From the NCBI GenBank assembly GCA_030741055.1, contig JASLWC010000005.1, positions 1 to 45,919 on the forward strand: 45,919 nucleotides of DNA, written 5' to 3'. The DNA is from Prochlorococcaceae cyanobacterium ETNP18_MAG_14 (GTDB lineage: Bacteria; Cyanobacteriota; Cyanobacteriia; PCC-6307; Cyanobiaceae). The notes below the pieces were generated by a model. That model was not told where the DNA came from. It did not search any database and was given only the letters and a program-made list of their open reading frames with translations. The first letter of the stretch is position 1. Each line of letters starts with the position of its first letter. The position numbers and the translations under genes were made by a program. Below are positions 1 to 45,919 of the stretch, piece by piece.

Positions 1-37
1 AAAAGGACTATTTAACAAACAGATTGCATGAATCATA

Positions 38-220
38 TCAATGTAGACTGCACAAGCTAGTATTGATGTAGTAGAGAAAAGTTAAGCAGTTGCCAGCAAT
101 AGCCACTTCATTCTGCTCTTGCATTAAAGCCTTTGACAGCTTAAGCCGCTTAGCAATAACAACCACAGCATTGACGGGGAGGATAATAACACTGAAGATG
201 TAGGAGAATAACTCTTCATT
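38..220 (-). other. Start-less open frame, possible gene relic, in the 5' non-coding stretch
   Basis: Positions 1-425 hold no convincing gene. The longest coherent reading on the minus strand is a 61-codon frame from a TAA at 221-223 to a TGA at 38-40. It begins with residues EELFSYIFSVIILPV and continues with a hydrophobic then basic stretch that looks protein-like, but it has no ATG, GTG or TTG near its beginning. A different frame has an ATG at 219 but only about 31 codons. I infer a possible decayed gene or chance open frame. I recognise no family. Confidence 0.2.
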
Positions 221-425
221 TTACGCCTGGCATATATGCAGTCCCTAATAGATTTGAATCTGGAGTGATCTGATTTACTATTACCGTAAAGCATTGCCAA
301 ATTAACAATAGCTGTTTAATTCTTTAATTGATTAAGAGATGGTGATATTGATATTTTGGCATGAGTTTGTGTAAATTCGTTCTACCAGAAGGGGAGGTCT
401 TTCTAGTCGCATTCCTTCCTATGGT

Positions 426-659
426 TTATGGTTGAAAGAAGCCTATTGCCCTTTTGATCCCAAAACTGAACTCTGAAAGCTTTTCTTTTTCACGCCTTTG
501 ATGGTGGCCAAGCTTCAGAACTTTCTCCATTACCTTCAAGGTGTCTTCAATGGTTGAACCTTCTGGCATCCTTTCAAGGATGTTGTTGAAGCGAGGGAAG
601 AAGATATCGCCAGCTGCAGTTAGCTCATCAATGGTGAGTGGTCTATAACCCTTGGACAT
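426..659 (-). CDS. Small conserved-looking hypothetical protein, 77 aa
   Basis: I do not recognise the family. The 77-residue product is soluble and charged, begins MSKGYRPLTIDEL, and carries a heptad-like helical stretch around residues 38-60 (EDTLKVMEKVLKLGHHQRREKEK), suggesting a small helical protein. I start it at the ATG at 659 rather than the TTG one codon upstream. It lies 295 bases downstream of transaldolase on the same strand, separated by a candidate terminator, so it probably has its own promoter. Codon use looks coding and no overlapping frame competes with it. Confidence 0.6.
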   Translation of the reverse strand: MSKGYRPLTIDELTAAGDIFFPRFNNILERMPEGSTIEDTLKVMEKVLKLGHHQRREKEKLSEFSFGIKRAIGFFQP

Positions 660-902
660 CAACTATCTTCTTTGATGTGTTGCCTTCACATTAGCTGCGT
701 CGGGAATGAAGTCAAGTTGTCTTCCCCTAACAGAGCAGGGCAGGCATATGACCAATTACTTAATAGCTGATACCCCTACTAATGCTCTAAGCCTATTGTT
801 CTCTGCCAGCAGCATCTTCTTCTAATTGGAACTGAATTCAATCGTGTGCGCAATCTTGACAAGACAAAACACCACACTGCAATGCATAAGGGGTGATAGC
901 TG

Positions 903-935
903 ACAAAGAAAAGAATCAACTATTAATTGACTCTT
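903..935 (-). terminator. Candidate intrinsic terminator downstream of transaldolase
   Basis: On the minus strand a nine-pair stem (one G-U) is formed by 927-935 with 911-919 around a seven-base AT-rich loop, followed by a T-rich run (TTCTTTGT). It lies 20 bases beyond the transaldolase stop. The stem is AT-rich, so I regard it as moderate rather than strong. Confidence 0.5.
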
Positions 936-954
936 CCTCTTTAACAGAGCTTCC

Positions 955-2127
955 TCAAGCGGTTGTTAACGCCAAAGCCGCACCCAAACCAGAGCGAACA
1001 TCATCCTGAACAAGTCGGCCGTCATGGTCATGGTCTAGGGCGTCAAAAACTGCGTCACTACCGAGCCATTCTTCTCTAGTAATGCAACCATCACCATCAA
1101 GATCATTGAGCATAAAAATCTCCTGAACGGCATGACTAAAAGCAGCACCACCTTCTAAGACAGCCAACCGGTGAGCAAGCTGGGCCTCAAGAGTTTCAAT
1201 CGCCTTACTAAAGCCACCGATGCCTTCATCTAACTTCTCGTGAGCCATGCGATCAGCTTCCATCATTGACGCAAAGCTCAACTTATCCATATTCATCTGA
1301 GATTCTGCTGCAACTGGATTCTCTGCATCCAACTTGCGCTCAAGCGTGTCTTCTGTATTACGTAGCTGATCGAGAAGCTTTGGAGAAATTGTTAGCAAGT
1401 CACAGCCAGCCAACTCAATAATTTCATCAATATTGCGGAAACTGGCACCCATGATCTCTGTCTTATAGCCATAAGTTTTGAAGTAGTTATAGATCTTAGT
1501 TACCGAGATCACACCAGGATCCTCTGCGCCAGGGTAAGAATCTCGACCAGTATCAGCCTTGTACCAATCAAGTATACGGCCAACAAAAGGTGATATCAAA
1601 GTAACTCCGGCTTCTGCACAAGCCACAGCCTGAGCAAAGCCAAAAAGCAAAGTCAAATTGCAATGAATTCCATCTTTCTCTAACACCTCCGCTGCTTTTA
1701 TGCCCTCCCAAGTAGATGCGATCTTAATCAAAACACGATCATTAGTAATACCAGCATCGTTGTATAAACCGATCAATTTATGAGCCTTGGTGATCGTGGC
1801 TTCCGTATCAAAACTCAGGCGGGCATCCACTTCGGTGGAAACTCGTCCGGGAACAATTTTGAGAATTTCCTTGCCAAAAATTACACAGATCTCATCAAGC
1901 GCCTCATGGACCACCTCCTCCACCGCTGCAGAGCTGCCCAATAACTGACGGGATGAATGAAGTGCCTCATCGATCAAACTCTGATATGCAGGAATCTGCG
2001 CTGCTGCAAGGATCAACGAAGGGTTGGTCGTTGCGTCCCTTGGCGTGAACTTGCGGATAGCTTCCAGATCACCAGTATCAGCCACAACCACTGTCATGGA
2101 GGAAAGCTGCTCAAGGAGTGTGGCCAT
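955..2127 (-). CDS. tal: Transaldolase with C-terminal EF-hand pair
   Basis: Transaldolase moves a dihydroxyacetone unit from sedoheptulose 7-phosphate to glyceraldehyde 3-phosphate in the oxidative pentose phosphate pathway in the cytosol. The catalytic barrel covers about residues 5-320, with DATTNPSLI at 31-39 and the Schiff-base lysine in IKIASTWEG at K135. After about residue 330 there is an extra domain with two canonical EF-hand loops: D342[11 protein letters not shown]353 and D365[11 protein letters not shown]376. Every calcium-ligand position (1, 3, 5, 12) is acidic in both. At 390 residues it is about 70 longer than E. coli TalB. The ATG start at 2127 is clear. It follows ftsI on the same strand after 93 bases. 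The calcium role is inference. Confidence 0.95.
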
Positions 2128-2220
2128 GACGCAAAATATTTCTCAAGATCTTTAAGCTAGCGGCGTTTTTTCTGCTGACAGCCAAGGTTTAGGACTCACC
2201 ACCTAAGCTCTTGGAAAGAT

Positions 2221-4029
2221 TTAGCCTTTTGCTGGCTGAGATTTGGTCTGGTTGTTGCTAGGTGGGATTTTCTCAATCACCAGCAAACCATCAATGATCT
2301 GCTTCGCAACTGGCACCGCCACCGTGGAGCCATAAGCATTAGCTCCCTGAGGTTCGTCTACGACAACCAGCACCACATAGCGCGGATTCTCAACCGGCAG
2401 ATGGGCAACAAAGCTGCAAATCTTGGCACCTGGTATGTAAATCCCATTCATTGCTTTTTGAGCGGTACCGGTCTTGCCGCCGATACGATAACCAGGTGTC
2501 TTAGCCCCCTTGCCGCTACCTTTTTCAACTACCGATTCCATCCAGTCGCGCACAACACGGGCAACCTCTGGCCGCAATAACTGATGACCACTTTTTGCGC
2601 CGCGAGGGGGAGCCAACACTTCTCCAGACCGCAATCCCCTAGTGATGTGTGGACTAACCAAGTAGCCGCCATTAGCAATTAAGGCATGCAACTGGGCGAG
2701 CTTAAGAGGTGTGAGCGAAAACCCCTGCCCAAATGCTGCTGTGGCCAGCTCAATTGGCTGAGAGACAAACTCTTGCTTGGTCTTTAACTGGCCAGCAACA
2801 GCACCAGGGAGATCGGTATCCGGCCTGGAATCAACCCCGAGCCGACGCAGCCAGTCCCAATAAAGCGAAGGCTTGAGATGCCTCATTACCTTCACCATGC
2901 CGACATTGCTTGAGACCTGAAGCACCGTGGCGTAGTCAATAACACCATTGCTCTGCCTATCGTGGTTGGTGATAGGCCAACCACCGATTTTCATAGATCC
3001 GGTGTCATTCACCATTCCCCCCGGCTTAATCACCCCTTCCTGAAGAGCAAGCGCAAGGTTGATCGGCTTAAAGGTAGATCCAGGTTCATAAAGATCCTGC
3101 ACAGACCACTCACGAAAAAGAGAAGGTGAGTATTTCCAATACTTATTTGGGTCGTAGGTGGGTGTTGATGTCAGAACCAGCAACTCACCATTGCTGACAT
3201 CCATAACAATGGCCACGCCCTTCTTGGCATTCCACTGCTTGACCTGGGCTGCAAGTGCCTTCTCCGCTAACTCCTGCAAGCGGGCATCCAAAGTGAGCTG
3301 CAGGCGTAAATCATCGCCATAAAACACTCCTGGACCCAAGTCATCAGGGAGGGGCGTGCCATCGGCTCCTCTTCGCATACTGCGAACTTGTTCATGACGC
3401 AATAGATCCTCATGGCGGCTCTGCTCCAATCCCGCCTGAGGAATGCGATCCAAGTTGAGAAAACCCACAACATTGGCAAACAGGGATCCCTGCGGATACA
3501 AACGCTGTGGATAAGGCTCAAGATCTAAACCACTTATGCCAAGGTTGCTGATTTGATCAGCGCTTTCAATATCCAATCCTTCGGCAAGCTTTACGCCCGA
3601 ATCTCGATCGCCCAAACGCTGAGCCAATTCGGCCATCGGAATTGATAACAACCCAGAAAGCTTGCTTGCGACATCGATTGGCTTACGAATCAAGCCAGGG
3701 TCATCCCCAGGAAAATTAAAGTAGCGAGGATGTGCCCAAAGTCGAAAATGTTGCTCATCAAGGGCCACCAACCTTCCAGTGCGATCAACAATTGAACGCC
3801 GTATTCCAATCGGTTGGGTTCGCTGAGTCTGCAAAGCCCTTGCACGGGCTTCGAGCTCTGGTGCCTGCAGCACCTGCAACCAAGCCATCCGACCCACTAG
3901 TCCAATCAGACCAAAACAAAGGATGGCAAACACCCATCTCATCCGATGTGCAGGCACTGATTCCAACGCGATGACGCGATGAGGCCACCTCCTGGAGCTT
4001 CGTGAACGACGAGCCCTTGAGGCAGGCAT
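2221..4029 (-). CDS. ftsI: Peptidoglycan D,D-transpeptidase FtsI (class B PBP)
   Basis: Septal cell-wall transpeptidase anchored in the inner membrane. The N-terminus is basic (residues 6-15 include many Arg) and is followed by one membrane span at about 31-53. The dimerisation domain runs to about 240 and the transpeptidase domain to the end. The active-site motifs are present: S318-T-F-K321, S373-S-N375 and K519-T-G-T522. The length of 602 fits the family. The ATG at 4029 overlaps the stop of the upstream FtsL-like gene by one base (TGATG), so the two are likely translationally coupled. A class B PBP next to a bitopic protein is the usual arrangement for FtsI with FtsL, which favours FtsI over the elongation PBP2. 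Confidence 0.93.
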   Translation of the reverse strand: MPASRARRSRSSRRWPHRVIALESVPAHRMRWVFAILCFGLIGLVGRMAWLQVLQAPELEARARALQTQRTQPIGIRRSIVDRTGRLVALDEQHFRLWAHPRYFNFPGDDPGLIRKPIDVASKLSGLLSIPMAELAQRLGDRDSGVKLAEGLDIESADQISNLGISGLDLEPYPQRLYPQGSLFANVVGFLNLDRIPQAGLEQSRHEDLLRHEQVRSMRRGADGTPLPDDLGPGVFYGDDLRLQLTLDARLQELAEKALAAQVKQWNAKKGVAIVMDVSNGELLVLTSTPTYDPNKYWKYSPSLFREWSVQDLYEPGSTFKPINLALALQEGVIKPGGMVNDTGSMKIGGWPITNHDRQSNGVIDYATVLQVSSNVGMVKVMRHLKPSLYWDWLRRLGVDSRPDTDLPGAVAGQLKTKQEFVSQPIELATAAFGQGFSLTPLKLAQLHALIANGGYLVSPHITRGLRSGEVLAPPRGAKSGHQLLRPEVARVVRDWMESVVEKGSGKGAKTPGYRIGGKTGTAQKAMNGIYIPGAKICSFVAHLPVENPRYVVLVVVDEPQGANAYGSTVAVPVAKQIIDGLLVIEKIPPSNNQTKSQPAKG

Positions 4030-4508
4030 CAGTAGCCGTGATTGATTGGTTGATCCATCATTTGGCTCAGAAGATGCGCCTCTTCTGATTTAGCAAGGCC
4101 AGAAGGATTGATAGGACGCTCTAGATAAAGGAGATTGGCGACCTTAGTGGGGACCATCGACTCGGGCAAATTGGTTTGCTTCAACAAGTGGCGCTCGATC
4201 ATCGCCGTTGACTCCGTGAGGCGATGGGACAATGAACGAGTGGTCTCCAGCCTGGTAAAAGCAGTAGTCCAGCGATGCTGCCAGTGAAGTGTGAAAGCAG
4301 ATAAAAGTGCCGCGGCCATCAGAGCACCAATCAATGCACCATCAGCAGCTCGATGCAGTCCTGCAAGCACTGGCGACTGACGAGCTACCTTCTGCGGGGA
4401 AAGCGATCCTTGAAGCAGTTCAAGCGTGCGAACAGAACGCGCCCGCGAAACAACACGTTCGGCTGATGCCGGGATCGGTTGAGGAACGGCAACCACCGAA
4501 CAATTCAC
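4029..4508 (-). CDS. Small bitopic membrane protein in the ftsL position
   Basis: A 159-residue protein with a basic N-terminal tail of about 50 residues, one hydrophobic span at about 56-75, then a helical, coiled-coil-prone stretch (about 80-115) and a short hydrophilic end. That is the FtsL/DivIC topology, and the gene sits immediately before ftsI with a one-base stop/start overlap, as ftsL does in many bacteria. I see no sequence signature I can match to FtsL with confidence, so the name is inference from architecture and position. The start is the GTG at 4508; a second GTG lies four codons further in. Its upstream neighbour is the CPBP-family gene 82 bases away on the same strand. Confidence 0.75.
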   Translation of the reverse strand: MNCSVVAVPQPIPASAERVVSRARSVRTLELLQGSLSPQKVARQSPVLAGLHRAADGALIGALMAAALLSAFTLHWQHRWTTAFTRLETTRSLSHRLTESTAMIERHLLKQTNLPESMVPTKVANLLYLERPINPSGLAKSEEAHLLSQMMDQPINHGY

Positions 4509-4590
4509 TGAAATAAATCAGTGAACCACTATCAACAGCCCTCGGCAAGGTTATCCCCTGACATTCAAATACTGATCCTGCAAAGTTCAG

Positions 4591-6027
4591 TTATCCGCCG
4601 AGCAATAAAAGATTGAAGAAAGTAACCCCATTCCAGAGGGCATGCATCAACACGCAAGGCAAAAGACGACCTGAACTAAGCCTAAGTAGCCCCAGACCCA
4701 AGCCCAATACAAACAGCGGAGGCAACTCACCAACGCTCAGGTGAGCCACGCCAAACACCAACGCACTGGTCAATACACCCCATCCTGGACCAAAAGATTT
4801 CGCTAAAACAGGCAAAAGCACACCACGGAAAACCAGCTCTTCAAAAAGAGGGGCCATCACAACTGCCGTAGTAGCGAACAACAGCAGAGCCCAGGGATCC
4901 TTACTGCGAAGCACCAGTTCCAACAAGGGGTTACTTCCGCCTTGATCGCCCATCAGCAATCCCATCAACCATCCCGTTAGCAGAACCAGCGGCATCACCA
5001 TCAACCAGCCCCGCCCTGCCTGCAGCAAGGCTGAACTCCAAGGGTGCAGCTGCCACTGCAACCAGCCAGCCACTGGACGATCAATACTCTCTAGGCTCCG
5101 CAGCTGCTGACGCAAGATCAGCAAAGGCGGTAGTGATAAAGCGCCGTAACCAATAACTACTGTCACCGCATCGCTCAAAGGGCTAACCATTCCCCGAGTA
5201 ATAAACCCACTCAGCGGAAGCACAAAACCAGGAGCAATAACCTCACCCAAAACCACAAAACCACAAGCAATCAGGAGCACCATGTCCGTCAGTGACAGTG
5301 GTAAAGGCTGAAGTGGTGGCCATGGGGCAGCGGATTTTCTGAACATCATCCAAAGGTGACGCAGCAATAGCCCACTACCAGCAAGCAGAGCCACCACCGG
5401 TAGCACCATGCTCAAGATCAACCTCAAAGCCACACTCGATGCGACATTGGGATTGACGCAGTCATCGGTATACCCTCCAAGAGCAAGGCAGCCAACCTGT
5501 TGGAGCAAAGGATCACCACTTAAAGAGCCAAGGAGCTCAGTACCAGCGAGCGGAAATTGCCCTTCATCTGATCTGGCCAGCAAGGCCTGCTGCAGAGGAA
5601 TCAGCGACGGTGCTTGCACTGGAGTAGCCAGAACAGCACGACGTTCAACCCCTGGAGATTGAAGGCCAGCAAGCAACAACCGCTGGCGATCATTGATCTG
5701 ATCAAGAGGGATATCACCAAGAGCATCTAATAAGGTTTTTTTCGGATCCTCACCCACCAGCAAGGGCCTAATTGCTGAAGGAACGGCCTGATCAGCAAGC
5801 AAGGCCATCTCCTGTTGCTGGAGAGAGAGGGTGGGAGTGACTGACGGCCTACTGAAGCTGTCCTGCAGCCCATACACCCAAACCCAAGCCGCCAATATCA
5901 ATGATAAAAAGGCCAGCCCGACTTTCCAGAGCGGCTCACGGGTATATCGCCTGATCAGGCTGAACAGGGGGTAAAAGCTCAACGACCCAGCATCAATTGG
6001 AACTGATTCTCCCTGGCCGCTGCCCAC
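4591..6027 (-). CDS. CPBP-family intramembrane metalloprotease
   Basis: Polytopic membrane protein of 478 residues. An N-terminal span lies at about 36-53, then a long non-membrane region at about 60-195 unique to the cyanobacterial version, then a membrane domain from about 200. The CPBP (Abi/Rce1-like) motif 1 is E396-E-L-V-F-R-G, with the later histidines in FGVAHLS (about 427) and LMHALWN (about 463), the usual metal and catalytic set. The substrate is unknown. The start is a GTG at 6027, only four bases from the divergent phosphatase start, so either start may really be further in. It probably leads the leftward ftsL-like/ftsI block. Confidence 0.85.
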   Translation of the reverse strand: MGSGQGESVPIDAGSLSFYPLFSLIRRYTREPLWKVGLAFLSLILAAWVWVYGLQDSFSRPSVTPTLSLQQQEMALLADQAVPSAIRPLLVGEDPKKTLLDALGDIPLDQINDRQRLLLAGLQSPGVERRAVLATPVQAPSLIPLQQALLARSDEGQFPLAGTELLGSLSGDPLLQQVGCLALGGYTDDCVNPNVASSVALRLILSMVLPVVALLAGSGLLLRHLWMMFRKSAAPWPPLQPLPLSLTDMVLLIACGFVVLGEVIAPGFVLPLSGFITRGMVSPLSDAVTVVIGYGALSLPPLLILRQQLRSLESIDRPVAGWLQWQLHPWSSALLQAGRGWLMVMPLVLLTGWLMGLLMGDQGGSNPLLELVLRSKDPWALLLFATTAVVMAPLFEELVFRGVLLPVLAKSFGPGWGVLTSALVFGVAHLSVGELPPLFVLGLGLGLLRLSSGRLLPCVLMHALWNGVTFFNLLLLGG

Positions 6028-6031
6028 AAAA

Positions 6032-7408
6032 GTGCATGGTTACCCATACGATGGCCGCGCCAAAACATCTTTGCCGGTGCCCCTGCGTATCCTCCTGGTC
6101 CGTCATGGTCTGAGCAGCTTCAATCGCGAGCGACGGATTCAAGGTCGCAATGATCTTTCCACGCTTACTTCAGAAGGCCAAGAACAGGCCCGTCAAACGG
6201 GAAAGGCATTGATCGGAGTGCCCATCAATGCGGTTTACAGCTCCCCCCTGAAACGCGCCGCGGCAACAACAGCCGAGCTGCTCACCAGTAAAGGCGGTGA
6301 GCTCACGCCTTGCTTCGACAATGCGCTACTGGAGATCGACCTAACTCCCTGGAGTGGCCTCTGCCGCGATGAAGTGAAAAGGCTTTTTCCGGATGCCTAT
6401 CGCACCTGGCAGCAACAACCCCAGGCCTTAGTAATGGAGCGAGAAGACGGTTCTCCCTACAAACCGATTGGCGAGCTAATGGAGCAAGCCAGAGGATTCC
6501 TACGAGAACTATTGCAACGTCACCCTCTAGAAAACGATGAAACAGTTCTGGTGGTTTCGCATAACGCCATCCTCCGCTGCCTAATACTTGTCCTACTTGG
6601 CGAACCAGACCAAGGCTTTCGTCGACTCCAACTCGACAATGCCTCCCTCTCAGTGTTCAACCTGATACCCCATCGGGAACAATCCCATCAAGTACAGATC
6701 GAATGCCTTAACAGCACAGTCCACTTAGCTCAGAAACTACCTGCCAAAGGGAAGGGCGCGCGACTGATACTTGTTCGCCACGGTGAAACCGACTGGAACC
6801 GCCAGGGCCGATTCCAAGGCCAAATCGATATCCCGCTGAATAGCAATGGATTCGAGCAAGCCGCCGCCGCCGGAGCATTCCTAAGCGATGTGCCCCTGCA
6901 AAGGGCATATAGCAGTTCTATGACCCGACCCAAGCAGACCGCAGAAGCCATCCTCAAGGCCCATCCAGGCATTCAACTAGAAGCAACACAAGGGCTAGTG
7001 GAGATCGGCCATGGCCTCTGGGAAGGGAAGCTGGAATCTGAAATCGAAGCCGACTGGTCTGAACTGCTGAAAGCATGGAAAGAGGCTCCACAGACAGTGC
7101 AGATGCCCGAAGGAGAAACAATCCAAGATGTATGGGAACGGTCTGTGGCCTGCTGGAACAACATTGCCAACAACCTGCCCGCTAACGAAACGGCCCTAGT
7201 GGTAGCTCATGACGCCGTAAACAAAACAATCCTCTGCTACCTGCTTGGAATGACCCCAGCAGATATCTGGTCAGTCAAACAAGGCAATGGAGGTGTCACG
7301 GTGGTCGACATCGCCACGGATACGAGCCAACCTGCAGTGGTGACCTGTCTCAACCTCACCTCCCACCTTGGTGGTGTGCTCGATCGCACAGCAGCAGGGG
7401 CGCTCTAA
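6032..7408 (+). CDS. Two-domain histidine phosphatase (phosphoglycerate mutase-like fusion)
   Basis: Two complete histidine-phosphatase domains in one 458-residue chain. The first has LLVRHGLSSFNRERR with catalytic H25 and a second-histidine motif VVSHNAI. The second has LVRHGETDWNRQGRFQG with H250 and VVAHDAV. Both domains keep RHG and the later His, so both could act. The second is closer to cofactor-dependent phosphoglycerate mutase or alpha-ribazole phosphatase types, and I cannot fix the substrate. The GTG at 6032 is the longest start; an in-frame GTG at 6077 just before RILLVRHG is an alternative. It runs into the dihydroorotase-like gene with one base between stop and the next possible GTG, so they are co-transcribed. 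Confidence 0.88.
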   Translation: MHGYPYDGRAKTSLPVPLRILLVRHGLSSFNRERRIQGRNDLSTLTSEGQEQARQTGKALIGVPINAVYSSPLKRAAATTAELLTSKGGELTPCFDNALLEIDLTPWSGLCRDEVKRLFPDAYRTWQQQPQALVMEREDGSPYKPIGELMEQARGFLRELLQRHPLENDETVLVVSHNAILRCLILVLLGEPDQGFRRLQLDNASLSVFNLIPHREQSHQVQIECLNSTVHLAQKLPAKGKGARLILVRHGETDWNRQGRFQGQIDIPLNSNGFEQAAAAGAFLSDVPLQRAYSSSMTRPKQTAEAILKAHPGIQLEATQGLVEIGHGLWEGKLESEIEADWSELLKAWKEAPQTVQMPEGETIQDVWERSVACWNNIANNLPANETALVVAHDAVNKTILCYLLGMTPADIWSVKQGNGGVTVVDIATDTSQPAVVTCLNLTSHLGGVLDRTAAGAL

Positions 7409-7412
7409 CGTG

Positions 7413-8669
7413 ATGCCCGAGGCGCAGCTTCTGGACCCCATACGCATCCTGCACGGTTCAGGTCAACCTGTGGTTGAAGACGCTGTACTGATCAGAGACA
7501 GCCATCTCATTGCCTTTGGTGAGAAGGCCCGTAAACAAGCACAGCAACTCGGTCTGCCTTCTACATCCGCCAGCCAACAACTCCTTGCTCCCTGCCTTGT
7601 AGATCCCCATTCCGTCCTCGAGGATCCGATCATTGGTCGTAGCGAAACCCTCACCAGCCTGCGACATGCAGCAGCAGCTGCCGGCTACGGCCAACTGGCC
7701 CTACTGCCCCGCAGCTCATCCTGGCGTGATCGCCCCGAAAGACTGCAGGGATTCGTTAATCCCAATAGCGATGTAGACATTCACCTCTGGGGGGGCTTCA
7801 GCCGAGGTGGCGCCGGAAGTGAACTAACTTCCCACGCAGATCTACTGCATCACGGTGCCATAGGGCTAGCAGACGACGATCTAATCGTGCCGGTTACTCT
7901 CCTGCAACGGGGGCTGGTAGTAGGTGAAATGGGAACAGCCCCTGTGCTACTAGCACCTAGGGATGAACAAATCCAAGGTGATGGGATGGTGCGTGAAGGG
8001 GTAGAAACGCTGCGAGCGGGCTGGTCACCTGATCCATTCGCCAGCGAGACCCTTCCTCTAAGACAACTTCTCGAGCTTCAACAACAGCATCCAGAGCGTT
8101 CACTACGACTGATGAACCTGTCGACTGCTGTTGGCGTAGACATCTTGACCTCCTACGCCTCCCGACCTATGGCCAGTGTGTGCTGGTGGCATCTTGTAGC
8201 TGACCAATCCAGGCTTGATCCAACGGAACTGGGATGGAGAGTTAATCCATCCCTAGGTAGCTCTCGAGATCGAAAAGCACTGATCAATGCCCTCGCCAAT
8301 GGCACCCTCACGGCCATAGCTGTTCATGCCATCCCACTGGACGAAGAAGACACACAACTCCCCCCCAACCAGCGTGTGCCCGGCCTAGCAGGACATCAGC
8401 TTGTGCTGCCTTCGCTCTGGCAAGAGCTTGTAGTCAATGCTGGCTGGTCTATAGAGCAGCTTTGGCATGCATTGAGCTTTGGGCCATCAAAAATGCTCAA
8501 CCTGCCTGAGGAACAATTGAACGCTGGGAGCCGACGCTGGCTACTGTTCGACCCAGAAAACGCTTGGATTCAAGATCGTCACCATCAAGATGCCCCCAAA
8601 GCAGCCAATCAGCCCTGGCAGGGCCGTCAACTAACAGGGCGTGTTGTGGGCTGTGGTCTCAGGGAGTAA
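7413..8669 (+). CDS. Dihydroorotase-like protein, probably non-catalytic
   Basis: An amidohydrolase-fold protein of 418 residues aligned to dihydroorotase. The metal-binding HxH motif after the PGxVDxH signature reads D64-P-H66-S-V68, so the second His is Val. The late TDHAP motif reads A-V304-H305-A-I-P, so the catalytic Asp is Val. The overall order of elements and length fit dihydroorotase, but these substitutions should abolish metal catalysis. Inactive PyrC-like proteins are known in other bacteria as structural partners of aspartate carbamoyltransferase, so a structural role is my inference. I choose the ATG at 7413 (GTG at 7410 also possible). It overlaps the 3' end of lepB by 11 bases tail-to-tail. 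Confidence 0.82.
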   Translation: MPEAQLLDPIRILHGSGQPVVEDAVLIRDSHLIAFGEKARKQAQQLGLPSTSASQQLLAPCLVDPHSVLEDPIIGRSETLTSLRHAAAAAGYGQLALLPRSSSWRDRPERLQGFVNPNSDVDIHLWGGFSRGGAGSELTSHADLLHHGAIGLADDDLIVPVTLLQRGLVVGEMGTAPVLLAPRDEQIQGDGMVREGVETLRAGWSPDPFASETLPLRQLLELQQQHPERSLRLMNLSTAVGVDILTSYASRPMASVCWWHLVADQSRLDPTELGWRVNPSLGSSRDRKALINALANGTLTAIAVHAIPLDEEDTQLPPNQRVPGLAGHQLVLPSLWQELVVNAGWSIEQLWHALSFGPSKMLNLPEEQLNAGSRRWLLFDPENAWIQDRHHQDAPKAANQPWQGRQLTGRVVGCGLRE

Positions 8670-9414
8670 GTGAACCAAGACGATTGAAAGGCCAGAAACG
8701 CCATACTGCTCGCCCAAGGATTTCGCTTTCGGGCAAGAAACCCCATGTCCGTCCATCAGTGCTATTGATTCGATTATCACCAAGCACCAAAACATGATCT
8801 CTGGGGACTGTCGCGCTGAGAGATTTACAAGGGCCCATTCCCTGACCATCCACAGGACAGTAGTTAGTCACATAGGGCTCCTTAATCTTCTCTCCATTCA
8901 CCCTCACTTCTCCCCTAGGGTTAACAGAAACCTGATCTCCACCTACAGCTACAACACGCTTAATCCAAGCAGCACAACTATCATTAGTTAATCCCAATAA
9001 ATTCATAAAAGGGAAGTTCACAAGAAAGCATGGAAGGGAAATATGTCCATTACTTAATCGACGTAACTCCAATCTATTACGGAACTGAGGATTAAAGGAG
9101 TAGGGAGTATTGAATACCACTATCTCACCACGATTGGGTGAGCGACTGCGCAAGCTGAGTTTCTCAACCAATAAACGATCCTGAACCTGCAACCCAGGGA
9201 TCATGGATTCAGATGGAATATATCTTGCCTCAGCAACATAATTACGAATACCGAAGTACAAGGCAAAGGTGACAAAAAATGGCCCCCAGAAATCCCAGAA
9301 AGGATGAAATCTGGAGGTTGAAGCTCCCTCGGAACCAGACGCCTTATGGTCTGTACGGCGATCCTGCTGCTGCGCGTCAGACAACTCAGCCCTGATATGA
9401 ATTCGATGATTCAC
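8659..9414 (-). CDS. lepB: Signal peptidase I
   Basis: Membrane-bound serine protease that removes signal peptides from exported and thylakoid-lumen proteins. A hydrophobic anchor lies at about 38-58, followed by the catalytic serine in PSESM (S70) and the catalytic lysine in IKRVVAVGGD (K152), then the C-terminal box GDNRINSTDGRTWGF. The length of 251 is normal. The first 35 residues are polar and variable. The ATG start at 9414 lies 51 bases from the divergent gene at 9466. The 3' end overlaps the dihydroorotase-like gene by 11 bases. Confidence 0.95.
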   Translation of the reverse strand: MNHRIHIRAELSDAQQQDRRTDHKASGSEGASTSRFHPFWDFWGPFFVTFALYFGIRNYVAEARYIPSESMIPGLQVQDRLLVEKLSLRSRSPNRGEIVVFNTPYSFNPQFRNRLELRRLSNGHISLPCFLVNFPFMNLLGLTNDSCAAWIKRVVAVGGDQVSVNPRGEVRVNGEKIKEPYVTNYCPVDGQGMGPCKSLSATVPRDHVLVLGDNRINSTDGRTWGFLPESEILGRAVWRFWPFNRLGSLTP

Positions 9415-9465
9415 GATAGGGCCAGCTTGCCCAGCCCCCTAGCGTGACCTAAGGAACCTCAGATC

Positions 9466-10971
9466 ATGGTGCGTCCCCGTTGGCAAGGGTTAAAACCCTC
9501 CACTTCTGGCAAGTTCTGGCGACGCTGGGATCAAGCCTTGGCGCTTATTGCTGCTGCGAATCTGAGCTGGATCATCTTCGACATCAGCTACGTTCCACTA
9601 CGCAATTTCTGGATACATCGCAACCTCTACCCCCTGCCTTCTTCTTCGCTGATGGTGCCATTGCCATGGCTACCGGACATAACACCTTTATATGACCCTG
9701 TTAAAGGCATCAAACCTCATCAAGAGACCCAGCTTTATATCCAACATTTCAACCAACTAGATCAAGCGGCCGCAAGGGAAGGAATCAATAGCCCTGCTGT
9801 GCATCAACTACGACTTGAACAAGTCATGCTCACTAGCCAAATGATCGACGAAAATCCCTTCGTTGGCTCCGGCAACGTTGGCACTCTTGAGAAGCTAAAA
9901 AGCCGACTCCGCGCAAGAGCACAGATGGATTCCGCTAAACAGGCGACCGCCCATCTACTTGGCAATAAATACCTGAACAATCTTGACTGGCAACAAGAGC
10001 GACAATTCTGGACACAAAAGATACTGCCTCTGGTTGCAACAAATTACTGGCGAGCAACTGACGAAAACGGGCAACCTGTCGACCATGCCTGGCGCCTAGA
10101 CATTCCGTTTCAACTTCTCTTTCTTCTAGACATCTTTTTAAGGGCTCTTCGCCTGAAGCATCGTTTTCCCGCTATCGCCTGGCGAGATGCCCTGCTGCGA
10201 AGGTGGATCGACCTACCCTTGCTACTGCCGTTCTGGAGACCATTGCGGTTGGTGCCAGTCACCGAACGACTATCGAGCGCAAACCTCATTGAGCTAGAAC
10301 CTCTACGGGCTGTAGTAAGCAGATGGGTAGTAGCCCTGTTGGCACTAGAACTATTTGAAGTTCTCACTTTGCGCATCGTCGATGCCATGCAAGGGGTCAT
10401 TCGCTCCCCACTGCTGCCGCAAAGAATCCGCAGCCTCCGCAGTCACCAATCGGTAGAGAAAAACGAGGCCAGCGAACTGGCCGAATTACTTCAACTCTGG
10501 CTGCCGCTGCTGCTCAAAGAAGTGGGGCCAAGCATGCGCCCTCAATTTTTGGCACTATTTAGCCATGCTCTACAACGCAGCATGGATGGAGCCATGGTGC
10601 CCACCCCCCTCAAGGGTCTTGCCGTAATAGAAAAAGCCGAATCGGAATTCAGCCGCCAACTCGCTGCCGGGATGATCGATGTAATTCTCGAGCTCTCCCG
10701 CAATGCCGGCGACCAGCTTGGCCGCAAAGATATGGTGCTTGAGCAACTAGGAGTCGATACCATTGATCGCTTCTGGGAGGAACTAGCTCGAAATTTGGAG
10801 CAGGGCCCCGTTCTCGAACGCAGTCAAGAGCTAATAGTGGCCTTACTTGAAGATTTCAAGCGCTCCAGTTTCCGTCAGCTCAAGGAGCAAGTTGTAGTTA
10901 ATGAACTGATCACCGAGCTAGATGGATTGAACTTCAACTCAACAACACCTCAGCCCAGACCTCCGGCTTAA
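9466..10971 (+). CDS. Conserved cyanobacterial membrane protein, 501 aa
   Basis: I do not recognise a functional family. The product has a hydrophobic segment at about 25-45, a polar middle region rich in Gln/Arg, two further probable spans (around 210-225, LDIPFQLLFLLDIFLRAL, and around 285-305, VVALLALELFEVLTLRIVD), then a long amphipathic helical C-terminal half. This could be an integral membrane protein with a soluble helical domain. The start is an ATG with no competing upstream start. It is divergent from lepB and its 3' end overlaps the ArsC/Spx-like gene by 38 bases tail-to-tail. Confidence 0.8.
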   Translation: MVRPRWQGLKPSTSGKFWRRWDQALALIAAANLSWIIFDISYVPLRNFWIHRNLYPLPSSSLMVPLPWLPDITPLYDPVKGIKPHQETQLYIQHFNQLDQAAAREGINSPAVHQLRLEQVMLTSQMIDENPFVGSGNVGTLEKLKSRLRARAQMDSAKQATAHLLGNKYLNNLDWQQERQFWTQKILPLVATNYWRATDENGQPVDHAWRLDIPFQLLFLLDIFLRALRLKHRFPAIAWRDALLRRWIDLPLLLPFWRPLRLVPVTERLSSANLIELEPLRAVVSRWVVALLALELFEVLTLRIVDAMQGVIRSPLLPQRIRSLRSHQSVEKNEASELAELLQLWLPLLLKEVGPSMRPQFLALFSHALQRSMDGAMVPTPLKGLAVIEKAESEFSRQLAAGMIDVILELSRNAGDQLGRKDMVLEQLGVDTIDRFWEELARNLEQGPVLERSQELIVALLEDFKRSSFRQLKEQVVVNELITELDGLNFNSTTPQPRPPA

Positions 10972-11296
10972 ATCCCACCAACACATTGCCTTCTTTTGTG
11001 ACCAAGAAAGGACGTTTAATCAACTTGCCATCGCCAGCAAGTGCGTCGAATGCCTCGGCATCACTCATTGCCTGAATAACAGCAGCACCTAAAGCACGAT
11101 AACTCTGGCCACTTGTATTAAAGAGAAGCTTGCGGTTGCCTAACTTCTCGCTAGCGCCACTGAGCATCTCCCTACTGGGAGGAGTCTCAACTATATCGAA
11201 AAGTTCATAAGCAATTTGATGCTCCTGCAGCCAAGTCAAGGCCTTTCTGCATGTAGAACAACGCGAGTAACTATATACTTTTACTGTAGTGAGCAT
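10934..11296 (-). CDS. ArsC/Spx-family thioredoxin-fold protein
   Basis: A 120-residue glutaredoxin-like protein of the ArsC/Spx superfamily. The active-site pattern is S-R-C13-S-T-C16-R, a CxxC as in Spx/MgsR and YffB-type members rather than the single Cys of plasmid ArsC. Another family feature is the RPFLVTKEGNVLVGF segment near the C-terminus. It could be an arsenate reductase-like enzyme, a thiol-dependent reductase or an RNA polymerase-binding regulator; the sequence alone does not decide. It lies 56 bases downstream of the pyrophosphatase on the same strand. Confidence 0.85.
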   Translation of the reverse strand: MLTTVKVYSYSRCSTCRKALTWLQEHQIAYELFDIVETPPSREMLSGASEKLGNRKLLFNTSGQSYRALGAAVIQAMSDAEAFDALAGDGKLIKRPFLVTKEGNVLVGFKPEVWAEVLLS

Positions 11297-11352
11297 AATT
11301 TATTTAGCAAGTAAAGAGTTGACTGGTTTATTCAGATTATTTATTTTCTTAC

Positions 11353-11877
11353 TCACTTTGCAACCTTTACCTGTGCTGCTTTGATGCAGCTCTCTAGTAA
11401 AGACTCTACGGCTTCAGAATCTCTCCAACCACCAAGATCTATAACACGCCCCTCAAGATTTTTGTACGTACGAAAGAATTCGGCCACATCCTCAAGCTGA
11501 CTTGTAGAGATCTGTCGAATACTGCTAAGCAACCGCTGACGAGGATCAGCTACTGGCACACAAAGCAACTTGCCGTCATAAGCCCCGGAATCATGCATAT
11601 CAAGCACCCCAATCGGTCGGGCTCTAATCAGACAACCAGCAAAAGTTGGTTCCTCCATAATCACCATTGCATCAAGAGGTGCCCCATCCTCCGCGAGGGT
11701 ATTGGGGATGAAGCCGTAATCAAACGGGTAACGAACCGAAGAATGAAGCACCCTATCGAGGGCCATCACTCCGGCTTCATCAAAATATTCGTACTTGTTG
11801 CGACTCCCGGCCGGGATCTCCACCACCAAGTTGACCACCCCTGGTGAGGGAGATGGGGGAAGAGAACTTAGATCCAT
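11353..11877 (-). CDS. Family I inorganic pyrophosphatase paralogue with a substituted catalytic Asp
   Basis: A 174-residue soluble pyrophosphatase-fold protein. Most active-site residues of the E. coli enzyme can be placed: E20, K28, E30, R42, Y50, Y54, D64, D69, the D-x4-D-x-K pattern in [11 protein letters not shown], and YK in RTYKNLEG. The signature DGDPxD reads D64-G-A66-P-L-D69, so the middle Asp (E. coli D67) is Ala. This should impair hydrolysis; a canonical paralogue lies at 27776-28363. It may be weakly active, regulatory or inactive. The start overlaps the 112-residue membrane protein gene by 98 bases. Confidence 0.9.
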
Positions 11878-12118
11878 CTTGCTCCAAAGCTGTGGGAATC
11901 ATGCTTTCCCTGTTCGCAGAACGGTCTGTCAACACTGCCGCTAGGGGAACTCCAACTGTTGCGATGGCAATGGTCAAACCCAGCAACGCAATCGAAGGTA
12001 CGCTCAAACTGAAAGGCTCTTCAGACTCTGGTCCGGTGAGACCAGACTGATGTGGAGATTTAAATGCCCCCTCCCCCTGAGCAGAGGGGCTTGAGGCTGA
12101 GGCTGGTTCAGGATCCAT
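11780..12118 (-). CDS. Small single-span membrane protein overlapping the pyrophosphatase gene
   Basis: A 112-residue product with a Ser/Pro/Gly-rich N-terminus, one clear membrane span at about 43-65 ([21 protein letters not shown]) and a polar tail. I do not know the family. The upstream two thirds occupies otherwise empty sequence and reads like coding DNA. The last 98 bases overlap the start of the pyrophosphatase in another frame, which is unusually long. Either the C-terminus is genuinely read through the neighbour or a small frame error lies near 11850-11890. The ATG at 12118 is the only good start. Confidence 0.6.
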
Positions 12119-12243
12119 GCATGGGTGGTTGGGAATAAACCGATTTAGGGAATGCCATCACCCACCTACACCGGTGCGAGTTCGAGGACTGGAAAAACCA
12201 TGGCCAAGAACCGCTAGCAAATATTCTCTCACCGAGAAAGGCT

Positions 12244-12708
12244 TTATGCAGCAGGACGATCCTGATGACCTCGATGAGAATCAAGTTCAGAAGGCGTATC
12301 GCCTACACCCTCCAGGTGTGACCTGATAGCACGAAGTTCATCCAAGATGGAGGCAAGAACCTGTTGCGTTGCAGTTGAGGGGGAATTAAGAACCTCAACT
12401 GTGACCTCTTTGATCCTTAAAACATCTTTAGCGAACCGGGCAACTTCATTAGGATGAAAGGAAATAGGATCCTTCTGATCACTTCTGTATTCAGGGTTAA
12501 GTTTGCGTGGATTAAAAGAAGGATTGAGGTTGCGAGGGTCTGTATTGGTGTAGCGGTAAACCGAAGCCCTTGAACGATTTAAAGACTTCTGAACATCATC
12601 TATACCAACAAGTGCATCTGATTGAGCTATCACAGTATTTATATCTTTAGTGAGCTCAGAAGAAAGACCAGATTGTGGAGAATCAGAATTTATCTGCCCA
12701 GGGAACAT
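12244..12708 (-). CDS. Conserved picocyanobacterial protein with a helix-turn-helix-like segment
   Basis: A 154-residue protein. Residues about 33-55 (LVGIDDVQKSLNRSRASVYRY) resemble the helix-turn-helix of MerR/AlpA or resolvase-type proteins: an entry helix, a turn, then a recognition helix with RASVYRY. A basic Asn/Pro-rich linker with NLNP and KLNP repeats follows, then a helical domain at about 90-135. I recall orthologues at this position beside proS labelled as possible resolvase, but no catalytic resolvase domain is visible. A DNA-binding regulator is the more cautious reading. It is divergent from proS. Confidence 0.7.
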   Translation of the reverse strand: MFPGQINSDSPQSGLSSELTKDINTVIAQSDALVGIDDVQKSLNRSRASVYRYTNTDPRNLNPSFNPRKLNPEYRSDQKDPISFHPNEVARFAKDVLRIKEVTVEVLNSPSTATQQVLASILDELRAIRSHLEGVGDTPSELDSHRGHQDRPAA

Positions 12709-12854
12709 GAGGTATGCCCAGCACTACTTGAATTTGGCAGAACATAGCAGGTGAGACTCATCTGGGACAGACTGATTCAACACTCCGAGACAGTTCTGCG
12801 ATCGACCTGTTTTTGCTGTGGTGGTAGCTTCCCCAAACCTCTGTGATCCGATTC

Positions 12855-14645
12855 ATGCGCGTCTCCCGCCTAATGCTGGTGACGCTGCGCGACGTCCCCG
12901 CAGACGCGGAAATTGCCTCCCATCAATTGCTACTGAGGGGGGGATACATCCGTCGCGTCACTTCAGGTATTTATGCCTATCTGCCACTGATGTGGCGAGT
13001 GCTGAGCAAAATTAAATCAATTGTGCAAGAGGAAATGAACGCTATCGGCGCTCTGGAAACCCTTTTGCCTCAACTTCATCCTGCAGAGCTCTGGCAGCGC
13101 AGTGGTCGATGGCAGGGGTACACGGCCGGAGAAGGCATCATGTTCAACCTTGAAGACCGACAAGGGCGTGAACTCGGCCTCGGCCCTACTCATGAAGAAG
13201 TGATCACCACCCTGGCGGGTGACCTCCTCCGCTCATACCGACAACTGCCAGTAACTCTCTACCAGATCCAAAGCAAGTTCCGCGATGAGATCCGTCCTCG
13301 CTTCGGCCTAATGCGCAGCCGGGAATTCATCATGAAGGACGCTTATTCCTTCCATGCCAACGAAGCGGACCTCACTACCACCTACAAGGCCATGGATAAG
13401 GCCTACAAACGAATCTTCTCCCGCTGTGGACTAGAAACCGTCGCAGTGGATGCCGACAGTGGAGCAATCGGCGGAGCCGCATCTCAAGAATTTATGGTCA
13501 CCGCGGATGCTGGCGAAGACCTAATCCTTACCAGTGCTGATGGGATCTATGCCGCCAATCAGGAGAAGGCGGTCTCCCACCCTGCCAAGGCAACGCCACT
13601 GCCTTCGAAAGAGTCCATAGTGCTCGACACACCGAATCAGAAAACTATCGAGACGCTTTGCTCAACCCAAGGGCTTCATCCGAGCCAAGTAATAAAGGTG
13701 CTGGTAATGCTGGCCCGCATCGAAGATGGTGAACTTCAACCAGTGCTAGTGAGCCTCCGAGGAGACCAAGAGCTAAACGAAGTGAAGTTGCTTAACGCCC
13801 TAAGCAAAGAGCTAGGCAAGATGGTTCTCGATGTAGCACCCATCACCGCCGACCAAATTGTCAGTCAGGGGATAGAAGCCTGGCCCTTTGGTGCCCTGGG
13901 CCCTGACCTAGATGATGCTCTCTTGAGTAGTGCAAAAAGCTGGATAACACGTTTCCTACGTCTGGCTGACCCGAGCGCAACAGCACTGGAAAATTTTGTT
14001 TGCGGTGCTAATCGCAGCGATCAGCATCGAATTGGCACGAACTGGTCAAAACTTGGCGGCAAGCCAAAAAGCGTTGATCTACGCAAAGCGCAAGCTGGGG
14101 ATTGCTGCATCCATGATTCAAGCCAGATTCTTGAAGAGCAGCGAGGCATCGAAGTAGGACACATCTTCCAGTTGGGCCGCAAATACTCGCAAGCACTAGA
14201 AGCTCATTTCACTAATGACAAAGGCACTCAAGAACCCTTCTGGATGGGGTGTTACGGCATCGGCATTTCCAGACTTGCCCAGGCCGCCGTTGAACAACAC
14301 CACGACGAAGCAGGCATAAGTTGGCCTCTAGCCATAGCCCCATTCGAGGTGATCGTGGTGGTGGCAAATCTCCAAGATGAGCCTCAACAGAAGCTGGCAG
14401 AGCAGCTTTATAGCGAGCTCCAAGCAGCTGGCATCGACACGTTGCTTGATGACAGGAATGAACGCGCTGGCGTCAAATTCAAAGATGCTGACCTAATCGG
14501 TATCCCTTGGCGGATCGTGGTCGGAAGAGATGCCACTAAAGCAGAGGTAGAACTAGTTAAAAGATCTAGCCGGGAAGTACGAAAACTGCCCGCCACGCAG
14601 GCGCTAGCCGAACTAATAGAAGAGATTGGCGTTAACAACCACTAG
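12855..14645 (+). CDS. proS: Prolyl-tRNA synthetase
   Basis: Charges tRNA-Pro with proline in the cytosol. It begins MRVSRLMLVTLRDVPADAE, the standard bacterial-type ProS N-terminus. Class II motif 1 includes the residue-30 region (GYIRRVTSGIYAYLPL), motif 2 the FRDEIRPRFGLMRSREFIMKD stretch, an INS editing insertion lies at about 225-380, and motif 3 the GCYGIGISRL segment, followed by the anticodon-binding domain. The length of 597 is normal for the bacterial form. I choose the ATG at 12855 over an upstream in-frame GTG at 12843 because conserved sequence begins there. Psb27 follows after 70 bases. Confidence 0.97.
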   Translation: MRVSRLMLVTLRDVPADAEIASHQLLLRGGYIRRVTSGIYAYLPLMWRVLSKIKSIVQEEMNAIGALETLLPQLHPAELWQRSGRWQGYTAGEGIMFNLEDRQGRELGLGPTHEEVITTLAGDLLRSYRQLPVTLYQIQSKFRDEIRPRFGLMRSREFIMKDAYSFHANEADLTTTYKAMDKAYKRIFSRCGLETVAVDADSGAIGGAASQEFMVTADAGEDLILTSADGIYAANQEKAVSHPAKATPLPSKESIVLDTPNQKTIETLCSTQGLHPSQVIKVLVMLARIEDGELQPVLVSLRGDQELNEVKLLNALSKELGKMVLDVAPITADQIVSQGIEAWPFGALGPDLDDALLSSAKSWITRFLRLADPSATALENFVCGANRSDQHRIGTNWSKLGGKPKSVDLRKAQAGDCCIHDSSQILEEQRGIEVGHIFQLGRKYSQALEAHFTNDKGTQEPFWMGCYGIGISRLAQAAVEQHHDEAGISWPLAIAPFEVIVVVANLQDEPQQKLAEQLYSELQAAGIDTLLDDRNERAGVKFKDADLIGIPWRIVVGRDATKAEVELVKRSSREVRKLPATQALAELIEEIGVNNH

Positions 14646-14715
14646 AGAATCTGAGCAAACCTCTCGCTGAGCTCACCTCTCAACTGAGCGAGCCTCTAAA
14701 ATCAATGGAATTGAA

Positions 14716-15156
14716 ATGAACCAGATGAATTCTGCCTTGCATCACATGAGCAAGCAATTGATGCGGGCAGCATTGGCACTATGCCTTGGCCTCTGTCTGA
14801 TGCTCACAACCTTCGCAGGCGCCGATGCCGCCGAAATCCGGCTATCGGGTACCTACGTAGAGGACACCGTAAACGTTGCACACAGCTTGCAGGAAACTAT
14901 CGCCATACCAATGGAAGACGAAGGGCATGCCGCAGCAGCAGAGGAAGCCCACGCCCTCATCTACGACTACATAGCCAAATATCGGCCTCGCCCCAAGGTG
15001 AATAACCTGCCGTCATTCACCACCATGCAGACAGCCCTTAATTCACTAGCGGGTCATTACAACAACTTCGCCAATCGCCCCCTACCCGAAGAGCTTCAAA
15101 CACGGATCAATAAAGAACTAGCCAAAGCCGAACAAAGTGCATTAAGAGGTAGCTAA
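14716..15156 (+). CDS. psb27: Photosystem II assembly factor Psb27, apparently without lipobox
   Basis: Psb27 binds CP43 on the lumenal side during photosystem II assembly and repair. The conserved four-helix core is clear: GTYVEDTVNVAHSLQETI, then YDYIAKYRPRP and SFTTMQTALNSLAGHY. The N-terminus is a signal peptide with a hydrophobic core at about 16-35. Freshwater Psb27 is a lipoprotein with Cys at the cleavage site (LTAC-type). Here the site reads TTFAGADAAE, with Ala and no Cys, and the two Cys are inside the hydrophobic core preceded by Leu. Cleavage by signal peptidase I is therefore more likely. ATGs at 14725 and 14749 are alternative starts. Confidence 0.92.
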   Translation: MNQMNSALHHMSKQLMRAALALCLGLCLMLTTFAGADAAEIRLSGTYVEDTVNVAHSLQETIAIPMEDEGHAAAAEEAHALIYDYIAKYRPRPKVNNLPSFTTMQTALNSLAGHYNNFANRPLPEELQTRINKELAKAEQSALRGS

Positions 15157-15243
15157 ATAAACTATTTGAAAACCAAACTTTGACTTAGGGCACTCAGATC
15201 TGCAAAGATAGTTGTTTGTGCAGATTAGCGGCTTCGGGCCGCA

Positions 15244-16563
15244 GTGTCCTTGGCCAATGTTGTCGTCATAGGTGCGCAGTGGGGTGACGAAGGGAAGGGC
15301 AAGATCACCGACCTATTAAGCCGTTCCGCCGATGTCGTAGTCCGCTATCAAGGGGGAGTCAATGCAGGTCATACGATCGTTGTCGATGACAAGGTGCTCA
15401 AGCTGCACCTCATCCCATCCGGCATCCTTTACCCAGAAACAATCTGCCTGATCGGCTCAGGCACCGTTGTCGATCCCAAGGTGATGCTCAAGGAGCTAGA
15501 CATGCTTCTTGAAAATAAAATTGATATTTCAGGCCTTCAACTGGCATCTACAGCCCACGTAACGATGCCCTATCACCGCCTCTTGGATGAGGCGATGGAA
15601 CAAGAACGAGGTGATCGCCGTATCGGCACCACAGGGCGAGGCATCGGACCCACCTATGCCGACAAATCTCAACGCAACGGCATCCGCGTGCTTGATCTGA
15701 TGGATGCTCAGCGACTGCGAGATCGACTGAGTGGACCTCTACAAGAAAAGAATCGTCTACTGCAAAAAATCTATGGAGTAGCACCGCTCGACTCGGAACA
15801 AGTAATCGAGGAATACCTCGGCTATGGCCAGAGGTTGGCACCACACGTAGTCGACTGCAGCCAAACAATTCACCAGGCTGCCCGCAACCGTAAAAACATT
15901 CTTTTTGAAGGTGCCCAAGGGACCCTTCTAGACCTCGACCACGGCACCTATCCCTACGTCACCTCATCTAACCCGATCTCTGGCGGTGCCTGTATCGGTG
16001 CTGGAGTAGGCCCCACACTGATCGATCGTGTGATTGGCGTAGCCAAGGCTTACACCACACGTGTAGGAGAAGGTCCTTTCCCAACAGAGCTGGAAGGAAG
16101 CCTCAATGAACAGCTCTGCGACCGTGGAGGTGAATTCGGCACCACCACTGGCCGTCGTAGACGTTGCGGCTGGTTCGACGGGGTAATCGGTCGTTACGCA
16201 GTGGCAGTCAATGGCCTCGATTGCCTGGCTATTACCAAACTTGATGTGCTCGATGAACTTGACGAAATTCAAGTGTGCGTGGCTTACGAACTCAATGGTG
16301 AGCGGATTGATCACTTCCCCAGCAACGCCGAGGACTTCGCCCGCTGTAAGCCAATCTTCCAAACCTTGCCCGGATGGCAATGCTCCACTGCCGACTGCCG
16401 TCGTCTGGAAGACCTACCTACCACTGCTATGGATTACCTCCGTTTCCTAGCCGACCTAATGGAAGTACCAATTGCCATCGTCTCCCTAGGAGCCAACCGT
16501 GACCAAACGATCGTTGTAGAAGATCCAATTCACGGCCCCAAGCGAGCTCTCCTAAGCGCCTGA
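15244..16563 (+). CDS. purA: Adenylosuccinate synthetase
   Basis: Joins IMP and aspartate using GTP in the first committed step to AMP. The N-terminal P-loop-like [11 protein letters not shown] at 10-20 is diagnostic, with [15 protein letters not shown], the VGEGPFPTE region and [10 protein letters not shown] also present. The length of 439 is typical. The start is a GTG at 15244 and conserved sequence begins at residue 4, so no shorter start is likely. The PfkB-family kinase follows on the same strand after 65 bases, which fits a purine-related role for that gene. Confidence 0.97.
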
Positions 16564-16628
16564 GCATTTTCTTTTAGAGAAATGGCCTACGAGGATCGAT
16601 ACTTCTGAGGTTTTCACTGCACACCTCC

Positions 16629-17636
16629 ATGGCTATACCCAGATTCAATGATCGTCCCCTCGATGTAGTTGGAATTGGCAATGCCATCGTGGATGTGCTG
16701 GTGCAAACGGACGATGCCTTCCTTAAAGACCACGGCCTAAATAAAGGCAATATGGCCTTGGTGGATGAAGCCCAGGCGGAAGCTCTTTATGCAGTTAGTG
16801 GCCCAGGCCTTGAAACTTCAGGTGGATCCGCGGCTAACACATTGGTTGGCCTGGCCCAACTTGGCGGCAAAGCAGGCTTTATCGGTCGCGTAAAAAATGA
16901 CCAGCTAGGCAAGATCTTCAGCCACGACATCCGCTCTGTAGGAGCTCGATTCGAAACTCCCCCAGCAAACAGTGGTCCTTCAACAGCACGCTGCCTGATC
17001 CTGGTGACCCCTGATGCACAACGCACCATGTGCACCTACCTAGGCGCCTCAGTGCAACTGGATCCGGAAGACCTAGACCTATCAATGGTTCGTCAAGCCA
17101 AGGTTCTCTACCTCGAGGGATATCTCTGGGATAGTCCCGCAGCTAAAAAGGCCTTCATCGCTGCCGCGGAAGTCTGTCGTGATTCAGGTGGCCAAGTTGC
17201 TCTCTCACTTTCTGATGGCTTCTGTGTTGATCGGCATCGCGACAGCTTCCTTGAGCTAGTTAATAACCACGTTGATGTGCTATTTGCCAACGACAGCGAA
17301 ATCACCTCCCTTTACCAAAGCGTCAGCTTTGAAGCGGCACTAGAACAAGTAAAGGGTCGTTGCCAAGTAGCAGCCCTCACCCGCAGTGAGCATGGATCGG
17401 TGGTTTTAGCTGGTGATCAACGCTGGGATATTCCTGCCTACAGCCTGGGCAAATTAGTGGACACAACCGGCGCCGGAGATCTCTATGCCGGTGGCTTCCT
17501 TCAGGGTTACACCCAAGGAGCCACTCTGGAGAATTGTGGAAATATTGGATCACTATGCGCCGGTCAGGTGGTCACCCAACTTGGGCCCCGCTCTCAAGTC
17601 TCCCTTCAGCAACTGGTGGCAACACATCTCAACTAA
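16629..17636 (+). CDS. PfkB-family sugar/nucleoside kinase
   Basis: A 335-residue ribokinase-fold kinase. The N-terminal signature G-G-S-A-A-N-T lies at about 65-71, and the C-terminal PfkB signature with catalytic Asp is DTTGAGDLYAGGF at about 278-290. The protein resembles the adenosine kinase-like branch of the family, and the position directly after purA supports a nucleoside substrate, but sugar kinases share these motifs. The start is the ATG at 16629, preceded by a short AT-poor leader. Confidence 0.9.
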   Translation: MAIPRFNDRPLDVVGIGNAIVDVLVQTDDAFLKDHGLNKGNMALVDEAQAEALYAVSGPGLETSGGSAANTLVGLAQLGGKAGFIGRVKNDQLGKIFSHDIRSVGARFETPPANSGPSTARCLILVTPDAQRTMCTYLGASVQLDPEDLDLSMVRQAKVLYLEGYLWDSPAAKKAFIAAAEVCRDSGGQVALSLSDGFCVDRHRDSFLELVNNHVDVLFANDSEITSLYQSVSFEAALEQVKGRCQVAALTRSEHGSVVLAGDQRWDIPAYSLGKLVDTTGAGDLYAGGFLQGYTQGATLENCGNIGSLCAGQVVTQLGPRSQVSLQQLVATHLN

Positions 17637-17658
17637 ATCGCCAGGCCGCTTTATCTTG

Positions 17659-17994
17659 CTAAGCAGTGTTCACAGCTGCTGCTGCCCAGGCAGCATAGGG
17701 ATCACTTGCAGATACAGACCAATGAAGCCACTCAGGGGTTTCATAACTATGTAGATCAGATATTGCCTCATGAAGTGCATCAAGCCGATCCTGGGTGGTC
17801 TTGATCAGTAGCTGTACTTCCTGAGCACTCTCATGCTTCCCCTGCCAAAAATAGTGAGAGTGAATCTGCTGCATACTCACGCAGGCCACCAACCTGCGCG
17901 CCAGCAATTCCTTTGCTAATCCCTCCGCCAGAATTGCATCTGCCTCTGTAGTCAAAACCAATACCAGTGAAGATGAGGGTTCTCGAGTAACCAT
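17659..17994 (-). CDS. cutA: CutA1-type divalent cation tolerance protein
   Basis: A 111-residue protein matching CutA, a trimeric protein linked to copper and other divalent metal tolerance. Family features are ILAEGLAKELLARRLVACVSM near the N-terminus, the YFWQGKHESAQEVQLLIKT core and the HSYETPEWLHW segment near the end. The ATG at 17994 begins MVTREPSSSLVLVLTT, the first beta strand. It is convergent with the PfkB kinase (22 bases apart) and follows cobK on the same strand with 39 bases between. Confidence 0.93.
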   Translation of the reverse strand: MVTREPSSSLVLVLTTEADAILAEGLAKELLARRLVACVSMQQIHSHYFWQGKHESAQEVQLLIKTTQDRLDALHEAISDLHSYETPEWLHWSVSASDPYAAWAAAAVNTA

Positions 17995-18033
17995 TTAAGA
18001 CCTCTTTGAAGGACATCAGCGAAGCGGAACTAT

Positions 18034-18837
18034 TTAATCGATGGATATCCGATTCAACAGGCCCCCCACGCTATTAACGGCCTCTACTTCAATGCAGGGT
18101 TTTGGCCGAGAGATCAACAACAGGCTCAATCCTTGTTGCCGGCAAATACGTTGCCAGAGCTGCTCCGTCACCCCACCCGACTGTCTACACACCACTGCTG
18201 TAATCGACCAGTGCCTACACAAAGCTGACTCCAGTTCTCCATGAAATTCACCCTGCAGCGGGCGCCCCACAGCAAGATGATGTTCTGGCAGTCCACTTGT
18301 AGAGGCATATCGGAGACTTTCTGGAGTGGGCAAAACACGAGCAAATACCTGAGCTCCAGCCTCACGAGCTGCTGCGACAGCCTGGCCAAGGTGCCTTGCG
18401 CCAAGAGCCATCAACAATCTGCTCCCTTGCAACTTCTGCCTAGCCAGATCAGCCGAGGTCTCAATCAGGGAAGCCTCACCAAGGGCCTCCATGAAACGCT
18501 CAAAGCGAATTAAAGACTGACCGAACTGTTCACAGACCCGTTGCAGATCCACACTGATCTGCACAGCAAAGGGGTGGGTCGCATCCACTACCCAATCAAA
18601 ACCGTGATCACGAAAATAAGCCTGCTCAATTACCCCACGAATCCCTTGAACACCAGCCAATGGTCCAGTCCAGAGATTTTCTAGAGGCAAATCGGCATAG
18701 GCCGCTGCTGCGCCAACTGTCACAACACTCACGCTGACTCGCCATCCCTGGCTAACCAAAGCAGCCGCCAAAGCTGGCCCCTCACCAGTTCCAGATAGCA
18801 ACCAGACATGCCGCTGGTCATTCCTGCGACCGTGCAT
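18034..18837 (-). CDS. cobK: Precorrin-6A reductase (CobK/CbiJ family)
   Basis: Reduces precorrin-6 in corrin-ring synthesis for cobalamin or pseudocobalamin. The N-terminal nucleotide-binding region is WLLSGTGEGPALAAAL, followed by the DATHPFAVQIS motif and the late SGGVTEQ segment, all typical of CobK/CbiJ. I start it at the ATG at 18837 (MHGRRNDQRHVWLLSG), because the frame extends to 18972 but the extra 45 residues overlap the divergent ssb start and look non-conserved. That leaves a 29-base divergent promoter space shared with ssb. Confidence 0.88.
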   Translation of the reverse strand: MHGRRNDQRHVWLLSGTGEGPALAAALVSQGWRVSVSVVTVGAAAAYADLPLENLWTGPLAGVQGIRGVIEQAYFRDHGFDWVVDATHPFAVQISVDLQRVCEQFGQSLIRFERFMEALGEASLIETSADLARQKLQGSRLLMALGARHLGQAVAAAREAGAQVFARVLPTPESLRYASTSGLPEHHLAVGRPLQGEFHGELESALCRHWSITAVVCRQSGGVTEQLWQRICRQQGLSLLLISRPKPCIEVEAVNSVGGLLNRISID

Positions 18838-18866
18838 CAAAATGGTTTTCACACCAAGGAAAGGAC

Positions 18867-19343
18867 ATGAACCACTGCGTACTTGAAGTGGAAGTGATCC
18901 AAGCCCCCACGATTCGTTATACCCAAGACAATCAAACACCAATCGCCGAGATGGAGGTGCGCTTCGATGCACTTCGTGTAGACGATGCCCCTGGTCAACT
19001 CAAAGTGGTCGGCTGGGGCAACCTTGCCCAGGATCTACAGAACCGCGTCCAAGTCGGTCAACGGCTAGTGGTGGAAGGTCGGCTGCGAATGAATACGGTT
19101 CCTCGTCAAGATGGCACAAAGGAAAAGCGTGCAGAATTCACTCTTGCGCGAGTTCACAACCTCTCTGCTCAAGCCAAGCCAGCTGCAAAAACTCCTGATC
19201 AACCCACTAGCAGTGGCCCAAACCAAGCCTCGCAGCCGATGGCCGGCAAGCCCCAAGCCAAACCGCAAACAGCTGCAGAACCACAAGCCGCCAGCTGGAA
19301 TAGTGCCCCTTTAGTACCAGATACCGATGACATCCCCTTCTGA
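18867..19343 (+). CDS. ssb: Single-stranded DNA-binding protein
   Basis: A 158-residue SSB. The OB-fold domain spans about 1-105, with the conserved basic/aromatic stretch VVGWGNLAQDLQNRVQVGQRLVVEGRL. A Pro/Gln/Ala-rich flexible linker lies at about 108-148, and the acidic C-terminal tip DTDDIPF recruits replication and repair partners such as PriA, which is also in this window. The OB domain is of the cyanobacterial type. The start is the ATG at 18867. It is convergent with the small gene at 19346-19549, two bases away. Confidence 0.92.
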   Translation: MNHCVLEVEVIQAPTIRYTQDNQTPIAEMEVRFDALRVDDAPGQLKVVGWGNLAQDLQNRVQVGQRLVVEGRLRMNTVPRQDGTKEKRAEFTLARVHNLSAQAKPAAKTPDQPTSSGPNQASQPMAGKPQAKPQTAAEPQAASWNSAPLVPDTDDIPF

Positions 19344-19345
19344 AC

Positions 19346-19549
19346 TCATTTGTTGTGGCTATTTTCAGCCTCAAGGCTTTCCGCCGCCCGTATCAACAAC
19401 TGGCCCAACTCCCTCTCGAGAGCAGCTAGATCAAGGCGCAACTCAACCCAACGACCACGATCAATTTGCTCCAATAGCCAAGCCCGATCAGCTTCAAGCT
19501 GAGCAATCAACTCAGACAAGTCTTTATCTGGGGGTTTAGGTGTAGCCAT
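19346..19549 (-). CDS. Small helical hypothetical protein, 67 aa
   Basis: A 67-residue charged protein, mostly predicted helix (LSELIAQLEADRAWLLEQ then DLAALERELGQLL), consistent with a small coiled coil. I do not recognise a family. It sits between ssb (2 bases away, convergent) and the DUF2854 gene (43 bases away, divergent) and fills the gap exactly, which supports its being real. The start is the ATG at 19549. Confidence 0.65.
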   Translation of the reverse strand: MATPKPPDKDLSELIAQLEADRAWLLEQIDRGRWVELRLDLAALERELGQLLIRAAESLEAENSHNK

Positions 19550-19592
19550 AGCAAAAAATCCTTACCCCCATCCTGGAACCCAAAACGCCACA

Positions 19593-20174
19593 ATGGCACC
19601 CATGAAGGATCTGTTCTCTCCAGCCAGTCTGATCACCTTGGCCGGTGGAGTACTGGCCGTGATCGGTGCCGTGGCTTACACAAACGGCAATGCCAACCTC
19701 AGCCTGCCAACCATCTTTTACGGCATGCCAATCCTGCTAGGAGGGCTGGCCTTGAAATCCTCCGAACTTCCCCCTGCTAAACGAGTCACACCGGCTGCTC
19801 TCCTACGTCAGGCCAGGGAGCAGGGAGCTCCGGAACTAGGAAAGCTCGTATGGGATGTAACCCGCTGGCGTTATGGACAAAAGGCTCATCTTGAAACGTC
19901 ACTGGAAGCGCTCAAACTCTGGGATAAAGACAATCCCCCACAGCTCCAAGAGATCGAAGAACTCGAAAGTGCAGCTGGTTATGGCATGCGTTTGAGATTC
20001 GAATTAGGTGCAGTACCCCTCGATCGCTGGCAGGAATGCCAGGAACGCTTAGGCCGATTCTTTGCCAAAGGCCTCCATGCCGAGCTGAAATCTCCACGGG
20101 CCGGAGAGCTGGATCTGATCCTGTTACCAGTTGATAAGGATCACCAGCCAGCAGGTCAGCATGGAGTCAGCTGA
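19593..20174 (+). CDS. DUF2854 family membrane protein
   Basis: A 193-residue protein with two adjacent membrane spans at about 10-32 ([20 protein letters not shown]) and 40-55 ([15 protein letters not shown]), then a soluble domain. I recognise the pattern of DUF2854, a family shared by cyanobacteria and plastids whose function I do not know. The ATG at 19593 is used; another ATG lies at 19602. Its last 14 bases overlap the chosen argB start, so the two genes are likely co-transcribed. Confidence 0.82.
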
Positions 20175-21087
20175 ATCTGCTGCAAAAGTGGTCAAGCCCT
20201 CCCCAACAGACAGCCAACGGATGCATGCAGAGGATGACTCTCTGAGGGTTTCAGTACTTAGCGAAGCCCTTCCATACATCCAGCGTTTTAGCGGACGGCG
20301 CATTGTCATCAAATACGGCGGTGCCGCTATGGCACACGCCAATCTGCAAGCAGCAGTTTTTCGCGACCTTGCCTTACTCGCCAGCGTGGGTGTACAGCCG
20401 GTTGTCGTTCACGGTGGCGGCCCGGAAATCAACCAATGGCTCAAAAGACTAAAAATTCCAGCTGAATTTCGTGAAGGACTTCGCGTCACTGATGCGGACA
20501 CTATGGATGTAGTGGAAATGGTCTTAGTAGGTCGAGTAAACAAGCAAATCGTTAATGGTCTCAACCAACTGGGTGCCAAAGCTGTGGGCCTTAGCGGCAG
20601 TGACGGAAGCCTTGTAGAAGCACGGCCCTGGGGTGATGGCAGCCATGGACTAGTTGGAGATGTAGCCAGGGTTAACCCAGATGTACTCGAACCACTGCTT
20701 GCGAAGGGTTATCTGCCCGTGATCTCCAGCGTGGCCGCCACTATCGAGGGGCGTTCCCACAACATCAATGCAGACACGGTTGCTGGTGAAATTGCTGCTG
20801 CCCTAGAAGCAGAAAAGCTAATCCTGCTTACAGATACGCCTGGGATCCTTAAAGATAAAAACGATCCCGCTTCACTGATTCGGCAATTAAAACTCTCTGA
20901 AGCACGCCAGCTCATCGATGAAGGCTTGGTTGATGGTGGTATGACCCCCAAAACCGAATGTTGCATCAGAGCTCTGGCGCAAGGAGTAGCAGCTGCCCAT
21001 ATCATCGATGGACGGGTTCCCCATGCCTTACTACTTGAGGTGTTCACCGACACCGGCATAGGCACCATGGTGATTGGTCGTGGCTGA
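20161..21087 (+). CDS. argB: Acetylglutamate kinase
   Basis: Phosphorylates N-acetylglutamate in arginine synthesis and is the PII-controlled step in cyanobacteria. Visible motifs: VIKYGGAAM (start of the kinase domain), [19 protein letters not shown] and VDGGMTPK. The C-terminal region [17 protein letters not shown] is typical. I choose the ATG at 20161, which overlaps the previous gene by 14 bases. An ATG at 20221 ([13 protein letters not shown]) is an equally credible shorter start, since conserved sequence begins after it. The next gene begins three bases after the stop. Confidence 0.95.
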
Positions 21088-21090
21088 TCG

Positions 21091-21579
21091 ATGGTTGCAA
21101 ATCTGGCAGCAGCTGAAGCCGCCATCTCTCGCGGAGACTATGGCCAAAGCCTTGCTCTACTTGAGCCTCTAGCCAAAAGTCACCCATTACCTCAAGCAGA
21201 AGGCGCCAGGATCAGAATGCTGATGGTCACAGCATGGATGGGACAAGGCAACGAACAAAAGGCACTAGCAACCTGCAGAATTCTCACTCGTTGCAAAGAC
21301 CCAGAGCTTCGCCAAAACGCTAAGCAGCTACTCATCGTGCTGGAAGCACCGAGCCTGCAAAGGCCAGCTAATTGGTCAATACGCCTGCCGAATTTGGCAA
21401 TGTCAGCCACGACAACAGCGGCGCGTCCGTCATCAGCTCGCAAGCGGTCCCTCGGGCCGCCACCGCCCACAGGTCTCACAAGAGCACCCCAGCTGGGCTT
21501 CTCAGTTTTGGTATTTGTAGTCTTGATCTGGTTGACAATATTGCTCAGTGGAGCTGCATATGTATCACCACCACAATGA
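21091..21579 (+). CDS. TPR-like protein with C-terminal membrane span
   Basis: A 162-residue protein. Residues about 1-75 form two to three short helical repeats (AAEAAISRGDYGQSLALLEPLAK is TPR-like), a polar Ser/Ala/Pro-rich linker follows at 95-130, and one hydrophobic span sits at about 137-157 near the C-terminus. It is therefore tail-anchored with the repeat domain in the cytosol. I know of no named family. It starts three bases after argB ends and is clearly in that operon. Confidence 0.78.
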   Translation: MVANLAAAEAAISRGDYGQSLALLEPLAKSHPLPQAEGARIRMLMVTAWMGQGNEQKALATCRILTRCKDPELRQNAKQLLIVLEAPSLQRPANWSIRLPNLAMSATTTAARPSSARKRSLGPPPPTGLTRAPQLGFSVLVFVVLIWLTILLSGAAYVSPPQ

Positions 21580-21799
21580 GCTTCCCTAGGGCCAGAGCGA
21601 ATCAATCTGGGCTGAAGAATTCAACGTCACAGCCAGCAACTAGCTGTAATTACTAGCAAACAATGAACTGCTCAAATAGCTCATCGTCGACTACTCATCA
21701 AAAGCATCAAGCCAGCTCGATCTATGTCTCAAGAGCAAGCACAAACGAATTGGCTGGGATTGCATAGCTAACGCTGTAGCCAAATCAGAGTTGGACTAT

Positions 21800-24106
21800 T
21801 CAAAGCTGAATTGGATCTGGATCCACCGCTAAAGACACGCCGCGAGGCAGCCCATCCCAAAGGGTCGACCCTGAAGGCAGTGGCAAAGGACTCCCCTCAG
21901 GGCCATGTAGCAGTAACTGCCAACGGCTGCGACCAGCAACCCGCGCAATCGGTGCTGGTGCGGGGCCTATAAGGCACCAACCCTGAGCATCACAGAAGGG
22001 TTTGAGCTGTTCCGCCAAAACCGCAGCGGCTGTGGCCGTTGCTGCAGCCGAATCACCGGCCATGCGCAACAGACAGGCTCGGCTGTAAGGCACCAAGCCA
22101 GCCTCCTGGCGTAGACACGCCTCCTTTTGCAAAAACTCCTCATAGCGACCATCCACCAAATGAAGAATTACAGGATGATCAGGGTCATAGGTCTGAACTA
22201 ACACCTGACCAGGACGCTCTCCACGTCCTGCACGACCAGCAAGTTGCATCAACAACTGCAGGCTCTGCTCTCCAGCTTGTAGATCAGGGCGATGAAGCAG
22301 CCCATCTGCGGCCAATACCGCAGCAAGGGTGACCCGGGGTAAATCCATACCCTTGGCCAACATTTGCGTGCCGACAAGCACATCTGCCTCCCCGGCCGCG
22401 AACTGCTCCAGTAAACGGCGATGTCCATCCCGACCGCCGGTGGAATCGCGATCAAAACGCAATAACCTCAGCCCCTGAAGCTCCTCGACAAGATGCTCCA
22501 TAACGCGTTGAGTGCCAGCACCGAAGGGCTTAAAAGCTTTCGATCCACACTGATTACAACAGGCCTCAATCGCAGCGCGATGATCACACCAATGGCAGCG
22601 CAACCACTGCTGCCCCTGTCGACCACGATGCACCGTAAGCGCCACATCGCAGTTGGGGCATTGCACGACCTCTCCACAGCTACGGCAACTCAAAAAGCTG
22701 CTATATCCGCGCCTGGGTACCAACACCACCGCCTGTTCACCGGCCTCAGGCAATGCCGAAAGACGATCCATTAACGGGCGGCTGATCAAGCGGCGGTGAC
22801 CATCGGCTAGTTCCTGGCGCATATCAACCACATGCACTGGGGGCAAGGGCTGATCAGCAATGCGACGAGTGAGTCGAGCCAGGGCAAGAGGGCCTTTAGG
22901 TGCAAGATCCTTCCAGGTAGCTAACGAAGGCGTAGCGCTACCAAGCATCACCCTGGCACCAGTACGCCTGGCCCGTTCCATGGCCATATCACGAGCGTGA
23001 TAGCAAGGCATGGGTGACTCCTGCTTATAAGAACTGTCATGCTCTTCATCCAGCACGATCAGACCTAGTGGTTTTAGCGGCAGAAACACTGCTGAGCGGG
23101 TCCCCACTACCACCAATGGCTCTGCAGCAGTAAGCCCCTGCCTCCAAGTGTTCACCCGTTCACGATCAGAACAGCCGCTGTGATACTCAAGAACCTGGCT
23201 ACCAAAACGACGGCGAAAGCGATCGACCAGCTGAGGAATTAAGCCAATTTCCGGCGTAAGAATCAAACAATGACGGCCAGCTTCCAGTTCTCTTGCCGCT
23301 AGCTGTAGGTAGACCTCCGTCTTGCCAGAACCTGTGACCCCCCAAAGCAGCATCCCAGTACCAGGCGACTGTGAACTGAAGACCTGCATAACCTGCTTCT
23401 GCTCAAGCGTCAGCGATTGAGGCACCTCCAAATCCTGATCACAAGTTTCTGAACAGCCACGCCTGAAAGAAACCTCTAAAGGCTGCCGCTTTTCACGGCG
23501 AATCACACCTCGCTTGATCAAGCCATTAATCAGACCAGCCCCGAAGCCATCAGCTTGCAAATCCTTCTGCCAAGCCCCACCGCCCCCTGTCGCTAGGGCT
23601 GCCTGCAAATCAGCCTGACGCTGAGGAAGATTGCTAGGTGTTATGGCAGAGGCTTCGAGTTGAATCCACCAGAGCTGACGTGGCTCCGACTGATGGGACT
23701 GTCGTTGACCGAGCCAACCGGGTGGCAAAGCAGCCTTAAGCATGCGGAAAGAACTCATATGGCAATGAACCGCCATTGCTTCAAGCCACTCAAACCAACG
23801 CGGATCTACAGCCGCAGGCTGCACAAGAGCCTCTACGGCCTGCAATCGACGCTGTGGCTTTAGCGATTCACAGTCGGCATCACCATCACTAGTAGAAGGG
23901 ATTCGCCTATCCATCACAAGCCCATGCATCCTTCGCCCGCGCAAACGAACGACCACCAGATCACCAAGACCCACACCTAACTGCCTGCTATCGGCATAGG
24001 TGAAGCGACGCCCATCTCGACCAGCCTCCAGCCAGATATCTACCTGCGCTGTATCAGCTAAAAGAGAGGGTTGCGGATCAGGATCAGGATCAGGACTTGC
24101 AGGCAT
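21800..24106 (-). CDS. priA: Primosomal protein N' (PriA helicase)
   Basis: Restarts stalled replication forks by loading the replicative helicase. Domains in order: N-terminal DNA-binding region (to about 180), helicase lobe 1 with Walker A GVTGSGKT at about 257-264 and the DEEHD Walker B box, a zinc-binding insert with paired Cys (CRSCGEVVQCPNC and later CHWC, CNQCG), helicase lobe 2 with GTQMLAKG and QLAGRAGR, and a C-terminal domain. The length of 768 is normal. The N-terminus has an Asp-Pro repeat encoded by a GGATCA hexamer tract. I prefer the ATG at 24106 over the GTG one codon earlier. Confidence 0.95.
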   Translation of the reverse strand: MPASPDPDPDPQPSLLADTAQVDIWLEAGRDGRRFTYADSRQLGVGLGDLVVVRLRGRRMHGLVMDRRIPSTSDGDADCESLKPQRRLQAVEALVQPAAVDPRWFEWLEAMAVHCHMSSFRMLKAALPPGWLGQRQSHQSEPRQLWWIQLEASAITPSNLPQRQADLQAALATGGGGAWQKDLQADGFGAGLINGLIKRGVIRREKRQPLEVSFRRGCSETCDQDLEVPQSLTLEQKQVMQVFSSQSPGTGMLLWGVTGSGKTEVYLQLAARELEAGRHCLILTPEIGLIPQLVDRFRRRFGSQVLEYHSGCSDRERVNTWRQGLTAAEPLVVVGTRSAVFLPLKPLGLIVLDEEHDSSYKQESPMPCYHARDMAMERARRTGARVMLGSATPSLATWKDLAPKGPLALARLTRRIADQPLPPVHVVDMRQELADGHRRLISRPLMDRLSALPEAGEQAVVLVPRRGYSSFLSCRSCGEVVQCPNCDVALTVHRGRQGQQWLRCHWCDHRAAIEACCNQCGSKAFKPFGAGTQRVMEHLVEELQGLRLLRFDRDSTGGRDGHRRLLEQFAAGEADVLVGTQMLAKGMDLPRVTLAAVLAADGLLHRPDLQAGEQSLQLLMQLAGRAGRGERPGQVLVQTYDPDHPVILHLVDGRYEEFLQKEACLRQEAGLVPYSRACLLRMAGDSAAATATAAAVLAEQLKPFCDAQGWCLIGPAPAPIARVAGRSRWQLLLHGPEGSPLPLPSGSTLWDGLPRGVSLAVDPDPIQL
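24075..24095 (+). repeat. Hexamer repeat (GGATCA x3) at the 5' end of priA
   Basis: Three tandem GGATCA units followed by a partial copy encode DPDPDP near the PriA N-terminus on the minus strand. Being a multiple of three, copy-number change would lengthen or shorten the protein tail without a frame change. Confidence 0.8.
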
Positions 24107-24488
24107 CACAAGTTTTTTTTAGAATAAATACGTTGGACAGCTCAAAGGCTGTCGTCGGAACAAAGCAGAGTTCCGTCCAGCGGGAAGACACGAAGTTCGA
24201 ACCTCTACGGGATCCCCCCTATAAAAGGTCGACCGGTCTGAGAAAGCCCCTGACAGCCCTGCTTTGGCCCAAGAAACCTTTCCCTTCCCTCTCGCTTCAA
24301 CCAGAGCGCCCCAATTCTCAACCTCGACCAAAAAGATCATTCGAATGCTTTGTACTTCGCTGATCATTTGGATCCTGAAGTTCTGATTAGGTGCTGTGAT
24401 CCGTTGCTTTAGCGGTGGTTCTTTTGCGTTGTATTGCAAAAGCCTGGTTTTCGCTTCCTTAATCCAACTTTCGTACGCGTCCCCTGCC
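24107..24488. promoter_or_regulatory. Divergent priA/rpoD leader, 382 bases without a convincing gene
   Basis: This spacer must carry promoters for priA (leftward) and rpoD (rightward). A run of eight T lies at 24112-24120 right after the priA start. A TATAAA lies at 24220-24225 after a C run, possibly a rightward -10, but no good -35 is visible. Short open frames on either strand have repetitive or antisense composition and I do not accept them. The long rpoD leader could hold regulation; I see no known riboswitch. Confidence 0.4.
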
Positions 24489-25838
24489 ATGAGTACTGCC
24501 GCCCCGGTAGCAGCAGCTGCAAAGGCCAAGCCAAAAGCCTCTGCTAAAACCACCAAGCCACAAGTAGCCGCAGCAAAGAGCAAGCCCAAAGCTAAGAAAG
24601 TCAAAGCGGCCCCAAAGGCTGGCTCTAGTAAGGCAAAAACTGCCAGCAAGTCAGTCAATGCGGCTAGCAAAACAGCTAATCCGAAAACAAACAGCCCAAA
24701 AGTCAAAGCCGTCCCTGCTGCTCCTGCTGCTGGCCAAAACCTTGATGCCACGGCTAGCGAACTTCTAGCTGTCGCCGCGAAAAGCAGCCCCAAGGTCAAC
24801 GCTGAAAGCAATCAAACTGCCTCTACACAAACCAGCGATGCGGAAGCCAGAGCCAAAGCGCTGGCAAATATCAAGATCGGTCCGAAAGGCGTTTACACCG
24901 AAGATTCCATCCGGGTATACCTGCAGGAAATCGGCCGTATCCGCCTACTCCGCCCCGACGAAGAAATTGAACTAGCACGCAAAATTGCCGACCTCCTCCA
25001 CCTAGAGGAACTTGCAGAGCAGTTCGAGAGCGATCACGGTCACTATCCCAGCAATAAGGAATGGGCTGTCCTTGTTGAGATGACCAACATCAAGTTCCGC
25101 CGTCGCCTGATGCTGGGACGCCGGGCCAAGGAAAAGATGGTGCAATCAAACCTGCGGCTAGTGGTTTCGATCGCCAAGAAATACATGAATCGAGGCCTGT
25201 CGTTCCAGGATCTAATCCAGGAAGGCAGCTTGGGATTAATTCGTGCCGCAGAGAAATTCGACCACGAAAAAGGCTACAAATTCTCCACCTATGCCACCTG
25301 GTGGATCCGTCAGGCAATCACCCGAGCAATTGCGGATCAAAGCCGCACGATTCGCCTTCCTGTTCACCTATACGAGACCATCTCTCGCATCAAGAAAACA
25401 ACCAAAGTGCTCAGCCAAGAATTTGGCCGCAAGCCCACAGAAGAGGAAATAGCAGAAAGCATGGAGATGACTATCGAGAAGCTTCGCTTCATTGCCAAGA
25501 GTGCTCAACTACCCATCTCCCTTGAAACTCCAATTGGTAAGGAGGAAGACTCAAGGCTTGGTGATTTCATCGAATCTGACACTGAAAATCCAGAGCAAGA
25601 TGTAGCCAAGACTCTCTTAAGAGAGGATTTAGAAGGCGTTCTAGCAACGCTCAGCCCTCGAGAACGCGATGTACTGCGTCTGCGTTATGGCCTAGACGAT
25701 GGCCGCATGAAAACCCTCGAGGAGATCGGCCAGATCTTTGAGGTAACGCGAGAGCGCATCCGTCAAATCGAAGCCAAGGCCCTGCGCAAATTACGTCACC
25801 CCAATCGCAATGGAGTTTTGAAGGAATACATCAAGTAA
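24489..25838 (+). CDS. rpoD: Principal sigma factor (sigma-70, RpoD/SigA type)
   Basis: Directs RNA polymerase to housekeeping promoters. Region 1.2 begins at about [16 protein letters not shown]. Region 2 includes [36 protein letters not shown] and the -10-reading [17 protein letters not shown]. Region 3 has [13 protein letters not shown], and region 4 ends with [20 protein letters not shown]. The N-terminal 110 residues are low complexity, rich in Lys, Ala, Pro and Ser, histone H1-like. The start is the ATG at 24489; the frame is open back to 24396, but those residues do not look conserved. A strong terminator follows 19 bases after the stop. Confidence 0.96.
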
Positions 25839-25856
25839 TTGAGCGCGAAAGCAAAA

Positions 25857-25883
25857 AAGAGGGGGCTAAAGCCCCCTCTTTTT
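25857..25883 (+). terminator. Strong intrinsic terminator after rpoD
   Basis: A ten-base perfect stem, AAGAGGGGGC with GCCCCCTCTT, closes a TAAA loop (25867-25870) and runs into five T. On the minus strand the A run preceding the stem gives a T tail too, so it can also terminate leftward transcription of the small frame at 25923-26030. Confidence 0.92.
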
Positions 25884-25922
25884 ATTGAAGGGACTAGCTA
25901 TACAACAAAAGTTTTAGGCGCC

Positions 25923-26030
25923 TCAGACAGCACAAACCTGCTGCGAACCAATCAATCCAGATTGCATAAAGAGAAGGCATGCACTCATCCCCATAGTCAA
26001 AAAGGGAAACAGCATCTCATGCCAATCCAT
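25923..26030 (-). CDS. Candidate 35-residue hydrophobic peptide
   Basis: An ATG at 26030 opens a 35-codon frame ending TGA at 25923. The product begins MDWHEMLFPFLTMGM and is hydrophobic almost throughout (one possible span, about 7-29). It occupies the otherwise empty interval between the rpoD terminator and hemC, reads toward that bidirectional terminator, and has a plausible length for the small photosynthetic or accessory membrane proteins of cyanobacteria. I see no strong ribosome-binding site. The function is unknown. Confidence 0.35.
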   Translation of the reverse strand: MDWHEMLFPFLTMGMSACLLFMQSGLIGSQQVCAV

Positions 26031-26157
26031 TGGCTAACAAGGCTGTAAAACCTGCTCAGCCACCACGTTCAGAACGATCAAAGCGATAAGCGATTGCCTG
26101 CCGCATCAAGGGTGGTGAGGTCGACTGCTTAATCTGTGAGGCTGGATTTGTTTATCA

Positions 26158-27114
26158 ATGGCCCTCACCCAACTGCGCATCGCCTCCCGCCGAAGCCAGC
26201 TGGCCATGGTGCAAACCAATTGGGTGAAAGCAGAGCTTGAGAAGGCACACCCTGGCCTTTCCATCTCCGTAGAAGCGATGGCAACCCAAGGCGACAAGAT
26301 TCTCGATGTCGCCTTGGCCAAGATTGGCGATAAAGGCCTATTCACCAAGGAGTTAGAAGCTCAGATGTTGGTAGGCCGTGCCGATATCGCCGTTCATTCC
26401 CTCAAGGATCTACCAACCAACCTTCCCGAAGGGCTGATGCTTGGCTGCGTCACCGAGCGAGAAGACCCAGCCGATGCCCTAGTGGTTAATAAAAAGAATG
26501 CCGAACATCAGCTCAACAGCCTGCCTGCAGGTTCCATTGTCGGAACCAGCTCCTTACGACGCCTCGCCCAGTTACGCCATCACTACCCCCACCTGGTATT
26601 CAAAGATGTGCGCGGCAACGTGATCACCCGGCTCGAGAAGCTCGATTCGGGCGACTACGACTGCTTGATACTGGCAGCAGCAGGGCTGAGCAGGCTGGGC
26701 TTTGGCGATCGCATTCATCAATTAATTCCAGGCGAGATCTCTCTTCATGCTGTTGGCCAAGGAGCGCTGGGCATTGAAAGTGTTGAAGGCCAGCCAGAAG
26801 TGCTTGAAATCATCAAAACCCTGGAGCACAGCCCTACAGCCAAGCGCTGCCTAGCGGAACGATCATTGCTGAGGGAACTAGAAGGCGGCTGCCAAGTGCC
26901 CATCGGTGTTAACAGCAAGATTATTAATGGCAACGAGTTGGTTCTCACAGGCATGGTGGCAAGCCTTGATGGCCTACGACTAATTCGTGATCAAAAGAAT
27001 GGACCCGTTGATAACTGCGAAGCCATTGGCAAGGAGCTCGCTGAGACACTTAAATCTCAAGGCGCCGGAGAGATCCTTCAGGAGATTTTCGATGCCGTAA
27101 GGCCCGAGGCCTGA
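26158..27114 (+). CDS. hemC: Porphobilinogen deaminase (hydroxymethylbilane synthase)
   Basis: Polymerises four porphobilinogens to hydroxymethylbilane for chlorophyll, haem, bilins and corrin. The N-terminal signature [18 protein letters not shown], the ATQGDKILD and [10 protein letters not shown] motifs, and the dipyrromethane-attaching cysteine in EGGCQVPIG (C245) are all present. The length of 318 is normal. The ATG at 26158 matches the family start. It lies downstream of the rpoD terminator, so it should have its own promoter in 25885-26157. HemL, also of this pathway, is at 43804. Confidence 0.97.
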
Positions 27115-27147
27115 CTGCTGTCAAAGCTTTTGGCTTAGCTGAAAAGT

Positions 27148-27716
27148 TCAACGCAGGATTTCCACAGTTGTTCCCACTTCCACAACGTCAAAGAGCTGGC
27201 GCATATGCTCATGCTTCATGCGCACACAACCATTGGTCACTGCGGCTTTTGCATTGACCCAAAAAGGCCATGGAGTTCCATGAATGCCGTACTGGTTTTT
27301 GCCAGCTTGCAAAAAGCCAATCCAACGGTCCCCAAGGGGGCTTGAAGCACCAATAACGGGATTCACGCGCCCAGTTTTGGTGCTCTGATATCGCGGATTG
27401 ATCACTTTGTTCTCAACCTGAAAAATCCCTACAGGCGTAGGAGTGAGGGGGCACCGATCGCAACCGGCCAAAGGCCAAGCTTCTGACCATCTCGTATCAC
27501 GCTGATCTCACGACGACTGAGCACCAACACAACCTTCGTTTTAAGCGCAGGCATGCCAGCTTTCTTGGTATCGCCCCCTGGGTCCTCAGCTAAAGCATGA
27601 GCCATGGCAGGACACATGGCTCCAGCCATAAGCATCGATGCTGCCAAAGCTGAACATGGACGAGACAAGAGCCTTAACAAGGACCAGCAAAGACTCGCTT
27701 TGCTCAACATAAACAC
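27148..27716 (-). pseudogene. L,D-transpeptidase (YkuD) gene split by a one-base frameshift
   Basis: The N-terminal part (GTG at 27716 or ATG at 27710) gives a signal peptide and the start of a YkuD domain, VVLVLSRREISVIRDG...LWPVAIGAP, then runs off-frame and stops. The next frame continues the domain without loss: TPTPVGIFQVENK, the HGTPWPF motif and the catalytic N-G-C-V-R-M. Adding one base to the five-base G run at 27447-27451 (C run on the coding strand) restores one protein of about 189 residues. All catalytic elements survive, so the break is recent, a sequencing error, or phase-variable slippage. YkuD enzymes make 3-3 cross-links or act on peptidoglycan stems in the periplasm. Confidence 0.85.
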
Positions 27717-27775
27717 TGAGTTGCGAAAGAACCAACTGACGTTTTTGTTCGCTCCTCAGTGTTTTCTTGCGATAA

Positions 27776-28363
27776 TTAATCAACCAGTTTTGGATCGATT
27801 TCGCTTAGATAACGGGCTTCACAGGTCTTGATGATCTCTACTGCCTTTTGCACCCCTAAGAAACCATTCACTTTGCAAGTGCCAGGCTTCTTGAGATCTT
27901 TGTAGTGCTCCCAGTAATACTGCGTTTCATTGAGCCAATGCTCGCCTAGCTGCTCAAAACTGGTGATGTGATCCATGCGTTTGTCATCGGCAAGCACAGC
28001 AATCACCTTGTCGTCTACTTCGCCGCCATCATCAAAAGTCATGATGCCGATGATCCTTGCCTCAACGATCGAACCAGGCACGAGCGGCTCTGTAACACCA
28101 ACTATCTCGATATCCAAGGGATCACCATCCTCATCCCAAGTGCGAGGGATACAGCCATAAGCAAAGGGATAGGCCAGAGAGGAGTAACCAACGCGATCAA
28201 GCTTGAGGTGGCCTGTTTCAGTGATCAGCTCGTATTTGTTGATCGTGTTGGAGTTGAGCTCCACGATCGTGTTGAGACGCAATTCCGCTTCATCGGCAAA
28301 AGCAGGCAAAACATGCAGGAGGTTGGGCATGCTGCGGCTTGGAGCCTGGTCGAGGTTGGCCAT
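27776..28363 (-). CDS. ppa: Inorganic pyrophosphatase (family I), canonical
   Basis: Hydrolyses pyrophosphate to drive biosynthesis in the cytosol. The signature is complete: D79-G-D81-P-L-D84. The KYE motif (INKYELITETG), the D-x5-D-x-K pattern in FDDGGEVDDKVIAV and YKDLKK are present. The length of 195 is slightly longer than E. coli because of an N-terminal extension. Compared with the paralogue at 11353-11877, which has Ala in place of D81, this one looks fully competent. The start is the ATG at 28363. Confidence 0.94.
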   Translation of the reverse strand: MANLDQAPSRSMPNLLHVLPAFADEAELRLNTIVELNSNTINKYELITETGHLKLDRVGYSSLAYPFAYGCIPRTWDEDGDPLDIEIVGVTEPLVPGSIVEARIIGIMTFDDGGEVDDKVIAVLADDKRMDHITSFEQLGEHWLNETQYYWEHYKDLKKPGTCKVNGFLGVQKAVEIIKTCEARYLSEIDPKLVD

Positions 28364-28469
28364 AGGAAGCTTCTGCTTGAGCGGCGCATCCTACGGGGTG
28401 CTGTGATCAAACTCATAGCTGGCCATGATCAAACTCACTGCATTGGTTTGGAAGTTGCAAGAAGCTATG

Positions 28470-28562
28470 GGCAGCGGTGAAAGACTAAAACAAAAAGTCA
28501 CCACCGCCACTGGAGAAGGGAAACAAATAATTAAAAGCCCCGCTACTTAGCGGGGCTTTTTC
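28470..28562 (+). ncRNA. Candidate small RNA, two hairpins with a GGAAACA linker
   Basis: Between ppa and the next gene, a first hairpin is formed by GCGGTG (28474-28479) with CACCGC (28502-28507), with an inner GACT/AGTC stem (28483-28486 with 28496-28499) and an A-rich loop. A single-stranded stretch with GGAAACA at 28519-28525 follows, then a strong terminator. The unpaired GGAAACA between two stems recalls the cyanobacterial Yfr2-type RNAs, but I see only one copy of the motif. The 5' end is a guess. The rightward reading has no protein gene to explain the terminator. Confidence 0.4.
28533..28561. terminator. Bidirectional intrinsic terminator
   Basis: A perfect twelve-base stem, AAAAGCCCCGCT with AGCGGGGCTTTT, closes an ACTT loop at 28545-28548, with a T run on the plus strand and a shorter TTTTAATT on the minus. 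It can end the candidate RNA from the left and the minus-strand repeat protein from the right. The rest of 28562-28743 is AT-rich and holds nothing I can support. Confidence 0.9.
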
Positions 28563-28743
28563 ATGAGCTGCGAACCAATGCCAGCCAAACCTTTCGCTGC
28601 TGAAGATAACTTATAATTATTTCCACTATCCTTAAATCTAATTGATGTATATATCCCAATTCAATTCGACTTCTAAAGCCGCAATTCCTTAAATACTAAA
28701 TACTTTTCAACAAGACCAATAATTACACGCAATGTAGAACTAT

Positions 28744-29157
28744 TCATTCACGACACCTAAGCAACATACCACCTTCCCAGCATTTATTGTCACTCTGCCT
28801 AGCTACATCAAGCTGTCTGAATATCGCAGGCGAGCAAAAGATACCATCTTTTGCTGCTACCCAACCAGGTGCACATTTAGCACTTACCTCTTCAGCAACC
28901 ACTTCTTCAGTCAACAGCTGATTAGCATTAACTTTGTTAGCAGAAAATTGATTGGTGGCTATCTGATTAGCAGCCATTTGATTAGTGGATATTTGATTAG
29001 TGGCCAATTGTCCAGGCATCGCCTCTTCAATAGTTACCTGATTAGTCGCCAATTGTTCATTATTAGAAGTTTGACTATCAATTTTTCCAGTGGTGATAAT
29101 AATAAATACCAAAAGCATTACACCAATAGCCGCCAATATGCTGTTGACACCTTTCAT
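28744..29157 (-). CDS. Anchored protein with five-residue repeats and a Cys motif tail
   Basis: A 137-residue protein with an N-terminal membrane anchor at about 6-23, a repeat tract at about 35-85 with a five-residue period (QLATN, QISTN, QMAAN, QIATN, QFSAN, KVNAN, QLLTE), then a Cys-containing tail. The repeat differs from the classical A-N/D-L-x-x pentapeptide by having Gln before the hydrophobic residue. The tail has C-A-P-G-W-V...G-I-F-C, close to the motif in the gene at 31406-31663, plus two more Cys near the end. This suggests an extracytoplasmic, disulfide-bonded domain held off the membrane by a solenoid. The function is unknown. Confidence 0.75.
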   Translation of the reverse strand: MKGVNSILAAIGVMLLVFIIITTGKIDSQTSNNEQLATNQVTIEEAMPGQLATNQISTNQMAANQIATNQFSANKVNANQLLTEEVVAEEVSAKCAPGWVAAKDGIFCSPAIFRQLDVARQSDNKCWEGGMLLRCRE

Positions 29158-29346
29158 GCGGGACGTTCTTGCTATATCAAGCCTACCGGAATTAACAGAG
29201 AATTCCTAAAAAAACAAAAAAATCAGCGCGGCTACCTGAAGCCACGCAAGTAGGCAATTACACTCATCGGCTCTTCGGCCCAATCACTGTGGGCCAATGG
29301 CAGCAAAAATCGCTTTGCAAATGAAATCAGAAATAAACAGCCTCAA

Positions 29347-30897
29347 TCAAAGCTCTCGCAACCGCTCTAGCTTGTCTTCTAAGTAATCAATGAAAGCTTG
29401 ACTAGAAAGAGGTCTACCGGTTACTTGCTCCACCAATTGCTCAGCATTGATCATCCGGCCATAGGGATACACCTGATCTCGCAGCCATGCCAACAACAAA
29501 TGCTCATCGCCACGAGCAACGTGTTCTTGCAGCGGCCCAATCGCTTGCTGCATAGCTTCTGAAAGCTGGGCACTAATCAGATGGCCAAGCAAATAAGAAG
29601 GGAAATAACCAAACAAACCCTCGCTCCAATGAACATCCTGCAAACAACCTTCGCCATCATTTTCAGGCGTAACGCCAAGCAAATCTCGATAGCGCTGGTT
29701 CCATTGCTCAGGTAAATCCTCTACTGGCAAACCTTCTTCAAGTAGAGAAATTTCAAGATCTGTTCGAATCAAAATATGCAGGCCATAGCTGAGCTCATCG
29801 GCCTCAACTCGATTGAGGCCTGGCGTTAAAGGATTCATCGCCGCCCAAAGCTGATCAGCGCAGCTAAGCGGAGCACCTGCAGATGCAAAGTGAAGCCACC
29901 AATGCTCACAGAAAACCCTGCTGCGGGCAATTCTGTTCTCCCAAAAAAGAGATTGGCTTTCATGCACTGCCATAGATGTCGCCTGACCTAAAGGCCAGGC
30001 GAACCATTGATGACTTTGAGAAGGCAAACCCTGCTCATAAAGCGAATGGCCCCACTCGTGCGCCGTGGCCAAGAAACAAGACAAGGGTTGCTTGGGCACC
30101 ACCCTGGTGGTGAGTCGAAAATCCTGAGGGCCAAGCGTGATTGAAAAAGGATGTGGCGATCGAGATACGCAAGTGATGCTTGGATCTCTGCCCCACTCCA
30201 AAAGCAAACGATCACAAAGCCCCTTTTGATTTGCTTCGCTCAAATCCCATCCCAACTGGCCACACCGAGCACCAGAGCAATCACGCACCTTGGCCACCAA
30301 CTCAGGAAGGCGCTGTCGCAATGGAGCAAATAACGACTGCAAACGAACCAAGCTGAGATCCGGCTCAAACGGTTGGGCCAAGGTTTCCCAACAACTGCGA
30401 GGTTCCGCCAACTGATCAGCCTGCTGCTGCCGCAGACTGACCAAATCCTGTAAGGCCGGCGCGAAACAAGAAAAATCAGCAGTTGCTTTGGCCTGCTGCC
30501 ATCGCTCATATCCAATTGCCTTGGCAGTAGCAAGCGCTCCCACCAAGGCAGGATCAAGGCGCTGCTGACGCGTTAGATCTTGCTCAAGCAGCTCAAGATT
30601 GCGGCATCGCTCCACCAACTCGCTTTGCTCAAATTTGCCTGCCAAGCGAGTCTGTTCAAATTCAGCCCTTGCTTCGCCAAGCAGCGCTTCAAAGTGCGAG
30701 CTGCTTTGACGTGCATGTAGCTGCTTAGCTAAAAAGCTAAGTTGCTCGCCACGCCAAGCCGCACCAGCAGAAGGCATTCCCGTGTTCTGATCCCAATAGA
30801 GGGTGCTCTGAATTGAACCCAAAAGCTGGGTCTGATGCAGATACTCACCAAGCCGTTGCCAAGCCAGTGCAGACAAGCGCTGGATCCATGCGTGCAT
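29347..30897 (-). CDS. M32-family metallocarboxypeptidase (carboxypeptidase Taq)
   Basis: A 516-residue zinc carboxypeptidase that removes C-terminal residues from peptides in the cytosol. The active-site motif is H-E-W-G-H in ATAHEWGHSLYEQG, with the downstream ligand glutamate in MAVHESQSLFWENR, followed by the family motif HILIRTDLEISLLEE and the late YPYGRM segment. The length fits the family. The start is the ATG at 30897. It follows the DCC protein on the same strand by 86 bases. Confidence 0.94.
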   Translation of the reverse strand: MHAWIQRLSALAWQRLGEYLHQTQLLGSIQSTLYWDQNTGMPSAGAAWRGEQLSFLAKQLHARQSSSHFEALLGEARAEFEQTRLAGKFEQSELVERCRNLELLEQDLTRQQRLDPALVGALATAKAIGYERWQQAKATADFSCFAPALQDLVSLRQQQADQLAEPRSCWETLAQPFEPDLSLVRLQSLFAPLRQRLPELVAKVRDCSGARCGQLGWDLSEANQKGLCDRLLLEWGRDPSITCVSRSPHPFSITLGPQDFRLTTRVVPKQPLSCFLATAHEWGHSLYEQGLPSQSHQWFAWPLGQATSMAVHESQSLFWENRIARSRVFCEHWWLHFASAGAPLSCADQLWAAMNPLTPGLNRVEADELSYGLHILIRTDLEISLLEEGLPVEDLPEQWNQRYRDLLGVTPENDGEGCLQDVHWSEGLFGYFPSYLLGHLISAQLSEAMQQAIGPLQEHVARGDEHLLLAWLRDQVYPYGRMINAEQLVEQVTGRPLSSQAFIDYLEDKLERLREL

Positions 30898-30983
30898 GAA
30901 CCTTAAACAGAAACCTGACCCAAGCCCAAATCAGCTTGATGGCATCACCCGACTTATCAATCAAGAAAAGCAAATACCGCGAG

Positions 30984-31409
30984 CTAAGGCCGATTAATAC
31001 GGCAACTACAAAGCTGATCTAGTGACTCACGGCCAGTGAACCGCAAGCGCAATCGAGCCCAGATCTGATAAAAGCCATCCACAGCACGCGAAACACCTGG
31101 CCAAGCAGTTGGTGCATAGAGCCATCCCATACCTACTAGTTGATAAGCCTCGCGAAACACAGCAACATCTCGCACTACTTGTCCATTACGGCGCAGAGCA
31201 TGCATGCGCCCCATCGCCTGTCGGTAAGTGATACCTGCAAAGGCCGTAGGTTCATAACCAGGAGCATCAATATCAACAAAACCCAATCGACCGTGATGAT
31301 CATGAGCGCGTAGAAAATTCACTTCACGGCAACAGAAAGGGCAGGCGCCGTCAAATAAGAGAGTGAGCTCAACTTCAGCTTTAAAGATCATCTCCATATC
31401 AAGGTTCAT
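30984..31409 (-). CDS. DCC-type thiol-disulfide oxidoreductase (DUF393)
   Basis: The DUF393 motif D-G-A-C-P-F-C sits close to the N-terminus with a CPFC redox centre, followed by FVDIDAP and the YRQAMGRMHALRRNG segment typical of the family. I choose the ATG at 31409 (MNLDMEMIFKAEVEL), because it overlaps the stop of the previous gene by ATGA and the longer frame reaches into that gene. The start gives 141 residues. The function is a presumed thiol-disulfide exchange; the substrate is not known. Confidence 0.88.
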   Translation of the reverse strand: MNLDMEMIFKAEVELTLLFDGACPFCCREVNFLRAHDHHGRLGFVDIDAPGYEPTAFAGITYRQAMGRMHALRRNGQVVRDVAVFREAYQLVGMGWLYAPTAWPGVSRAVDGFYQIWARLRLRFTGRESLDQLCSCRINRP

Positions 31410-31663
31410 TTCTTGCGGCAATAGCCGCCACCAACGTTCATCCAGCCAGAAGGGCACGCTTCACCATTGGTGGGCTTCACGGTGTAGGACATCAATCCAA
31501 GCGTGCTGCATTTGCCGTTAAAGGTATCGACATAACCCAGCGGACAGATCGTTTTCAACTTCTTGACCATCCGCTGCGCATACACAGGATTAAAGCCACT
31601 GCAAGCTGTAACGAGCACAGCCAAGAGCAAAGAAGGTCGTTTCAGTAAAACAACACGCCCCAT
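31406..31663 (-). CDS. Exported small protein with two CPxG...GxC motifs
   Basis: An 85-residue protein starting at the ATG at 31663 (MGRVVLLKRPSLLLAV). The longer frame to 31795 overlaps the divergent yjbQ start and is rejected. A signal peptide or lipoprotein signal is visible: the hydrophobic core ends in VTACSGF, and TAC is compatible with a lipobox, or cleavage occurs after VYAQ. The mature part has two copies of a motif: C-P-L-G-Y-V-D-T-F-N-G-K-C and C-P-S-G-W-M-N-V-G-G-G-Y-C. The stop overlaps the ATG of the DCC oxidoreductase, so the two are coupled. Confidence 0.78.
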   Translation of the reverse strand: MGRVVLLKRPSLLLAVLVTACSGFNPVYAQRMVKKLKTICPLGYVDTFNGKCSTLGLMSYTVKPTNGEACPSGWMNVGGGYCRKK

Positions 31664-31720
31664 TGCTGCTAATCCAATTATGCAGACCAAACTTAGAGAG
31701 ACCTTCAAGCCAAAGCACAG

Positions 31721-32191
31721 ATGTCTCTTCAGCAAACGTTGCACCAGCTGGAGATCGTCACGAGAGAGGAAGGATTCACAGACCTCACCCCTCAACTAAA
31801 TACTTGGATTACCGCCTCAGGAATCAAGCGTGGCGTACTGCACCTCACGACATTGCACACCAGCTGCAGCCTTACCATCAACGAAAATGCCGACCCAAGA
31901 GTTCTCAAAGATCTCGCGGCCTATCTCAAGGCACTAGTACCGGAAGAGGGCTTCCGCTCAATCAGTGGCCAGGGGGAGCGGCGCTCCTATCTCCATGACG
32001 ATGAAGGGCCAGACGATATGCCTGCTCATATCCGCACAGCCCTCACCTGCAGCACACTTAGCCTCAGCATTGAACGCGGCAGGCTGTTGCTAGGGATCTG
32101 GCAAGCGATTTATCTCTGGGAGCATCGCCGTCATGGAAGCCATAGGAGGGTGGCCGTCCATGCGATTGGCGAAATGAATAGCCATGAATGA
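31721..32191 (+). CDS. YjbQ/UPF0047 family protein
   Basis: A 156-residue protein of the YjbQ family. Features are the LTTLHTSCSLTINENADPRVLKDL core, HDDEGPDDMPAHI with the conserved HxxEGxxDMxAH-like residues, and the LLLGIWQAIYLWEHR close. Members have been linked to thiamine phosphate side activity and their physiological role is uncertain. The ATG at 31721 is 57 bases from the divergent start at 31663. The last 8 bases overlap the next gene. Confidence 0.92.
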   Translation: MSLQQTLHQLEIVTREEGFTDLTPQLNTWITASGIKRGVLHLTTLHTSCSLTINENADPRVLKDLAAYLKALVPEEGFRSISGQGERRSYLHDDEGPDDMPAHIRTALTCSTLSLSIERGRLLLGIWQAIYLWEHRRHGSHRRVAVHAIGEMNSHE

Positions 32192-32531
32192 TCTTCCTGA
32201 TGAATTGCTACAGCGACTTGATCGTTATGCCGCTATCAACGACATGGATCAAAAGCAAGCAATCGAGCATTTACTGCGATCTGCCCTCAACCTGGCCATT
32301 CCTAATCTCTCGAAATCCAAAACAGACAAGCCAGCTGCAACTGCACAGGAGGAAGCTTCAAGCAGCAAGGCAAACTTGCTGGCACGCCGCAATGGTTCCA
32401 AGCTCAACCAATTAGTGCAGCAACGCCACAACCCTGATGCCTGGGCTGAAGACGGTGGTGCCGATACCGACGTAGACCTTCTCGTTGATCGCCTTCACGA
32501 ACTGGCTGAATCACCAGATCAACAGCAGTAA
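32184..32531 (+). CDS. Small protein with a ribbon-helix-helix-like N-terminus
   Basis: A 115-residue protein that overlaps the yjbQ stop by 8 bases. Residues 1-35 (LPDELLQRLDRYAAINDMDQKQAIEHLLRSAL) read like the strand-helix-helix of CopG/RHH proteins, suggesting DNA binding, but no operator is apparent. The rest is Ser/Ala/Lys-rich and then acidic. I recognise no specific family. A 168-base gap to phhB follows and holds no gene that I can support. Confidence 0.7.
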   Translation: MNDLPDELLQRLDRYAAINDMDQKQAIEHLLRSALNLAIPNLSKSKTDKPAATAQEEASSSKANLLARRNGSKLNQLVQQRHNPDAWAEDGGADTDVDLLVDRLHELAESPDQQQ

Positions 32532-32699
32532 AATCTACAAAACATGCCCAACTAGATCAGGCAAATTGCTCTTCCTACTACTAAAGAATTAGTCAATACA
32601 AAAGAGCAAAACCCCATAGGCGAAGCACCACACACCTCGACTGACTGCCCATAGAGCCATTGCATACGAAGATGTCTCAATGCTTCGCGATACAAGCGC

Positions 32700-32990
32700 A
32701 TGACAGCAACCCTGCTCACTACTGAAGAGCTCTCTGGCTTAACTGAAAAGCTTTCTAGTTGGAGCCTCACAGGTCAACGGCTTCGGCGGCAATGGCACTT
32801 TCAAAACTTTGTAGAAGCCTTCGGCTTCATGACCCGTGTGGCCTTATTAGCCGAGGCAATGAACCATCACCCAGAGTGGAGCAACGTTTATGCCACCGTA
32901 ACCATCGAGTTAACCACCCATGATCTAGGTGGATTGAGCGATCGTGATTTACAGCTAGCTGAAGCGATCAATTCACTTAAGCGGGACTAA
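32700..32990 (+). CDS. phhB: Pterin-4a-carbinolamine dehydratase
   Basis: A 96-residue PCD/DCoH protein. The conserved active-site segment is [13 protein letters not shown], followed by [25 protein letters not shown]. It dehydrates pterin 4a-carbinolamine; in bacteria without aromatic hydroxylases the role is uncertain, possibly tied to molybdopterin or folate chemistry. The start is the ATG at 32700. The CobW-type GTPase follows after 78 bases. Confidence 0.93.
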
Positions 32991-33068
32991 GCAAAACTCA
33001 CTTAGGCGAAACTGCTGCCAGCATGGAATCGACGGCCGTGGTTTCGGCCTTCTCCCAACGGCACACCG

Positions 33069-34172
33069 ATGAGCACCACAAGCGCCCCAGACTCAACCTC
33101 CCAGTTCAACCAGGAACTAGAGCAAGAGCAAAACCGGTGCGTACCGGTAACAATCCTCACTGGTTTCCTAGGCGCTGGTAAAACCACCCTGCTCAACCAC
33201 ATCCTCAGCAATCAAAGCGGACTAAAAACAGCCGTACTAGTTAATGAATTCGGTGAAATCGGGATCGACAACGACTTGATCGTGACCACCGGAGAGGACA
33301 TGATCGAACTCAATAATGGCTGCATCTGCTGCTCCATCAACGGAGAACTACTCGAGGCAGTTGATCGAATTCTCGAACGTCCAACCCCAATCGATTACCT
33401 CGTTGTTGAAACCACAGGGCTAGCAGATCCTCTGCCTGTAGCCATGACCTTTCTTGGCAGTGAACTACGAGACCTAACTCGATTGGATTCGATCATCACC
33501 CTGATCGATGCAGAAAACTTTGACGACCAACTACTGGAAAGTGAAGTAGGCAGATCCCAGGTGATTTACGGCGACATCCTGCTGCTCAATAAAACTGATC
33601 TCGTGGCAGAAGAACGATTAAAAGAGGTTGAATCCAAGTTGCGGGAACTCAAGCAGAATCCCCGCATCCTTCGATCCATCAAAGGAGACGTGCCCTTAGC
33701 ACTGCTGCTGAGCGTGGGACTTTTTGAAACCGATCGCGTAAAGCCAGCCAACTCTGCAGAGAGCGCAGATCACGACAATTGTGATCACGCACACGGTCAC
33801 TGCACCCATGATCACAACGAAGGCCACGAGCATCACGATCACGGTGACGACCCTGATCACCTCGCAATCGAAGGATTCTCATCTCTATCCTTCAGCAGTG
33901 ATGGGCCTTTTGCTCTCAGGAAGTTCCAAAATTTTCTAGATAACCAACTCCCTGCAGAAGTCTTTCGTGCCAAAGGGATTCTCTGGTTCAACGAGAGCGA
34001 ACGTCGCCATATCTTTCATTTGGCCGGCAAGCGCTTCTCCATTGATGACAGCGACTGGCCTGGTGAACCCAAAAACCAACTGGTATTGATTGGACGCCAA
34101 CTCGATCACGCCACTCTGCGACGCCAACTTCAAGCCTGTGTTGCTAAGGATGCCGGCAAAGGTTTCAACTGA
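33069..34172 (+). CDS. CobW/COG0523-family GTPase with His-rich loop
   Basis: A metal-handling GTPase. The P-loop is G32-F-L-G-A-G-K-T39, followed by the VNEFGEIGIDNDL motif, the metal-binding GCICCS (CxCC) motif at about 84-89, and NKTD for guanine. A His/Asp-rich loop at about 229-262 (HDNCDHAHGHCTHDH...HEHHDHGDD) should bind zinc or a similar metal. The C-terminal CobW_C domain follows, with KGILWF. The family loads or allocates zinc, cobalt or other metals; the target here is unknown. Downstream lie a 48-residue membrane protein and an iron-type permease. Confidence 0.92.
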   Translation: MSTTSAPDSTSQFNQELEQEQNRCVPVTILTGFLGAGKTTLLNHILSNQSGLKTAVLVNEFGEIGIDNDLIVTTGEDMIELNNGCICCSINGELLEAVDRILERPTPIDYLVVETTGLADPLPVAMTFLGSELRDLTRLDSIITLIDAENFDDQLLESEVGRSQVIYGDILLLNKTDLVAEERLKEVESKLRELKQNPRILRSIKGDVPLALLLSVGLFETDRVKPANSAESADHDNCDHAHGHCTHDHNEGHEHHDHGDDPDHLAIEGFSSLSFSSDGPFALRKFQNFLDNQLPAEVFRAKGILWFNESERRHIFHLAGKRFSIDDSDWPGEPKNQLVLIGRQLDHATLRRQLQACVAKDAGKGFN

Positions 34173-34448
34173 ATCCAGCCCAGGTAAGAATCACTCAACC
34201 CCCTTTGGCCACTGCGTATTTAGGCGTATCGATCAAGAGCCCTCATCAACAAGCACAAGGCTGATGGCCTTGATTTCAAAAAAACCAGCTATAACGCCGC
34301 GCAGAGTTCTGGCACAGGGGAAACACCTAAACAGTCGTTGGTTGTGATTGCTGTGCTGAGTTGAAACTTCAGTATTTGCAAAATCAAACTTCTGATACTT
34401 CCTAATTGAGAAGCAACTGACTAAAGTGTTTATCCAACGGAGAGGGCC

Positions 34449-34595
34449 ATGCTTGAACTGCTGACCGTCATCACCGCCCTGGCCCTAGTGATGCTGGCCT
34501 TCTGGTTGCTGGCTGATTCCGATGACGACAACAGTGGCGGGGGGCTGATGGAACCCTCGCTTGTTCCTATTCCGGTTCGTGAGCGACGCCTCTAA
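34449..34595 (+). CDS. 48-residue single-span membrane protein
   Basis: The ATG at 34449 is preceded by a good ribosome-binding site (GGAG six to nine bases upstream) and the frame closes with TAA at 34593. The product begins MLELLTVITALALVMLAFWLL, an N-terminal span with almost no preceding residues, then an Asp-rich turn (DSDDDNSGGG) and a basic end (VRERRL). The topology suggests a tiny bitopic protein. I do not recognise the family. It lies between cobW-type and ABC permease genes on the same strand. Confidence 0.7.
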   Translation: MLELLTVITALALVMLAFWLLADSDDDNSGGGLMEPSLVPIPVRERRL

Positions 34596-34704
34596 AACAT
34601 TCACCGTTAACAAGCGAGCTGTAAAGCAACACCATTCGGATAAAAAGCTCCCGAACGGCATTCAAAAAGCCATCAGAGCAGAAAAGCATGACTCGACTAA
34701 CCAT

Positions 34705-34767
34705 GCTGGTGAAAGCAGCCGAGATAGTGAAAGCAGCCGAGGCAATGCTGAAGAGCTTTTCACCAGC
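34705..34767 (+). repeat. Tandem 15-base repeat inside a large inverted repeat
   Basis: GTGAAAGCAGCCGAG occurs at 34709-34723 and again at 34727-34741 (period 18). These copies lie within an inverted repeat whose arms are GCTGGTGAAA (34705-34714) and TTTCACCAGC (34758-34767), extendable by GC with a one-base bulge. It ends 91 bases before the ABC permease ATG, so it could fold in the transcript leader. The rest of 34596-34858 shows nothing I can support. Confidence 0.6.
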
Positions 34768-34858
34768 AAAATGGGCCTAAGTACTCCTGCCCAGTTCACT
34801 AACTCAATCATCAAAATCTTCACCTTGATGGCCACAAACGGTTGTAATCAATAATTCG

Positions 34859-36448
34859 ATGAACCAAGACATCGTCCCGTCAAACAAGGGCTCAAAGCAA
34901 TTGCGGAAACGCCATTGGCAGCCAAATCTCATGCTGCTAAACAGCATGGCGATTCTGATTGCCCTGCTTGCTCTCTTGCCAATAATCGGCCTGATCGGTG
35001 AGGCCCTGCAGGGATTTATCAATGGATCCGCCAGCCTGGGAATCGATGGACCACAACAGATTCAAGGGACCTTGATTCTGCTTATAGGAACCTCCCTATT
35101 AGGAGGCCTACTAGGCACTGCTAATGGCTGGCTATTGGCAAACTGTCGCTTCCCTGGCCGCCGAGCCCTACAAGTGGCGCAACTGTTGCCCCTTGCAACC
35201 CCTGCATATCTTCTCTCCGCCATCTTGATCGATCTAGGCAGCCGCAACGCCATACGAATTCATGGCATGGGATGGGGAATTTTGATCATGTCACTAACAA
35301 CCTATCCCTACGTATTTCTACTCAGCACCGAAAGCTTTTCTATCTGCGGACGCCGCCAACTGGAAGCCTGTCGCAGTCTTGGTGTTGGACCCTGGAACAG
35401 TTTCCGGCGCATTGCTTTGCCACTGGCGTTGCCAGCTATTGGAGCTGGGATTGCCCTGATGGGTATGGAAGTAGTGAATGAGTACGGGGCGGTGGCACTA
35501 CTAGGAATCCCAAGTCTGTCGGCCGGCATCGTGGAGACATGGCAAGCCGAAGGTAATCCTGCTGGCGCCGTTGGACTAGCAATGATCGCGCTGATCATCG
35601 TGATGTCACTGGTGGGATATGAGCGTCGCTTAAGGCGTCGAAGTCGCAGGTGGACCGAGGGCGTAGCGGGTGGTGATTCTCCAGCCTGGCCACTTAAAGG
35701 AACAAGAGCACTAATTGCTCAATGCCTAGCTCTGATTCCTCCCACCATCACTCTCGGCGTGCCTCTGCTGTGGGCAATTCTCAATCTCGATCAATTTGAA
35801 CAAGGAATAGACCCTGACCTAATACCACTTACAGGACGCAGTCTTGGGCTTGGACTAGCAGCAGCAAGCCTGGTTGTAATAGCAAGTTTGGTACTTGCTA
35901 TCGCCAAGCGTTGGTCATCGTCGCGATGGATGAACAACCTCTCATTCATGGCAGGAATCGGCTATGCCATTCCAGGAGCGGTTTTAGCCATTGCGCTGAT
36001 GCCATTTAACGGAGCTCCATGGAACCTCGCATCGATCCTGTTGCTGCTATGGGGCTACAGCGATCGCTTCCTTGCTGTGGCAAAAGGAGGCCTTGATGCT
36101 GCCTTCGAGCGCCTCTCCCCAAGCCTGGATGAAGCCGCCACCGGACTCGGCTGTCGATGGCAGCAGGTGCTACGACGCGTTCATTTGCCTCTATTAAAAG
36201 GCCCCCTAGCGGTAGGTGCCCTTTTGGTATTTGTCGACACGATCAAAGAACTTCCGCTGACTTTTGTGCTGCGTCCCTTTGATTTCGATACTCTTTCGGT
36301 GCGGCTTTATCAATATGCAGAACAAGAACGCATGGGGGAATCCATCTTGCCGGCACTAATAATCATCACTCTAGGATTAATCGCTTCCTTAGCACTAGTT
36401 CCAGGGCTCGATCAAGGACAACAAGCTAAGACTAGCTGCAATGAATGA
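34859..36448 (+). CDS. Two-domain ABC transporter permease, iron(III)-type
   Basis: A 529-residue polytopic membrane protein with about twelve spans in two homologous halves. Each half has an EAA-loop for the ATPase: E-A-C-R-S-L-G-V-G-P-W-N-S-F-R-R and D-E-A-A-T-G-L-G-C-R-W-Q-Q-V-L-R-R, both followed by the LPL segment. The fused double permease matches the FbpB/FutB (iron) type; the sulphate and thiamine types are related. The ligand is inferred from the fusion and family only. No binding protein or ATPase gene is adjacent here. The ATG at 34859 is used. Confidence 0.88.
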   Translation: MNQDIVPSNKGSKQLRKRHWQPNLMLLNSMAILIALLALLPIIGLIGEALQGFINGSASLGIDGPQQIQGTLILLIGTSLLGGLLGTANGWLLANCRFPGRRALQVAQLLPLATPAYLLSAILIDLGSRNAIRIHGMGWGILIMSLTTYPYVFLLSTESFSICGRRQLEACRSLGVGPWNSFRRIALPLALPAIGAGIALMGMEVVNEYGAVALLGIPSLSAGIVETWQAEGNPAGAVGLAMIALIIVMSLVGYERRLRRRSRRWTEGVAGGDSPAWPLKGTRALIAQCLALIPPTITLGVPLLWAILNLDQFEQGIDPDLIPLTGRSLGLGLAAASLVVIASLVLAIAKRWSSSRWMNNLSFMAGIGYAIPGAVLAIALMPFNGAPWNLASILLLLWGYSDRFLAVAKGGLDAAFERLSPSLDEAATGLGCRWQQVLRRVHLPLLKGPLAVGALLVFVDTIKELPLTFVLRPFDFDTLSVRLYQYAEQERMGESILPALIIITLGLIASLALVPGLDQGQQAKTSCNE

Positions 36449-36989
36449 CATTTTCAGGCTTATATCTATATAATTAGTCTTCAAAAGTTTTTGAACAAAA
36501 GGCTGTAGATTAATAACCCTTAGCTGTTGATTTAAGAGTCACTGATAACTCCATATCGCCCTGTTTCAATCACTACCACCATATCTCCAAAGCTGACTAC
36601 CTGATCTGAACGTATCTACTGGCTGTTATTGAGAAGAAGCCAACTGTTGTGCAAAAAAGCCAGTCATCTTTCTCCTCATTTAGAGCCTAGTCGTAGCTCA
36701 CCTCACCTCTAGCCAGCAAGAGCAATTTCACCACCAGCAATTCCTTACCTCGTTATCAAACAAACCAAGCCCATAAGTCTGGCAGCAACTACTTTCCTGC
36801 ATTCGTAGGCAAGAATGATGCTCTTAACGACTTTGCCGTCTTAATAGAATCTGCGAAAGCAAAGGAACAAGTGAATTGATCAGATTAAATTCGCTGGTGG
36901 TTGATATCTGTGCTGAGCTGCAGAAGTTTTTCTCCATTCAGATTGATACAGAAGCCGAGCTTTATCAGTGTTCCTTTTCAGTATTGGCA
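36449..36989. other. 541-base spacer with no accepted gene
   Basis: Between two convergent genes. It begins with a weak palindrome, TTCAAAA GT TTTTGAA, at about 36480-36496 that might help end the permease transcript. It is AT-richer than its surroundings. A start-less 61-codon open frame (36697-36879) is described separately. I see no RNA gene. Confidence 0.5.
36697..36879 (+). other. Start-less open frame, possible gene relic
   Basis: An open frame runs from a TAG at 36694 to the TGA at 36877-36879 with no ATG, GTG or TTG. The last third (NYFPAFVGKNDALNDF followed by AVLIESAKAKEQVN) reads like a real protein end, helical and with natural composition. I infer the tail of a decayed gene whose front has been lost to stop codons; chance cannot be excluded. 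I know no family for it. Confidence 0.25.
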
Positions 36990-37970
36990 TTAACTGCTGT
37001 AGCGCTTTAGCAACACCTGATCCCCCCAAACGGCAGCGGCTGCAAGTCCATCAGCAATGGTGGCAATCACCCTGTAGCAGAGCACCACTGCCAAAAGAGA
37101 CGCTTCCGGCACTTCAGAGCCCAGGCGCAGCAAGAGAGTGACTTCAAATACACCTAAACCGCCAGGGGCACCAGGAACCACTAAGCCCACTGTCCAGGCC
37201 AAAGCAAACCCTGCTAACCATTCCCCCGTCGACAAGCTGGGGCTCAAGGAAAACGCCATCACACAACACCAGAATCCACCAAAACGAAACGCCACGAAAA
37301 GCATCTCCATCGCCAGTGCTCTCCAGGGATAGTCATCTCGGCCACTGCCTAAGGCCTCTGGCGAGACAGCCCCAACCAGACCCGCATCAGCACGGTCGAG
37401 CTGCTTGGCTTTGGTCCGCTCCAAACGCTTGAGTAGAGGCTCGCGCCAACGAGGAACCAACAACATTGTTGGCAAGCAACAAGCGATAGCAAGGCCTGAC
37501 TGCCAACCGCCAAAAGGAACCCAAAGCAGAGCCGCCACAACCATCAACAAAGGCTCGAGCAACACAGATGCCAATGCTGGCCCTGCCCCCATATGGGGCC
37601 TTAGCACCCGCATTCGCTCAACAAAATGCCAAATCCCGCCAGGTAGATACTTGAGCAAATTGCTGCTTAAAAAAAGCGGCACCAGTGAAACTTCACTAGG
37701 ACGATGACCCAGCCAACCAACCAGCACCCGCCAAGCGAATGCATTTACTAGGAGACTGAACCAAGTAATGCCTACGCCAAGTAACAACCAGCAAAAGGAC
37801 AAGCCGGTCAGCGAAAGTTGACGCAATTGCTCCCCATGGCTGACCAAGGCCACCACCACAAAAGCAAGACTCGCAAGCGTGATCCAAAGCCGAAGACCAC
37901 CGGGTATAGATACCTTGCCCAACCAAAGCCTCAAGCTGCGTAAATAACCAAAAAAACCTGTCCTCACCAT
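36990..37970 (-). CDS. UPF0104/LPG-synthase-type multispan membrane protein
   Basis: A 326-residue protein with about eight membrane spans and the PF03706-type pattern, including SSNLLKYLPGGIWHF and PGAPGGLGVFEVTLL. Such proteins include the membrane part of lysylphosphatidylglycerol synthase and AglD-like proteins; without the soluble synthase domain the function is unknown. The ATG at 37970 overlaps the larC end by 7 bases, so it is the last gene of that leftward operon. Confidence 0.88.
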   Translation of the reverse strand: MVRTGFFGYLRSLRLWLGKVSIPGGLRLWITLASLAFVVVALVSHGEQLRQLSLTGLSFCWLLLGVGITWFSLLVNAFAWRVLVGWLGHRPSEVSLVPLFLSSNLLKYLPGGIWHFVERMRVLRPHMGAGPALASVLLEPLLMVVAALLWVPFGGWQSGLAIACCLPTMLLVPRWREPLLKRLERTKAKQLDRADAGLVGAVSPEALGSGRDDYPWRALAMEMLFVAFRFGGFWCCVMAFSLSPSLSTGEWLAGFALAWTVGLVVPGAPGGLGVFEVTLLLRLGSEVPEASLLAVVLCYRVIATIADGLAAAAVWGDQVLLKRYSS

Positions 37971-39196
37971 GACCAGTCTTCAGTTGCGGTGAAATCCTCA
38001 GAAGCTAAAAACACTTGCCGCCGCACCTCCTCCACTGAATGGCCCGTCTCAAGGCTGAGGCGCAGAAGATCATCGTGTTCAGGCTTAAGGCTCAATCCAC
38101 CACCTGGACGCCGCACCTGCTTGACACGTACCTCACCCCAGGGGGTGGAACAAGATCCACCGCGACGGGGCAATAACCAACGCCCGTGGGAATGCTCCCG
38201 CAGGCCCAGGGTTGTTCCCTGAGAAAACCACACCACGCGCAAGCCAGGGGCTTGATCAGGAGTCACTAATGCTTTCAAGCTCACACCCAAACGTCCTTTC
38301 TTCATCTGCAGCTGTTCAGAGACAACATCTAGAGCTCCAGCATTCCGTAATTGATCACTAAGAACCGCGAGATCCTCAGGGGTGGTGTCATCAAGCCAAG
38401 CTTCCTGCACAACCACCGGCTGCCATCTCAAGCCAGCCATCTCTTGATCTGATGGCTCCTTGGTTAAGCCATCGAGCTCACAGATTCGCAGCAGGTTGGG
38501 GCGATCAAGATTGCGATGCCCCAAACCCACACCAATCGCCTTGATATTTAGCGAGGATGGCTGGCCAAAGCGCTCTGCCAGCACAGCCATCAATGCAAGC
38601 CCCGTTGGTGTAGTGAGTTCACAAGCGGGAAGCTGATCGCCAACATCCAAGCCTATTTGATGTCGCCTGGCTAGCTCCAACACAGCCGGGACTGGAACCG
38701 GCAATAAGCCGTGAGCAGTTTCTATGTTGCCGCGTCCTGCCGGAGGGGCTGCACAGACAATCTGCTCGGGAGCCAAGTGCTCAACTGCCGCACAAACAGC
38801 CACCACATCCACCAGGGAATCAATCATGCCCACTTCATGGAAATGCACCTGATCAACGCTGCAACCATGAACCGCAGCCTCTGCTTCTGCTAAAGCCTTG
38901 AACACCGCAAGCACCTTGATCTGTAAAGGCTCCGGCCAATCAGCCTTGAGGATCAGCGCTCTGATGTCATGCCAACGCCGATGAGGAGGCTCAGTTTCGA
39001 GCCTTTCCACGGATACTTTCAATCCCCTCAGCCCAGCGCTGCAATCCTCCGCAACCGTAAGGGCATAAGCGTGCTCTAAACCAAGCACTGCAAGAGGAGC
39101 CTCAATCACTGCACGTGGCACCCCAAGATCCAACAATGCTGCTAAGAGCATGTCTCCAGCTAAACCCGTTGGGCAATCAACAAACAGGGTCGTCAT
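37964..39196 (-). CDS. larC: LarC-type nickel insertion protein
   Basis: LarC is a CTP-dependent nickel chelatase that finishes the nickel-pincer nucleotide cofactor of lactate racemase. The signature start FVDCPTGLAGDMLLAALLDLG and the VDQVHFHEVGMIDSLVDVV motif are clear, and GNIETAHGLLPVPVPA and ELTTPTGLAL follow. At 410 residues it is a single full-length frame, unlike the frameshift-produced protein of Lactobacillus. Neither LarA nor LarB is in this window. The start ATG overlaps the stop of the 43-residue gene by one base (TAATG). Confidence 0.93.
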   Translation of the reverse strand: MTTLFVDCPTGLAGDMLLAALLDLGVPRAVIEAPLAVLGLEHAYALTVAEDCSAGLRGLKVSVERLETEPPHRRWHDIRALILKADWPEPLQIKVLAVFKALAEAEAAVHGCSVDQVHFHEVGMIDSLVDVVAVCAAVEHLAPEQIVCAAPPAGRGNIETAHGLLPVPVPAVLELARRHQIGLDVGDQLPACELTTPTGLALMAVLAERFGQPSSLNIKAIGVGLGHRNLDRPNLLRICELDGLTKEPSDQEMAGLRWQPVVVQEAWLDDTTPEDLAVLSDQLRNAGALDVVSEQLQMKKGRLGVSLKALVTPDQAPGLRVVWFSQGTTLGLREHSHGRWLLPRRGGSCSTPWGEVRVKQVRRPGGGLSLKPEHDDLLRLSLETGHSVEEVRRQVFLASEDFTATEDWSW

Positions 39197-39327
39197 TAAC
39201 CCAGCGAGAAAACCTCAGGGAACTGGACACACCACCGAGCAGGAAAGCAGGCATAGGCAAGCCGAACGGTCAAAACAATTACACCTAAACCAATAAAGAT
39301 CAGCGCAACAGGCTCAGCCAACAACAT
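39196..39327 (-). CDS. 43-residue membrane peptide interlocked between two operon genes
   Basis: The ATG at 39327 overlaps the stop of the 242-residue gene (TGATG), and the TAA at 39198-39196 overlaps the ATG of larC (TAATG). The frame fills the gap exactly. The product starts MLLAEPVALIFIGLGVIVL, a span over about 5-25, followed by LAYACFPARWC and a short tail. I do not know the family. Interlocked codons on both sides are strong evidence that it is translated. It is too short for ordinary gene-finders with a 60-codon floor. Confidence 0.8.
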   Translation of the reverse strand: MLLAEPVALIFIGLGVIVLTVRLAYACFPARWCVQFPEVFSLG

Positions 39328-40055
39328 CAGCTATTTGACTTGGGATTGGGATTTGAATTGGTCTTGCTACCGCGACCATCTCGCCGAATCAGTGCACCAC
39401 GGCCTCCTCGCCCCTTGCCACCACGAGTTGGCATCGGCCCCATAACTTCATATCCCTCAAGATGAAGCTGCTGAGCGCGTCGTCGCACATCCAAACTCAC
39501 AAAATGGCGCAGGTGAGTTAAGGGAACATCCCCTTTTATTTGCAACTTGAACGGCACTGGTCTATTGCCATCACCCCTGGGCTGCTGGCGAATTTTTAAG
39601 ACCAAGTCACCTGTTTCAGGTCTGGTGTAGATCAGTTCACCGCGAATTGAGAAGTAGTCGTCTCCCTCGGGAAGCTGATCTTCAATTGTCAAGCTGTTTT
39701 CACACTGAGAATCTGACTCACTCTCATCAGACAATGCTTGTTTGAGGGTGCTGGGCTCCCATATTCCAGCGATCTGTAGATGAAGATGATCTTGCTCGCG
39801 GCAGCGAGGATAAACAACCCAAAGATGGGGCTGGTCCATTACCAGATGACGACGCATCAAGGTGAGCACACGTCCTAGGACTACCGCCTCAATCTCAACA
39901 CCTTCTGAATCCACCAAAAAACCTCTGGTGAACTGTTCAGGATCTTCTGGCCGATAGGTGCCTCTTACGACACCGATGGCCCTGTATTGCAACGGCTCGG
40001 TGACCGCAGGAATCGGATGGTCGCGCATCGAAAGAAAGGGCATCCACTGGCCCAT
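39327..40055 (-). CDS. Conserved cyanobacterial protein with a basic Gly/Arg tail, 242 aa
   Basis: Residues about 20-200 look like a mixed beta-rich soluble domain (YRAIGVVRGTYRPEDPEQF, RGELIYTRPETGDLVLKI, PFKLQIKGDV). The C-terminal 40 residues are Gly, Arg and Lys-rich (GGKGRGGRGALIRRDGRG) then Asn/Ser-rich, reminiscent of RNA-binding tails. I do not recognise a named family. It is the first gene of the leftward operon with the 43-residue peptide, larC and the UPF0104 gene. An ATG at residue 10 is an alternative start. Confidence 0.8.
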   Translation of the reverse strand: MGQWMPFLSMRDHPIPAVTEPLQYRAIGVVRGTYRPEDPEQFTRGFLVDSEGVEIEAVVLGRVLTLMRRHLVMDQPHLWVVYPRCREQDHLHLQIAGIWEPSTLKQALSDESESDSQCENSLTIEDQLPEGDDYFSIRGELIYTRPETGDLVLKIRQQPRGDGNRPVPFKLQIKGDVPLTHLRHFVSLDVRRRAQQLHLEGYEVMGPMPTRGGKGRGGRGALIRRDGRGSKTNSNPNPKSNS

Positions 40056-40116
40056 GCACGAATCTAGCCAGCCTTCGTAAACCGTCCCAAACTAAATAAG
40101 TAATTTTCTACTCTCT

Positions 40117-40926
40117 GTGGCGCTCAAGTCCGAAAGGATTCTGCCCTTCCGCGGAATAATCCTGTTTGCAACAGGACTCATCACAGCTTCCGGACTGGTC
40201 TGGTTTGGAGCACAATTGATGACACCTGAATCCAAAACGCTAGGCAATCGAGAAATACTGAATAAGCAAGTGAAGAACCTGCTCAATCGTCAACAGAATG
40301 GTTCCCTAAACAGAGAAGGGCAGCAGCAGTTGCTGGAGCGGCTGTTGGTATTGGACCGTTATGAACAAGCGTCAAGCATGCTTGAACTGCTGATAGCTAG
40401 AGAACCAAAAACTTGGGTCTGGGGATTGATGCTCGCGGAACTAAAACGTCAACAGGGAGATCTCGATGGAGCACTTGAGCAGACAAACCACCTGCTGAGC
40501 CTTCATCCTCAGACCCTAGAGGTTCTCCAACTAAAGATATTGCTCGACTTAGAGACTGGGCGAGGCAAAGCAGCTGTTGCCGAGCTCAAAAAAAGATTTG
40601 AATCCAAAACAAAAGGAGAGCGGCTTGCAATAGGGCTTCTACTGGCAGATTTGCAACGCCAAACAGGACAAGTTGCTGCTGCTGCTTCGCTCTATCGCTT
40701 TCTAGCCAATGAATCAGCCAACGATGCACGCCCTCTGATTGCTTTGGCACTTATGCAACAAGAACAAGGCAATAGCCAGCAAGCACAGGCTCTGCTTAGA
40801 GAAGCTCGAGCACGTCGTAGAAAACCTGGAGAATCCGATCCCCTAATAGATGGCCTGGCTGGCCAATGGGGGCTTGATTCGATCCGCACAAAAGGTGCGA
40901 GTGCTTATCTCAAGGCTGGCTCATAG
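40117..40926 (+). CDS. Membrane-anchored TPR protein
   Basis: A 269-residue protein with one N-terminal span at about 12-33 (IILFATGLITASGLVWFGA), then a helical repeat domain of TPR type: AELKRQQGDLDGALEQTNHLL, VAELKKRF, DLQRQTGQVAAAASLYRFLA and MQQEQGNSQQAQALLREA. The domain should lie on one face of the membrane as a scaffold, perhaps for complex assembly. The start is a GTG at 40117 and there is no better ATG. It is divergent from the 242-residue gene, with 61 bases between. Confidence 0.82.
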   Translation: MALKSERILPFRGIILFATGLITASGLVWFGAQLMTPESKTLGNREILNKQVKNLLNRQQNGSLNREGQQQLLERLLVLDRYEQASSMLELLIAREPKTWVWGLMLAELKRQQGDLDGALEQTNHLLSLHPQTLEVLQLKILLDLETGRGKAAVAELKKRFESKTKGERLAIGLLLADLQRQTGQVAAAASLYRFLANESANDARPLIALALMQQEQGNSQQAQALLREARARRRKPGESDPLIDGLAGQWGLDSIRTKGASAYLKAGS

Positions 40927-40930
40927 AAAA

Positions 40931-41269
40931 CTAGGGAGTGGAATCCTGCTCCAGAGCCTCGAGGGCTGCATCGATTGCATCTGAAGGATTTGTGGCGTCA
41001 TCCATCGCTGTAGACCTTCGCAAACGATTCATAAGCTCCCATGGATTAGCGGCATCAAACATCGTTCCATTGTCTTCACTGCCAGGAACGGTGTTATAAA
41101 GCTCGCGCTCTTGAAGTGTCTGATATTCATCTGAAACCTGAGCTTTGACGCGATCAAAACCTATTGATAGAAAGAGAAGAGCTATTGGGAACGCAGCAAT
41201 ACCAAGTTTGCGCAAGGCAGGAGGAACTAAGGGGACTCGGTTGACCAATGAAGTATCCCCCAAATTCAT
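40931..41269 (-). CDS. Small exported or membrane-anchored protein, 112 aa
   Basis: The N-terminus has a basic region and a hydrophobic stretch (about 22-38, LGIAAFPIALLFLSIGF), then RVKAQ, which could be a signal peptide cleavage site. The mature part is acidic (about 45-112), with DAANPWELMNRLRRSTAM and a D/E-rich end. I do not recognise the family. It is convergent with the TPR gene (four bases apart). The ATG at 41269 lies 45 bases from the divergent xthA start. Confidence 0.72.
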   Translation of the reverse strand: MNLGDTSLVNRVPLVPPALRKLGIAAFPIALLFLSIGFDRVKAQVSDEYQTLQERELYNTVPGSEDNGTMFDAANPWELMNRLRRSTAMDDATNPSDAIDAALEALEQDSTP

Positions 41270-41314
41270 AGAGAGGAGTTAATGCTAATGGTCGTGGACA
41301 AATCACTATGACCT

Positions 41315-42154
41315 GTGCAGATCGCCACCTGGAACGTCAACTCGATTCGCAGCCGCCTCGATCAGGTGCAAACTTGGCTAAAGGACGTCAAACCCGATCT
41401 GCTCTGCCTACAAGAAACCAAAGTGGACGACCCACTTTTCCCTCATCAGGCATTTGAAGATCAGGGTTATCAGGTGAGTTTTTACGGACAGAAGGCATAC
41501 AACGGCGTAGCAATCGTTAGCCGTCAACCATTAGAAGATGTACGCCTAGGCCTGAGTGGTGAGCTACCAGAAGATGCCGAAGCCTTGCGACTAGGAGAGC
41601 AAAAGCGGGTTATTAGCGCTCTTATAAACAACATCCGTGTGGTGAATCTCTACGTGCCCAACGGCTCCGCTCTGAAATCGGAGAAATATGCTTTCAAACT
41701 CGAATGGCTCAGCTGCCTGAACCGCTATCTAAATGCCCAGGCCAAACGAGATGAACCCCTCTGTTTAGTGGGGGATTTCAACATCGCATTAGAAGCAAGG
41801 GACATTCACAATCCTGATCGACTAACTGGAGAGATCATGGCCAGTGATCTAGAGAGGAAAGCTCTGCTTCAGGTTCTAGGAAATCGACTCCACGATGTGT
41901 TCCGTGTCTTCGAACCAGATACAAACCATTGGAGCTGGTGGGACTATCGGAGTGGCGCCTGGGACCGTGATCGCGGTTGGCGTATTGATCACATCTACTT
42001 ATGTGATGAACTCCTCTCTCAAGCCAAAAGCTGTGTGATCCATAAGCATGTACGTGGCAACGAGAAGCCCAGTGATCACGCCCCGGTGACAGTCGATCTC
42101 AGCTGGCCTCCAACTGAAGACGATGAAGAAATATCTGAACTATTCGGCGATTGA
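41315..42154 (+). CDS. xthA: Exodeoxyribonuclease III (AP endonuclease family)
   Basis: Repairs abasic sites and trims 3' ends. The EEP fold is marked by MQIATWNVNSIRSRL, CLQETKV (metal-binding Glu), GDFNIALE (catalytic Asp/Asn), and the final SDHAPV with the catalytic His. The length of 279 is standard. The GTG at 41315 is the start, since the first strand begins at once. It is convergent with glcD across 55 bases, and a large palindrome lies over the glcD end. Confidence 0.94.
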   Translation: MQIATWNVNSIRSRLDQVQTWLKDVKPDLLCLQETKVDDPLFPHQAFEDQGYQVSFYGQKAYNGVAIVSRQPLEDVRLGLSGELPEDAEALRLGEQKRVISALINNIRVVNLYVPNGSALKSEKYAFKLEWLSCLNRYLNAQAKRDEPLCLVGDFNIALEARDIHNPDRLTGEIMASDLERKALLQVLGNRLHDVFRVFEPDTNHWSWWDYRSGAWDRDRGWRIDHIYLCDELLSQAKSCVIHKHVRGNEKPSDHAPVTVDLSWPPTEDDEEISELFGD

Positions 42155-42205
42155 AGAATTGACTTGTTTGATCCACAAAAACAACCAAAACACATACCCC
42201 TTCCA

Positions 42206-42266
42206 CAGGTCAGAATGTCTTGACATCTGAAGGCATCTCGATACCTTCAGATGTCAATGTGACCTG
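42206..42266. repeat. Nested inverted repeat across the glcD 3' end
   Basis: The inner arms are perfect over 14 bases: TTGACATCTGAAGG (42220-42233) and CCTTCAGATGTCAA (42244-42257) with a 10-base loop. The outer arms CAGGTCA (42206-42212) and TGACCTG (42260-42266) add 7 more pairs across an asymmetric 7/2-base bulge. Most of it is coding for the last residues of GlcD. There is no T run on either side, so it is not a classical intrinsic terminator, but it lies between convergent xthA and glcD. Confidence 0.85.
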
Positions 42267-43685
42267 ACGTCGAGCCGACTCACCGCAGCTTTTCGGAGTA
42301 GGGAAAATCTTGCCTGGATTAGCCCTCATATCAGGATCAAAGGCTCTTCGTAGCAATTGCATAGTGGCCAGATCATCCGGGGCAAACATCCACTCGAGAT
42401 AACAGCGCTTATCAGAGCCAACCCCATGTTCACCAGTGATGCTGCCACCAGCCGCAAGACACTCCCGCAGAATGGCTGACCCCAAATCCCGAACACGGGT
42501 CTGAACATCAGCTGCGTCTGCTTTATAGAGAATTAGAGGGTGCAAATTGCCATCGCCAGCATGAAAAACATTGGCAACCGGCAGCTCATACTCCCTACTG
42601 AGACGTTGTATTGCCGCTAACACGCTTGGCAGAGCACTGCGAGGAACAACCCCGTCCTGCACGTAATAGGTAGGAGAGATCTGCCCAATCGCAGCAAATG
42701 CTGATTTGCGTCCCTTCCAAAGCAGGGCACAGTCAGCGGCATCTTCTGCACGTCGAATGTTCCTAGCTCCTGCCTGCCTACAAAAACCACTGGCCTGATC
42801 TGCGGCCACAGTTACTTCCGCGGCCTGACCATCGAGCTCGATAAGCAACACTGCCGCTGCATCACGTGGATATTCGTCGAAGCCAAACAGATCGTTGACC
42901 GCATTAATCATGAAGTTATCCATGATCTCCATCCCCGCAGGCAGCACACCAGCGGCAGTGACCTGACGCACAGCCTCGCCAGCAGACTCCATCGTGGGGA
43001 AATCTGCCAACAACACATTCACATGTTGCGGTGTTCGCAACAGTCGCAAAGTGATGGCAGTAGCGATCCCCAAGGTGCCTTCACTGCCAATGAAGGCGCC
43101 ACGCAAATCAAGCTCAGCATGCTCCGAGAGTCCACCACCGAGAGTGGTCACCGTGCCATCGGGAAGCACTATTTCAATCCCTAAAACATGATTACTGGTG
43201 ACGCCATATTTGAGGCAGTGCACGCCGCCTGAGTTCTCGGCCACATTGCCGCCGATGCTGCACACCACCTGGCTTGAAGGATCGGGAGCGTAATAAAAAC
43301 CCTCCCCAGCTACCGCCGTGGTTACCCAACTATTGATCACCCCTGGCTGCACCGTAACGGTCTGGTTTTCAAGGTCCACCGAAATAATTTTGCGCATGCG
43401 ACTGGTTACCACCAACAGCGCCTCTTGCTCGACCAACGCACCTCCAGAAAGCCCCGTTCCACTGCCACGGGCGACAAAAGGTATGCCGTGTCGATAACAA
43501 CATGCCAACACCTGAGCCACCTCCTCAGTGGTCTCTGGCAACACCGCCAAGGGTGGGCAGTGACGATCGATGGTCAACCCGTCACAGTCGTACACGAGCA
43601 GCTCTTGACGCTTAAAGACCACTGACTTCTTTGGCATAAAACGCCTCAAGTCCCTGTCCAGAGCTGTCCAGTCGTAGGACACCAT
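42210..43685 (-). CDS. glcD: Glycolate oxidase/dehydrogenase FAD subunit (GlcD type)
   Basis: Oxidises glycolate from photorespiration. The FAD-binding domain has PFVARGSGTGLSGGAL and the long GYYAPDPSSQVVCSIGGNVAENSGG pattern (seen as YYAPDPSSQ and IGGNVAENSGG). The C-terminal FAD-linked oxidase domain includes VANVFHAGDGNLHPL and GSITGEHGVGSDKR. It begins at the ATG at 43685 (MVSYDWTALDRDLRR); the frame is open seven codons further, to 43706. Its divergent neighbour is hemL, with a palindrome between. D-lactate dehydrogenase is a close relative. Confidence 0.93.
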   Translation of the reverse strand: MVSYDWTALDRDLRRFMPKKSVVFKRQELLVYDCDGLTIDRHCPPLAVLPETTEEVAQVLACCYRHGIPFVARGSGTGLSGGALVEQEALLVVTSRMRKIISVDLENQTVTVQPGVINSWVTTAVAGEGFYYAPDPSSQVVCSIGGNVAENSGGVHCLKYGVTSNHVLGIEIVLPDGTVTTLGGGLSEHAELDLRGAFIGSEGTLGIATAITLRLLRTPQHVNVLLADFPTMESAGEAVRQVTAAGVLPAGMEIMDNFMINAVNDLFGFDEYPRDAAAVLLIELDGQAAEVTVAADQASGFCRQAGARNIRRAEDAADCALLWKGRKSAFAAIGQISPTYYVQDGVVPRSALPSVLAAIQRLSREYELPVANVFHAGDGNLHPLILYKADAADVQTRVRDLGSAILRECLAAGGSITGEHGVGSDKRCYLEWMFAPDDLATMQLLRRAFDPDMRANPGKIFPTPKSCGESARRQVTLTSEGIEMPSDVKTF

Positions 43686-43728
43686 GCCCAAGCATCTATT
43701 CGACAAACTAGGCAGCAGAGCCGCTCAA

Positions 43729-43759
43729 AAGCGGATGACCTGACATAGTTCATCCGCTT
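43729..43759. promoter_or_regulatory. Palindrome between divergent glcD and hemL
   Basis: A perfect 10-base inverted repeat, AAGCGGATGA (43729-43738) and TCATCCGCTT (43750-43759), with an 11-base spacer. A second, weaker pair, TGACC/GGTCA, follows at 43762-43777. The interval contains the promoters for both genes, so the repeat could be an operator or a leader hairpin. No known box is recognisable. Confidence 0.6.
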
Positions 43760-43803
43760 CTGACCATTTTGGGTCAAGATGGCAAACGGTTCGTATCAGC
43801 CAC

Positions 43804-45120
43804 TTGGCTTCGGTCCCTGTGACAGCTTCAGCCTTGAACACCAGCCGCTCCCAGGCAATTTTCACCGCCGCCCAGCGGTTAATGCCTGGTGGCGTCAGTT
43901 CACCAGTGCGGGCATTCCGCTCCGTAGGCGGTCAGCCGATCGTCTTTGACCGCGTGAAAGGTGCCTACGCCTGGGACGTGGATGGCAATCGTTTCATCGA
44001 CTACATCGGCAGCTGGGGGCCCGCAATCTGCGGCCATGCCCACCCAGAGGTCATCGCCGCCTTACAGGAAGCCCTTGAAAAGGGCACAAGCTTTGGTGCC
44101 CCCTGTGAGCTGGAAAACCAACTAGCCGAAATGGTGATCGACGCAGTGCCAAGCGTCGAAATGGTCCGTTTTGTAAATAGCGGCACTGAAGCCTGCATGT
44201 CTGTACTGCGGCTGATGCGTGCATACACGGGCCGCGACAAACTGATCAAATTCGAAGGCTGCTATCACGGGCACGCCGACATGTTTTTGGTGAAAGCCGG
44301 ATCCGGTGTGGCAACTCTCGGACTGCCCGACTCGCCTGGCGTTCCCCGCAGCACCACAAGCAACACCCTCACTGCGCCCTACAACGATCTAGAAGCAGTA
44401 AAAGAACTGTTTGCCGAGAATCCTGACGCAATTAGCGGAGTAATTCTTGAGCCGATAGTCGGTAATGCCGGATTCATTACACCTGAGCCTGGCTTCCTTG
44501 AGGGCTTGAGAGAGCTCACCCAGGAACACGGTGCCTTGCTTGTCTTTGATGAAGTCATGAGCGGCTTCCGGGTCAGCTACGGAGGTGCTCAGGCTCGCTT
44601 TGGTGTAACACCTGATCTAACCACCATGGGGAAAGTCATCGGTGGGGGACTCCCCGTTGGTGCTTACGGCGGCAAAGCCGAAATCATGGAGATGGTGGCT
44701 CCCGCAGGCCCCATGTATCAAGCCGGCACACTCAGCGGCAATCCCCTGGCGATGACAGCCGGCATCAAGACCTTGGAGGTCTTGAAGCAAGAAGGCACCT
44801 ATGAGCGCCTAGAAACCACCACTCAGCGTTTAATTGGCGGCATTATCGAAGCTGCCAAAGAAGCTGAGGTGCCGATCACCGGAAGCAGTATTGGTGCCAT
44901 GTTTGGCTTCTTCTTTTGCGAAGGTCCAGTACGAAACTTTGAAGATGCCAAAGCAGCCAATACGGAACTCTTCGGCAAGATGCATCGAGCCATGCTCGAA
45001 AGGGGCATCTACCTAGCACCCAGTGCCTTCGAGGCAGGCTTCACATCCCTAGCCCATTCAGAAGCAGACATTGAAGCCACCCTGCAGGCATTCCGCGATA
45101 GCTTCGCGGCAGTGAGCTGA
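43804..45120 (+). CDS. hemL: Glutamate-1-semialdehyde 2,1-aminomutase
   Basis: Makes 5-aminolevulinate, the precursor of chlorophyll, haem and bilins, from glutamate semialdehyde. It is a fold-type I PLP enzyme. Visible: [11 protein letters not shown] near the start, [30 protein letters not shown] and the PLP lysine in [11 protein letters not shown] (K277 in this numbering). The length of 438 is normal. The TTG at 43804 gives the longest form. The GTG at 43819 ([12 protein letters not shown]) is equally plausible and fits homologues better. A hairpin follows the stop. Confidence 0.96.
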
Positions 45121-45130
45121 GTAAATAAAG

Positions 45131-45169
45131 AAGCCAATGAGAGCGGATCATTACCCCTCTCGTTGGCTT
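45131..45169. terminator. Hairpin after hemL
   Basis: Thirteen pairs (one G-U) between AAGCCAATGAGAG (45131-45143) and CTCTCGTTGGCTT (45157-45169), with a 13-base loop, beginning 11 bases after the stop. It lacks a clear T run, so it may act as an RNA-stabilising hairpin or a weak terminator. Confidence 0.6.
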
Positions 45170-45323
45170 GATGTGAGCTTATGGGGAGCACCAATATCAG
45201 CAAACTAATTAGTAAATTTGCAGAATTCACCCTTCTGCCAAACCCTTATACCAAAAAGGGATACTGATTACTGCACTCAATCCCAAACACTAAGAAGGGA
45301 GTATCAGTTGAGGCAGATACGGC

Positions 45324-45352
45324 CTTATAAGTGACTAATATTCACTTATAAG
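45324..45352. repeat. AT-rich perfect inverted repeat
   Basis: CTTATAAGTGA (45324-45334) and TCACTTATAAG (45342-45352) are perfect 11-base arms around CTAATAT. The rest of the 320-base convergent spacer 45121-45440 shows the hemL hairpin and a 28-codon frame at 45181 that I do not accept, and nothing else. Confidence 0.7.
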
Positions 45353-45440
45353 CCTTGCCATATGCCTATGAGCACTTCACTCTGCAGAGCAAAATAGCCA
45401 CAGCACTAGGAAGAGGCAAAGAGATTATTGGCTAGAACTC

Positions 45441-45919
45441 TTACTCACAAGACTGCGCAGATCGCTTATTCCGCTGAATAAAATCCTGCGTTTGCTTCTC
45501 AAAAAAACTTCGATACGCTGCCGGGTCGATATTCTTTTCCTTCGAATCACTTAAGAACTGCTTAAAACCACGCCAGCCAGCCTGTGTGATGAAGTAGTTA
45601 ATTCCTTGTAAACACATCTTCACGAAAGGTAAGGAGTCATCTGCAGCCTTCAAATTTGGCAAAGGCCTATCAGGCAGCTGCGAAGCATATGCATGAGCAA
45701 GGCCTATTAAATCGCCCTCCCCATACTTATAACCAATCAGCTCAAAACCAACAGGCATCGCTGGGCTTGCAGACGTCCAACCGCCAACCAAGGCAATGGC
45801 AGGCAAGCCAGCGTTTGATGCAACCGGCGAAAAGGTAGTTGCTGTGAGCAATACATCCGAGTAATAACTTGGAGCTCGCCAAGAACTAAGCGGCATCAAC
45901 AGAGCGTCAATACGATCTT
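45441..45919 (-). CDS. Amidase-family C-terminal part, cut by the window end
   Basis: Partial minus-strand gene, open to the right-hand edge with no stop, so the true start is outside. The visible part reads IDALLMPLSSWRAPS, then ATTFSPVASNAGLPAIALVGG and PAMPVGFELIGYKYGEGDLIGLAHAYA, which is the conserved end of the amidase signature family. The catalytic Ser-cisSer-Lys triad lies upstream, outside the window. A C-terminal extension of about 90 residues after the domain (ITQAGWRGFKQFL, KNIDPAAYRSFF) is family-specific. The substrate is unknown. Confidence 0.82.
   Translation of the reverse strand, partial: DRIDALLMPLSSWRAPSYYSDVLLTATTFSPVASNAGLPAIALVGGWTSASPAMPVGFELIGYKYGEGDLIGLAHAYASQLPDRPLPNLKAADDSLPFVKMCLQGINYFITQAGWRGFKQFLSDSKEKNIDPAAYRSFFEKQTQDFIQRNKRSAQSCE

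Follow-up and report, generated by a model that had tools for sequence, protein, structure and literature searches.

The locus described here raises the question of why a reading frame of only 43 codons should be interlocked, by both its start and its stop, with the genes on either side of it in a cyanobacterial larC operon. The window, by which we mean the whole 45,919-nucleotide stretch of DNA that was analysed, is one contig of a 1.54-Mb genome that is 79% complete. A preliminary description of this DNA had read the frame as a membrane micro-gene filling the gap between a 242-residue gene and larC, joined to them by TGATG and TAATG respectively, and this placement is confirmed by our analysis (Table 1). 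What the frame is for, and where it came from, are less easily settled, and the answer that we favour differs from the one first proposed.

Table 1. Coordinates of the larC operon features in the window and the way in which they meet.
Feature	Coordinates	Strand	Remarks
43-codon frame	39196..39327	minus	ATG in TGATG, stop TAA in TAATG; proposed shrunken protease relic/translational bridge
Upstream gene, 242-aa protein	39327..40055	minus	TGA overlaps ATG of the 43-codon frame
larC, nickel-pincer cofactor biosynthesis protein	37964..39196	minus	ATG overlaps stop of the 43-codon frame
UPF0104/flippase-like membrane protein (PF03706)	36990..37970	minus	overlaps the end of larC by 7 nt
TGATG junction	39325..39329	minus	stop of the 242-aa gene and start of the 43-codon frame, one base in common
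TAATG junction	39194..39198	minus	stop of the 43-codon frame and start of larC, one base in common

The 242-aa gene, the 43-codon frame, larC and the PF03706 gene form a tightly overlapping chain. LarC was identified through PF01969 (E = 1.6e-117), with TIGR00299 and NF052512 also above cut-off, and the product of the short frame, MLLAEPVALIFIGLGVIVLTVRLAYACFPARWCVQFPEVFSLG (43 aa), has no family match in Pfam or NCBIfam. The 242-aa protein has no match in these databases either, yet it is conserved beside larC across Cyanobiaceae. A search for a promoter within the region found none, and a weak terminator-like match (39202-39187) spans the start of larC. A conserved RNA was considered for the region and rejected, the sole Rfam match being far below cut-off and lying outside the 43-codon frame. 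With regard to the pathway itself, most of the Cyanobacteria searched have LarB and LarE and nearly all have LarC, but LarA (PF09861) turned up in just 1 of 40 genomes, so an enzyme other than LarA may be the user of the nickel-pincer cofactor in these organisms.

Our comparison within the genus covered five species, namely the window genome, G001 (an uncultured MAG), G002 (AG-412-I05), G003 (which we take to be MIT9313, probably) and G004 (MIT 0701). All five possess an open frame spanning the gap before larC, of 43 codons in the window, 61 in G001 and 56 in G002-G004, and the differences in length amount to whole codons. The upstream junction in the genus is TGATG or TGAATG. Downstream, the other four species have CAATGA, in which the stop is TGA and the overlap ATGA; the last codon of the window frame is TAA where theirs is CAA, which gives TAATG. 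As would be expected of a translationally coupled chain, the overlap is -1 at both ends in the window, and -1 or 0 upstream and +4 downstream in the other four species. In the next-branching lineage, represented by the outgroup G006, the frame is 11 codons long (MVVVEACLLGP) and its junctions are -1 and +4. The three-gene interlock is real and recurs in relatives, and as far as the arrangement of codons can indicate, it fits the stop-restart translation that had been suggested for it.

Conservation of the frame was proposed at the outset as a check on its coding status, and the outcome is mixed: the frame is intact throughout the genus, but its length and sequence vary and it is absent from most other Prochlorococcus. 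The conserved LAEPVAL-type start that had been anticipated was not seen, with only MLL..P held in common, and with one species. When 149 genomes were searched by tblastn, a single adjacent relative was found, in G001 at 47%, the remaining matches listed being weak with none coinciding with larC positions, and a scan of genome contigs found no further genus members. About 30 other Prochlorococcus-type genomes have a short gap too, and in these it is spanned only by three frames beginning with GTG or TTG (36, 17 and 11 codons). More generally, the spacers before larC in other Prochlorococcus are AT-rich, 48-206 nt long and nearly all without a full-span frame (L037-L060, L068-L073, L097, L099 and L100). 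A Shine-Dalgarno match before larC is rare in these spacers, and Shine-Dalgarno patterns did not separate bridged from unbridged genomes.

Our reading of the locus is shifted by what occupies the same slot elsewhere. In large-genome Cyanobiaceae, the position is taken by a gene encoding a membrane protein of 206-276 aa with a HEAGH motif and a hydrophobic N-terminus, which matches Peptidase_M41 weakly, below the Pfam cut-off. In those Cyanobiaceae examined that carry this protease gene, it is flanked by the 242-aa gene and larC, and in marine Synechococcus-type genomes it typically lies at -1 to the upstream stop and +4 to larC. Of 20 additional genomes 19 carry it; the start lies at -1 (TGATG) in at least 17 of them and the stop at +4 (ATGA) in most. 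The short frames share this slot and have near-identical overlapping junctions, those of the 61-codon frame in G001 and the 11-codon frame in G006 being the protease-gene pair of -1 and +4. Relatives of the protease occur across the class, and none of the five species of the genus gave a convincing match to it, which makes loss the likely direction of change. With a whole metalloprotease gene in this slot in Synechococcus, the interpretation moves from a new micro-gene to the likely remnant of a lost one. In a tree of larC, the short-frame lineages (the genus, then G006) fall between the protease-bearing Synechococcus and the remaining, frame-less Prochlorococcus, with support of 99/87 and 96/76 at the key forks. 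This order of states is what stepwise shrinkage predicts; the tree was rooted for drawing only, and loss is taken as the direction because the protease occurs widely. As a separate observation, the larC operon of Synechococcus includes the gene for this HEAGH membrane protein (L050, L053, L066, L067 and L135-L153) and Prochlorococcus-type genomes lack it, a loss which merits study in its own right.

If the frame encoded a conserved small membrane protein, one would expect to find purifying selection acting upon its residues. The frame in the window is 49% identical to that of G001, its closest species, where LarC is 89% identical for the same pair, and between the two sub-clades of the genus the figures are 36-39% for the frame and 82-85% for the neighbouring genes. 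A codon model fitted to the five species gave a dN/dS of 0.65 for the frame, which is indistinguishable from 1 (p = 0.12), against within-genus values of 0.175 for larC and 0.146 for the 242-aa gene. The dN/dS check put forward in the preliminary description does not, then, favour a protein, and the residues of the frame are weakly constrained, if at all.

A dN/dS of this kind would also suit a frame that is open by chance in spacer DNA left behind by the protease, with neither a coding nor a coupling function; stops are rarer in DNA that is as rich in T and poor in A as this, and related lineages have spacers of similar size with no frame. However, in neutral simulations, with branch lengths taken from larC or from the frame itself and whole-codon length changes not counted, all five frames stayed open in just 0.8-1.6% of runs (P ~0.01). 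This result, together with the whole-codon differences in length, indicates that the frame has probably been preserved as a frame. The earlier claim that the interlock goes beyond chance is upheld by the same simulation and by the full-span frames in 5 of 5 genus species and the 11-codon frame in G006. Both junctions also match those of the protease gene, in the outgroup as well as in the genus, and we regard a chance frame as quite improbable and as the least likely of the explanations considered here.

The main rival to the explanation that we favour is that the frame encodes a real small membrane protein which evolves fast in this Prochlorococcus clade, whether it is new or trimmed from the protease's anchor, and which has a membrane function of its own. 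Every version in the genus contains one hydrophobic stretch, the point estimate of dN/dS lies below 1, and the frame is open beyond chance expectation, all of which would accord with such a protein. The membrane span noted in the preliminary description is real by hydropathy, but for the window 43-mer it is only marginally beyond what its composition would give, with 159 of 3000 shuffles being as hydrophobic. The p value for a hydrophobic span beyond base composition is 0.03-0.28 by species, and base composition would largely explain the hydrophobicity in most of them. Furthermore, purifying selection on the residues is not significant, the length varies from 43 to 61 codons inside the genus, and the 11 codons that fill the slot in G006 are too short for a span. 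Taken together, these points lead us to consider a functional membrane protein unlikely, and the suggestion that it might tie a membrane anchor to LarC is unsupported.

Direct similarity between the short frames and the protease is harder to interpret. The HEXXH motif is absent from all short frames, and against broad-family protease profiles they score no better than shuffles. The 56-codon frames do show a colinear alignment to the protease's second hydrophobic region, pairing GLSSAWIVVAVGGALVTLSVDAATWQG with GVRSFAALAVYLGVVIAIGLAVDKLYWQS from the marine Synechococcus references. With one reference, this alignment has a p of ~0.001-0.02 by full shuffles and up to 0.10 by local shuffles; after taking the best of all references p is ~0.01, as it is against unrelated membrane segments, and a profile of the marine Synechococcus protease gives 0.01-0.04. 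The window's own 43-mer has no protease similarity beyond shuffles by profile. The C-termini LLEVFALGQ and VVVEACLLGP resemble LLEAAPRLGR in the protease, a reference that was picked after inspection of the data. The homology is suggestive and depends on the protease references used, and the argument for a relic is carried by position and junctions, to which this weak similarity may lend some support.

On balance, we think it somewhat probable that the 43-codon frame is a shrunken relic of the protease gene, maintained as an open frame that bridges translation to larC, and we infer both the descent of the frame from that gene and coupling as the reason for its upkeep. The ancestral arrangement would have been the 242-aa gene, an M41-like membrane metalloprotease gene and larC, in one tightly overlapping translational chain. 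As the protease was lost in the Prochlorococcus lineage, the interior of its gene, including HEAGH, may have been deleted stepwise with the reading frame preserved, such that the surviving ends would be the protease start fused to the upstream stop and the protease stop fused to the start of larC. The residual frame, whether of 61, 56, 43 or 11 codons, would then bring ribosomes from the upstream gene to the start codon of larC, where they would terminate and restart, and selection would act mainly on the open frame and its tight junctions rather than on the residues. The distance from the upstream stop to larC is 130-181 nt, and in experiments restart is nearly abolished once stop and start are separated by ~20 nt (PMC10666635), so a gap of this size with no frame in it should interrupt the chain. 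For ribosomes to get across, an open frame would be required, and it is for this reason that we favour a bridge. Counting against this, the frame is known in only five species and one outgroup, which are not independent, and other Prochlorococcus keep larC with no such frame, so a bridge is not essential.

If this explanation is correct, then the operon has adapted to the loss of a gene by giving up the protein and retaining its reading frame as a relay. This would also caution that, in compact genomes, not all conserved micro-frames need be functional small proteins. A natural comparison is offered by the series seen in Cyanobiaceae (206-276, 61, 56, 43 and 11 codons, and none). More tentatively, it is possible that streamlining can whittle the frame of a lost gene by whole codons to a pure ribosome relay, and that some of the tiny frames in streamlined operons are bridges and not proteins.

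A close counterpart of the short frame is the cyanobacterial M41-like HEAGH metalloprotease, with which it shares slot, strand and junctions and, weakly, the sequence of the second hydrophobic region; unlike the protease, it lacks HEAGH and the entire catalytic domain and has no significant family match. The protease itself can be likened to VIR3 of Arabidopsis, a plastid membrane metalloprotease with HEAGH and no ATPase domain (PMC9166295). The Synechococcus protein, compared with it by description only, also has HEAGH and no ATPase domain, and the likeness concerns the lost protease gene and not the micro-frame. As for the junctions, overlaps of -4 and -1 are the commonest arrangements in prokaryotes (PMC6728339, PMC10666635), and those at both ends of the short frame are the same -1 and -4 overlaps (ATGA, TGATG, TAATG) that are known from termination-reinitiation coupling. 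The interlock is ordinary as a mechanism and unusual as a residue of gene loss. Compared with known coupling, the middle cistron here is apparently a relic, which may serve chiefly to link its neighbours.
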